Below, piece after piece: positions 1 to 36,565 of a stretch of DNA of 36,565 nucleotides (position 1 is its first letter; every line of letters starts with the position of its first letter). Location: NCBI GenBank assembly GCA_011176535.1, contig DUEP01000083.1, positions 1 through 36,565 of the forward strand. The letters are read 5' to 3'. The position numbers and the translations under genes were made by a program. Origin of the DNA: Anaerolineae bacterium. Lineage in GTDB: Bacteria; Chloroflexota; Anaerolineae; Anaerolineales; DRMV01. The notes under the pieces are model-generated. The model made no database searches. It worked only from the letters and a program-made list of their open reading frames with translations, and was not told the DNA's origin.

Positions 1-141
1 GAGATGGTGATGCCTGGGGACAATGTGAACCTGACGGTGGAGTTGTTGAAGCCGGTGGCGTTGGAGCAAGGGAGCAAGTTTGCCATTCGAGAAGGCGGTT
101 TGACGGTTGGCGCTGGTGTGGTCACCGAGATCATTGAATAA
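1..141 (+). CDS. tuf: Elongation factor Tu, C-terminal end (partial)
   Basis: The window opens inside a gene; the last 46 codons are present, ending at TAA 139-141. The translation has the EF-Tu domain 3 signatures EMVMPGDNV and [21 protein letters not shown]-Tu is the GTPase that delivers aminoacyl-tRNA to the ribosome; domain 3 contacts tRNA and EF-Ts. Only 12 nt separate it from rpsJ, so the str operon (rpsL-rpsG-fusA-tuf) probably runs straight into the S10 operon. The GTPase domain lies outside the window and could not be checked. Confidence 0.97.
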
Positions 142-153
142 GGGAAAAGGGCC

Positions 154-462
154 ATGGCAAAGCAACGAATCCGCATCAAACTGAAGGCGTACGACCACCG
201 TGTGCTGGACCAGTCGGCCAAGCGCATCGTGGAAGCGGCGGAACGGACGGGCGCGCGGGTGGTAGGCCCGGTGCCTTTGCCCACGAAGATCGAGCGCTAT
301 ACGGTGCGGCGCTCCCCTTTCATTGACAAGGACTCCCATGAGCATTTCGAGATCCGCACCCACAAGCGTTTGATCGATGTGCTGGATCCCGATGCGAAGA
401 CCATTGACATGTTGATGCGCCTGAACCTGCCGGCTGGCGTGGATATCGAAATTAAGTTATAA
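154..462 (+). CDS. rpsJ: 30S ribosomal protein S10
   Basis: The 102-residue protein has the normal S10 length and hallmark stretches, including [15 protein letters not shown] at the N-terminus and [16 protein letters not shown] in the long loop that enters the 30S head. S10 binds 16S rRNA in the head and is also the NusE partner of NusB in transcription antitermination. The ATG at 154 follows a purine-rich GGGAAAAGG site at 142-150. It is the first gene of the S10 cluster but sits just behind tuf, with no visible promoter of its own. It is followed by an unusually long 192-nt non-coding gap. Confidence 0.98.
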
Positions 463-654
463 TTGTATTTTGCGTGCCGGGGGGCTTAGCGCCCGCACGG
501 CCCCCCGGATTCACGCTGTGCAAGAGTCGTGGTGTGACGCGCCCGCGCTGACCCTCAGGGGTGGCGGCCCACGGCTGACTGCGCAGCGGGCGGGATGATG
601 CAGCCGAAGCCCCGGCTGACAGTCCCGAATCTTCAATCTCAGGAGACAAAAGAG
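463..654 (+). promoter_or_regulatory. Structured S10-L3 spacer, possible leader/attenuator
   Basis: This 192-nt gap interrupts an otherwise tightly packed operon. Two strong inverted repeats are visible. CCGGGGGGC at 477-485 pairs with GCCCCCCGG at 500-508 (9 bp, 14-nt loop). CGCCCGC at 540-546 pairs with GCGGGCG at 586-592, enclosing smaller GC-rich hairpins. Neither is followed by a T run, so a plain terminator is unlikely. The rplC ribosome-binding site AGGAGA lies at 641-646. I infer an RNA leader, RNA-processing site or ribosomal-protein binding site. No known family was recognised and no promoter hexamers are clear. Confidence 0.5.
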
Positions 655-1284
655 ATGGTTAAAGGGCTGATTGGACGGAAGATCGGCATGACCCAGGTCT
701 TCGATGAGGAAGGTAATGCCATCCCGGTGACCCTCATCGAGGCTGGGCCTTGCTATGTTACCCAGGTGCGCCGCCCGGAGAAGGATGGTTACTCGGCGGT
801 GCAGTTGGGGTTTCAAGAGGTCAACCCGAAGAAGTTGACGGGTGGGCAGTTGGGTCACCTGAAGCGCGCAGGGGTGCCGCCGCTGCGCTACTTGCGGGAG
901 TTCCGGGTGAAGGCCCCCGGTGTCCAGGAAGGCGACAAGGTTACCGTGGAAGTGTTCGCCGTAGGGGATCGGGTGGATGTGACCGGGACGAGCAAGGGCC
1001 GCGGTTTCCAGGGTGTGGTCAAGCGCCTGGGGTTTGGTGGCGGGCCCAAGACGCACGGTCAGTCGGACCGGTGGCGCGCGCCGGGTTCCCGTGGGGCGGC
1101 GACTTTCCCCGGTCGTACCTGGAAAGGCGCCAAGGGCCCCGGTCAGATGGGGAACCGGCAGGTGACCGTGATGGGTTTAAAGGTCGTGTTGGTGGATCCG
1201 GAGCGCAATTTGTTGGCGGTGAAGGGTGCGGTGCCTGGCCCGAAAGGGGGCCTGGTGCTCATCCGCGAAGCCCGGAAACAGTAA
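655..1284 (+). CDS. rplC: 50S ribosomal protein L3
   Basis: L3 binds near the 3' end of 23S rRNA and is an early assembly protein of the large subunit. The N-terminus [19 protein letters not shown] and the conserved [19 protein letters not shown] region, which approaches the peptidyl transferase centre, are intact. Start 655 (ATG) is chosen because AGGAGA lies 8 nt upstream and the protein then begins at the family's usual residue. An in-frame ATG at 595 would add 20 residues with no family resemblance. The product is 209 residues, a normal length. rplD follows after 21 nt. Confidence 0.97.
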
Positions 1285-1305
1285 TTTGGCCATGGAGCGA
1301 ATGCC

Positions 1306-1947
1306 ATGAAGGTGGATGTGTTCAACTTGGAAGGGCAGAAAGTGCGCGAAGTGGAACTGCCGGCGCACATTTTTGAGGCCCCCATTCGGTCGGATTTGAT
1401 GCACCAGGCGTACGTGCGCCAGATGGCCAACGCCCGCTTAGGCACCCACAGCACCAAGACGCGCGGTGAGGCGCGCGGCGGTGGGCGGAAGCCCTGGCGG
1501 CAGAAGGGCACCGGCCGGGCGCGCCAGGGTTCCATCCGGGCGCCCCAGTGGGTCGGCGGCGGCAAGGTGCACACACCCAAGCCCCGCGACTATTCGCTGA
1601 AGATGCCCAAGAAGATGCGACGCGCAGCGCTGCGCTCGGCGCTCTCGGTCAAGGCGGCTGAGCAGGCCATTGTGGTGGTGGAAGACCTGGCCCTGCCGGA
1701 GCCCAAGACCAAGAAAATGGCCGAGGTGCTGGCCCGTTTGGTGGGTGAGGGTACCAAGACCCTGATTTTGTTGCCCGAAAGCCCGCGGCAGAGCGAAAAG
1801 TACTTCGTGGTGGCCAAGTCGGCAGACAACCTGCCTTACGCCAAAACGCTGGTGGCCAACTACCTCAACATCCGTGACCTGTTGGGCTATGACAAAGTGG
1901 TCATGCCGCTGGGTGCCTTGGATGTGATCACTTCGTTCTTGGGTTGA
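1306..1947 (+). CDS. rplD: 50S ribosomal protein L4
   Basis: The 213-residue protein has the L4 layout: a globular domain and a long basic loop (about residues 45-95, with KTRGEARGGGRKPWRQKGTG and RQGSIRAPQWVGGG) that lines the peptide exit tunnel. In E. coli L4 also represses its own operon by attenuation, but nothing in this window shows that mechanism here. The ATG at 1306 was preferred to the out-of-frame ATG at 1301. The gene ends at TGA 1945-1947, 11 nt before rplW. Confidence 0.97.
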   Translation: MKVDVFNLEGQKVREVELPAHIFEAPIRSDLMHQAYVRQMANARLGTHSTKTRGEARGGGRKPWRQKGTGRARQGSIRAPQWVGGGKVHTPKPRDYSLKMPKKMRRAALRSALSVKAAEQAIVVVEDLALPEPKTKKMAEVLARLVGEGTKTLILLPESPRQSEKYFVVAKSADNLPYAKTLVANYLNIRDLLGYDKVVMPLGALDVITSFLG

Positions 1948-1958
1948 TGGAGGGAGCC

Positions 1959-2261
1959 ATGACCACGATTTACGATGTGTTGCGACGACCGATTATCACA
2001 GAAAAGTCGAACTACCTGCAGCGGAAGTTGGGACAGTATGTGTTCGAGGTGGCTCCCGGTGCCACAAAGCCGATGATCAAAGAGGCGGTGGAGACTCTGT
2101 TCGATGTCACCGTGGAGAAGGTGCGGGTGATGAACATGCCGGCCAAGCGGACGCGCCGCTGGCGCAACCGCCGCATGGCCATCCGCCGCCCGGGTTACAA
2201 AAAGGCCATCGTCACGCTGGCTCCTGGTGAGTCCATCGATGTCTTCGAAGGGGTGAAGTGA
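1959..2261 (+). CDS. rplW: 50S ribosomal protein L23
   Basis: L23 sits at the tunnel exit, where it docks signal recognition particle and trigger factor. The protein shows the typical [13 protein letters not shown] start and the basic [10 protein letters not shown] patch in the extended loop. Start 1959 is favoured: GGAGGGA (1949-1955) lies just upstream and gives a 100-residue protein. The in-frame TTG 1944 and ATG 1947 would overlap the ribosome-binding site. The stop TGA at 2259-2261 shares its last base with the rplB start, which suggests translational coupling. Confidence 0.97.
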
Positions 2262-3097
2262 TGGGTGTCAAAAAGTTCAAACCGGTGACCCCGGGCCGTC
2301 GGGGCATGACGGGGTACACCTTCGAGGAGATCACCAAGACCGAGCCGGAGCGCTCGCTGATCGTGCCCCTGAAGAAGCACAGCGGGCGAAACATGTACGG
2401 CCGGGTGACCGTGCGCCATCGCGGCGGCGGCAACAAGCGCTTCTACCGCATCATCGACTTCAAGCGAGACAAGCGCGGCATTCCGGCCAAGGTGGCGGCC
2501 ATCGAGTACGACCCCAACCGGACGGCGCGCATCGCCTTGCTGCATTACGCCGATGGCGAGAAGCGGTACATCATCGCCCCGCTGGGGCTGAAGGTGGGCG
2601 ATACGGTGATGGCCGGGCCCGGTGCAGAGATTCGCCCGGGCAACGCCCTGCCCATCGCCAACATCCCCACGGGGACGATGATCCACAACATCGAGTTGTA
2701 CCCCGGAAAGGGCGGGCAGTTGGTGCGGGCGGCCGGCACTTCGGCCCAGTTGCTGGCCAAGGAAGGCGATTACGCCCACATTCGCCTGCCTTCGGGCGAG
2801 GTGCGCTTGGTGCGCCAGGAGTGCTACGCCACCATCGGCCAGGTGGGCAATGTGGAGCACGCCAACATCAAGTTGGGCAAGGCGGGCCGCAAGCGCCACA
2901 TGGGCATCCGGCCCACGGTGCGCGGTTCGGCCATGTCGCCGCGCGACCATCCGCATGGTGGTGGTGAGGGGCGGCAGCCCATTGGCTTGCCCGGTCCCAA
3001 GACCCCCTGGGGTAAGCCGACCCTGGGCTACAAGACCCGCCGCAATAAGCGGACCGATAAGTTCATCATCCGTCGGCGCAGCAAAAAGAGCCGGTAG
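2261..3097 (+). CDS. rplB: 50S ribosomal protein L2
   Basis: L2 is a large-subunit core protein needed for subunit association and peptidyl transferase assembly. The 278-residue product has the conserved [11 protein letters not shown] start, the HSGRN and [11 protein letters not shown] segments in the N-terminal OB fold, and the C-terminal [17 protein letters not shown] motif with the invariant histidine near the catalytic centre. ATG 2261 overlaps the rplW stop by one base, with GAAGGGG upstream as ribosome-binding site. An in-frame GTG at 2258 is possible but less likely. Confidence 0.98.
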
Positions 3098-3112
3098 TGG
3101 TTGGAGGTTGTT

Positions 3113-3388
3113 ATGGGACGCTCTTTGAAAAAAGGGCCTTATGTTGACCCGAAGTTGTTGAAGAAGATCGAGGAAATGAACGCCCGCGGAGAGAAGAAGG
3201 TCATCCGGACCTGGAGTCGGGATAGCACCATCTTTCCTCAGATGGTGGGCCATACCATTGCCGTGCACGACGGCCGGCGTCATGTGCCCATCTACATCAC
3301 CGAGGCGATGGTGGGGCACAAGTTGGGTGAGTTTGCCCCTACGCGGACGTTCCGCGATCACATCGTCGAGAAGAAGAAGAGGAGATAG
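3113..3388 (+). CDS. rpsS: 30S ribosomal protein S19
   Basis: S19 forms a complex with S13 in the 30S head and contacts the A-site tRNA. The 91-residue protein starts with [19 protein letters not shown] and contains [19 protein letters not shown] and [13 protein letters not shown], all diagnostic. The ATG at 3113 has GGAGGT at 3103-3108. An in-frame start at 3101 would add four residues and bury the ribosome-binding site, so it is rejected. The gene lies 15 nt after rplB and 3 nt before rplV. Confidence 0.98.
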
Positions 3389-3391
3389 GCC

Positions 3392-3739
3392 ATGGCAATC
3401 GATGTCCGCGCAACGGCGCGTTATATCCCTATTTCGCCGCGCAAGGTGCGTCGGGTGGTGGATCTGGTGCGCGGGAAGTCGGTGCTGGAGGCGCTGACCT
3501 TGCTCAAGTTCATGCCGCACCGCGCCGCCCACCCTGTGTACAAGGTCATCCACTCGGCAATGGCCAACGCGGAAGAGAACTTCGGCCTCAACCGCGAGGA
3601 CCTGTACATTTACCGCATTTATGCCGATGAAGGGCCCACGCGGCGCAAGTACCGCTTTGCCGCCCGTGGGCGGGTGAAACCGATCCGTAACCGCTCGTCG
3701 CACATCACGGTGATCTTGCGTGAGCGGGAAGAGGCGTAG
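3392..3739 (+). CDS. rplV: 50S ribosomal protein L22
   Basis: L22 helps shape the exit tunnel with its long beta hairpin. The 115-residue sequence carries the typical ARYIPISPRKVRRVVDLVRG helix at the N-terminus, SAMANAEENFGL, and the basic hairpin GRVKPIRNRSSHITV near the C-terminus. The start at 3392 is 3 nt after the rpsS stop, with its ribosome-binding site AGAGGAGA inside the end of rpsS. This arrangement usually couples translation of neighbours. Length is normal and nothing is unusual. Confidence 0.97.
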   Translation: MAIDVRATARYIPISPRKVRRVVDLVRGKSVLEALTLLKFMPHRAAHPVYKVIHSAMANAEENFGLNREDLYIYRIYADEGPTRRKYRFAARGRVKPIRNRSSHITVILREREEA

Positions 3740-3771
3740 TCCGGTCCTTGAGTTGAAGAATAGGAGCTGAT

Positions 3772-4452
3772 ATGGGTCGCAAAGTACATCCGATTGGCTT
3801 TCGCCTGGGGATCAACAAAACCTGGGAGGCCCGCTGGTATGCGGAGGGCCGGAATTACACCGAACAGTTGCATCAGGATCTGGCCATCCGGAAGCGCATC
3901 CGGGCGCTGGCGTCCAATGCCGGGATCTCCCGCATCGAGATCGAGCGTTACCCCAACAAGGTGAAGGTGTATATCAACACGGCCAAACCGGGCATCCTCA
4001 TCGGCCGCAAGGGCGAAAGCATCAAGCGCATTCGCCGGGAACTGGAGGCCCTGGTGGGCTCCAAAGTCGAGGTGGAGGTCAAGGAGATCAAGAATCCCGA
4101 CCTGGATGCCTATCTGGTGGCGCAGAACATCGCCGGTCAGTTGGAGCGGCGGGTGAGTTATCGGCGGGCCATGCAGCGGGCCATCCAGCAGGCCATGCGT
4201 CAGGGCGCCAAGGGGATCAAGATTCAGGTCGCCGGTCGTCTGGCGGGGGCTGAGATGGCGCGCACGGTGTGGCTGCGCGAGGGCCGGGTGCCGCTGCAGA
4301 CCTTGCGGGCCGATATCGATTACGCCAAAGCCGAGGCCCTGACCACCTATGGGCGTATTGGCGTCAAGGTGTGGATTTACAAGGGCGAGGTGCTGCCCGA
4401 GGCCGAAGAAGAGGTGCCGGAGGCCACGGAAGGCGTGTATGTGAGCGAGTAA
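3772..4452 (+). CDS. rpsC: 30S ribosomal protein S3
   Basis: S3 lines the mRNA entry channel and contributes to helicase activity of the ribosome. The 226-residue protein has the [19 protein letters not shown] start and a type II KH domain with the GXXG loop in [15 protein letters not shown] (about residues 76-90). Its C-terminal domain contains [20 protein letters not shown]. The C-terminus is an acidic tail ([15 protein letters not shown]), common in longer S3 versions. GGAGCT precedes the ATG at 3772. Confidence 0.97.
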
Positions 4453-4479
4453 TCCGGTACTGGGCGAGGAGATGTCATC

Positions 4480-4902
4480 ATGTTGATGCCGAAGCGTGTG
4501 AAATATCGCAAGCAGCAACGCGGCCGGATGAAGGGGAAGGCTTCCCGAGGCGCCGAGGTGCACTTTGGGGATTATGGGCTGCAGGCGTTGGAACCGGGCT
4601 GGGTTTCGGCCCGCCAGATCGAGGCGGCCCGCCGCGCCATCGTCCGCGCCGTGAAGCGCCGTGGCAAGGTGTGGATCCGCATCTTCCCCGACAAGCCGGT
4701 GACCAAGAAACCGGCCGAAACCCGCATGGGCTCCGGTAAGGGCAATGTGGAACTGTGGGTGGCGGTGGTCAAACCGGGTCGGATTATGTTCGAGATCGGC
4801 GGTTTGCCGCGGGAGTTGGCGCTGGAAGCCTTGCGTTTGGCTTCCCACAAACTCTCGGTGAAGACCAAGATTGTTGCCCGTGAAGGGTTGGAGGAAGTAT
4901 GA
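4480..4902 (+). CDS. rplP: 50S ribosomal protein L16
   Basis: L16 lies beside the A-site tRNA and is needed for late assembly of the large subunit. The 140-residue protein starts [18 protein letters not shown] and contains [12 protein letters not shown]-like ([19 protein letters not shown]) and [15 protein letters not shown] segments typical of the family. The ATG at 4480 follows GAGGAGAT. A second in-frame ATG (4486) would also fit, but the MLMPKR start is the common form. Its stop overlaps the rpmC start by 4 nt (ATGA-type junction at 4899-4902). Confidence 0.97.
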
Positions 4903-5111
4903 AGGTCGCGGAAATTCGCCAGTTGTCCACGGAAGAAATTCGCGCCCGTTTGGATGATGCGCGCGAAGAGTTAATGAAGTTGCGTTTTCAGCATGTCACG
5001 GGCGAGTTGGTGGACACCAGTCGCCTGCGCAAAACCCGCCGTCTGATCGCCCGCTTGCTGACGGTGCTGCGCGAGCGGGAACTGGCGGCTGAGACGGAAG
5101 GTGAGCCATGA
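4899..5111 (+). CDS. rpmC: 50S ribosomal protein L29
   Basis: L29 is a small helical-hairpin protein beside L23 at the tunnel exit. The 70-residue product shows the expected two-helix pattern: [20 protein letters not shown], the conserved LRFQ motif (residues 28-31), then the second helix [18 protein letters not shown]. It overlaps rplP by 4 nt and rpsQ by 4 nt, so translation of the three genes is probably coupled. The last ten or so residues (AAETEGEP) form a short acidic tail. Confidence 0.96.
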
Positions 5112-5410
5112 ACAAGCGGCGTCGGTTAGAAGGCGTGGTGGTTTCCGACAAGATGCAGAAGACGGTGGTGGTTCAGGTGGAGCGCACCTTCCGCCATCCC
5201 CTGTACAAAAAGGTCGTCAAGCGCTACAAGAAGTTCAAGGCCCACGATGAGTTGGGCGCTAAAATCGGGGATGTGGTGCGCATTGTGGAAAGCCGCCCCA
5301 TTTCCAAGACCAAACACTGGGTGGTAGAAGCCATCCTGAAACGCGCAGAAGCAGCCACCGTGGAAGAACTGCTTGAGGCTGAGACGGCTGCTGAGGAGGC
5401 GTTGGAATGA
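5108..5410 (+). CDS. rpsQ: 30S ribosomal protein S17
   Basis: S17 is an OB-fold primary binding protein of the 16S 5' domain. The sequence has [20 protein letters not shown] and the signature [19 protein letters not shown] followed by [13 protein letters not shown]. At 100 residues it is longer than the usual 80-90 because of an acidic alpha-helical C-terminal extension (about residues 80-100). Such extensions occur in many phyla. The gene overlaps rpmC and rplN by 4 nt each. Confidence 0.96.
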
Positions 5411-5778
5411 TTCAGCAAGAATCCCGTCTGGTCGTGGCCGACAACACCGGCGCACGCGAGTTGTTGGTGATTCGCGTGCTGGGCGGGTCTAAGCGCCGCT
5501 ATGGGTATGTGGGTGATGTGGTGGTGGCCACGGTAAAATCCGCTTCGCCCACGGGTTCGGTGAAGAAGAGCGATGTGGTGAAGGCCGTCATCGTGCGGGC
5601 GGCGAAAGAGTGGCGTCGGCCCGACGGCTCCCGCATTCGCTTTGACGATAACGCGGCGGTGATTTTGGACAACGATGGGGTGAACCCCAAGGGAACCCGC
5701 ATTTTTGGGCCGGTGGCGCGCGAATTGCGCGACAAAGGGTTCATGAAAATCGTGTCGTTGGCCCCTGAGGTGCTGTGA
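5407..5778 (+). CDS. rplN: 50S ribosomal protein L14
   Basis: L14 sits at the subunit interface, where it forms bridges to 16S rRNA and is the target of ribosome silencing factor. The 123-residue protein contains [20 protein letters not shown] and [20 protein letters not shown], both diagnostic, and ends [18 protein letters not shown]. It overlaps rpsQ by 4 nt. The stop TGA at 5776-5778 overlaps a possible upstream start of rplX. Confidence 0.98.
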
Positions 5779-5801
5779 TGATAGGCAAAGGAGTGGGAAC
5801 G

Positions 5802-6128
5802 GTGAAGGTGAAGATTCACAAAGGCGACACGGTCGAGGTGATTACCGGCCGAGACAAGGGGAAGCGCGGCGAGGTGATCCGTGTGCTCCCCAAAGAGTCT
5901 CGGGTGGTGGTGCAGGGCGTCAACATCCGCAAAAAGCATCAACGCCAGATTCAGACTCAGGGGCGCACGGTAACGCCGGGCATCATTGAGTTCGAGGCGC
6001 CGATTCACATTTCCAATGTGATGCTGGTGTGCCCCAAGTGCGATGAGCCCACGCGGGTGGGTGTGCAGCGCATTGAGGGTTGGCCCAAGCGGGTGTGCAA
6101 GCGCTGCGGGGCGTTGATTGACGATTAG
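5802..6128 (+). CDS. rplX: 50S ribosomal protein L24, zinc-finger type
   Basis: L24 starts 50S assembly by binding the 5' domain of 23S rRNA. The KOW motif lies near the N-terminus ([19 protein letters not shown]). The C-terminal third has paired cysteines CPKC and CKRC, the zinc-ribbon form found in several phyla. I choose GTG 5802: AAAGGAG at 5787-5793 lies 8 nt upstream and the 108-residue protein then starts VKVKIHKGD as in the family. The alternative ATG 5778 overlaps the rplN stop and adds eight unmatched residues, but it also has a GAGG upstream, so the start is not certain. Confidence 0.93.
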
Positions 6129-6148
6129 GCCGGTGAAGGAGAGAGACG

Positions 6149-6697
6149 ATGAGTGTGCCGTTGAAGGAAAAGTATCGGAAAGAGGTGGTGCCGGCCTTGA
6201 TGAAGTCCCTGGGCCTGAAGAACATCATGCAGGTGCCGCGCATCACCAAGATGGTGGTCAACATCGGCTTGGGCGAGGCTTTGGACAACCCCAAGGCGAT
6301 TGACGCAGCGGTTCAGGATTTGATGACGATCACCGGGCAACGGCCAGTGGTGACCAAGGCGCGCAAGAACATTGCGGCGTTCAAGTTGCGCGCCGGGCGG
6401 CCCATTGGGGTCAAGGTCACCCTGCGAGGAGACCGGATGTGGGCCTTCTTGGATCGCCTGATGAATGTAGCTTTGCCCCGGGTGCGCGACTTCCGCGGGG
6501 TCTCGCCCAACTCGTTCGACGGGCGCGGCAATTACACCCTGGGGCTGCGGGAACAGTTGATTTTCCCGGAAATCGATTACGACAAAATCGACAAGGTGCG
6601 TGGCATGGAAGTCACCATAGTCACCACGGCCCGTACGGACGAAGAAGGTCGGCAGTTGTTGGCCTTGCTGGGCATGCCTTTCAAGAAGGAAGGGTAG
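6149..6697 (+). CDS. rplE: 50S ribosomal protein L5
   Basis: L5 binds 5S rRNA in the central protuberance and touches S13 across the subunit bridge. The 182-residue sequence has [51 protein letters not shown] and [16 protein letters not shown], all standard L5 signatures. The ATG at 6149 has GAAGGAGAGAG just upstream. The gene is 20 nt after rplX and 3 nt before rpsN. Length and motifs are normal. Confidence 0.98.
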
Positions 6698-6700
6698 ACG

Positions 6701-6883
6701 ATGGCCAAAAAGTGCATGCAGTATCGCAATCAGCGCAAGAAGTATAAGGTGCAATATCGCAATCGTTGCCGCATTTGTGGACGTCCGCGGGGTTACATCC
6801 GCAAGTTTGGCGTGTGTCGGATTTGTTTCCGTGAGTTGGCCCTGGAAGGCAAAATTCCCGGCGTGAAGAAGGCCTCGTGGTAG
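6701..6883 (+). CDS. rpsN: 30S ribosomal protein S14, type Z (zinc)
   Basis: This is the short, 60-residue, zinc-binding form of S14 found in Gram-positive, Thermus and Chloroflexota lineages. The four zinc ligands C23, C26, C39 and C42 are present in the arrangement CRIC-x12-CRIC. The protein ends [11 protein letters not shown] as expected. It binds 16S rRNA in the 30S head next to S3 and S10. GAAGGAAGGG, 7 nt upstream of the ATG, lies inside the end of rplE, so the two are probably translated together. Confidence 0.98.
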
Positions 6884-6903
6884 CCGGATGGAGGATGGTA
6901 ACA

Positions 6904-7317
6904 ATGACCATGACGGATCCCATTGCGGACATGTTGACGCGTATTCGCAACGCGGTAATGGCGGGGCATCCTCGGGTGGAAATGCCCAGTTCGAAGATGA
7001 AGGTGGCCATCGCCCGTATCCTCAAAGAGGAAGGGTACATTGAGGGCTACCAAGTGATCGAGGGTGAGCGCCCCGGCCATAAGGTGTTGCGGATTCGGCT
7101 GAAGTATGTGGGTGAGCGACGCCATCGCCGCCCGGTGATCTCGGGCTTGGAGCGGGTGAGCAAACCTGGCCGCCGGATTTATGCCGGGGTGCGGGAGTTG
7201 CCCTGGGTCAAGTCGGGCCTGGGAATCGCCATTGTGTCCACGCCCAAGGGCGTGATGACCGCCGAGCGCGCGCGCAAGTTGGGCGTAGGCGGCGAAGTGA
7301 TTTGCAAGGTCTGGTAA
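6904..7317 (+). CDS. rpsH: 30S ribosomal protein S8
   Basis: S8 binds the central domain of 16S rRNA and in E. coli is the autogenous repressor of the spc operon. The 137-residue protein contains [20 protein letters not shown] and the C-terminal signature [23 protein letters not shown] 6904 is used because GAGG (6891-6894) is 9 nt upstream. ATG 6910 would give the more common MTDPIADML start and remains possible. An in-frame frame continuing back to 6877 would overlap rpsN and is unlikely. An 89-nt non-coding gap follows. Confidence 0.96.
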
Positions 7318-7406
7318 GACGAGACCTGTTGGGTCTGGAGCCAGGAACGATTTTCGGATCGACCTGCGGCGCTGAGGCGACCGCAGTGGCCGAAAGGAGG
7401 ATAGCC
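7318..7406 (+). promoter_or_regulatory. S8-L6 spacer with hairpins
   Basis: This 89-nt gap is the second-longest within the S10-spc block. The clearest structure is at 7364-7386: CTGCGGCGC, loop TGAG, then GCG, one bulged A, and CCGCAG. It ends only 5 nt before the rplF ribosome-binding site GAAAGGAGG (7392-7400). A weaker hairpin AGACC/GGTCT sits at 7322-7336. Its position suggests control of rplF translation or an RNA-processing point, which is inference. No promoter hexamers are convincing. Confidence 0.35.
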
Positions 7407-7949
7407 GTGTCGCGTATTGGTCGATTGCCGGTGCCTGTGCCCGACGGTGTGCAGGTGGAGATCAAGGGATCTCATGTGTGGGTGAAGGGGCCGAAAGGTG
7501 AGTTGGCTCACACCTTCCCCGCGGCGATGAAGATTACTTATGTGCCCGAAGTGAAGGTGATCAAGGTGGAACGCCCTTCGGACGAACGCCAGTACCGGGC
7601 CTGGCATGGGATGACCCGGGCGATCATCAACAACATGGTGTTGGGCGTCACCCAGGGCTTTGAAAAGGTGCTGGAGATCGTGGGCGTGGGGTACCGCGCC
7701 GAGGTGAAGGGAAAGAACCTGGTGTTGCATGTGGGGTACTCCCACCCGGTGGAAATTGCGCCGCCGGAAGGGATCACCTTCGAGGTGGAAGGCAACACCA
7801 AGATTCGGGTGAAGGGCATCGATAAGCAAAAGGTCGGCCAGGCGGCGGCTGATGTGCGCAAAGTGCGTCCGCCGGAGCCGTACAAGGGGAAGGGTATCCG
7901 CTACCTGGGTGAGCAGGTCCGCCGCAAAGCGGGCAAGACTGCGAAGTAG
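7407..7949 (+). CDS. rplF: 50S ribosomal protein L6
   Basis: L6 lies near the GTPase-associated centre and the sarcin-ricin loop. The 180-residue protein has [18 protein letters not shown], the two repeated beta-rich domains, and the C-terminal signature [20 protein letters not shown]. The start is GTG at 7407, preceded by the strong site GAAAGGAGG at 7392-7400. The open frame extends upstream to 7302, but that part overlaps rpsH and lacks L6 character. Confidence 0.97.
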
Positions 7950-7961
7950 AGGATGTGAACT

Positions 7962-8327
7962 ATGGTTGAGAAGAATCGCCGCATTGCACGAATTCGCCGC
8001 CACTTGCGGGTGCGCAAAAAGATTTCGGGTACGCCGGAGCGCCCTCGGCTGAATGTGTTCCGCAGCCTAAATCACATCTATGCGCAGATTATCGACGATG
8101 TGGCCGGGGTGACGCTGGTGTCGGCTTCGACGATCGACCGCGAGTTGCGGCCTCAGATGCAGGGCTTGAAGAAGACCGAGCAGGCGCGTTTGGTGGGCCA
8201 AGCGCTGGCCCAGCGCGCGCTGGCCAAGGGGATCACCAAGGTGGTCTTCGACCGAGGTGGCTATAAGTTCATCGGCCGGGTGAAAGCGCTGGCCGATGGC
8301 GCCCGCGAAGGTGGCCTGGAATTCTAA
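7962..8327 (+). CDS. rplR: 50S ribosomal protein L18
   Basis: L18 binds 5S rRNA in the central protuberance. The 121-residue product has the basic N-terminus [19 protein letters not shown], the [18 protein letters not shown] segment, and the C-terminal [26 protein letters not shown] pattern (shown here as part of the conserved [19 protein letters not shown]). The ATG at 7962 follows GAGGATG by a few bases, 12 nt after rplF. Nothing is unusual. Confidence 0.97.
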
Positions 8328-8346
8328 GGCGAGCGAGGAGAAGGAG

Positions 8347-8886
8347 ATGAGCGAGTATCAACCGACGCAGCAGGAAAGCATGGAGGAACTGGAGGAGCGC
8401 ACCATTGAGATCGCCCGCGTGGCGAAGGTGGTGAAGGGCGGTCGGCGCTTCACCTTTCGGGCCACGGTGGTCGTGGGCGATAAGCGCGGGCGGGTCGGGA
8501 TCGGTATCGGCAAGGCCCCGGCCGTGCCCGATGCGGTGCGCAAGGCCTCGGAGCGCGCCCGCCGGAACATGGTTCGCATCAACCTGTACGACACCACCAT
8601 CCCGCACGAGGTGGTGGGCAAGGTAGGCGGCGCGGTGGTGTTGCTCAAGCCCGCTTCCCCCGGTACCGGCGTGATCGCCGGTGGTGGGGTGCGTGCGGTG
8701 TTGGAAGCGGCCGGCGTGCGCGACATTCTCACCAAGTCCTTGGGGAGCAACACCTTGCTCAATGTGGTCAAGGCCACCATGCAGGCGCTGGAGCAGTTGC
8801 GCTCGGTGGACGAGGTGGCAAAGGAGCGCGGGAAGAACCGGGACGAGGTGTTGCCTTTCTGGGATCGGAGGAAGCGCCATGGCTAA
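8347..8886 (+). CDS. rpsE: 30S ribosomal protein S5
   Basis: S5 helps secure decoding accuracy and lines the mRNA entry site. The 179-residue protein has an acidic N-terminal extension of about 25 residues. This is followed by the double-stranded RNA-binding fold with [21 protein letters not shown] and the C-terminal domain containing [18 protein letters not shown] and [15 protein letters not shown]. The ATG at 8347 has GAGGAG at 8335-8340. An in-frame start at 8296 lies inside rplR and is rejected. The stop overlaps the start of rpmD by 8 nt. Confidence 0.97.
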
Positions 8887-9073
8887 GAAGAAGGAGCGCA
8901 TCCTGTGGATTACTTTGGTGAAGAGCCCCATTGGATATTCCCGCCGTCAGCGGGGCACGCTGCGGGCCCTGGGCCTGCGACGCATGCACCAGACGGTGGA
9001 GCACAAGGATACCCCGGTGATTCGCGGTATGATCGCTGCGGTGAGTCATCTGGTGCGAGTGGAAGAGGAGTAG
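8879..9073 (+). CDS. rpmD: 50S ribosomal protein L30
   Basis: This short gene overlaps the end of rpsE by 8 nt. The 64-residue protein has the compact bacterial L30 pattern: [20 protein letters not shown], then [22 protein letters not shown], where the conserved region [17 protein letters not shown] is intact. L30 binds 23S rRNA near the 5S rRNA. GGAGGAAG upstream of the ATG lies in the rpsE coding end. Two bases separate its stop from the rplO start codon. Confidence 0.97.
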
Positions 9074-9075
9074 CC

Positions 9076-9525
9076 ATGAAATTGCATGAGTTGCGACCAA
9101 ACCTTGGAGCCAAGCGCCCCCGCAAGCGGGTGGGCCGGGGCATCGCCGCCGGGCAGGGCAAGACGGCCGGCCGCGGTACCAAGGGTCAGAACGCCCGGTC
9201 GGGCGGCGGCGTGCGCCCTTACTTTGAGGGCGGCACCCTGCCCCTCTATCGCCGGCTGCCCTACAAGCGGGGCTTCAGGCCGTTGAATCGGGTGGAGTAC
9301 AATGAGGTCAATCTGGACCAGTTGGCCGAGCGGTTCGAGGCCAACGCCGAGGTCACCCCGGAGACGCTGGCCGCCGTGGGACTGGTGAGCGAGCCCAAAC
9401 ATCCGGTGGTCATTTTGGGCCGCGGGGAAATCCGCATTCCCCTGAAGGTCAAGGTGCATCGCATTTCCAAGAGCGCTCGGGCCAAGATTGAGGCCGCGGG
9501 CGGCAGCGTGGAACTTATCGCCTAA
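9076..9525 (+). CDS. rplO: 50S ribosomal protein L15
   Basis: L15 is a late-assembly protein that threads an extended basic N-terminus into the 50S core. The 149-residue protein has [20 protein letters not shown], the glycine-rich segment [20 protein letters not shown], and the C-terminal globular part with [20 protein letters not shown]. The ATG at 9076 is preceded by GAAGAGGAG in the end of rpmD. Length is normal, and secY follows after 11 nt. Confidence 0.97.
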
Positions 9526-9536
9526 AGGAGCCTTGG

Positions 9537-10886
9537 ATGAAGCGTTCGGCTTGGCGTTACCTGTGGACCGCTCCCGATATCCGCCGCAAACTGCTCTACA
9601 CCCTGGGGTTGCTGGTCATCTACCGCCTGGCGGCCCATGTGCCGGTGCCCGGCGTGAACCGGGAGGTGATTCAGAACCTGCTGAGCGGCGGTGGGGCAGC
9701 GGGGGCTTTCCTCAACCTGCTGGATTTGCTCTCGGGCGGCACGGTGGCCAACTTTTCGGTGCTGGCCATGGGGGTCTACCCCTATATCACCGCCCAAATT
9801 ATCCTGCAAATCCTGGTCCCCATCATCCCTTCCTGGAAGGAGCGCATGGAGGAGGACCCGCGCGAGGGCCAGAAGTGGATGGAGCGTTGGACCTACATCC
9901 TCTCGGTGCCCCTGGCGGCGTTGCAGGCCATCGGGCAGATCAACCTTTTCTCGGCCCTGGTCCCCGGCCAGCAGGTGCTGCGCAATTTTGGTTTCAGCGG
10001 TAGCGCCCTGCTGCCGAGCCTGGCGGTCATCCTCTCCATGACTGCGGGCACCATGTTTGCCATCTGGCTGGGCGAGTTGATCTCGGAGTATGGGCTGCGC
10101 AATCAGGGGCTCTCGCTCATCATCTTTGCCGGTATTGTGGCCCGGATGCCCTCGAACTTCGCCCGGCTGTTGAGCGACCAGCAGAACCGCTGGTTTTATC
10201 TCTTCATCTCGCTGGTGGTGCTCGTATTGACGGTCTTCTTGATCGTCTATGTCCAGCAGGGGCGCAGGAACATCCCGGTGATGTACCCCGGCCGGCGGGT
10301 GGGGATGCGGATGTCCATGCCGGTGAAAGGGCAGTTGCCCCTGATGGTGAACATGGCGGGCATGATCCCGCTCATCTTTGCCCAATCCCTGCTGGCCTTG
10401 CCGGGGGTGGTGGCGGGCTTCTTGCTCAACGCCAAGGCGGACTGGCTGGCCAACGCGGCGGCCGGGATGCAACATGCCTTCAGCCCCACCAGCGGCTGGT
10501 ACTGGTTGGGGTACTTCCTGATGGTAGTGCTGTTCACCTTTTTCTACACCGATGTGGTCTTCATGCAGCAGAGTTATGGTGAACAGTTGCGGCGGGCCGG
10601 GGCTAAAATCCCGGGTGTGCCGCCGGGGGAGCCCACGCAGCGCTATCTGACCAAGGTGTTGCGGCGGATTACCCTGCCGGGTGCCCTCTTCCTGGGCCTG
10701 GTGGCCGTGTTGCCCTATCTGCTGAGTTTGCTCTTCCCCAGCATCGCGGGGGCAGGCAGTTCGGGCCTGTTGCTCATCTCTTCGGCCGGTTTGCTCATCG
10801 TGGTAGGTGTGGTGCGTGATATCTTCTTCTTCATCGACGCCGAGTTGCGTCTCCACGGCTACCAAGAGAGTTTGTTGGTTCGCTGA
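9537..10886 (+). CDS. secY: Protein translocase subunit SecY
   Basis: SecY is the channel of the Sec translocon in the cytoplasmic membrane. The 449-residue protein shows ten hydrophobic segments. It has the plug-region residues after TM1, the signature GGTVANFSVLAMGVYPYITA (about residues 66-85), the basic cytoplasmic loop with QQGRRNIPVMYPGRRVG, and the LLIVVGVVRD end near the last helix. Its place after rplO is the standard location. Start ATG 9537 follows AAAGGAG. SecE and SecG are not in the window. Confidence 0.97.
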   Translation: MKRSAWRYLWTAPDIRRKLLYTLGLLVIYRLAAHVPVPGVNREVIQNLLSGGGAAGAFLNLLDLLSGGTVANFSVLAMGVYPYITAQIILQILVPIIPSWKERMEEDPREGQKWMERWTYILSVPLAALQAIGQINLFSALVPGQQVLRNFGFSGSALLPSLAVILSMTAGTMFAIWLGELISEYGLRNQGLSLIIFAGIVARMPSNFARLLSDQQNRWFYLFISLVVLVLTVFLIVYVQQGRRNIPVMYPGRRVGMRMSMPVKGQLPLMVNMAGMIPLIFAQSLLALPGVVAGFLLNAKADWLANAAAGMQHAFSPTSGWYWLGYFLMVVLFTFFYTDVVFMQQSYGEQLRRAGAKIPGVPPGEPTQRYLTKVLRRITLPGALFLGLVAVLPYLLSLLFPSIAGAGSSGLLLISSAGLLIVVGVVRDIFFFIDAELRLHGYQESLLVR

Positions 10887-10903
10887 GCAAGGAGGAGTGA
10901 ACG

Positions 10904-11566
10904 ATGCCGACCTATATCGTCCTGCTGGGCGCGCCGGGCGCGGGAAAAGGCACTCAGGCCAAGATCCTTGCCCAGAAGACCGGGTTGCCCCATATCTCTT
11001 CGGGCGACATCTTCCGTGAGCATCTGAAGAACGACACCGAGTTGGGGCGCCTGGCCCGCCAGTACATGGAGCGGGGCGCCCTGGTGCCGGACGATGTGAC
11101 CATCGCGATGATACGCGAGCGCCTGTCGCGGCCCGATTGCGCTCGCGGAGCGATTTTGGACGGTTTTCCGCGCACCCCGGCCCAGGCGGATGCCCTGGAC
11201 GAGATGTTGCGGGAGTGGAACGCGCAGGTGGATGTGGTGCCTTTCATTCAGGTGCCGGAAGAAGAGTTGGTGAGCCGGTTGGCCGGGCGCTGGATCTGCC
11301 GGGCGCAGGGACACATCTTTCACGAGAAGTTCAATCCCCCGAAGCAACCCGGGGTGTGCGACTACGACGGTTCGGAACTTTACCAACGCAGCGACGATCG
11401 CCCTGAGGTGGTGCGAGAGCGGATCCGGGTGTACTACCAGCAGACGGCGCCGCTGGCGGCCTACTACCGCGAGCGGGGCCTGCTGCGTGAGGTGGACGGC
11501 ACTCAGAGCATCGAGCAGGTGACCCAGACGCTCCTCTCCCTGCTGCCGCCACGGGAGGACCCTTGA
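10904..11566 (+). CDS. adk: Adenylate kinase
   Basis: Adenylate kinase interconverts ATP + AMP and 2 ADP in the cytoplasm. The 220-residue protein is the long-lid type. It has the P-loop GAPGAGKGT (residues 9-17), the AMP-binding region HISSGDIFR and the DGFPR motif (86-90). The lid has C132, C152 and D155 in zinc-lid spacing, but the second ligand position (135) is Gln instead of Cys, so zinc binding is doubtful. The start has AAGGAGG upstream. The stop TGA overlaps the first base of map. Confidence 0.97.
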   Translation: MPTYIVLLGAPGAGKGTQAKILAQKTGLPHISSGDIFREHLKNDTELGRLARQYMERGALVPDDVTIAMIRERLSRPDCARGAILDGFPRTPAQADALDEMLREWNAQVDVVPFIQVPEEELVSRLAGRWICRAQGHIFHEKFNPPKQPGVCDYDGSELYQRSDDRPEVVRERIRVYYQQTAPLAAYYRERGLLREVDGTQSIEQVTQTLLSLLPPREDP

Positions 11567-12339
11567 TGGCCTGGGCCCGCCGGGTGGTCATCAAATCCCC
11601 GGAGGAAATCGCCATCATGCGCCAGGCCGGGCGGATCAACGTCCTGGCTTTGGAGGCGGTGCGGCGAGCCATCCGACCGGGGGTCACCACGGCCGAGTTG
11701 GATGCCATCGCTGAGGAGGTCATTCGCTCCCACGGTGGCGTGCCGGCCTTCAAAGGCTATCCGGGGCCGTATCCCTACCCCGCCACCATCACCGCCAGCA
11801 TCAACGAGGAGTTGGTGCACGGCATTCCCAGCCCAAAGCGGGTGTTGCGGGAGGGCGATATCGTCTCCATCGATTGCGGTACGATTTACAAAGGGTTTGT
11901 TGCGGATTCGGCGTTCACCGTGGGCGTGGGAGAAATCTCTCCTGAGGCGCAACGGTTGCTGGAGGTCACCGAGCAGGCGCTGTACGCCGGCATCGCTCAA
12001 ATGCGGCCTGGCAAGCGAGTCGGGGATGTCTCCGCGGCAATCCAGCACTATGTGGAATCGCGGGGTTACCATGTGACGCGGGAATACACCGGTCACGGGG
12101 TGGGCCGCGAGATGCACGAAGGGCCGATGGTGCCCAATTACGGGACTCCCGGACGCGGTCTGGTGCTGCGCCCGGGGATGACCATCGCCCTGGAGCCCAT
12201 GGTGCTGGTTGGCACCCCGAAAACCCGTGTGCTGGAGGATCAGTGGACCGTGGCCTCGGCCGACGGTTCGCTGACGGCCCATTTTGAGCACTCGGTGGCC
12301 GTCACGGAGGGCGAGCCCCTCATCTTGACCGCCTTGTGA
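11566..12339 (+). CDS. map: Methionine aminopeptidase, type I
   Basis: The enzyme removes the initiator methionine from nascent proteins. The 257-residue protein carries the full pita-bread metal centre: D103 and D114 (SIDCG and ADSAF), H177 (TGHGVGREMHE), E210 (ALEPM) and E241 (FEHSVAVTE), plus the substrate histidine H85 in HGIP. There is no N-terminal zinc finger, which is normal for bacterial type I. Start ATG 11566 overlaps the adk stop by one base, with GGGAGG 7 nt upstream. Confidence 0.97.
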   Translation: MAWARRVVIKSPEEIAIMRQAGRINVLALEAVRRAIRPGVTTAELDAIAEEVIRSHGGVPAFKGYPGPYPYPATITASINEELVHGIPSPKRVLREGDIVSIDCGTIYKGFVADSAFTVGVGEISPEAQRLLEVTEQALYAGIAQMRPGKRVGDVSAAIQHYVESRGYHVTREYTGHGVGREMHEGPMVPNYGTPGRGLVLRPGMTIALEPMVLVGTPKTRVLEDQWTVASADGSLTAHFEHSVAVTEGEPLILTAL

Positions 12340-12340
12340 C

Positions 12341-12369
12341 TGGACGGAAGAGGCTTTGTCGGTTATAAT
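12341..12369 (+). promoter_or_regulatory. Sigma70-type promoter before rpmJ
   Basis: A perfect -10 hexamer TATAAT lies at 12364-12369. Seventeen bases upstream is TGGACG (12341-12346), a four-of-six match to TTGACA. Transcription would begin about 12376, some 35 nt before rpmJ. It sits in the 71-nt gap between map and rpmJ, where infA is normally found, and probably gives the rpmJ-rpsM-rpsK-rpsD-rpoA-rplQ group its own promoter. It stands out against the GC-rich background, but no start-site data are available. Confidence 0.65.
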
Positions 12370-12410
12370 CGTATTTTTGCTGGGCAACACACAAAGAAGG
12401 AGAGCGACCC

Positions 12411-12524
12411 ATGAAAGTATCGGCTTCGGTGAAGAAGCGCTGTGCCAAGTGCAAAATCGTCCGCCGGCGCGGACGGGTGTATGTCATTTGTGAAAATCCC
12501 AAGCACAAGCAGCGACAGGGGTAG
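12411..12524 (+). CDS. rpmJ: 50S ribosomal protein L36, zinc type
   Basis: This 37-residue gene encodes the smallest ribosomal protein. The translation begins [19 protein letters not shown] and ends KHKQRQG. The zinc ligands C11, C14, C27 and H32 are all present, so this is the zinc-binding (C+) form. It binds 23S rRNA at the base of the central region. GAAGGAGAG precedes the ATG at 12411. It is placed before rpsM as in most bacteria, but without infA in front. Confidence 0.97.
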
Positions 12525-12530
12525 GATGCC

Positions 12531-12917
12531 ATGGCGCGTATTGAGGGTGTAGATCTTCCACGGAATAAGCGCATTGAAATCGCCCTGACCTACATTTACG
12601 GCATTGGGCGATCGCGGGCGAAGGAGATTCTGGCGGCGACGCAGGTGAGTCCGGACACGCGGGTCAAGGACCTGACCGACGAGGAAATCACCCGCCTGCG
12701 GGAGTTCATCAGCCGGAGCTACAAGGTCGAGGGTGATCTGCGCCGCGAGGTGCAGATGAACATCAAGCGCTTGATCGAGATTGGCTGTTACCGCGGCTTG
12801 CGGCACCGCCGAGGTTTGCCGGTGCGGGGGCAGCGCACCCGCACCAACGCGCGCACCCGCAAGGGCCCCAAGAAGACGGTGGCCGGGCGCGGGCGGCGGC
12901 GCGGTGCCAAGAAATAG
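12531..12917 (+). CDS. rpsM: 30S ribosomal protein S13
   Basis: S13 in the 30S head forms bridges to L5 and touches the P-site tRNA with its basic tail. The 128-residue protein has [20 protein letters not shown], the helix-hairpin region [12 protein letters not shown], and the C-terminal [20 protein letters not shown] followed by a very basic tail. It starts 6 nt after rpmJ. Length is slightly above average because of the tail [10 protein letters not shown]. Confidence 0.98.
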
Positions 12918-12962
12918 TCGGCCCGTTTTGAGACAGGCTAAGTTAAGGAGAAGCGAAGTCCT

Positions 12963-13361
12963 ATGGCTAAGGCGAGATCGCGACGACGCAGCGCTGGCCG
13001 CAAGGTCAAGCGCCATCTTCCGGTGGGGCATGTCCATATCCATGCCTCGTTCAATAACACCATTGTGACGGTGACCGACCCCCAGGGCAATACGGTGACC
13101 TGGGCGAGTTCGGGTACGGCAGGGTTCAAGGGTTCCCGCAAGAGCACGCCTTTCGCGGCACGGATGGCCACCGAGCAGGCCATCAAGGCGGCCATGGATA
13201 TGGGAATGCGGGAAGCGCATGTATTCGTCAGGGGGCCTGGCCCCGGTCGAGAGGCGGCCCTGCGGGCCATTCAGGCCATGGGCATCAAGTTGCTCTCGAT
13301 TTCCGATGTGACGCCTATCCCGCACAACGGCTGTCGGCCTCCGAAGAAGCGTCGCGTATAA
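12963..13361 (+). CDS. rpsK: 30S ribosomal protein S11
   Basis: S11 forms part of the mRNA exit platform of the 30S subunit. The 132-residue product shows the diagnostic [39 protein letters not shown] and the C-terminal [19 protein letters not shown]. The ATG at 12963 follows AAGGAGAAG by about a dozen bases. The 45-nt gap to rpsM holds only the ribosome-binding region. Confidence 0.98.
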
Positions 13362-13381
13362 TTTGAGAGAGGGATGGATTT

Positions 13382-14020
13382 ATGGCGAAGTATATTGGCC
13401 CTGTGTGCAAACTTTGCCGCCGTGAAGGCGAAAAGTTGTTCTTGAAAGGGGAGCGTTGCTTTACCCCCAAGTGCCCCATGGAGCGCAAGCCCTACCCGCC
13501 CGGTGAACACGGGCGTTCGGCCCGCTTCCGCCGGGGGCGGGAATCGGACTACGCCAAGCAGTTGCGGGCAAAGCAGCGGGCGCGCCGCATTTACGGCGTG
13601 ATGGAGCGGCAGTTCCGCCGCTACTATGAGATGGCCTTGAAGAAGCGCGGTCTGACCGGCCTGCACCTGCTGCAGTTGCTGGAGTCGCGCCTGGACAATG
13701 TGGTCTATCGCCTGGGCTTTGCCAGCAGTCGGCGCGAGGCGCGCATGCTGGTGACCCATGGTCACTTCACGGTGAACGGGCGGCGTACCGATGTGCCTTC
13801 CATGCTCCTGCGCCCCGGTGATGTGGTGGCCGTGCGGGAAGGTTCGCGCAAACGTAAGTACTTCAAGGAACTACGCGATTACGTCGAAAAGCGCAGCGTG
13901 CCGGCTTGGCTGGAGCGTGATCTGGAGAATCTCTCGGGTAAGGTGTTGCGCCTGCCCGAACGCGGCGAGATCGATACCAACATCAACGAACAACTCATCG
14001 TGGAGTTTTACTCGCGCTAA
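13382..14020 (+). CDS. rpsD: 30S ribosomal protein S4, zinc-finger form
   Basis: S4 is a primary 16S rRNA-binding protein and, in several bacteria, a repressor of the alpha operon. The 212-residue protein has the four-cysteine N-terminal zinc site C9, C12, C26, C31. It also has the S4 RNA-binding motif ([20 protein letters not shown]) and ends LIVEFYSR. The start has GAGAGAGGGATGG upstream. No obvious S4-binding pseudoknot was recognised before rpsM or rpsD. Confidence 0.98.
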
Positions 14021-14072
14021 ACCATCCGTGGATGCCCTGGCGAAGGGCTGAGCGGGAAGGAAGGGGTGAACG

Positions 14073-15038
14073 GTGATCAGTTTGGGAAGCATGGTGACAC
14101 CGCGAATCGAGCGCGATGCCGAAGCGCTCAATTACGCGCGCTTCATCATCAGCCCCCTGGAACGGGGTTATGGGGTGACGCTGGGCAACGCGCTGCGCCG
14201 GGTTTTGCTCTCGTCCCTGGAGGGCGCGGCGGTGACCTCGGTGCGCATTTCGGATGTGATGCACGAGTTTAGCCCGGTGCCCGGCGTGCGGGAAGATGTG
14301 TTGCAGATTATGCTGCAACTCAAGCAGTTGCGGATGAAACTCCACGATGTGGATACCGCCTACCTCTACCTGGAGGTGCGGGGCGAGGGGGTGGTGACCG
14401 CGGCGGATATCGTCGCGCCGCCGGAGGTGGAGATCGTCAACCCGGAACTCTACCTGTTCACGGTGGATGATCCCAACGTGGCCGTGGAGCTGGAAATGCG
14501 CGTGGAGCGGGGGCGGGGCTATTCCCCGGCCACCGAGCGCAGCCAGCAGTTGCCCATCGGGCAGTTGGCCGTGGATGCCATCTTTTCGCCCGTGCGTCGG
14601 GTGAACTTTGAGGTGAGTGCGGCCCGTGTGGGGCAGAGCACGAACTACGATCGGCTGACGCTGGAGATCTGGACCGACGGCACCCTGCGTCCCCAAGAAG
14701 CCCTCAGCCAGGCAGCTCAGATTCTGGTCGCTCACTTCGGCTACATCGCGGGCATCAAAGAGGAAACCCTGACGGCTGCCCCGGCCCCTGACGGGCATCC
14801 GCATCGCCTGACCAGCGAGATGATGGAGACTCCCATCGAGGAACTGGACCTTTCGGTGCGGGTCTTCAACTCTCTGAAACGGGCGGGCATCGCCACCGTG
14901 GGCGATGTGTTGGAGTTGTTGAGCAAAGGCGAGGCGGCGGCCAAGTCTATCCGCAACTTTGGCGAAAAGAGCCTGGAAGAACTCAAGCAGAAGATGCGCG
15001 AGAAAGGGTATCTGGCCGACGAAGAGACGGAATCTTAG
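14073..15038 (+). CDS. rpoA: DNA-directed RNA polymerase subunit alpha
   Basis: The alpha dimer nucleates RNA polymerase assembly. Its C-terminal domain contacts UP elements and activators. The 321-residue protein has the N-terminal dimerisation domain with PLERGYGVTLGNALRRVLLS (about residues 28-47) and, after a linker near 235-260, the helix-hairpin CTD with VFNSLKRAGIATVGDVL and IRNFGEKSLEELKQKM. I take GTG 14073 as start: AAGG (14061-14064) lies 8 nt upstream. ATG 14091 is a later alternative. It lies between rpsD and rplQ as usual. Confidence 0.97.
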   Translation: MISLGSMVTPRIERDAEALNYARFIISPLERGYGVTLGNALRRVLLSSLEGAAVTSVRISDVMHEFSPVPGVREDVLQIMLQLKQLRMKLHDVDTAYLYLEVRGEGVVTAADIVAPPEVEIVNPELYLFTVDDPNVAVELEMRVERGRGYSPATERSQQLPIGQLAVDAIFSPVRRVNFEVSAARVGQSTNYDRLTLEIWTDGTLRPQEALSQAAQILVAHFGYIAGIKEETLTAAPAPDGHPHRLTSEMMETPIEELDLSVRVFNSLKRAGIATVGDVLELLSKGEAAAKSIRNFGEKSLEELKQKMREKGYLADEETES

Positions 15039-15056
15039 GTGGTGGAGTAAAGTACG

Positions 15057-15437
15057 ATGCGACACAAAGTAGCCGGAAAGAAACTCAGCCGGAGCAAGGA
15101 TGCTCGCAAGGCGTTGCGGCGCAACCTGGTACGCGCGCTGTTTGATCATGAGCGCATTCGTACCACCAAGGCCAAGGCCAAGGTGGCCCGCCGTGAGGCC
15201 GAGCGGTTGATTACCATTGCCAAGCGGGGCAATGAGGCCGGCGGTGCAAAGATGGTGCATGCCCGCCGCATCGTGGCGGCCCGCCTGGGCGGCGCACCGG
15301 AGATCGTCAAGAAGTTGTTCGACGATATTGCGCCGCGCTACGCCGAGCGCCCCGGCGGCTACACGCGGATCATCCGCCTGGGCCCCCGGGCCAGCGACTC
15401 GGCCGATATGGTTTTGTTGGAACTGGTGGAAGAGTAA
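15057..15437 (+). CDS. rplQ: 50S ribosomal protein L17
   Basis: L17 sits near the tunnel exit on the 50S subunit. The 126-residue protein begins MRHKVAGKKLSRSKDARKAL, contains NLVRALFDHERIRTTKAKAK and ends with GGYTRIIRLGPRASDSADM, all family signatures. It starts 18 nt after rpoA. The ribosome-binding site is weak (GGTGGAG). It is followed by a repeat-bearing gap before truA. Confidence 0.98.
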   Translation: MRHKVAGKKLSRSKDARKALRRNLVRALFDHERIRTTKAKAKVARREAERLITIAKRGNEAGGAKMVHARRIVAARLGGAPEIVKKLFDDIAPRYAERPGGYTRIIRLGPRASDSADMVLLELVEE

Positions 15438-15477
15438 ACGCTCTTGCTGTGGGGCGGCCTGTGCCACGCCCCCCGCG

Positions 15478-15519
15478 GCACATGGCGCGCCACACACAGC
15501 ACATGGCACGCCACACATG
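15478..15519 (+). repeat. 21-bp direct repeat, two copies, at truA start
   Basis: GCACATGGCGCGCCACACACA (written as two halves: GCACATGGCG and CGCCACACACA) at 15478-15498 is followed directly by a copy at 15499-15519 differing at three positions. The second copy contains the truA start ATG (15517-15519). Each unit also carries an ATG (15482 and 15503), out of frame with truA. The unit length is a multiple of three. It looks like a local tandem duplication. Confidence 0.75.
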
Positions 15520-16344
15520 GCACATTACCAGGCAATCCTCGCATACGATGGCACGGCCTTCCTGGGCTGGCAGCGCCAGGCGCAGGGGCGGACGGTGCAG
15601 GGCGAAGTCGAAGCCGCCTTGCAACGGTTGGGCTGGCAGGAGCGCACCCTGCGCTACGCCGGACGCACCGATACGGGGGTCCACGCCCTGGGCCAGGTGA
15701 TCGCCTTTGCGCTGGACTGGCCTCACGGCACGGCGGCCCTGCAACGGGCCCTCAACGCCCACCTGCCGGCCGATGTGGTGGTGCGGCGGGTGGCGCTTGT
15801 GGAAGAGGGCTTTCACCCCCGCTACGCTGCCCTGGCCCGCCGCTACTGGTACTACCTATACCAGGCCCCCCAGCGGGATCCCTTTCAGGCGCGTTACGCC
15901 TGGCGGGTATGGCCCCCGCTGGAAGGGGAGCGACTGCAGGAGGCCGCGGCCGCCCTGGCGGGACGGCGGGATTTTGCCGCCTTGGGCACGCCGCCCAACC
16001 CCCGCGGCACCACGGTGCGCACGGTGTTCAAAGCGTCCTGGTATCCGCGGGCCGACGGGTGGGTGTTCGATGTGGTGGCCGACGCCTTCCTTTACCGCAT
16101 GGTGCGGCGGATGGTGGCCCTGCAAGTGGCGGTGGCTCAGGGCCGGATGAGCCTGGCCCGGTGGCAGCGTCTGCTTCGGGAGCCTCCCCCGAACCTCGTT
16201 CAAGGGTTGGCCCCGCCCCAGGGGTTGTTTCTGGCCCAGGTGTGCTATCGCCCCGAGGAACGAACAGCCTGTGAGAGCAGCAAGCCCCCGGAGTTTCCGG
16301 GATTGGGAACGGTTTTGCGTTCGGTTGAACTGGAATCCCTTTGA
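15517..16344 (+). CDS. truA: tRNA pseudouridine(38-40) synthase
   Basis: TruA converts uridines 38-40 of the tRNA anticodon stem to pseudouridine. The 275-residue protein has the catalytic aspartate D52 in [13 protein letters not shown], the N-terminal [15 protein letters not shown], and the family motif [12 protein letters not shown]. The C-terminal 30 residues after CYRPEE are poorly conserved in appearance. ATG 15517 is the natural start, but no Shine-Dalgarno sequence precedes it; the region is a CA-rich direct repeat. Location between rplQ and rplM is common in bacteria. Confidence 0.95.
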
Positions 16345-16358
16345 GGGAGAGGTGTGCG

Positions 16359-16790
16359 GTGCAGAAGACATACTATCCGAAACCCGATGAGATCACCCGC
16401 GAGTGGGTGCTGATTGACGCCAACGATCAGAACTTAGGGCGTCTGGCCACCCGCATTGCGGCCATTCTGTTGGGCAAACACAAGCCCAACTACACCCCTG
16501 GCGTGGACAACGGCGACTATGTGGTCGTGGTCAACGCCGAGCGCATCCGGGTGACTGGGAAGAAGTTGGATCAGAAAATGTACTACCGGCACTCGGGGTA
16601 CCCCGGCGGCCTGCGGGAGATCCCGTTGCGTGAGCAGTTGAAGCGGCACCCTGAGCGGGTCATTCGGGCCGCCGTGTGGGGGATGTTGCCCAAGAACCGC
16701 TACGGCCGGCGGTTGCTCAAGAAACTCAAGGTGTATGCCGGTCCGGATCATCCCCATGAGGCGCAGCATCCCCGCCGGTTGGAACTGTAG
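16359..16790 (+). CDS. rplM: 50S ribosomal protein L13
   Basis: L13 is one of the earliest 50S assembly proteins. The 143-residue product has [20 protein letters not shown], the [20 protein letters not shown] strand and [21 protein letters not shown] use the GTG at 16359 because GAGGGAGAGG (16343-16352) is directly upstream and the protein then starts [11 protein letters not shown]. The frame reaches back to 16341, but that overlaps the ribosome-binding site. It is paired with rpsI as in nearly all bacteria. Confidence 0.97.
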
Positions 16791-16824
16791 CCCGGTGATC
16801 CTGACAGGGAGTTAAGGAGGTTTT

Positions 16825-17220
16825 ATGGCTGTGCGTTATTACGAAGGCGTTGGACGCCGCAAGGAGGCGACGGCGCGTGTGCGCATCATGAGCGGTAGCG
16901 GCAAGTTTGTGGTCAACGGCAAGCCGCTGGAGGAGTACTTCCCCCGCTTTGGTGATGTGGACTACATCCTGGCGCCCTTCCAGGTGTTGGGCGAGGCTCG
17001 CGCCAAGTACGATGTGAGCGTGGTGGTGCGGGGCGGCGGTGTGACCGGTCAGGCCGGTGCGGTGCGCCTGGGGTTGGCCCGCGCTTTTGCCAAACTGAAC
17101 GAAGAGTACATCCCCACGCTGAAGAAGCACGGGCTGCTCACCCGCGACCCCCGCGAGAAAGAGCGCAAGAAGCCCGGCCTCAAGCGGGCCCGCAAGGCGC
17201 CCACCTACACCAAGCGCTAA
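16825..17220 (+). CDS. rpsI: 30S ribosomal protein S9
   Basis: S9 reaches the P-site tRNA with its C-terminal tail. The 131-residue protein has YYEGVGRRKEATARVRIMSG, the VRGGGVTGQAGAVRLGLARA core and the terminal KRARKAPTYTKR; the last two residues KR are the invariant tRNA-contacting end. TAAGGAGG lies at 16814-16821, right before ATG 16825. It is the last ribosomal gene of the block. Confidence 0.98.
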   Translation: MAVRYYEGVGRRKEATARVRIMSGSGKFVVNGKPLEEYFPRFGDVDYILAPFQVLGEARAKYDVSVVVRGGGVTGQAGAVRLGLARAFAKLNEEYIPTLKKHGLLTRDPREKERKKPGLKRARKAPTYTKR

Positions 17221-17379
17221 AGCAACCCTGCCGCCTGGTTTGGGCAAACCAGTCTGCCGCGATGCGTTTCCGTTGCGCCTTTGGCCGCAAGGGAAGCGCG
17301 TCGCGGCTTTGCGGTTAGGCGCAGGTTGTGCGTGCGGCGTTTGCCGGCGCCATCTGTTGCCGGAAAAGCGAGGTCGTCC
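17221..17379 (+). other. Spacer after the ribosomal block, with hairpin
   Basis: This 159-nt gap separates rpsI from the MazG-type gene. Its clearest element is the near-perfect palindrome CTGGTTTGGGCAAACCAG at 17235-17252 (8-bp arms, two-base centre). It begins 15 nt after the rpsI stop, where a terminator is expected, but no T run follows. The rest is GC-rich and shows no promoter that I can support. Confidence 0.45.
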
Positions 17380-18834
17380 ATGCCCGGTTTGACTTTGCTG
17401 GGGTTGGGCCCCGGCGATCCCAAGTATTTGACCCGCGAGGCCTGGGAGGTGCTTTCTCAGGCCGATGAGGTTTATTTGCGCACAGCGCAGCACCCCACGG
17501 TGGCCGGTTTTCCCGCAGGGTTGCGGGTGCACGCTTTCGATGACCTTTACGAGCAGGCCGATACCTTCGAGCAGGTGTACGAGGCCATCGTGACGGAAGT
17601 GCTGCGCCTGGCCCAGCGCCCCCAGGGGGTGGTGTACGCCGTGCCCGGCCATCCGTTGGTGGCCGAAGCCACGGGGACGGCTTTGCTCCAACGGGCGCGG
17701 GAGGCGAATCTCGAGGTCCGGGTGGTGGAGGGGTTGAGTTTTCTGGAGCCGGTGTTCCGCGCTCTGGGGCAGGATCCCTTCCCCCATATCGCTTTGGTGG
17801 ACGCCCTGGAACTGGTGGCCCGCCACACGCCTTCCTTTCCGCCCTCGGCCCCGGCGTTGATCGCGCAACTGTATTCGCGCCAGGTGGCCGGGGAACTCAA
17901 ACTGACCCTGATGGCCAACTATCCTGATGAGCATCCGGTGATCCTGGTGCATGGGGCCGGCACGGCAGACGAGGTGGTTGAGGAGGTCCCCCTGTACGCC
18001 ATCGACCGCTCTCCGCATATCGGCCTGCTGACGGCTCTGTGGCTCCCCCCGCTGGCGCCAGAGGCTTCCTTTGAGGCGTTCCACGAGGTCATTGCCCGCT
18101 TGCGGGCGCCCAATGGCTGTCCCTGGGACCGCAAGCAGACCCACAAATCGCTGCGCAAGTATTTGTTGGAGGAAACTTACGAGGCGCTGGAAGCCATTGA
18201 CGAAGAGGATTGGGACGCTCTGAAAGAAGAGTTGGGCGATGTGCTGTTGCAGGTGGTGCTGCACAGTCAGATTGCCTGGGAGGAAGGGGAGTTTACCCTG
18301 CCCGATGTGCTCTACGGGGTGACCACCAAGATCATCCGGCGGCACCCTCATGTCTTCAGCGAGGTCCAGGTGGACGGGGTGGAGGATGTGCTGCGCAACT
18401 GGGCGGCGCTGAAGGCGCAGGAAAAGGCCGCCCAGGGCAAGCCCTTGCCGGAGAGCGCCCTGGACGGCATTCCCAAGGGGTTGCCCGCGCTGATGCAGGC
18501 GGAGACGCTGCAGAAGAAGGCGGCAAAGGTGGGTTTCGACTGGGAAGACATCCAGGGGGTGTGGGATAAGGTGTTGGAGGAGCTGGAAGAAGTGCGCCAG
18601 GCCGCGACGCCCCAGGAACGCGCGGCCGAAATCGGCGACTTGCTCTTTGCTGTGGTCAATCTGGCGCGCTGGTACGAGGTGCGCCCGGAGGACGCCTTAC
18701 GGGAGGCCAACGCTCGCTTTCGGCGGCGTTTTCAGGAGGTGGAGCGACGGGCTAAGGCGCAAGGCCGCCCGCTGGAGGAGATGTCGTTGGAGGAATTGGA
18801 CGCGCTGTGGGAGGCGGCCAAACGTGAGGAGTAG
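17380..18834 (+). CDS. mazG: SAM methylase-like domain fused to MazG NTP pyrophosphohydrolase
   Basis: The 484-residue protein has two parts. Residues 1 to about 225 resemble tetrapyrrole (corrin/porphyrin) methylases, with the GLGPGDPKYLT loop and YAVPGHPLVA. Residues about 240-484 are a two-repeat MazG domain: PNGCPWDRKQTHKSL, the metal motif EETYE followed by EELGD, and a second EELEE/EIGD repeat. MazG removes non-canonical or excess NTPs. The architecture matches Bacillus YabN. The methylase-like half may no longer methylate. Start ATG 17380 fits the domain start; the frame extends back to 17281 without homology. Confidence 0.93.
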   Translation: MPGLTLLGLGPGDPKYLTREAWEVLSQADEVYLRTAQHPTVAGFPAGLRVHAFDDLYEQADTFEQVYEAIVTEVLRLAQRPQGVVYAVPGHPLVAEATGTALLQRAREANLEVRVVEGLSFLEPVFRALGQDPFPHIALVDALELVARHTPSFPPSAPALIAQLYSRQVAGELKLTLMANYPDEHPVILVHGAGTADEVVEEVPLYAIDRSPHIGLLTALWLPPLAPEASFEAFHEVIARLRAPNGCPWDRKQTHKSLRKYLLEETYEALEAIDEEDWDALKEELGDVLLQVVLHSQIAWEEGEFTLPDVLYGVTTKIIRRHPHVFSEVQVDGVEDVLRNWAALKAQEKAAQGKPLPESALDGIPKGLPALMQAETLQKKAAKVGFDWEDIQGVWDKVLEELEEVRQAATPQERAAEIGDLLFAVVNLARWYEVRPEDALREANARFRRRFQEVERRAKAQGRPLEEMSLEELDALWEAAKREE

Positions 18835-18840
18835 GCGCGT

Positions 18841-19419
18841 CTATGCTTTGCGCCCCGCCCGGCCAAGTATCGCAGGGCCCAGCCAGGCGGCGCCCGCCAG
18901 CAGGAGGAGGACGCCGGCCCAGGCGCGCAGGAGACGCACAGGCTGTCCGGCGGGTGCGAGGACTTCTCCGTCCAGGGGCAGGACGGCCACGGGTTGCCAT
19001 GCGTCGGGGGTGTTCTGGGAAGAGGGCGAGGCCACGTGCAGCCAGAGGCGACCCTGGTACGGCCCGGGGGCCTCGGCCTGAAGCCGCCATTCCAGGCGGA
19101 CGGCGCCCCCCTGGGAGGCTAGGAGCAGCGTTTGCGGGCTGTTGGGCGAGACAAGCAGACCAGCCACTTCCAGGCGGGCCTGCAGGCGCAGGGCCGTGGG
19201 CGGTTCGAGGCACAGGCTCAGCGTGGGCGATTGCCCCCACAGCCAGCGCGTCGGTTGGCGGAGCACGATGCGCGGGCTCTCCGAAGCCCCCGGAGAAGGC
19301 AGGTGCACCTCCAGGGTGGTGGTGCGGGTGAGGCCGGGCCAGAAGGTGAGCCCGCCGAGCGCGAGGGCCCCCAGGAGGCCGAGCCAGGCCGCTATTGGTC
19401 TGAGGGAAGGAGGACGCAT
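18841..19419 (-). CDS. Membrane-anchored hypothetical protein
   Basis: I do not recognise a family. From ATG 19419 the product is 192 residues. It has an N-terminal hydrophobic helix (about residues 8-27, AAWLGLLGALALGGLTF), a beta-rich Pro/Leu/Arg-rich middle that should face outside, and a second hydrophobic helix near the C-terminus (AWAGVLLLLAGAAWLGPAIL) followed by RAGRKA. This two-anchor layout suggests a cell-surface protein. No ribosome-binding site precedes the ATG; instead a TATAAT ends 6 nt before it, suggesting a leaderless mRNA. The stop is 6 bp from the convergent mazG stop. Confidence 0.7.
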   Translation of the reverse strand: MRPPSLRPIAAWLGLLGALALGGLTFWPGLTRTTTLEVHLPSPGASESPRIVLRQPTRWLWGQSPTLSLCLEPPTALRLQARLEVAGLLVSPNSPQTLLLASQGGAVRLEWRLQAEAPGPYQGRLWLHVASPSSQNTPDAWQPVAVLPLDGEVLAPAGQPVRLLRAWAGVLLLLAGAAWLGPAILGRAGRKA

Positions 19420-19425
19420 GGGACC

Positions 19426-19431
19426 ATTATA
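19426..19431 (-). promoter_or_regulatory. -10 element of a possible leaderless promoter
   Basis: On the minus strand a perfect TATAAT occupies 19431 down to 19426. A start site 6-7 bases downstream would fall on or next to the A of the ATG at 19419. No Shine-Dalgarno sequence precedes that ATG. No good -35 hexamer is visible at 16-18 bp, so this call rests on the -10 box and its spacing. Confidence 0.4.
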
Positions 19432-19569
19432 CGACGCCCTGGGCCGGTCGCGGTGGAGAGGAAGCGGGGGCAGGAAAAAAGGGTTTGCGTTAACATTCGG
19501 CGGGAGCACCCTTCTTTGGGGTCAGGGATGGTCCACATATCCGGCAAAAGCGGCCCAGGCCCCATGCGG

Positions 19570-19583
19570 CCCTACATGTAGGG
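19570..19583. repeat. 14-bp perfect palindrome upstream of nrdR promoter
   Basis: CCCTACATGTAGGG reads the same on both strands. It lies about 57 bp upstream of the nrdR -35 box, and 139 bp upstream of the start of the minus-strand gene. It could be a dimeric regulator site. It differs from the NrdR-type ATATAT boxes downstream. Confidence 0.5.
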
Positions 19584-19639
19584 GGCAACGAGATGCCGAG
19601 AAGGGAGCCTTAAAATTTTGTTTCCGTCGCGTTTCCCGC

Positions 19640-19668
19640 TTGCTTTTCGGGGGAAGATGTGCTACAAT
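19640..19668 (+). promoter_or_regulatory. Extended -10 promoter of nrdR
   Basis: TTGCTT (19640-19645), a 17-bp spacer and TACAAT (19663-19668) form a good sigma70-type promoter. The TGC just before the -10 makes it an extended -10 type. The AT-rich run at 19610-19620 may act as part of an UP element. The start site is expected near 19675, placing both NrdR-box-like sites downstream, in the leader. It probably drives nrdR, nrdJ and the kinase gene. Confidence 0.7.
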
Positions 19669-19683
19669 GTTGCCTCCTCTTCA

Positions 19684-19699
19684 CCCCTATATCTTGGGG
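19684..19699. promoter_or_regulatory. NrdR box 1 (predicted)
   Basis: CCCCTATATCTTGGGG fits the core CwATATaTwG of the known NrdR box at all but one position and has inverted CCCC/GGGG flanks. Its centre is 31 bp, about three helical turns, from the centre of box 2, the phase reported for paired NrdR sites. It would let NrdR block transcription just past the start site. Confidence 0.65.
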
Positions 19700-19715
19700 T
19701 TCGAGAAGGGGCAAC

Positions 19716-19729
19716 CCCCATATATGGGG
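19716..19729. promoter_or_regulatory. NrdR box 2 (predicted)
   Basis: CCCCATATATGGGG is a perfect 14-bp palindrome with the ATATAT core of NrdR boxes, deviating from the consensus at the two w positions. It ends 7 nt before the nrdR ATG, and its GGGG is the only candidate ribosome-binding site. Protein binding, or folding of the RNA, could therefore affect both transcription and translation of nrdR. Confidence 0.65.
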
Positions 19730-19736
19730 TCTCTGT

Positions 19737-20189
19737 ATGCGTTGTCCGTTCTGTCATCAAGAAGGTAGCCGGGTGATCGACACTTCGCACGATGGTCAGG
19801 GGGGGATTCGCCGCCGGCGACAGTGTACCCATTGCGGGCAACGGTTCACCACTTACGAGCGCCCGCTGATGACCACGCCGCTGATCGTCAAGCAAGACGG
19901 TACGCGGGAGGAGTTCAACCGCGAAAAACTCATCCGCGGGATTCGCATCGCCTGCGCCAAACGCCCGGTTTCGGCGGCCGATATCGAGCGGCTGGCCGGG
20001 GAGGTCGAGGCGAAGTTGCAAGCATTGGGCAAGCCTGAGGTTTCTTCGCGGGTGATCGGCGATATGGTCATCGCCGGTTTGAAAGAGTTGGATCAGATTG
20101 CTTACATTCGCTATGCCATCGTGTATCTGGGGCTGGATGATTTGCATGCCCTTCGGGATGAGATTGATCGGTTGTTAGAGGGGGGATAA
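19737..20189 (+). CDS. nrdR: Transcriptional regulator NrdR
   Basis: NrdR is the nucleotide-sensing repressor of ribonucleotide reductase genes. The 150-residue protein has the N-terminal zinc ribbon MRCPFCHQEGSRVIDT with ligands C3, C6, C30 and C33, then an ATP-cone (about residues 46-136, from LIVKQDGTREEFNREKL). Length is standard. ATG 19737 is the family start; the frame reaches back to 19659 but that crosses the promoter and operator. It lies 103 bp upstream of nrdJ, which together with the boxes indicates autoregulation and control of nrdJ. Confidence 0.97.
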   Translation: MRCPFCHQEGSRVIDTSHDGQGGIRRRRQCTHCGQRFTTYERPLMTTPLIVKQDGTREEFNREKLIRGIRIACAKRPVSAADIERLAGEVEAKLQALGKPEVSSRVIGDMVIAGLKELDQIAYIRYAIVYLGLDDLHALRDEIDRLLEGG

Positions 20190-20292
20190 TTTTTCCTTCG
20201 GCGCTGAGCGTGCCGTGGTCGTAAAGGGGATGGGTCACCTGCTGCCGATGGCCTTGGCGGCAGGGCACGATTTTCTTCCAGGAGGAGACGCT

Positions 20293-23200
20293 ATGGCTCG
20301 CAAGTCCAAGATGGTGGACAAAAGTCGCTATGGCCTTTTGCCCACGCCGCCTTTGCCCGCTGGTCTGCCCAAGATCGAACTGACGGAGAACGCCCGGGCG
20401 GTGTTCTTCCGCCGCTATGTGCGCAAGGATTTAGACGGGCGTCCCGTTGAAACGCCAGAGGAAACCTTCTGGCGGGTGGCCTATCATGTGGCCAAGGTGG
20501 AGGAGCAATGGGGCAACGATCCTCTGGAAGTGGCCAAAACCTACTACACCAGGTTGCTGGCGCCCAAGCGGTTCTTCCCCAACTCGCCTACCTGGACCGG
20601 GGCGGGGACGCCTTTGGGCCAACTGGCGGCCTGTTTCGTGCTGCCCATCTCGGACGATATGGGGCGCAAGGATTCGGGGATCTTCACCACGCTGCGCAAT
20701 GCGGCGCTGATTCAGCAGACGGGTGGCGGAAACGGCTTCTCCTTCTCGCGGCTGCGGCCCAAGGGGACGGTGGTCAAATCCTCGGCGGGCCAGGCCACCG
20801 GGCCGGTGGGCTTTCTGCGAGTGTACGACAAAGCCTTTGGGGAGATCGCTCAGGGCGGTTCGCGGCGCGGGGCCAACATGGCCGTCTTGCGGGTGGATCA
20901 CCCCGATATTGAGGAGTTCCTCACCTGTAAGACCGATGAGAACGCCATCACCAATTTCAACATTTCCGTCGGCATCACCGACGCCTTCATGCGGGCTGTG
21001 GAAAACGATGAGGAGTGGGAACTGCGCTTCCCCGATGTGACCGACCCCAAGTATGATGACTTTGACGGCACGATTGAGCAGGCCGAGGCCGCGGGCATTC
21101 GCATCAAGACTTACAAGAAAGTGCGCGCCCGCGATTTGTTCCAGAAACTGGTGCGGCAATCTCACCACAACGGCGAGCCGGGTGTGCTCTTCCTGGATAC
21201 GGCCAACCGTGCCAACCCTGTGCCCCATCTATACCCTTTGGAGGCGACCAACCCGTGTTTTGTGGCTGAGACGCGCATTGCGACGACGGAGGGTCTGATC
21301 CCTATTCAGGAGATGGCCGAGTCGGGGAGGCTTTACACCATCGTGACGGACAATCGCGCCCCTTGGGGAGGCAAGGGCCTGGCCGGAGGGCAAACGGGCA
21401 CGACGCTGCGCCCCCAGGTGCGGGCTTTCAAGACCCGTGAGAACGAACCGGTGTTTCGCTTGCGCACGCGACACGGATATACGGTGGTTGCCACGGCGGA
21501 TCATCCTTTCCTTACCCCGGATCGGGGGTATGTGGCGCTGGAAGCCCTGCGCCCGGGCGACCGGGTGCTCCTGCAATCAGGCGAAGGGGCATGGTCGGAA
21601 GAGGAAGCGTTGCCTCCCATGGAGCAGGTGGCCGCCGCGCAGGCCCAGATGGTCCTGGCTGGCGATTGGGCCTCAGGACATCGCGTTCAGCGCCAGGATT
21701 TTGCGGCTCAGTATGCTCACCTGCCTACGCGCTGGTCCAGGGAATTGGGGTTGGTGCTGGGTGTGCTGGTGGGTGATGGATGGCTAAGCCCCAAGAGCCA
21801 TTCGCCGGTGGGGTTCACCTTTAGTGCCCCGGCGCTTCAAGCGCAAGTGCATGGCATTTTGCGTTCCTGGTTTGGCGAAGGGCACATCGCGGATCGTGGC
21901 TCTCTCACGCAGTTGACCTATGGCCGGCTGGCTTATGAGTTTTTCGTAGCCTTGGGCGTGCGCCCGGTGCCTTTAACCGAAAAGCGTGTGCCGGAATCCC
22001 TGTGGCGCGCCCCGCGGGAGGCCGTGATCGGCTTTTTGCAGGGTCTCTTTAGTGCCGACGGTTCGATCCAGGTGAACCTTAGAAAGCAAGATGCCACGGT
22101 GCGGCTGGCCAGTTCCTCCCGCGCGTTGTTGGAGGATGTTCAGTTACTGCTGTTGAACTTTGGGATCGTCTCCCGTATTCATCAGCGTCGGGCCGCTGGA
22201 ACGGCCCGGTTGCCCGATGGGAAGGGCGGGCAGAAGGAATACCCGGTGGCCGAGCAGTATGAATTGCTCATTGGCCGCGAGAATCGCAACCGCTTTGCCA
22301 GAGTGATCGGGTTTGCCGACCCGGCCAAGCAGGCTCGTCTGGAGGCGTTCATCGAGCAACAGGCCCGCGGCCCCTATTGCGAGACGTTTGAGGATGTCAT
22401 TGTCTCCATTGAGCCGGCCGGGCGGGCGGATGTGTATGACCTGGAAGAGCCTGAGACCCACAGCCTGATTGCCAATGGCCTGGTATGTCACAATTGCGGT
22501 GAACAATGGTTAGGGCCTTACGAAAACTGCTGCCTGGGCTCCATCAACCTGGCCCAGCACATCACCCCCGAAGGCGGGGTGGATTGGGACAAACTGCGCG
22601 AGACCACCGAGTTGGCCGTGCGTTTCCTGGACGATGTGGTGGAGGCCAACGCCTATGTACCCTCGGTGCCCCAACTGAAAGAGGCGGCCCATCGCGCCCG
22701 GCGCATCGGGCTGGGCGTCATGGGCCTGGCCGATCTGATGTACGCCAACCGCGTGCGCTACGGCGCGCCTGAGGCGCAGGAGTTCGCCGCCCTGGTGATG
22801 GAATTCATCCGCTACCATGCCATGCGCACCAGCATCGAGTTGGCGAGGGAACGCGGCCCCTTCCCGGCCATCAAGGGCAGCATCTACGACCCCGAGAACC
22901 TCAAATGGCAACCGCCCCGCTGGCCGCAATGGCTGGGCGAGGGCCCCTCGCGCGATTGGGGACGCCCGCCGCTGGATTGGGACGCCATCGTCGAGGGCAT
23001 CCGCCAGCACGGGATTCGCAACGCCGCCCAGACCACCATCGCGCCGACCGGCACCATCGCCACGGTGACCGGGGTGGAAGGCTATGGCTGTGAACCGGTC
23101 TTTGCCCTGGCCTACATCCGCCATGTGAACGACAACGGCAAGGACCTGCAACTCACCTATGTCAGCCCCTCCTTCATGGCGGCCCTCAAAGAGGCTGGGC

Positions 23201-23802
23201 TGAACGAAGAGACCCGGCAGCGGGTCATTGACCAGGTGCTGGAGCAGGGCACCTGCCAGCACATCGAAGAACTGCCCGACTGGATCCGGCACACCTTCGT
23301 CGTCTCCATGGACATCACGGCCGAGGAGCATGTGCGGATGCAGGCGGCGCTGCAGAATTATGTCGATAATTCCATCTCGAAGACGATCAATTTCCCCGCC
23401 GACGCCACCCCCGACGATGTGGCCGAGGCGTACATGCTGGCCTGGAAGTTGGGCTGCAAAGGTCTTACCGTGTATGTCACCGGCTCCCGCGACAAGGTGG
23501 TGCTGGAGACCAAGGCCACGGCGAAGGCCAAAGGCAAGGAGGTGGCCCTGGCCCCCAAGACGGCGGAGGCCACCCTGCAGGCGCCGCCCCCCCCCACGCC
23601 GAGCAACCCCGCCTGTGGAACGAACCTAAGAAGCCGCGCCCTTCGGTGTTGCCAGGCTGGACCTACCGCATCGAAACCCCCCTGGGCCGCGCTTTCGTCA
23701 CCATCAACGAGAACGGTGACGGGCAGCCTTTCGAGGTCTTCGTCAACACTTCCAAGGCCGGCTCCGAGACGGCGGCCATCTCCGAGGCCATCGGCCGGCT
23801 GA
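20293..23802 (+). CDS. nrdJ: B12-dependent ribonucleotide reductase (class II) with intein; frame breaks at C9 tract
   Basis: NrdJ makes deoxyribonucleotides using adenosylcobalamin. Start ATG 20293 has AGGAGGAG upstream. The N-extein (321 residues) has the redox cysteine C114 in LAACFVLPI and ends EATNP. An intein (21256-22494) follows, then the C-extein starts [19 protein letters not shown]. After splicing NPCGE forms with the radical cysteine at residue 322 and E324. The second redox cysteine is in ENCC. The frame is good up to [17 protein letters not shown]; at the C9 run (23587-23595) homology moves to the -1 frame. Read without a shift, the product ends at 23802 with about 70 unrelated residues. 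Confidence 0.93.
21256..22494 (+). other. Intein with LAGLIDADG homing endonuclease in NrdJ
   Basis: The 413-residue insert begins with Cys ([13 protein letters not shown]) and ends NGLVCHN before extein Cys. Splicing block B is TADHPFLT (residues 80-87, T80 and H83). The two dodecapeptide motifs of a LAGLIDADG endonuclease are [14 protein letters not shown] (about 165-177) and [14 protein letters not shown] (about 258-271). Block F/G is [16 protein letters not shown] with the penultimate His and final Asn. All splicing residues are present, so it is likely active in splicing; endonuclease activity is plausible as both acidic Asp positions remain. It interrupts the host exactly before the catalytic radical cysteine. 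Confidence 0.93.
23587..23595 (+). other. C9 homopolymer at the nrdJ frame break
   Basis: Nine C follow CCG CCG-type codons. Upstream the nrdJ frame reads codons starting at 23584, 23587, 23590; downstream homology ([10 protein letters not shown] from 23613) is in the frame starting at 23595. A -1 shift, or one extra C, restores the gene. The run offers C CCC CCC for ribosomal slippage and is also a classic site for sequencing error or transcriptional slippage. Confidence 0.85.
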
Positions 23803-24275
23803 TCTCTTACATCCTGCGCCTTTCTTCCACCGTCTCGCCGCGGGAGCGGCTGGAAGAGGTGTGGCGGCAACTCAACGGCATCGGCGGTGGGCGGGCGGCA
23901 GGCTTTGGCCCCAACCGGGTGCGTTCCCTGGCCGACGGCATCGCCCAGGCGTTGCGCCGTTACCTGGACCAGCCCAAACACTTCCACGCCCTGACGCCGG
24001 AGGACGAGGAGGCGCTCACCTTCAGCCTGCAAATGCCCTCGAGCGCCGGCAGCAACGGCAGCCCGGTGGCCGAAGCCGCCCCACCCGTACCCCTGCTGCC
24101 CGAGATGCAGCCCGCGGCGGAGTCTGGGAATGACGCGCCCTCCGGCGCTGACAAGCCGGCGAAACTGGATGTCCACCAGGTGGGCGACATCTGCCCTGAA
24201 TGCGGCGCGGCGGCCGTGGTGTACACCGAAGGGTGCGCCCGCTGCTACGCCTGCGGCTACAGCGAGTGCAAGTAG
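23595..24275 (+). CDS. nrdJ: NrdJ C-terminal part, in -1 frame
   Basis: This is the continuation of nrdJ after the C9 tract. It reads [19 protein letters not shown], then [34 protein letters not shown] and GFGPNRVRSLADGIAQ, all typical of the class II reductase tail. It ends with a zinc-ribbon-like ICPECG-x-CYACGYSECK region whose terminal cysteines probably shuttle electrons to the active-site disulfide. The first possible start codon in this frame is GTG 23646, without a ribosome-binding site, and the conserved part begins upstream of it. It is therefore unlikely to be an independent gene. The kinase gene follows after 20 nt. Confidence 0.9.
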   Translation, partial: HAEQPRLWNEPKKPRPSVLPGWTYRIETPLGRAFVTINENGDGQPFEVFVNTSKAGSETAAISEAIGRLISYILRLSSTVSPRERLEEVWRQLNGIGGGRAAGFGPNRVRSLADGIAQALRRYLDQPKHFHALTPEDEEALTFSLQMPSSAGSNGSPVAEAAPPVPLLPEMQPAAESGNDAPSGADKPAKLDVHQVGDICPECGAAAVVYTEGCARCYACGYSECK

Positions 24276-24295
24276 CCCTCACACGGAGGTCAGGC

Positions 24296-24931
24296 ATGGG
24301 CAAGCATCTCGTGTTGGTCGCCGGCAACATCGGCGCCGGGAAAACCTCCCTCACCGAGCGCATCGGGCAGCGCTTGGGCTGGCACACGGCCTATGAATCG
24401 GTCAGCGACAACCCCTACCTGGCCGACTTCTATGCTGATATGCGGGCCTGGGCCTTCCACCTGCAGGTGTTCTTCTTGGAGCATCGCGCCGAGCAGCACT
24501 TGGAACTGGCGCAAGACCCCCGCTCGGCCATCGTTGATCGCAGCATCTACGAGGATGCTCACATCTTCGCCCGTGCCCTTCATCATTTGGGCCACCTGGA
24601 CGAGCGGGATTACCGCACCTACCTGCGGCTCTACGACCTGGTGGTGCGGCGGCTGCCCCTGCCCGACCTGCTCATCTACCTGCAGGCGCCGGTGCCCGTT
24701 CTGCTGGAGCGCATCCGCCGCCGTGGGCGGGCCATGGAGCAGGGCATCACCGAGGCGTACCTGGCCCTGTTGGACCGCTTTTACCGCGAGTGGCTGGCCT
24801 CGTTTGACCTTTGCCCGGTGTTGACCATCCGCTCGGATGATGTGAACTTCGTGGACAAACCGGAGCACCTGGATCTGGTCATCCGCCGGATGCAGGACAA
24901 ACTTGCCGGAAAAGAGGAAATCGTCTTCTGA
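24296..24931 (+). CDS. Deoxyribonucleoside kinase
   Basis: The 211-residue protein belongs to the deoxyadenosine/deoxyguanosine kinase family that phosphorylates deoxynucleosides for salvage. It has the P-loop GNIGAGKTSL (residues 10-19), an ESVSDNPYL substrate-binding segment, the DRSIYEDAHIFA motif with the catalytic DRS, and the arginine-rich lid IRRRGRAMEQG. Which base it prefers cannot be read from the sequence. Start ATG 24296 has GGAGGT 5 nt upstream. It is the last gene of the nrdR-nrdJ-kinase unit and is followed by a terminator, a coherent dNTP-supply operon. Confidence 0.9.
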   Translation: MGKHLVLVAGNIGAGKTSLTERIGQRLGWHTAYESVSDNPYLADFYADMRAWAFHLQVFFLEHRAEQHLELAQDPRSAIVDRSIYEDAHIFARALHHLGHLDERDYRTYLRLYDLVVRRLPLPDLLIYLQAPVPVLLERIRRRGRAMEQGITEAYLALLDRFYREWLASFDLCPVLTIRSDDVNFVDKPEHLDLVIRRMQDKLAGKEEIVF

Positions 24932-24961
24932 CTCCGGAAGACTTTCCCCCGGACGAAGCAA

Positions 24962-25005
24962 CAGGGCCGGTCCCGAAAGTGAGGGCCGGCCCTGAGTGGT
25001 TTCTG
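24962..25005 (+). terminator. Hairpin terminator after the kinase gene
   Basis: CAGGGCCGG (24962-24970) pairs with CCGGCCCTG (24986-24994). The stem extends inward by three more pairs including a G-U. A weak T-rich run GGTTTCTGT (24998-25006) follows. A second GC hairpin, CCCCC-TGTG-GGGGG, lies at 25007-25020. It stands in the convergent gap to the minus-strand ureohydrolase. Confidence 0.65.
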
Positions 25006-25032
25006 TCCCCCTGTGGGGGGGAGTGGCGAAGG

Positions 25033-25053
25033 GCGATTGGCGATTAGCGATTG
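25033..25053. repeat. 7-bp tandem repeat, three copies
   Basis: GCGATTG, GCGATTA and GCGATTG lie in tandem and run across the stop codon of the minus-strand ureohydrolase gene. It is a short local expansion. Confidence 0.7.
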
Positions 25054-25949
25054 ACGGTGGGGCTCTTTTCAGGGGGGTGTTGGGCAGGGGTCAGCGCCAG
25101 CAACATTTCTCGCACCAGCCAGGCGGCCAGGACGCCGGTGGCTCCGTGGGGGTCATGGGGCGGGCTGTATTCCACCAAGTCGGCAGAGAGCACCCGGCGC
25201 GCGGGTAACGCCTGCAGAACGGTCAACACATCTTCCACGCGCCAGCCCAGCGGTTCCGGGTTGCCGGTGCCCGGCGCCAGGGCGAGGTCGAGCACATCCA
25301 GGTCTACGGAGAGATGGATACGGGCCTCGGCGGGCAGGCGCTGGATCCGTTGCAACAAGTCCTGGGGCGTGGGGGCCAGCAGGTGGAGGGAGCGCGCCAG
25401 GGCGAATTCCTCGCGCAGGCCGGAGCGCGCCCCGGCGATGATCAGGCGTTCCGGCCCCAGCCATTCCAACGCCCGCCGGGCCCAGGCGGCGTGGGAGTAG
25501 GGGCTGCCCTGGTAGGTTTCCCGCAGGTCGGTGTGGGCGTCCAGCACGATGAGGTGAAAGTTGGGATCAGCGACCTTTTCCGGGCTGAGAAAGGCCAGGG
25601 TGGCGGTGTGTTCGCCCCCTAAGTACAGGGTGAAGGGGGCCTGGGTTTCCAGTTGGGCGCAGAAGTCCCTCAGGGCGGGGAGATGTTCCCCGAGGTTCAG
25701 CGGTTCCTCCAGGACGAGATCGCCCCGATCCCAGAGGATGAGGTCCTCCAGGTCGCGCTCCTGGTGGGGGCTGTAGGTTTCAATGCTTTCGGAAAAGGTG
25801 CGAATGGCCTGGGGGGCGAAGGCTGCCCCGCTGCGGAAGGAGGCCGTGGCCTCGAAAGGAAAGCCCACGAGTTGCGCCTGAGGCGCGTTCGCGGCGGGGC
25901 GAGCCGCCAGGAAGGGTTGGGCAGGCCGCAGGGCAAAGGGCGCGCCCAT
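25044..25949 (-). CDS. speB: Agmatinase-family ureohydrolase (agmatinase or aminopropylagmatinase)
   Basis: The enzyme should split urea from a guanidino polyamine precursor. The 301-residue protein has the binuclear manganese ligands of the ureohydrolase family: H114 in GGEHT, D137/H139/D141 in DAHTD, and D216/D218 in SVDLDVLD, plus APGTGNPEP. ATG 25949 has GGAGG upstream on the minus strand. It lies 4 bp after the decarboxylase-aminopropyltransferase fusion. Given that partner the substrate may be agmatine (to putrescine) or N1-aminopropylagmatine (to spermidine, as in Thermus). The sequence alone does not decide. Confidence 0.9.
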   Translation of the reverse strand: MGAPFALRPAQPFLAARPAANAPQAQLVGFPFEATASFRSGAAFAPQAIRTFSESIETYSPHQERDLEDLILWDRGDLVLEEPLNLGEHLPALRDFCAQLETQAPFTLYLGGEHTATLAFLSPEKVADPNFHLIVLDAHTDLRETYQGSPYSHAAWARRALEWLGPERLIIAGARSGLREEFALARSLHLLAPTPQDLLQRIQRLPAEARIHLSVDLDVLDLALAPGTGNPEPLGWRVEDVLTVLQALPARRVLSADLVEYSPPHDPHGATGVLAAWLVREMLLALTPAQHPPEKSPTVNR

Positions 25950-25953
25950 GGCA

Positions 25954-27276
25954 TCACGCCTCCAGCAGCCGTTGCACAAAGGGGGGCAGGGTGAAGGCCG
26001 CGCGATGGACGGCGGGGATGTAGTAATGGGTGGAGAGGTCCAAGGCGGCGAAGCGGCTTTCCACCTGGGGCCAGTCCAGGGTCATGGGGTCGAGGCCCTG
26101 GGTAGCCAGGCTGAAACTCCACAGGCCGGCCGGGTAGGTGGGCACATGACCCAGGTAGGCATGCACCTGGGGGAAATGGGCGCGCATGGCCTGTTGGGTG
26201 CGGGTAAGCACCTCCGGCTGCAGCCAAGGGGAGCCGCTTTGAGCGGCGATGACCGCCTCGGGTGCCAGGTTGCGTTGCACCAGGCCGTAGAACTCGGCGG
26301 TGAACAGGCGCATGGCCGGGCCGATGGGATCGGGGATGTCCAGGATGACCACATCGAAAGGCTCGGCAGAGCGTTCCAGGTAGGTGTAGGCGTCCTCGTA
26401 AACTAGGCGGGCGCGGGGGTCGTCGAAGGCGCCCCGGTGGATGGTGGTCAGGTATTCCCGCGCGGCGCGCACCACCTCGCGGTCCAGTTCCACCATGACC
26501 ACCTGCTCAACCGGGTGTTGCAGGATGGTGCGCAACGCGCCGCCGTCGCCGCCGCCGATGAGCAGCACTCGTCCCGGGTGGGGATGGGTGAACAGGGGTA
26601 CATGGACGAGCATTTCGTGGTAGGCCCACTCGTCGGCCTCGCTGGTCTGCACGGTTTCGTCCAGCCAGAGCATCCGGCCAAATTGGAAGGTGTCCACGAT
26701 GTCGATGTGCTGGTAGGGGGAGCGCAGGGAGAACACCGGCCCGCGGACGCGCACGGAGAAGCGGGTGTCGGGCGTCCAGGCTTCGGTGATCCAGTCCTCA
26801 GGTTGTTCCTCCAGTTCGTCGCCCCAGAGCACCGCCGCGGCGATGGCGCAGCCGTTCTTGACCACGGTGTGCTCGGCCGAGGCCACATGGTACTCGTGGA
26901 GTTCCAGGCCGCGCACGGCAAAGGCCTCTTCCACACGCCGACGCACCAGGGCCTCGACCTCGGCGCGGGTGCCAATGAGGTGGCCTTCCATGATCATCCC
27001 GCGCCCGTTGGGGCTGAGGCCCAGGCCCACGGCGGCGGCCACGGTGGTGCCGGGCACATCGCTGCACGATTTCACATACACGGTGGGCACCAGGCTGCCC
27101 ACGGGGAACTCCCGCAAGGGCACCAGCCGCGACCCTTGCGGCACGATGGAGGAGACCTTGATGAGGTTCAAATCGTGAATACCGGCGTCCATCAGGGCGT
27201 TGTCGAAAGCGGTCAGCCCATCCACGCCTTCGGCGTGACCGGAGGTCAGGGAGACATATTTCGGCAGGGTGATCAT
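25954..27276 (-). CDS. Pyruvoyl-dependent arginine decarboxylase fused to aminopropyltransferase
   Basis: The 440-residue protein joins two polyamine enzymes. Residues 1 to about 160 are a pyruvoyl-dependent arginine decarboxylase: LNLIKVSSIVPQG contains the Ser42-Ser43 self-cleavage site that forms the pyruvoyl group, and GMIMEGH holds the catalytic Glu97. Residues about 175-440 are a spermidine synthase-type aminopropyltransferase with SPYQHIDIVD, GGGDGG (241-246), MVELD and the catalytic D313 in ILDIPDPIGPA. Self-cleavage would leave the synthase attached to the alpha chain. The ATG has GAGGT upstream. Expected chemistry: arginine to agmatine, then aminopropyl transfer from decarboxylated SAM, whose SpeD source is not in the window. 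Confidence 0.92.
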   Translation of the reverse strand: MITLPKYVSLTSGHAEGVDGLTAFDNALMDAGIHDLNLIKVSSIVPQGSRLVPLREFPVGSLVPTVYVKSCSDVPGTTVAAAVGLGLSPNGRGMIMEGHLIGTRAEVEALVRRRVEEAFAVRGLELHEYHVASAEHTVVKNGCAIAAAVLWGDELEEQPEDWITEAWTPDTRFSVRVRGPVFSLRSPYQHIDIVDTFQFGRMLWLDETVQTSEADEWAYHEMLVHVPLFTHPHPGRVLLIGGGDGGALRTILQHPVEQVVMVELDREVVRAAREYLTTIHRGAFDDPRARLVYEDAYTYLERSAEPFDVVILDIPDPIGPAMRLFTAEFYGLVQRNLAPEAVIAAQSGSPWLQPEVLTRTQQAMRAHFPQVHAYLGHVPTYPAGLWSFSLATQGLDPMTLDWPQVESRFAALDLSTHYYIPAVHRAAFTLPPFVQRLLEA

Positions 27277-27292
27277 GGGTTACCTCGCAGGG

Positions 27293-27751
27293 CTAAACTT
27301 CAAACGCTTCCTCCACGCGGTGTACCACGCGCATGGGAGGCAGGGGCTTGAGTTCGCCGCGACTGAGGCGTTGCTCGGCGGGCGTCTTGGGCATGTGCTC
27401 TGGGGTGGGGTAAAGCACTTCAGCGCGCAAGGTGTACCGCCCCTGGTGCGGCGGAGGGAGATGGAGGGTGAAGGAAAGATGGGGCAGCACCGGCTCGATG
27501 ACATCCACCGAGGCTACTTCTTCACCAGCCTCGTTGAGCACCAGGACGATCACATGGGGGCGAAAGCGAAAACGGGTGAGGTGCACCTCCACATCCAGCA
27601 GGCGTCCGCCGTCCAGGGGGGTGAGCAGCAACCGCTCAACGCGCACCTCCTCTGGGGCGGCAGCGTCCTCGCCGGGTTCCTCGAAAAAGGCCCGGAATTG
27701 ATGCAGCGGTTCGCTGGGATCGAATGACAGACCGTCGGTTTTTTTGTCCAT
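27293..27751 (-). CDS. Hypothetical protein at head of polyamine operon
   Basis: No family is recognised. From ATG 27751 the product is 152 residues, acidic at the N-terminus (FFEEPGEDAAAPEEVRVE) and then rich in predicted beta strands (RFRPHVIVLVLNEAGEEVASVDV; VLPHLSFTLHLPPPHQG), which suggests a small beta-sandwich. No signal peptide or membrane segment is visible. The ribosome-binding site is weak (CAGGTG). The frame remains open back to 27853, but that part coincides with a strongly structured leader, so the shorter start is preferred. It lies 16 nt upstream of the decarboxylase fusion. Confidence 0.75.
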   Translation of the reverse strand: MDKKTDGLSFDPSEPLHQFRAFFEEPGEDAAAPEEVRVERLLLTPLDGGRLLDVEVHLTRFRFRPHVIVLVLNEAGEEVASVDVIEPVLPHLSFTLHLPPPHQGRYTLRAEVLYPTPEHMPKTPAEQRLSRGELKPLPPMRVVHRVEEAFEV

Positions 27752-27774
27752 AACACACCTGCAAACTGGGATGG

Positions 27775-27834
27775 CTGTGGAGCCTTCCCCCGTGTCAGAG
27801 CGGCTCTGAAGGGCCGTTTCGTCAGTCTCCACAG
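27775..27834 (-). promoter_or_regulatory. Structured leader of polyamine operon
   Basis: On the minus strand, CTGTGGAG (27834-27827) pairs perfectly with CTCCACAG (27782-27775). Inside the enclosed 44 nt is TCAGAG-CCG-CTCTGA (27809-27795), flanked by a complementary GGG/CCC-type pairing. The element lies in the 5' leader between the predicted promoter and the first ATG. It may be a regulatory RNA; it matches no riboswitch I know. The alternative is that it is coding sequence of a longer first gene. Confidence 0.45.
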
Positions 27835-27871
27835 AAAGGCCCCGTCGCGCCACGACAGGACCCGGCGCCTA

Positions 27872-27877
27872 ATTATA
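27872..27877 (-). promoter_or_regulatory. -10 box of polyamine operon promoter
   Basis: A perfect TATAAT reads on the minus strand from 27877 to 27872, implying a start near 27865 and a leader of about 115 nt. The -35 region (TTCCCC or TTTCCC) is poor. It is divergent from the promoter of the oxidoreductase gene; the two -10 boxes are about 50 bp apart. Confidence 0.5.
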
Positions 27878-27904
27878 CTCGTAATCGAAGGTTTGGGGAA
27901 AGTT

Positions 27905-27933
27905 TTGTGCTCCATCGGGTCGCGTGCTACAAT
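27905..27933 (+). promoter_or_regulatory. Extended -10 promoter of the oxidoreductase gene
   Basis: TTGTGC (27905-27910), a 17-bp spacer and TACAAT (27928-27933) with the extended TGC just before the -10. The TGCTACAATG block is the same as in the nrdR promoter. The expected start is near 27940. Confidence 0.6.
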
Positions 27934-27944
27934 GAGGGCAGAAG

Positions 27945-27959
27945 GTGGCAAGGTGCCAC
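27945..27959 (+). repeat. Hairpin in the oxidoreductase leader
   Basis: GTGGCA-AGG-TGCCAC forms a 6-bp stem just after the predicted transcription start and 7 nt before the ribosome-binding site AAAGGAGGAG. It could be an operator or a leader hairpin. Confidence 0.45.
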
Positions 27960-27983
27960 GATCCAAAAGGAGGAGAGGGAACC

Positions 27984-29168
27984 GTGACTCAAACGGCCGA
28001 TGTGGTCATTGTGGGCGGCGGGGTGCATGGGGCCAGTTTGGCCTTCCATCTGGCCCAAAAAGGCCTCAAGCCCCTGGTGGTGGAGCGTAAGTTCGTGGCC
28101 TCCGGCGCCACTGGGCGCTCCAGCGGTCTGGTGCGGATGCACTACGACCTGGATCTGGAATGCGAACTGGTGTGGAAGTCGTTTTCCTATTTTCGCCACT
28201 GGGACGACCTGGTGGGCAGCGGCTTGTGCGGCTTTGTGCGCACCGGCTTCCTCCGCATTGTGCCTCCGGCCTACGAGGAGGCGTTACGGGCCAATGTGGC
28301 CATGCAGCAGCGCATCGGCATCCCCACGCTGTTGGTCACCGCGGAGGATGTGCAGCGCCTGGCGCCCTACCTGCGGGTGGACGACTTCGCCGTGGCGGCC
28401 TTTGAGCCGGAGTCGGGCTATGCCGACCCGCCGGCCGTGGCGGCGGGGTTTCTCGAGGCGGCCCGCCGGCAGGGGGCGCGGTTGCTGACCGGCGTGCCGG
28501 TGAGCGCCATCCTCGCCGACGACAGCCGCGTGCGCGGAGTGCGCCTGGCCGACGGAGCGGAGATCCACGCGCCGCTGGTGGTCAACGCTGCGGGGCCGTG
28601 GGCGGACCGGGTGGCACGCATGGTGGGCCTGGACCTCCCGCTGACCACCTGGGGCCACGATGTGATGTTCGTGCGCCAGCCGGCGGAGGTGGAGCCCCTG
28701 CACCCGGCGGTGATCGACGACATCCATGAGATGTATTTCCGTCCCGAACAAGGTCGCCTGACCCTGGTGGGGCTGGAAGTGGGCAACCCCCTGGGGGAGG
28801 ACCCGGACACCCCCACCGAACACCCCCATCCCGGTTTCGTGGAGCGGGCTATCGAGCACCTGTGCCGACGCATCCCCGGCATGGAGCAGGGTTCCCTGCA
28901 CAGCGCCCATCGGGGCTACGACGGCCTGACCCGACCGGACCAGCGGGCCATCCTGGGCCCGGCGGGACCGGAGGGCTTCTGGCTGGATTGCGGTCACAGC
29001 GGTACAGGGTTCAAGATTGCCCCGGCCACTGGGCGCAGCCTGGCCGAGTGGATGGTGGACGGCGCGCCCCGAACAGTGGACATCCGGCCTTTCCGTCTGG
29101 AACGCTTTGCGCAAGGCCGTCTGCTGCGCGGCGAGCACCCTTACGGCGACATCTGGCGGGAGGGGTGA
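27984..29168 (+). CDS. FAD-dependent oxidoreductase (DAO / sarcosine oxidase-like)
   Basis: The 394-residue protein belongs to the D-amino-acid oxidase/sarcosine oxidase superfamily. The Rossmann FAD motif GGGVHGASLAFHLAQKG is at residues 11-27, the GATGRSSGLVRM segment follows, and VNAAGPWADRVARM and GFWLDCGHSGTGFKIAPATG form the C-terminal FAD-binding region. No signal peptide. The substrate, probably an N-methyl or amino acid-type amine, cannot be set from sequence. Start GTG 27984 has AAAGGAGGAG upstream; the frame back to 27945 crosses the leader hairpin. It is a single-gene unit with its own promoter and terminator. Confidence 0.9.
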   Translation: MTQTADVVIVGGGVHGASLAFHLAQKGLKPLVVERKFVASGATGRSSGLVRMHYDLDLECELVWKSFSYFRHWDDLVGSGLCGFVRTGFLRIVPPAYEEALRANVAMQQRIGIPTLLVTAEDVQRLAPYLRVDDFAVAAFEPESGYADPPAVAAGFLEAARRQGARLLTGVPVSAILADDSRVRGVRLADGAEIHAPLVVNAAGPWADRVARMVGLDLPLTTWGHDVMFVRQPAEVEPLHPAVIDDIHEMYFRPEQGRLTLVGLEVGNPLGEDPDTPTEHPHPGFVERAIEHLCRRIPGMEQGSLHSAHRGYDGLTRPDQRAILGPAGPEGFWLDCGHSGTGFKIAPATGRSLAEWMVDGAPRTVDIRPFRLERFAQGRLLRGEHPYGDIWREG

Positions 29169-29193
29169 GGACGCCCAAGGCGCAGGGCGGCAG

Positions 29194-29239
29194 AACAGGA
29201 GGGTTTGGCCGGGATTTTTGGGGGCCAAACCTTCTTGTT
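29194..29239 (+). terminator. Intrinsic terminator after the oxidoreductase gene
   Basis: A 17-bp stem pairs 29194-29210 with 29223-29239, including two G-U pairs; the core is GGTTTGGCC/GGCCAAACC. The loop is GGGATTTTTGGG. The 3' arm ends in CTTGTT and TTC follows, so the T run is partly in the stem. It lies 25 nt after the stop codon. Confidence 0.75.
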
Positions 29240-29274
29240 TTCATCCTGGCGCGCATGGAATGGCGGAGAGCCCC

Positions 29275-30069
29275 TTAGCAAACGCCTTTGTAGGTCCCTC
29301 CGTCCACATTGAGCATCACGCCGGTCAGGTAGGAGGCGGCGGGGGAGAGCAGGAAGACCGCGGCGCGGGCGAACTCCTCCGGCTCGGCCATACGGCCCAG
29401 GGGGCTGGCGGCGCTTTGTTTGGCGATCTCCTCTTCCACCGTGGTGCCGTTTTGCCGGGCGCGATAGGCCATGAGTTCCATCACCCGCTCGGTGCGCGTC
29501 CAGCCGGGGAGGATGGCGTTGAAGCGGATGTTCTCCTGGCCCATCTCCAGCGCCAGGGTTTTGATCAGCCCGATGGTGGCCAGGCGCACGCTGTTGGAGA
29601 GGATGAGGTTGGGGATGGGTTGCTTGACGGTGATGGAGGTGATGGCCAGCACGCTGGCCGCGTCGGACTGCCGCAAGTAGGGCAGGGCGGCGCGGATCAG
29701 GCGCACATGGCTCAGGAAGGAGAGGTCAACGGCTTTCTGCCAGGTGGCTTCGTCGAAATCCTCGAACTGGCCGGCCGGCGGGCCGCCGTTGTTGGTCACC
29801 AGCAGGTCCAGGCCGCCCAGGGCCCTGGCGGCCTGCTGGATGGCCTGCTCCGCCCCCTGGGGGGAGGTGAGATCCTGAGGGACGGGAACCACCACCGCGT
29901 GCGGCAGGGCCTGGCGCAGTCGGGCGGCGGCCTGGTTCAGCCGCTCCGGGTCGCGCCCGTTGATCGCCACCCGGCATCCTTCAGCGGCCAGCACTCGCGC
30001 CACGGCAAACCCCAGCCCCCGGCTAGAAGCGGCCACAAAGGCACGTTTGTCTTTCAGTCCTAAGTCCAT
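29275..30069 (-). CDS. SDR-fold protein, atypical (BKR-like)
   Basis: The 264-residue protein has the short-chain dehydrogenase fold: AASSRGLGFAVARVL replaces the usual TGxxxGIG loop, VTNNGGPPAG (91-100) matches the NNAG region, and it ends in YLTGVMLNVDGGTYKG. The catalytic Ser is probably S145, but the expected Tyr and Lys positions (158 and 162 by spacing) are Ser and Arg in LSNSVRLATIGL. This resembles the known BKR-like SDR subgroup lacking the classical tetrad. Its reaction is unknown. It follows the small protein at 30094-30378 by 24 nt, probably in one operon. Confidence 0.88.
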   Translation of the reverse strand: MDLGLKDKRAFVAASSRGLGFAVARVLAAEGCRVAINGRDPERLNQAAARLRQALPHAVVVPVPQDLTSPQGAEQAIQQAARALGGLDLLVTNNGGPPAGQFEDFDEATWQKAVDLSFLSHVRLIRAALPYLRQSDAASVLAITSITVKQPIPNLILSNSVRLATIGLIKTLALEMGQENIRFNAILPGWTRTERVMELMAYRARQNGTTVEEEIAKQSAASPLGRMAEPEEFARAAVFLLSPAASYLTGVMLNVDGGTYKGVC

Positions 30070-30093
30070 GGTTCTCCTTCTGGGAAAAGGTGT

Positions 30094-30378
30094 TCAACTT
30101 TCGAGATCGGCCACCAGATCGGTCAGATCGCGCTCGCGCAATAGGCGACGCTTCCACACATTGACCACCGGCACGATGTACGGCAGCAGCCGCAGGGAGT
30201 AGTAGGGCGGCAGGATGGGCACGCCCAGCATGTCGCCGTACAGGATGAGGGCAAACAGGTTTTCCAGGTCTGCCCGCTCCCGGCGCAGCGCGCGTTCCAG
30301 TTCATAGAATAACATACCATACAAAAAGCCGCTGACCCATTCGCGGACGGTTTGCCACAGGGTGCGCCACTTTGACAT
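30094..30378 (-). CDS. Small hydrophobic protein, copy A
   Basis: This 94-residue protein is unrecognised but is a clear paralogue of the one at 33651-33929. A basic/aromatic N-terminus (MSKWRTLWQTVREWV) is followed by a helix, then the core GDMLGVPILPPYYSLRLLPY, and the basic C-terminus VWKRRLLRERDLTDL. The core is moderately hydrophobic with a central double proline, suggesting membrane attachment or a re-entrant loop. AAAGGAGG lies 4 nt before the ATG. It precedes the SDR gene, whereas the other copy is with ArsA ATPases. Confidence 0.8.
   Translation of the reverse strand: MSKWRTLWQTVREWVSGFLYGMLFYELERALRRERADLENLFALILYGDMLGVPILPPYYSLRLLPYIVPVVNVWKRRLLRERDLTDLVADLES
30190..30222. repeat. 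33-nt repeat shared with 33735-33767 (copy A)
   Basis: These 33 bases inside small-protein copy A are identical to 33735-33767 in copy B, in the same orientation. They encode the conserved core around LPPYYSLR. Sequence on either side diverges at once. Confidence 0.85.
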
Positions 30379-30400
30379 GGGGCCTCCTTTGCGCTAAACT
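30372..30400 (+). promoter_or_regulatory. Promoter of the plus-strand membrane protein gene
   Basis: A perfect TTGACA (30372-30377), a 17-bp spacer and TAAACT (30395-30400, four of six matches). The start would be near 30407, about 20 nt before GTG 30428. The -35 overlaps the start codon of the divergent small-protein gene, so the two units may affect each other. Confidence 0.65.
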
Positions 30401-30427
30401 AAGGGAAACTGCTTTGTGGAGGTACCG

Positions 30428-31060
30428 GTGAGCCTGGGACAGTTGTTGGCCATTGGGATCAGTGTGTTGCTGGGGGTGAACTATGTGGCAGGGATGGTGA
30501 TGAACCGACGCAAGAGCATGGCCTTGTTCCACTGGCTGCGAGAGGGCACCCAAAGGGTGCTCGGCCCGGTGAGCGAGGCCCGCTGGATTGGCTCGGCCTC
30601 CTCGGGGGCGCGGCTCATCGTGGCCCAGGCCCGGTCACCTTTTCGCCGCGTGGAGATGATTTATCTCATGGCGACCCGGGAGCTGTTGCCCTTGTTCTGG
30701 TTGCAGCGTTTGCGCAACCGGCGCGATGAACTGATCTTCAAGGCGCTGTTGCGCACGCCGCCCGGGATGGAATGGGAACTGGTGCATCCCAGCGATGGGC
30801 GCACGCAGCGCCGCTTGGAAGCAGAGGGCTTCTGCGCCGGGCCGGACATCGAGGGGTGGCGGCTCTTCCACAAGGGCGAACTCAGCCCCGAGCGGCGGGA
30901 GCAAATCCAGCAGATGGCCCAACGGTTGGGGAGCACCCTGCGGGGCTTTTCGCTGCGGCGCGAGCAGCCGCACTTGATCGTGCGGCTGGCGTTGCCGGCC
31001 GATCTGAGCGCCTCGGCCGAAGCGCTTTTCCAGGCGCTGGCTGAGGGTTTGCGGCTCTGA
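30428..31060 (+). CDS. Membrane-anchored hypothetical protein
   Basis: Unrecognised; 210 residues from GTG 30428, which has GGAGG 5 nt upstream. GTG 30416 is an alternative but would bury that site. One N-terminal hydrophobic helix (LLAIGISVLLGVNYVAGMVM, about residues 5-24) is followed by basic NRRKS, predicting a cytoplasmic remainder. The soluble part is Arg/Leu rich and ends with an alpha/beta stretch (PHLIVRLALPADLSASAEAL). It stands alone on the plus strand between minus-strand operons and ends 16 bp before the convergent gene. Confidence 0.75.
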   Translation: MSLGQLLAIGISVLLGVNYVAGMVMNRRKSMALFHWLREGTQRVLGPVSEARWIGSASSGARLIVAQARSPFRRVEMIYLMATRELLPLFWLQRLRNRRDELIFKALLRTPPGMEWELVHPSDGRTQRRLEAEGFCAGPDIEGWRLFHKGELSPERREQIQQMAQRLGSTLRGFSLRREQPHLIVRLALPADLSASAEALFQALAEGLRL

Positions 31061-31076
31061 GGCTTTGCCCCATGTG

Positions 31077-31565
31077 TCAATGGCAGGCCACCTGGGTTGT
31101 GGCCTGACGGAGGGCGGTAAACCCTTCTTCGGGGCACCAGCCGCTGTATTCCAGTTCGATGTAACGGTCGGTGTGCGGGCAGGTCCAGGCGATGGTGAGA
31201 AAGGTCACTGTGTGCCGTCGCAAGGGCAGCCCGCGGCGTTTTTGGTGCACCCGCACGGTGGCGGGGTGCCCGTTGACCTGAAAGGGTTGTGCCCCGTTGG
31301 GGGAACGTTTGGGCGGAGAGGGGGCGATACGGATGGTCAGTTCGGCGGCCCAGCGGTGTGCGGGATGATAGACCACATACCAGGCCCGCGCGGTCACGGC
31401 CCAGCGTTGCCCACCGCGCTCGTGGGTGGCGCTGACTTCCGGCGGGGCCAGGCCCTTTTCCAGTTCCCAGCCTGCGGGCAGCGCCAGCCGCAGCAGGCGG
31501 AGCGAGCCGAACACAAGGTTGCGCAGCCGGATTTCGTGCAGGATGACCTCAATGGGTTCGCTCAT
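31077..31565 (-). CDS. Hypothetical protein downstream of ArsA pair
   Basis: Unrecognised; 162 residues from ATG 31565. It appears beta-rich, with WAVTARAWYVVYHPAHRWAAELTIRI and a basic middle (VRVHQKRRGLPLRRHTVTF). The C-terminal third has three cysteines (TCPHT, SGWCPEEG and the terminal VACH), which could bind metal or form disulfides. No signal peptide or membrane helix is seen. The ribosome-binding site is weak, and a 17-bp hairpin ends 14 nt before the start. It is probably the last gene of the cstA-Trx-ArsA cluster. Confidence 0.75.
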   Translation of the reverse strand: MSEPIEVILHEIRLRNLVFGSLRLLRLALPAGWELEKGLAPPEVSATHERGGQRWAVTARAWYVVYHPAHRWAAELTIRIAPSPPKRSPNGAQPFQVNGHPATVRVHQKRRGLPLRRHTVTFLTIAWTCPHTDRYIELEYSGWCPEEGFTALRQATTQVACH

Positions 31566-31579
31566 GGTGGTTGCCTGCC

Positions 31580-31619
31580 AAGGCACATTGGGCGGCCCCA
31601 CAGCCGCCCAATGTGCCTT
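31580..31619 (-). repeat. 17-bp perfect hairpin between ArsA gene and hypothetical gene
   Basis: AAGGCACATTGGGCGGC at 31580-31596 is the exact complement of 31603-31619, with a 6-nt loop. No T run follows in either direction. It lies just before the start codon of the downstream gene, so it may stabilise the ArsA mRNA 3' end or regulate the next gene. Confidence 0.7.
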
Positions 31620-31644
31620 TGGGGGATGAGGTTGGGGATGTGGT

Positions 31645-32643
31645 TCAGGCGAAGAGTTGCTCGGCCACCCGTTTCAAGATGGGCACGCCACGGACCTCGG
31701 TTTCGTAGAGCGGCAGCACCGCGCGCACCATGGGGCCGAAAAGGCGCTCGATTTCTTCCATGTATTCGGCCTGCATCTTCACCCGGTTCTTGACGAAGGC
31801 GTCGGCGTCCTGTTGGATGGCCTCGGGGTCGATGCGCATGTTGACCACCACCCCGCCGATGGGGATGCCGAACTCGTCGAACCAGTTGATAAAGCGCCGG
31901 ATTACGGCGATGGGCAGGGCCTCGGGCAGGGTGACGAAGAAGAAGGCGGTCAACTCGGGGTCGGTGAGCAGGGTCTTGGCCCGGTCCATGCGTTCCCGGA
32001 AGCTGATCAGGTAGTCCATCAGGGGGTCTTTCTCCTCCTCTTTTTTCGAGAAGGAGAGTTGCAGCCGCATTTTGCGGGCCTCTTCGCGGCTTTGCATCAT
32101 TTTGTTGACCCAGAGGGTATAGACCGAGGACATGCCCAGCAGGCGGCGGGCGTTGGCCGTGGGTGCGGTGTCGAACACATACAGTTCGTACTCGTCGCGG
32201 AACATGATGTCCAGCATATTTTCGAACATGGCCGACTCTTCAAAGGCCGGGTTCATGGTGGCCGTTTCGATGAACTCGTCGGCGCGGCCTTTGATTTCGG
32301 CGTACTTGAGGAACCATTCGATTTTCTCGCGGATTTCCTGCTTGGAGCGCTCGATGGTGTCCTTGGTGTCGATTTCGTAAGCCCACAGGTTGGGCACGCC
32401 CTCGACCGGGGTGGGCTTGCCGAACACATCCTGGTCCAGCAAGCCGGAAAGGCTGTGCACCGGGTTGGTGGAGGCCAGGAGCACCCGCTTGCCCTGTTGG
32501 GCGAAGCCTACGGCCGCCGCACCGGCCAACACGGTCTTGCCCACGCCGCCCTTGCCGCCGAAGAACACATATTTCAGACGCGGCTTGCTGGCGACGAACT
32601 CTTTCATGCTCAAGCGTTCCTGGGTGGTTACGGGCGTGGTCAT
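31645..32643 (-). CDS. ArsA/Get3-family ATPase, copy 2
   Basis: The 332-residue protein is a soluble ArsA/Get3-type P-loop ATPase. It has the deviant Walker A GGKGGVGKT (residues 29-37) with the signature lysine, and an intact switch II start DTAPT (158-162), though the usual GH after it is AN. Switch I, normally DPAHS, reads NPVHS, so the expected Asp is Asn60. No arsenite-binding cysteine cluster is seen. ATG 32643 overlaps the stop of copy 1 by 4 nt and has GGAGGA upstream. Role: nucleotide-driven targeting or chaperone function by family analogy, not arsenic export. Confidence 0.9.
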   Translation of the reverse strand: MTTPVTTQERLSMKEFVASKPRLKYVFFGGKGGVGKTVLAGAAAVGFAQQGKRVLLASTNPVHSLSGLLDQDVFGKPTPVEGVPNLWAYEIDTKDTIERSKQEIREKIEWFLKYAEIKGRADEFIETATMNPAFEESAMFENMLDIMFRDEYELYVFDTAPTANARRLLGMSSVYTLWVNKMMQSREEARKMRLQLSFSKKEEEKDPLMDYLISFRERMDRAKTLLTDPELTAFFFVTLPEALPIAVIRRFINWFDEFGIPIGGVVVNMRIDPEAIQQDADAFVKNRVKMQAEYMEEIERLFGPMVRAVLPLYETEVRGVPILKRVAEQLFA

Positions 32644-33626
32644 AGCGTTTCTCCTCCGAACATGGCTTCGGCCATGCGCGCGATCATGTCCAGGCCGGCG
32701 ATGTCGCGCTCCATCTCCGGGATCTCGGCCAGCACCTGTTCCCCGAATTGCTCGCGGATTTTCGCCAGGTACTTTTGCTGCATTTCGTAGCGGTTGCGCA
32801 GATAGGCCGGCGCGCGCTCCGACAGGGCCACCTCTTTCGGGATCACGCGGTTGACGATGTACCCGCTGATGGGGACATCGTATTTGGCAAAGAGTTTCGC
32901 CGCCTTTTCGGTGTCGATGAGGATCATCTCCTCGGGCACCAGGACGAAGAAGAAAGCCGTCTTCTCCCGGTCGGTGAGGATGCCGGACGAGGTGGAGATG
33001 CGGTAGCGGATGTCCTGCAACTCGGCCAGGATCTGGTCCTCGGGCAGTTCGCTCTTGTGCTGGATGCGGGCGGCCATTTGCTCGTACTCGCGCATCTCCT
33101 CCCGCAGTTTGGTGATTTTGCTGATCCACTGGTCATACACGCTGGACATGCTCAGGTAGTACAGCGCATGCCCCAGGGGCACCAGATCGTAAATGTAGTA
33201 GTCGTAGCCCCCCTGGACGATGATGTCTACCACCTGGTCGAAGATGGCCGATTCTTCCATGGCGGGTTCGGCCGAGGCGGCCTGGATGTAATCCTCGATT
33301 TCCTGGGGGATCTTGTCAAAGCCGTACATATCTCGGATTTTCTGCCGGATCTCTTCCTGATAAGCCCGGATGTGCTCATCGGCGTCGATTTCCTGGGCGT
33401 ACAGGTTGGGCATGATTTCCACGGCACCCTTGCCGTAGATGTCGCGTTGGAAGATGTCGGAAAGGGAGGCCTGTGGGTCTACCGAGAAGACCAGGACCCT
33501 TTTGCCTTGTTGGGCCAGCCAGTAAGCCGTGGCGGCGGAGAAGGTGGTCTTCCCCAGGCCGCCCTTGCCGCCAAACATGATGTAGCGGCGCTCGGGATGC
33601 TCGCGGAACACACGGGCTAAAGACAT
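32640..33626 (-). CDS. ArsA/Get3-family ATPase, copy 1
   Basis: The 328-residue protein has the deviant Walker A GGKGGLGKTT (19-28) and switch I DPQAS (50-54) with Asp50 kept. Switch II is altered to DLVPLGH (147-153), whereas the family has DTAPTGH. This is the reverse of copy 2, which keeps DTAPT but loses the switch I Asp. A helical insert follows (about 155-200, EEMREYEQMAARIQ). The genes overlap by 4 nt and are probably made as a pair. ATG 33626 has GAGGTG upstream; it follows the small protein by 24 nt. Confidence 0.9.
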   Translation of the reverse strand: MSLARVFREHPERRYIMFGGKGGLGKTTFSAATAYWLAQQGKRVLVFSVDPQASLSDIFQRDIYGKGAVEIMPNLYAQEIDADEHIRAYQEEIRQKIRDMYGFDKIPQEIEDYIQAASAEPAMEESAIFDQVVDIIVQGGYDYYIYDLVPLGHALYYLSMSSVYDQWISKITKLREEMREYEQMAARIQHKSELPEDQILAELQDIRYRISTSSGILTDREKTAFFFVLVPEEMILIDTEKAAKLFAKYDVPISGYIVNRVIPKEVALSERAPAYLRNRYEMQQKYLAKIREQFGEQVLAEIPEMERDIAGLDMIARMAEAMFGGETL

Positions 33627-33650
33627 CGTGTCACCTCACGAAAGGGGGAT

Positions 33651-33929
33651 TTAGGCCAGGGCGTCGGTCAGGTCTTTTTCGCGCAACATGCGGCGTCGCC
33701 AGGTGCTAATCTGCGGCACCACATAGGGGAGCAACCGCAGGGAGTAGTAGGGCGGCAGGATGGGCACTCCTAACAGGTCGCCCATGGTGATGAGGATGAA
33801 CAGATGCTCCATGCTGCCGCGGGTCTTGAGCGCCTGGCGGGCCATTTCATGGGAGGCCATGCCGTAGATGAAATCCAACACCGCGGCTTTGGTCTTTTGC
33901 CAGAAGGACCGTTTTTCTTGTTCACTCAT
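33651..33929 (-). CDS. Small hydrophobic protein, copy B
   Basis: A 92-residue paralogue of the protein at 30094-30378. A charged N-terminal helix (SEQEKRSFWQKTKAAVLDF) leads to EHLFILITMGDLLGVPILPP, then YYSLRLLPYVVP and a basic end TWRRRMLREKDLTDALA. Over the 23-residue core it differs from copy A at two positions only. AGGAGT lies 7 nt before the ATG, inside the end of the upstream gene. Placed directly before two Get3-like ATPases, it could be their client or membrane partner; that is inference. Confidence 0.82.
   Translation of the reverse strand: MSEQEKRSFWQKTKAAVLDFIYGMASHEMARQALKTRGSMEHLFILITMGDLLGVPILPPYYSLRLLPYVVPQISTWRRRMLREKDLTDALA
33735..33767. repeat. 33-nt repeat shared with 30190-30222 (copy B)
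   Basis: Identical over 33 bases to the segment in small-protein copy A, same orientation, coding for the conserved core. The flanks differ immediately. Confidence 0.85.
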
Positions 33930-33934
33930 GGTGG

Positions 33935-34327
33935 CTACTCCTGAGAAAGGTTGGGGGATTCGCCGGCCAGGTAGGCGGCGATGAAGTCCCGCAGGGCGGG
34001 GAGGTTGAGGTGGGCCAGGGTGAACTGGCGTCCATCGGGCAAGAGCAGGCTGGGGATGCGCCGCACTTTGTGACGCCAGCAAAACCAAAGCCCATAGAGG
34101 CTCCAGGGGTTGACCCAGCGCACCCGCAGCCGTCCGGGGAAGCGATGGTGCAGGTAGGCCAGCGCGCGTCGCACGGCGTAGGCGACTTCCTGTTGGGCGG
34201 TCACTTCGTCTTTCAGGCGGGCCTGGGTGAGAAAATCTTCGGCCACAACGGCCCCGCTGGGAGCCAGGGGGAAGATATCGGTTCCGGGTGCAGCGATCAC
34301 CCATAAATCCAGGATGGGGATGGCCAA
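33935..34327 (-). CDS. Thioredoxin-fold-like protein without CxxC
   Basis: From TTG 34327 the product is 130 residues. Start choice: GAGGTG lies 6 nt upstream and the gene begins 4 nt after the previous stop; GTG 34300 is an alternative. It resembles the upstream protein in the stretch SLYGLWFCWRHKVRRIPSL, where IPS is placed like the thioredoxin cis-proline, followed by a strand and a C-terminal helix. No CxxC is present, so it is probably not a disulfide reductase. The relation to thioredoxin is a pattern judgement; a search could overturn it. Confidence 0.65.
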   Translation of the reverse strand: MAIPILDLWVIAAPGTDIFPLAPSGAVVAEDFLTQARLKDEVTAQQEVAYAVRRALAYLHHRFPGRLRVRWVNPWSLYGLWFCWRHKVRRIPSLLLPDGRQFTLAHLNLPALRDFIAAYLAGESPNLSQE

Positions 34328-34331
34328 GGGG

Positions 34332-34706
34332 TCACCTCACAGGGTCCGTTTTTTCCAGCCAGCGCTGGATGCACTGAGTGATACGCTCTTCGTCCCAGGT
34401 GCTCAGCCGCTCCTCACCGCCCACGATGAAGGTGGGGTAGCGCCGCACGCCGCAGATGGCCCACCACAGCCCCCGCAGGGATTGGGCATCGGTCAGGGGG
34501 ATGACGATGCGTCCGGCAAAGCGTTGGGCGGGGTGCTCCACCAGTTCGGAAAGCCGCTCCCATTCCTTCTGCCACTCCGGGGGATAGGCCTGTAGGTTTT
34601 CGCGATGCACCTGAGTGCCCACGCCAGCCTCGTCCAGGAAGACCTGGCAGTGGGCGCAGTGCATCATGCTGCTGATGGTGTGGGCGACGATTTCGACTTG
34701 AAGCAT
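34332..34706 (-). CDS. Thioredoxin-like protein with CxxC
   Basis: The 124-residue protein starts LQVEIVAHTISSMMHCAHC; C17 and C20 form a CAHC redox or metal motif after the first strand, as in thioredoxin-fold proteins. Later VRRYPTFIVGGEE fits the cis-proline loop and following strand, then a C-terminal helix (DEERITQCIQRWL). No signal peptide is seen, so it should be cytoplasmic. No clear ribosome-binding site precedes ATG 34706. It heads the Trx-like/small protein/ArsA unit, 83 bp after cstA. Confidence 0.75.
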   Translation of the reverse strand: MLQVEIVAHTISSMMHCAHCQVFLDEAGVGTQVHRENLQAYPPEWQKEWERLSELVEHPAQRFAGRIVIPLTDAQSLRGLWWAICGVRRYPTFIVGGEERLSTWDEERITQCIQRWLEKTDPVR

Positions 34707-34721
34707 GGTGGCGTTTTGGGA

Positions 34722-34753
34722 AGGGAGGAGGGCGGCGCGCCACCCTCCTCCCT
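34722..34753 (-). repeat. Strong hairpin between cstA and the Trx-like gene
   Basis: AGGGAGGAGGG (34722-34732) pairs with CCCTCCTCCCT (34743-34753). The loop region contains the 8-bp palindrome GGCGCGCC. On the minus strand it follows the cstA stop by about 37 nt but lacks a T run, so it is a weak terminator, an attenuator or an mRNA-stability element. The first Trx-like start codon is 16 nt further on. Confidence 0.6.
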
Positions 34754-34789
34754 CGAGGCCTCAGGGGAACGGGATGGACGAGGCGGTCA

Positions 34790-36559
34790 TCAATCGCCCG
34801 TGGTGGCCAGCTGCCCGGCCTTGGCTTTGTTGAAGGCCTTGAGGCCGTCCAGCAGGAGCATCAGGGCCGCGATGACCATGTAGAGGCCAAAGGCGGCCGA
34901 GATCAGGTTGCCGATGATGAAGCCGGTGTTGCCTTGACCCCAACTCTGGACCACGCCCTTCCAGAGGGCGTTGTACACCGTCACATAGAGCAGGGCGGCC
35001 AGGGTGGTGATGTACATGAAGATGCCGGGGATGAAGGTCCAGTTGTAGGCCCGGCCTTCACTGGCCAGCCAGATGGAGAGCAACAGCAGGGCGATGCCGG
35101 CGAACACCTGGTTGGAGCCGCCGAACAGCACCCAGATCCACTGCCAGAACCCGAAGACGATGATGAACAGGGTGAGCAATTCGGCCACGATGGTGCCGAA
35201 GTGTGGGTTCTTGAAGGCGGGGATGCGGTCGCCCAGCAACTCGGCGCTGGCCACGCGCATGAAGCGCAGCACCAGTTGCATCACGGTCAGGGCCATGACC
35301 ACCAGGAAGACGATGCCGATGGCCGACCCCAGGTCCACCGGGAAGCCGATGACATTCATGAAGTGGGCCATGCCGTAGACGAACACGCCGCCAGCCCCCT
35401 TGACCAGTTTGTAGCCCTGGGCCGGGTCGTAGAACTTGCCGCTCAGGGCGAAGGTGGCGGCGAAGATGGTGGAGAGGGTGGCCAGCACGCCTTCCATAAA
35501 CATCGCGCCACCGCCCACAGGCAGAGCGTCGGTCTCCTTCTCCAACTGGCGGGCCGTACCGGAGGTGGAGACCAGCGAGTGCCAGCCGGAGATGGCCCCG
35601 CAGGCGATGGTGACGAAGAGGATGGGCCAGATGGGGCCTAAGTGGGGCTGCCAGGCGGTGATCCAGGCCGGGATCTCAAAGGAGGTGTTCACGCTGCCGG
35701 TGAAGGCGGCTACCACGATGCCCAGCATGGAGCCCACCAGGCCCAACAGCACGAACCAGAAGGAGGTGTAGTTCACCGGCTGGGCGAATTGCCAGATGGG
35801 CAACACCGAGCCCAGGTAGCAGAAGACCAACATCACGATGGCCCAGAAGAAGTTGGCCCAACTCATGTCGCCGTAGCCCAGGGGGCGGTGGATGAAGGGA
35901 TCGGGCCCCAGACCGTTGATCCACTTGACGAAGTTCTGGGCTGGGGCCGTAGTGCCGAACCAGATGCCCGCCAGGGCCAGCAGCACGGTCACCACCGTGG
36001 TGACCATGAGGTCCACCTTCCAGCGGTAGGTCATCTGGCCGGCCAGGACCCCGGCGATGACCAGGATGATGAACCCGACCGGCGCGATGGGTTTGGCCAG
36101 GATGGGAGCGATGAGGGCACCGAACGCGCCCATGATGAGCAGCAGGTAGATGTACAGGAACGAGAGCAGCAGGCCGCGGGCCCGTGGCGAGATGAAGCGG
36201 TACGATAGCCCACCCATGGTCATACCGTCGTTCCGCATGGCCAGCATCGCCGAGCCGTAGTCCTGGACCCACCCGATGAACAGCACGCCCAGGAAGATCC
36301 AGATGATGGCCGGCAGCCAGCCGTATTGCACGGCGACGATGGGGCCCACGATGGGACCTAAGGCGGCGATGGACTTGAACTGGTAGCCGAACAGCACGCT
36401 GGCGCTGGCCGGCATGAAGTCCACGCCGTCGTTGTAAAGCGTGGCCGGGGTGGCCCGTTTGGGATCGGCTTGAATGATCTCGCGATCCACCTTCTTCGAA
36501 TAGATCTGATAACCACCGATCACCAAGACAATGGAGACAATGAGCATTACAAGTGCCAT
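34790..36559 (-). CDS. cstA: Carbon starvation protein CstA family transporter
   Basis: CstA-type proteins are inner-membrane transporters for peptides or pyruvate. The 589-residue protein has many hydrophobic segments, beginning LVMLIVSIVLVIGGYQIY. It carries family signatures NDGVDFMPASASVLFGYQF, AALGPIVGPIVAVQYGWLP and WVQDYGSAMLAMRNDGMTMG, and later ACGAISGWHSLVSTSGTARQ. Length is in the shorter range for the family (E. coli about 700). ATG 36559 fits the N-terminal helix, but only 6 bases upstream are in the window, so the promoter and any neighbour are unseen. The minus-strand cluster below may be transcribed with it. Confidence 0.93.
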   Translation of the reverse strand: MALVMLIVSIVLVIGGYQIYSKKVDREIIQADPKRATPATLYNDGVDFMPASASVLFGYQFKSIAALGPIVGPIVAVQYGWLPAIIWIFLGVLFIGWVQDYGSAMLAMRNDGMTMGGLSYRFISPRARGLLLSFLYIYLLLIMGAFGALIAPILAKPIAPVGFIILVIAGVLAGQMTYRWKVDLMVTTVVTVLLALAGIWFGTTAPAQNFVKWINGLGPDPFIHRPLGYGDMSWANFFWAIVMLVFCYLGSVLPIWQFAQPVNYTSFWFVLLGLVGSMLGIVVAAFTGSVNTSFEIPAWITAWQPHLGPIWPILFVTIACGAISGWHSLVSTSGTARQLEKETDALPVGGGAMFMEGVLATLSTIFAATFALSGKFYDPAQGYKLVKGAGGVFVYGMAHFMNVIGFPVDLGSAIGIVFLVVMALTVMQLVLRFMRVASAELLGDRIPAFKNPHFGTIVAELLTLFIIVFGFWQWIWVLFGGSNQVFAGIALLLLSIWLASEGRAYNWTFIPGIFMYITTLAALLYVTVYNALWKGVVQSWGQGNTGFIIGNLISAAFGLYMVIAALMLLLDGLKAFNKAKAGQLATTGD

Positions 36560-36565
36560 GGTTCC

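Follow-up and report, generated by a model that had tools for sequence, protein, structure and literature searches.

Members of the ArsA/Get3 ATPase family are known as the motors of arsenite pumps and as couriers of membrane proteins. Two such ATPases are encoded side by side, with thioredoxin-like proteins and a small hydrophobic protein, in the 36,565-nucleotide contig DUEP01000083.1 of an Anaerolineae bacterium (assembly GCA_011176535.1; here the window) – a combination that an earlier note had taken for a candidate undescribed system for handling membrane proteins. What kind of system is this, and what might a pair of ATPases do in it?

A module built around CstA

All six minus-strand genes listed in the earlier note were found, in the transcription order TrxA, TrxB, CoryA, ArsA1, ArsA2 and UnkC, with gaps of 4, 5, 24 and -4 nt between the first five (Table 1). 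The note had overlooked a CstA-family transporter gene 83 nt upstream of TrxA, whose start lies only 6 nt from the contig end, as well as a second small protein (CoryB) and a CstY-like protein. The CoryA-ArsA1-ArsA2 order is kept in essentially every sufficiently long locus among Chloroflexota, Thermodesulfobacteriota, Methylomirabilota and MAGs labelled Myxococcota and Planctomycetota. This recurrence across phyla argues against a chance arrangement and bears out the expected co-conservation. The cassette is thus a conserved module that combines a CstA-type transporter with a pair of Get3/ArsA-like ATPases and a small protein as their partner.

Table 1. Genes of the module and its neighbourhood (window positions)
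Gene	Position	Strand	Description
CstA	34790..36559	-	589 aa; PF02554 E 5e-111; carbon-starvation (pyruvate/peptide) transporter family
TrxA	34332..34706	-	124 aa; thioredoxin-like with CAHC (C17-x-x-C20)
TrxB	33935..34327	-	130 aa, TTG start; TrxA paralogue without CxxC; TrxA profile match E 8.5e-13
CoryA	33651..33929	-	92 aa; small CstX-type protein; directly upstream of ArsA1
ArsA1	32640..33626	-	328 aa; Get3/ArsA-like ATPase; PF02374 (ArsA_ATPase) E 5e-74
ArsA2	31645..32643	-	332 aa; Get3/ArsA-like ATPase; PF02374 (ArsA_ATPase) E 4e-68
UnkC	31077..31565	-	162 aa; Cys-containing; ATG start, alternative GTG start at 31601
CstY-like	30416..31060	+	214 aa; single N-terminal transmembrane helix
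CoryB	30094..30378	-	94 aa; second CstX-type paralogue; NF041419 E 5.5e-10
SDR-family oxidoreductase	29275..30069	-	PF13561 E 6e-51; peripheral frequent neighbour

CstA is present in 62 of 80 module loci, usually adjacent to the module and upstream of it in most. Order-level genomes divide into 33 with both, 1 with the module only, 2 with CstA only and 115 with neither (Fisher p 9e-30), and phylum-level genomes into 34, 3, 4 and 260 (p 6e-37) – p values that ignore shared ancestry. In several genomes that lack CstA near the module, it is encoded elsewhere. A CstA match was absent from 4 of the 24 module-bearing genomes examined, which are MAGs of unstated completeness, and was not found in genome G590, where a Cory protein is present. 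Within Chloroflexota the link between CstA and the module is almost all-or-nothing, which is new in this analysis.

Accessory genes are less regular. The TrxA profile, which also detects TrxB, matched in 42 of the 80 loci. C17, C20 and P91 of TrxA are invariant among 31 homologues, and its predicted structure has a thioredoxin-like fold (pLDDT 79, pTM 0.70, residues 14-33 low) whose best Foldseek matches are thioredoxins (probability 1.00, but E 2.5e-3 and TM about 0.5). Alignment and model are consistent with a thioredoxin fold carrying a CxxC and a cis-Pro position. UnkC, present in 17 loci, usually ends in Cys-His; C129, C161 and H162 do not vary among the 15 homologues aligned, which come from Chloroflexota and Thermodesulfobacteriota, and the gene adjoins TrxA and CstA at two loci (L083 and L097). 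These thiol proteins are new to the module. The 214-aa protein, with counterparts in 36 loci, is homologous to a protein of approximately 200 aa encoded after ArsA in the CstA operons of Thermodesulfobacteriota (hhalign probability 95.5, E 1.6e-8); the CstY label is based on its size, topology and position, compared with the description in PMC2963123. The SDR oxidoreductase gene adjoins the module in 15 loci.

The general kind of system to which the module belongs was predicted in 2010, so it is not undescribed. Castillo and Saier (PMC2963123) described CstA-CstX-ArsA(-CstY) operons, in which they proposed the ArsA homologues to energise CstA through CstX. The window shares with those operons a CstA homologue in the cluster, an approximately 90-aa small protein beside ArsA (CstX, sometimes as two paralogues), single-domain ArsA proteins of approximately 330 aa, an approximately 210-aa CstY and the lack of ars genes. 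Hence the cassette maps, in part, to a known pathway, that of the carbon-starvation transporter. The CstA-linked clusters of PMC2963123 have no members from Chloroflexota, Methylomirabilota or sulfate reducers and, unlike the window, no reported thioredoxin-like or Cys-His-tailed proteins.

The small Cory proteins

CoryA and CoryB, which are 55% identical, are homologues of the cory-CC-star family NF041419 that fall outside the equivalog: CoryA matches at E 1.4e-8, and the two score 34.6 and 39.1 bits, below the 80-bit cut-off. All 54 aligned relatives match as well, at lower scores, and CoryA aligns with the cory-CC-star protein of Cytobacillus at an hhalign probability of 96.3. Only the Cytobacillus protein ends in IRCC; CoryA and CoryB end in DALA and DLES with no Cys, the expectation of a C-terminal Cys-Cys being our own reading of the family name and the Cytobacillus protein. 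In Cytobacillus spongiae (NZ_CP089998), the gene order is CstA, the CoryA homologue and then a single ArsA. We take this small protein, from its size and its position between CstA and ArsA, to be the CstX of Castillo and Saier, and class its homologues CoryA and CoryB as CstX-type proteins. A plasmid search with ArsA1 matched Cytobacillus and also Halocatena, and in the latter CstA is not adjacent to ArsA; a plasmid search with CoryB gave no match. Haloferax volcanii has an NF041419 match.

A small partner has a precedent in E. coli, where CstA, the pyruvate transporter, requires the adjacent YbdD (PMC5847655); YbdD belongs to another family (PF04328), and that system has no ATPase. The small proteins of the window have no Pfam match, PF04328 included, and YbdD turned up in 1 of the 151 order relatives and in none of the 148 Thermodesulfobacteriota genomes, and is absent from genome G000. 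We therefore reject YbdD as the small partner of CstA in these lineages. Thermodesulfobacteriota genomes with CstA only also lack YbdD, which argues that Cory is not simply its replacement.

The earlier note had seen the small protein as a natural client or receptor of Get3-like ATPases. Its conservation does not look like that of a generic client. CoryA is 74-89% identical over the 80 loci, in several phyla, and no other protein of the set is as well conserved; its median identity is 79% in Chloroflexota and 78% in other phyla. Many of its Gly, Pro, Asp, Arg and Trp residues are invariant. Such constraint along its length suggests a dedicated subunit and does not favour a generic tail-anchored client. 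At least 53 of the 80 loci have two or more Cory copies. We found no relative of CoryA in the PDB by sequence, and its predicted structure is of low confidence (pTM 0.43).

These features bear on an alternative in which the ATPases act as in Get3-like biogenesis, capturing one or more of the small proteins, or a portion of CstA, for delivery to the membrane – an assembly factor for CstA, not a motor. This takes up the proposal of the earlier note, with CstA as the end point. That the gene preceding ArsA1 is always CoryA, and that CoryA carries one hydrophobic stretch (about 19-30 residues, Kyte-Doolittle 1.59), would fit this role. However, the stretch is short and includes an invariant Asp, hydrophobicity usually marks tail-anchor clients whereas CoryA is constrained in sequence along its length, and a client range of just one dedicated transporter would be unusually narrow.

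A fixed asymmetry in the ATPase pair

Both ATPases are closer to archaeal Get3 than to arsenite ArsA, and the solved structures nearest to ArsA1 are archaeal Get3 (3UG6 and 3ZQ6), which upholds their description as Get3-like. This closeness fits a targeting role for the pair and counts against coupling to transport. With Get3/TRC40, yeast Get3 included, they share the fold family, the P-loop and the switch-I Asp of ArsA1. Get3 is a homodimer with a zinc-binding CxxC at its interface and the catalytic Asp in both protomers, whereas here two diverged genes, linked to one transporter, encode proteins that lack the CxxC, and ArsA2 has Asn.

Both P-loops are intact. ArsA1 keeps the switch-I Asp (SVDPQAS), with its DTAP motif changed to DLVPLGH, and in ArsA2 the Asp is replaced by Asn (STNPVHS). 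The residue is Asp in 81 of 81 ArsA1 sequences, whose hallmark residues are invariant, and Asn in 77 of 77 sequences of ArsA2, which forms an ancient clade separate from ArsA1. Single-ArsA operons retain the Asp, both in four Thermodesulfobacteriota genomes and in Cytobacillus, where STDP and DTAPTGH are intact. Hydrolysis by Get3 requires D57, and the D57N form binds ATP but does not hydrolyse it (PMC12506534); as ArsA2 carries the same substitution, it has probably lost ATP hydrolysis. PMC2963123 includes adjacent ArsA pairs (cluster 15; Symbiobacterium, Pyrobaculum) and mentions that N can take the place of D in the SXD motif, but does not discuss an asymmetric pair in which one member invariably carries Asn. 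We found no literature report of a two-ATPase version in which one catalytic residue is permanently lost, and the invariant asymmetric pair thus appears to be new.

The Asn bears on Get3-like biogenesis as well. The corresponding form of TRC40, D74N, binds clients constitutively (PMC6633398), and ArsA2 could accordingly hold its clients permanently; archaeal Get3 provides the best sequence matches. The zinc CxxC is missing, however, and most copies have no Cys at all. Overall, we consider it unlikely that the ATPases handle the small protein or CstA in this way, though this is the leading alternative.

The family name (PF02374) and the annotation 'arsenical pump-driving ATPase' would point to arsenite or metalloid efflux. 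Like bacterial arsenite ArsA, the module has two non-equivalent nucleotide-binding halves and a membrane carrier; here the halves are separate genes and the carrier is CstA rather than ArsB. Neither window ATPase contains any Cys, and hence no arsenite- or metalloid-binding set. The cassette has no ArsB, Acr3 or ArsR, and none of arsB, arsC and arsR is among the 20 window ORFs scanned; the earlier note had already remarked on the lack of the cysteine set and of these three genes. In PMC2963123, arsenic genes were not found in carbon-starvation operons. We therefore reject this explanation, whose probability is vanishingly small. The mycobacterial BagA/BagB pair (Rv3679-Rv3680) is another bacterial pair of Get3-like ATPases, with only distant similarity.

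Possible roles in energising, gating or regulating CstA

The reading we favour, with about an even chance of being right, is that the module is the CstA-CstX-ArsA transport system in a form with two ATPases. A heterodimer of ArsA1 and ArsA2 would hold ATP sandwiched between its subunits, with a hydrolysis-competent site in ArsA1 and a site in ArsA2 that probably binds ATP without hydrolysis. CoryA and CoryB, as CstX-type proteins, would dock it onto the cytoplasmic face of CstA, where ATP binding and hydrolysis would gate or energise the import of a small organic acid, either pyruvate or one like it; the thioredoxin-like and Cys-His-tailed proteins would be accessory and may tune the complex through thiol redox state. 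We count in its support that independent data led to the same proposal of ArsA energising CstA through CstX (PMC2963123), though we found no literature demonstration that ArsA energises CstA transport.

CstA and BtsT of E. coli function without any ArsA, and CstA-type transport as such therefore needs no ATPase. Gating-type NTPases have a hydrolysis-dead site, as ArsA2 probably does. The pair might be a regulatory switch that senses ATP/ADP or, with TrxA and UnkC, redox state, and opens or closes CstA in starvation without driving it. The invariant CxxC and terminal Cys-His of the accessory proteins, and the tie to a starvation-type transporter, would suit such a switch; yet TrxA and UnkC are absent from many loci, so redox control cannot be universal, and no sensor domain was found. 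We regard a purely regulatory role as improbable.

The two-ATPase transport reading has a stronger form, which we offer tentatively: CstA here could be an ATP-driven importer. In that case a Get3-derived heterodimer, which would have one active site and one natural 'trap' site (Asp-to-Asn), would act through CstX to turn a secondary carrier into a primary pump. Because the ArsA pair goes almost one-to-one with a carbon-starvation transporter, it allows a clean test of which role of these ATPases, motor or courier, is the general one. Nature has supplied the Asp-to-Asn half, the same mutation being the standard Get3 trap tool, and this puts the question within direct reach of experiment; an answer would also explain the role of the unstudied cory-CC-star proteins. 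If CstA is indeed ATP-driven, the module would join ArsA-ArsB as the second instance of a carrier driven by a soluble ATPase with this fold, and its asymmetric cycle would be one that has become fixed in several phyla.

Gene content of the CstA-associated unit

An earlier note described six closely spaced minus-strand genes as a candidate membrane-protein handling system. Their order and spacing were borne out, and two of the six encode ArsA/Get3-family ATPases (PF02374), here ArsA1 and ArsA2. Beyond these six, three more parts belong to the unit: a carbon-starvation family transporter (CstA), a paralogue (CoryB) of the small protein directly upstream of ArsA1 (CoryA), and a 214-aa protein.

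Parts of the unit, other window genes and loci mentioned in the text
Feature	Sequence	Coordinates	Strand	Remarks
CoryB	window	30094-30378		55% identical to CoryA
214-aa protein	window	30416-31060	+	between CoryB and cassette; one N-terminal hydrophobic helix
Cassette of TrxA, TrxB, CoryA, ArsA1, ArsA2, UnkC	window	31077-34706	-	
CstA	window	34790-36559		directly upstream of cassette; PF02554, E 5e-111
Class II-type ribonucleotide reductase	window	20215-23802		interrupting intein carries a LAGLIDADG endonuclease domain
Pyruvoyl-dependent arginine decarboxylase domain, then spermidine synthase domain	window	25954-27276		one ORF; apparent fusion of two polyamine steps
Recurrent module neighbours (examples; both kinds jointly)	L128; L093	11145-12008; 4099-5217		
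Divergent Cory-like protein	L039 (G000 contig 9, 47.8 kb)	7752-8033		ends H-[LI]-G-H
Divergent Cory-like protein	L058	6058-6366		ends H-[LI]-G-H
CoryA-like protein	L218 (G590)	5353-5655		

For the small protein (Cory), all 54 aligned relatives matched the NCBIfam 'cory-CC-star protein' family (NF041419), each below its cut-off; the window copies differ from cory-CC-star in lacking the terminal CC. In Cytobacillus spongiae, CstA is followed in order by genes for a 95-aa hypothetical protein, cory-CC-star and ArsA, and this cory-CC-star aligns with window Cory over the conserved core (probability 96.3). Because that protein has the position and size given for CstX by Castillo and Saier (PMC2963123), we regard Cory as CstX. 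The 214-aa protein has a homologue in Thermodesulfobacteriota CstA operons, an ~200-aa protein 3' of ArsA (probability 95.5), and fits the description of CstY, another CstA-operon partner.

The remaining parts include thiol proteins. TrxA, whose structure model resembles thioredoxins, has invariant C17, C20 and P91 across 31 homologues; TrxB is a paralogue without the CxxC. UnkC has one invariant Cys and a Cys-His end in 15/15 aligned homologues – two of them, from Thermodesulfobacteriota, adjoining TrxA and CstA – and a wider profile search found the CH end in 14/17 matches.

Distribution of the module and its link to CstA

Scanning 84,980 species genomes with a small-protein alignment identified 413 relatives, of which the best 80 loci were kept. 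These fall in Chloroflexota, Thermodesulfobacteriota, Methylomirabilota and MAGs labelled Myxococcota and Planctomycetota, and CoryA is followed by ArsA1 and then ArsA2 in all sufficiently long contigs among them. The co-conservation on which the earlier proposal depended extends across several phyla. Short contigs are common and counts in these best 80 are lower bounds: ArsA1 in at least 79, ArsA2 73, CstA 62, two or more Cory copies 53, a TrxA-profile protein 42, a CstY-like protein 36 and UnkC 17. Two other genes recur beside the module among L059-L138: at 21 loci one for a membrane protein that has TPR-like repeats, and at 11 loci one for a ketopantoate-reductase-like protein, which would be in keeping with alpha-keto acid metabolism.

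Within the window's order (n=151), ArsA1 and Cory occur together in 34 genomes, and Cory without ArsA1 only in G035, where it is of a divergent type. CstA and ArsA1 co-occur in 33, with ArsA1 alone in 1, CstA alone in 2 and neither in 115. In one CstA-only genome (G150) CstA, with TrxA beside it, runs off the contig end, so the module may simply be absent from the assembly. The Cory-by-CstA table for the phylum (n=301) reads 34/3/4/260; two CstA-only genomes (G231 and G306) have no module gene near CstA. Among 148 Thermodesulfobacteriota, 73 have CstA and 20 have Cory, 19 of these with CstA. The resulting p values (order, Fisher, 9e-30; phylum, 6e-37; Thermodesulfobacteriota, 5e-6) assume independent genomes, which these are not, and the many families and phyla represented carry more weight as evidence for the link. 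Several genomes with a CstA-less module contig encode CstA on another contig – the link holds independently of adjacency – and a check of 24 genomes gave no CstA match in 4.

Some relatives lie outside this setting. Members of a third, divergent Cory-like family adjoin neither ArsA nor CstA; the G035 copy is near a Sco1-like gene and a heavy-metal P-type ATPase, and the paired His residues at the C-terminus of the family hint at metal binding. The L218 protein, also away from ArsA and CstA, follows an FeoB-like GTPase and precedes a pair of ABC metal-transporter genes; the small protein may have been re-used there with a different transporter.

An asymmetric ATPase pair

ArsA1 and ArsA2 form two separate well-supported groups; since each spans the sampled phyla, their duplication is ancient. 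The P-loop is intact in both. In ArsA1 the switch-I Asp (SVDPQAS) is retained in 81/81 sequences and the DTAPTGH motif reads DLVPLGH; in ArsA2 the switch-I position is Asn (STNPVHS) in 77/77, with the motif DTAPTAN. The single ArsA of CstA operons in Cytobacillus and four Thermodesulfobacteriota genomes keeps the Asp. Hydrolysis by Get3 requires this Asp, and the D57N form still binds ATP but leaves it unhydrolysed (PMC12506534); TRC40 D74N is a client trap (PMC6633398). By equivalence, we infer that ArsA2 is probably hydrolysis-dead. Castillo and Saier observed that D may be N in single-domain homologues and did not conclude a loss of hydrolysis (PMC2963123).

Escherichia coli CstA-family proteins carry pyruvate and require a small partner, YbdD (PMC5847655). 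Here the partner is CstX, and we consider it most likely that CstX holds an ArsA1–ArsA2 heterodimer on CstA, the ATP cycle of the pair gating or driving transport. Three features favour this coupling: the asymmetric pair is fixed, resembling the two halves of ArsA; the small subunit is strongly constrained; and the module is near-obligate with one transporter. CoryA shows the strongest conservation among these proteins (median identity 78-79% both within the phylum and beyond it; ArsA1 76/71%, ArsA2 74/67%, CstA about 50%); its predicted structure is helical, at low confidence. The chief alternative is that the ATPases act like Get3 and place CstX or CstA in the membrane; their closest similarity, to archaeal Get3, and the hydrophobic stretch of CstX favour it.

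A system of this general kind was predicted in 2010 by Castillo and Saier – the only mention of CstX with CstA in the literature searched – so the system is not 'undescribed', as the earlier note had it. What is added is a two-ATPase version with one half fixed as Asn, its occurrence across Chloroflexota and further phyla, a quantified link of the module to CstA, and thiol accessory proteins.
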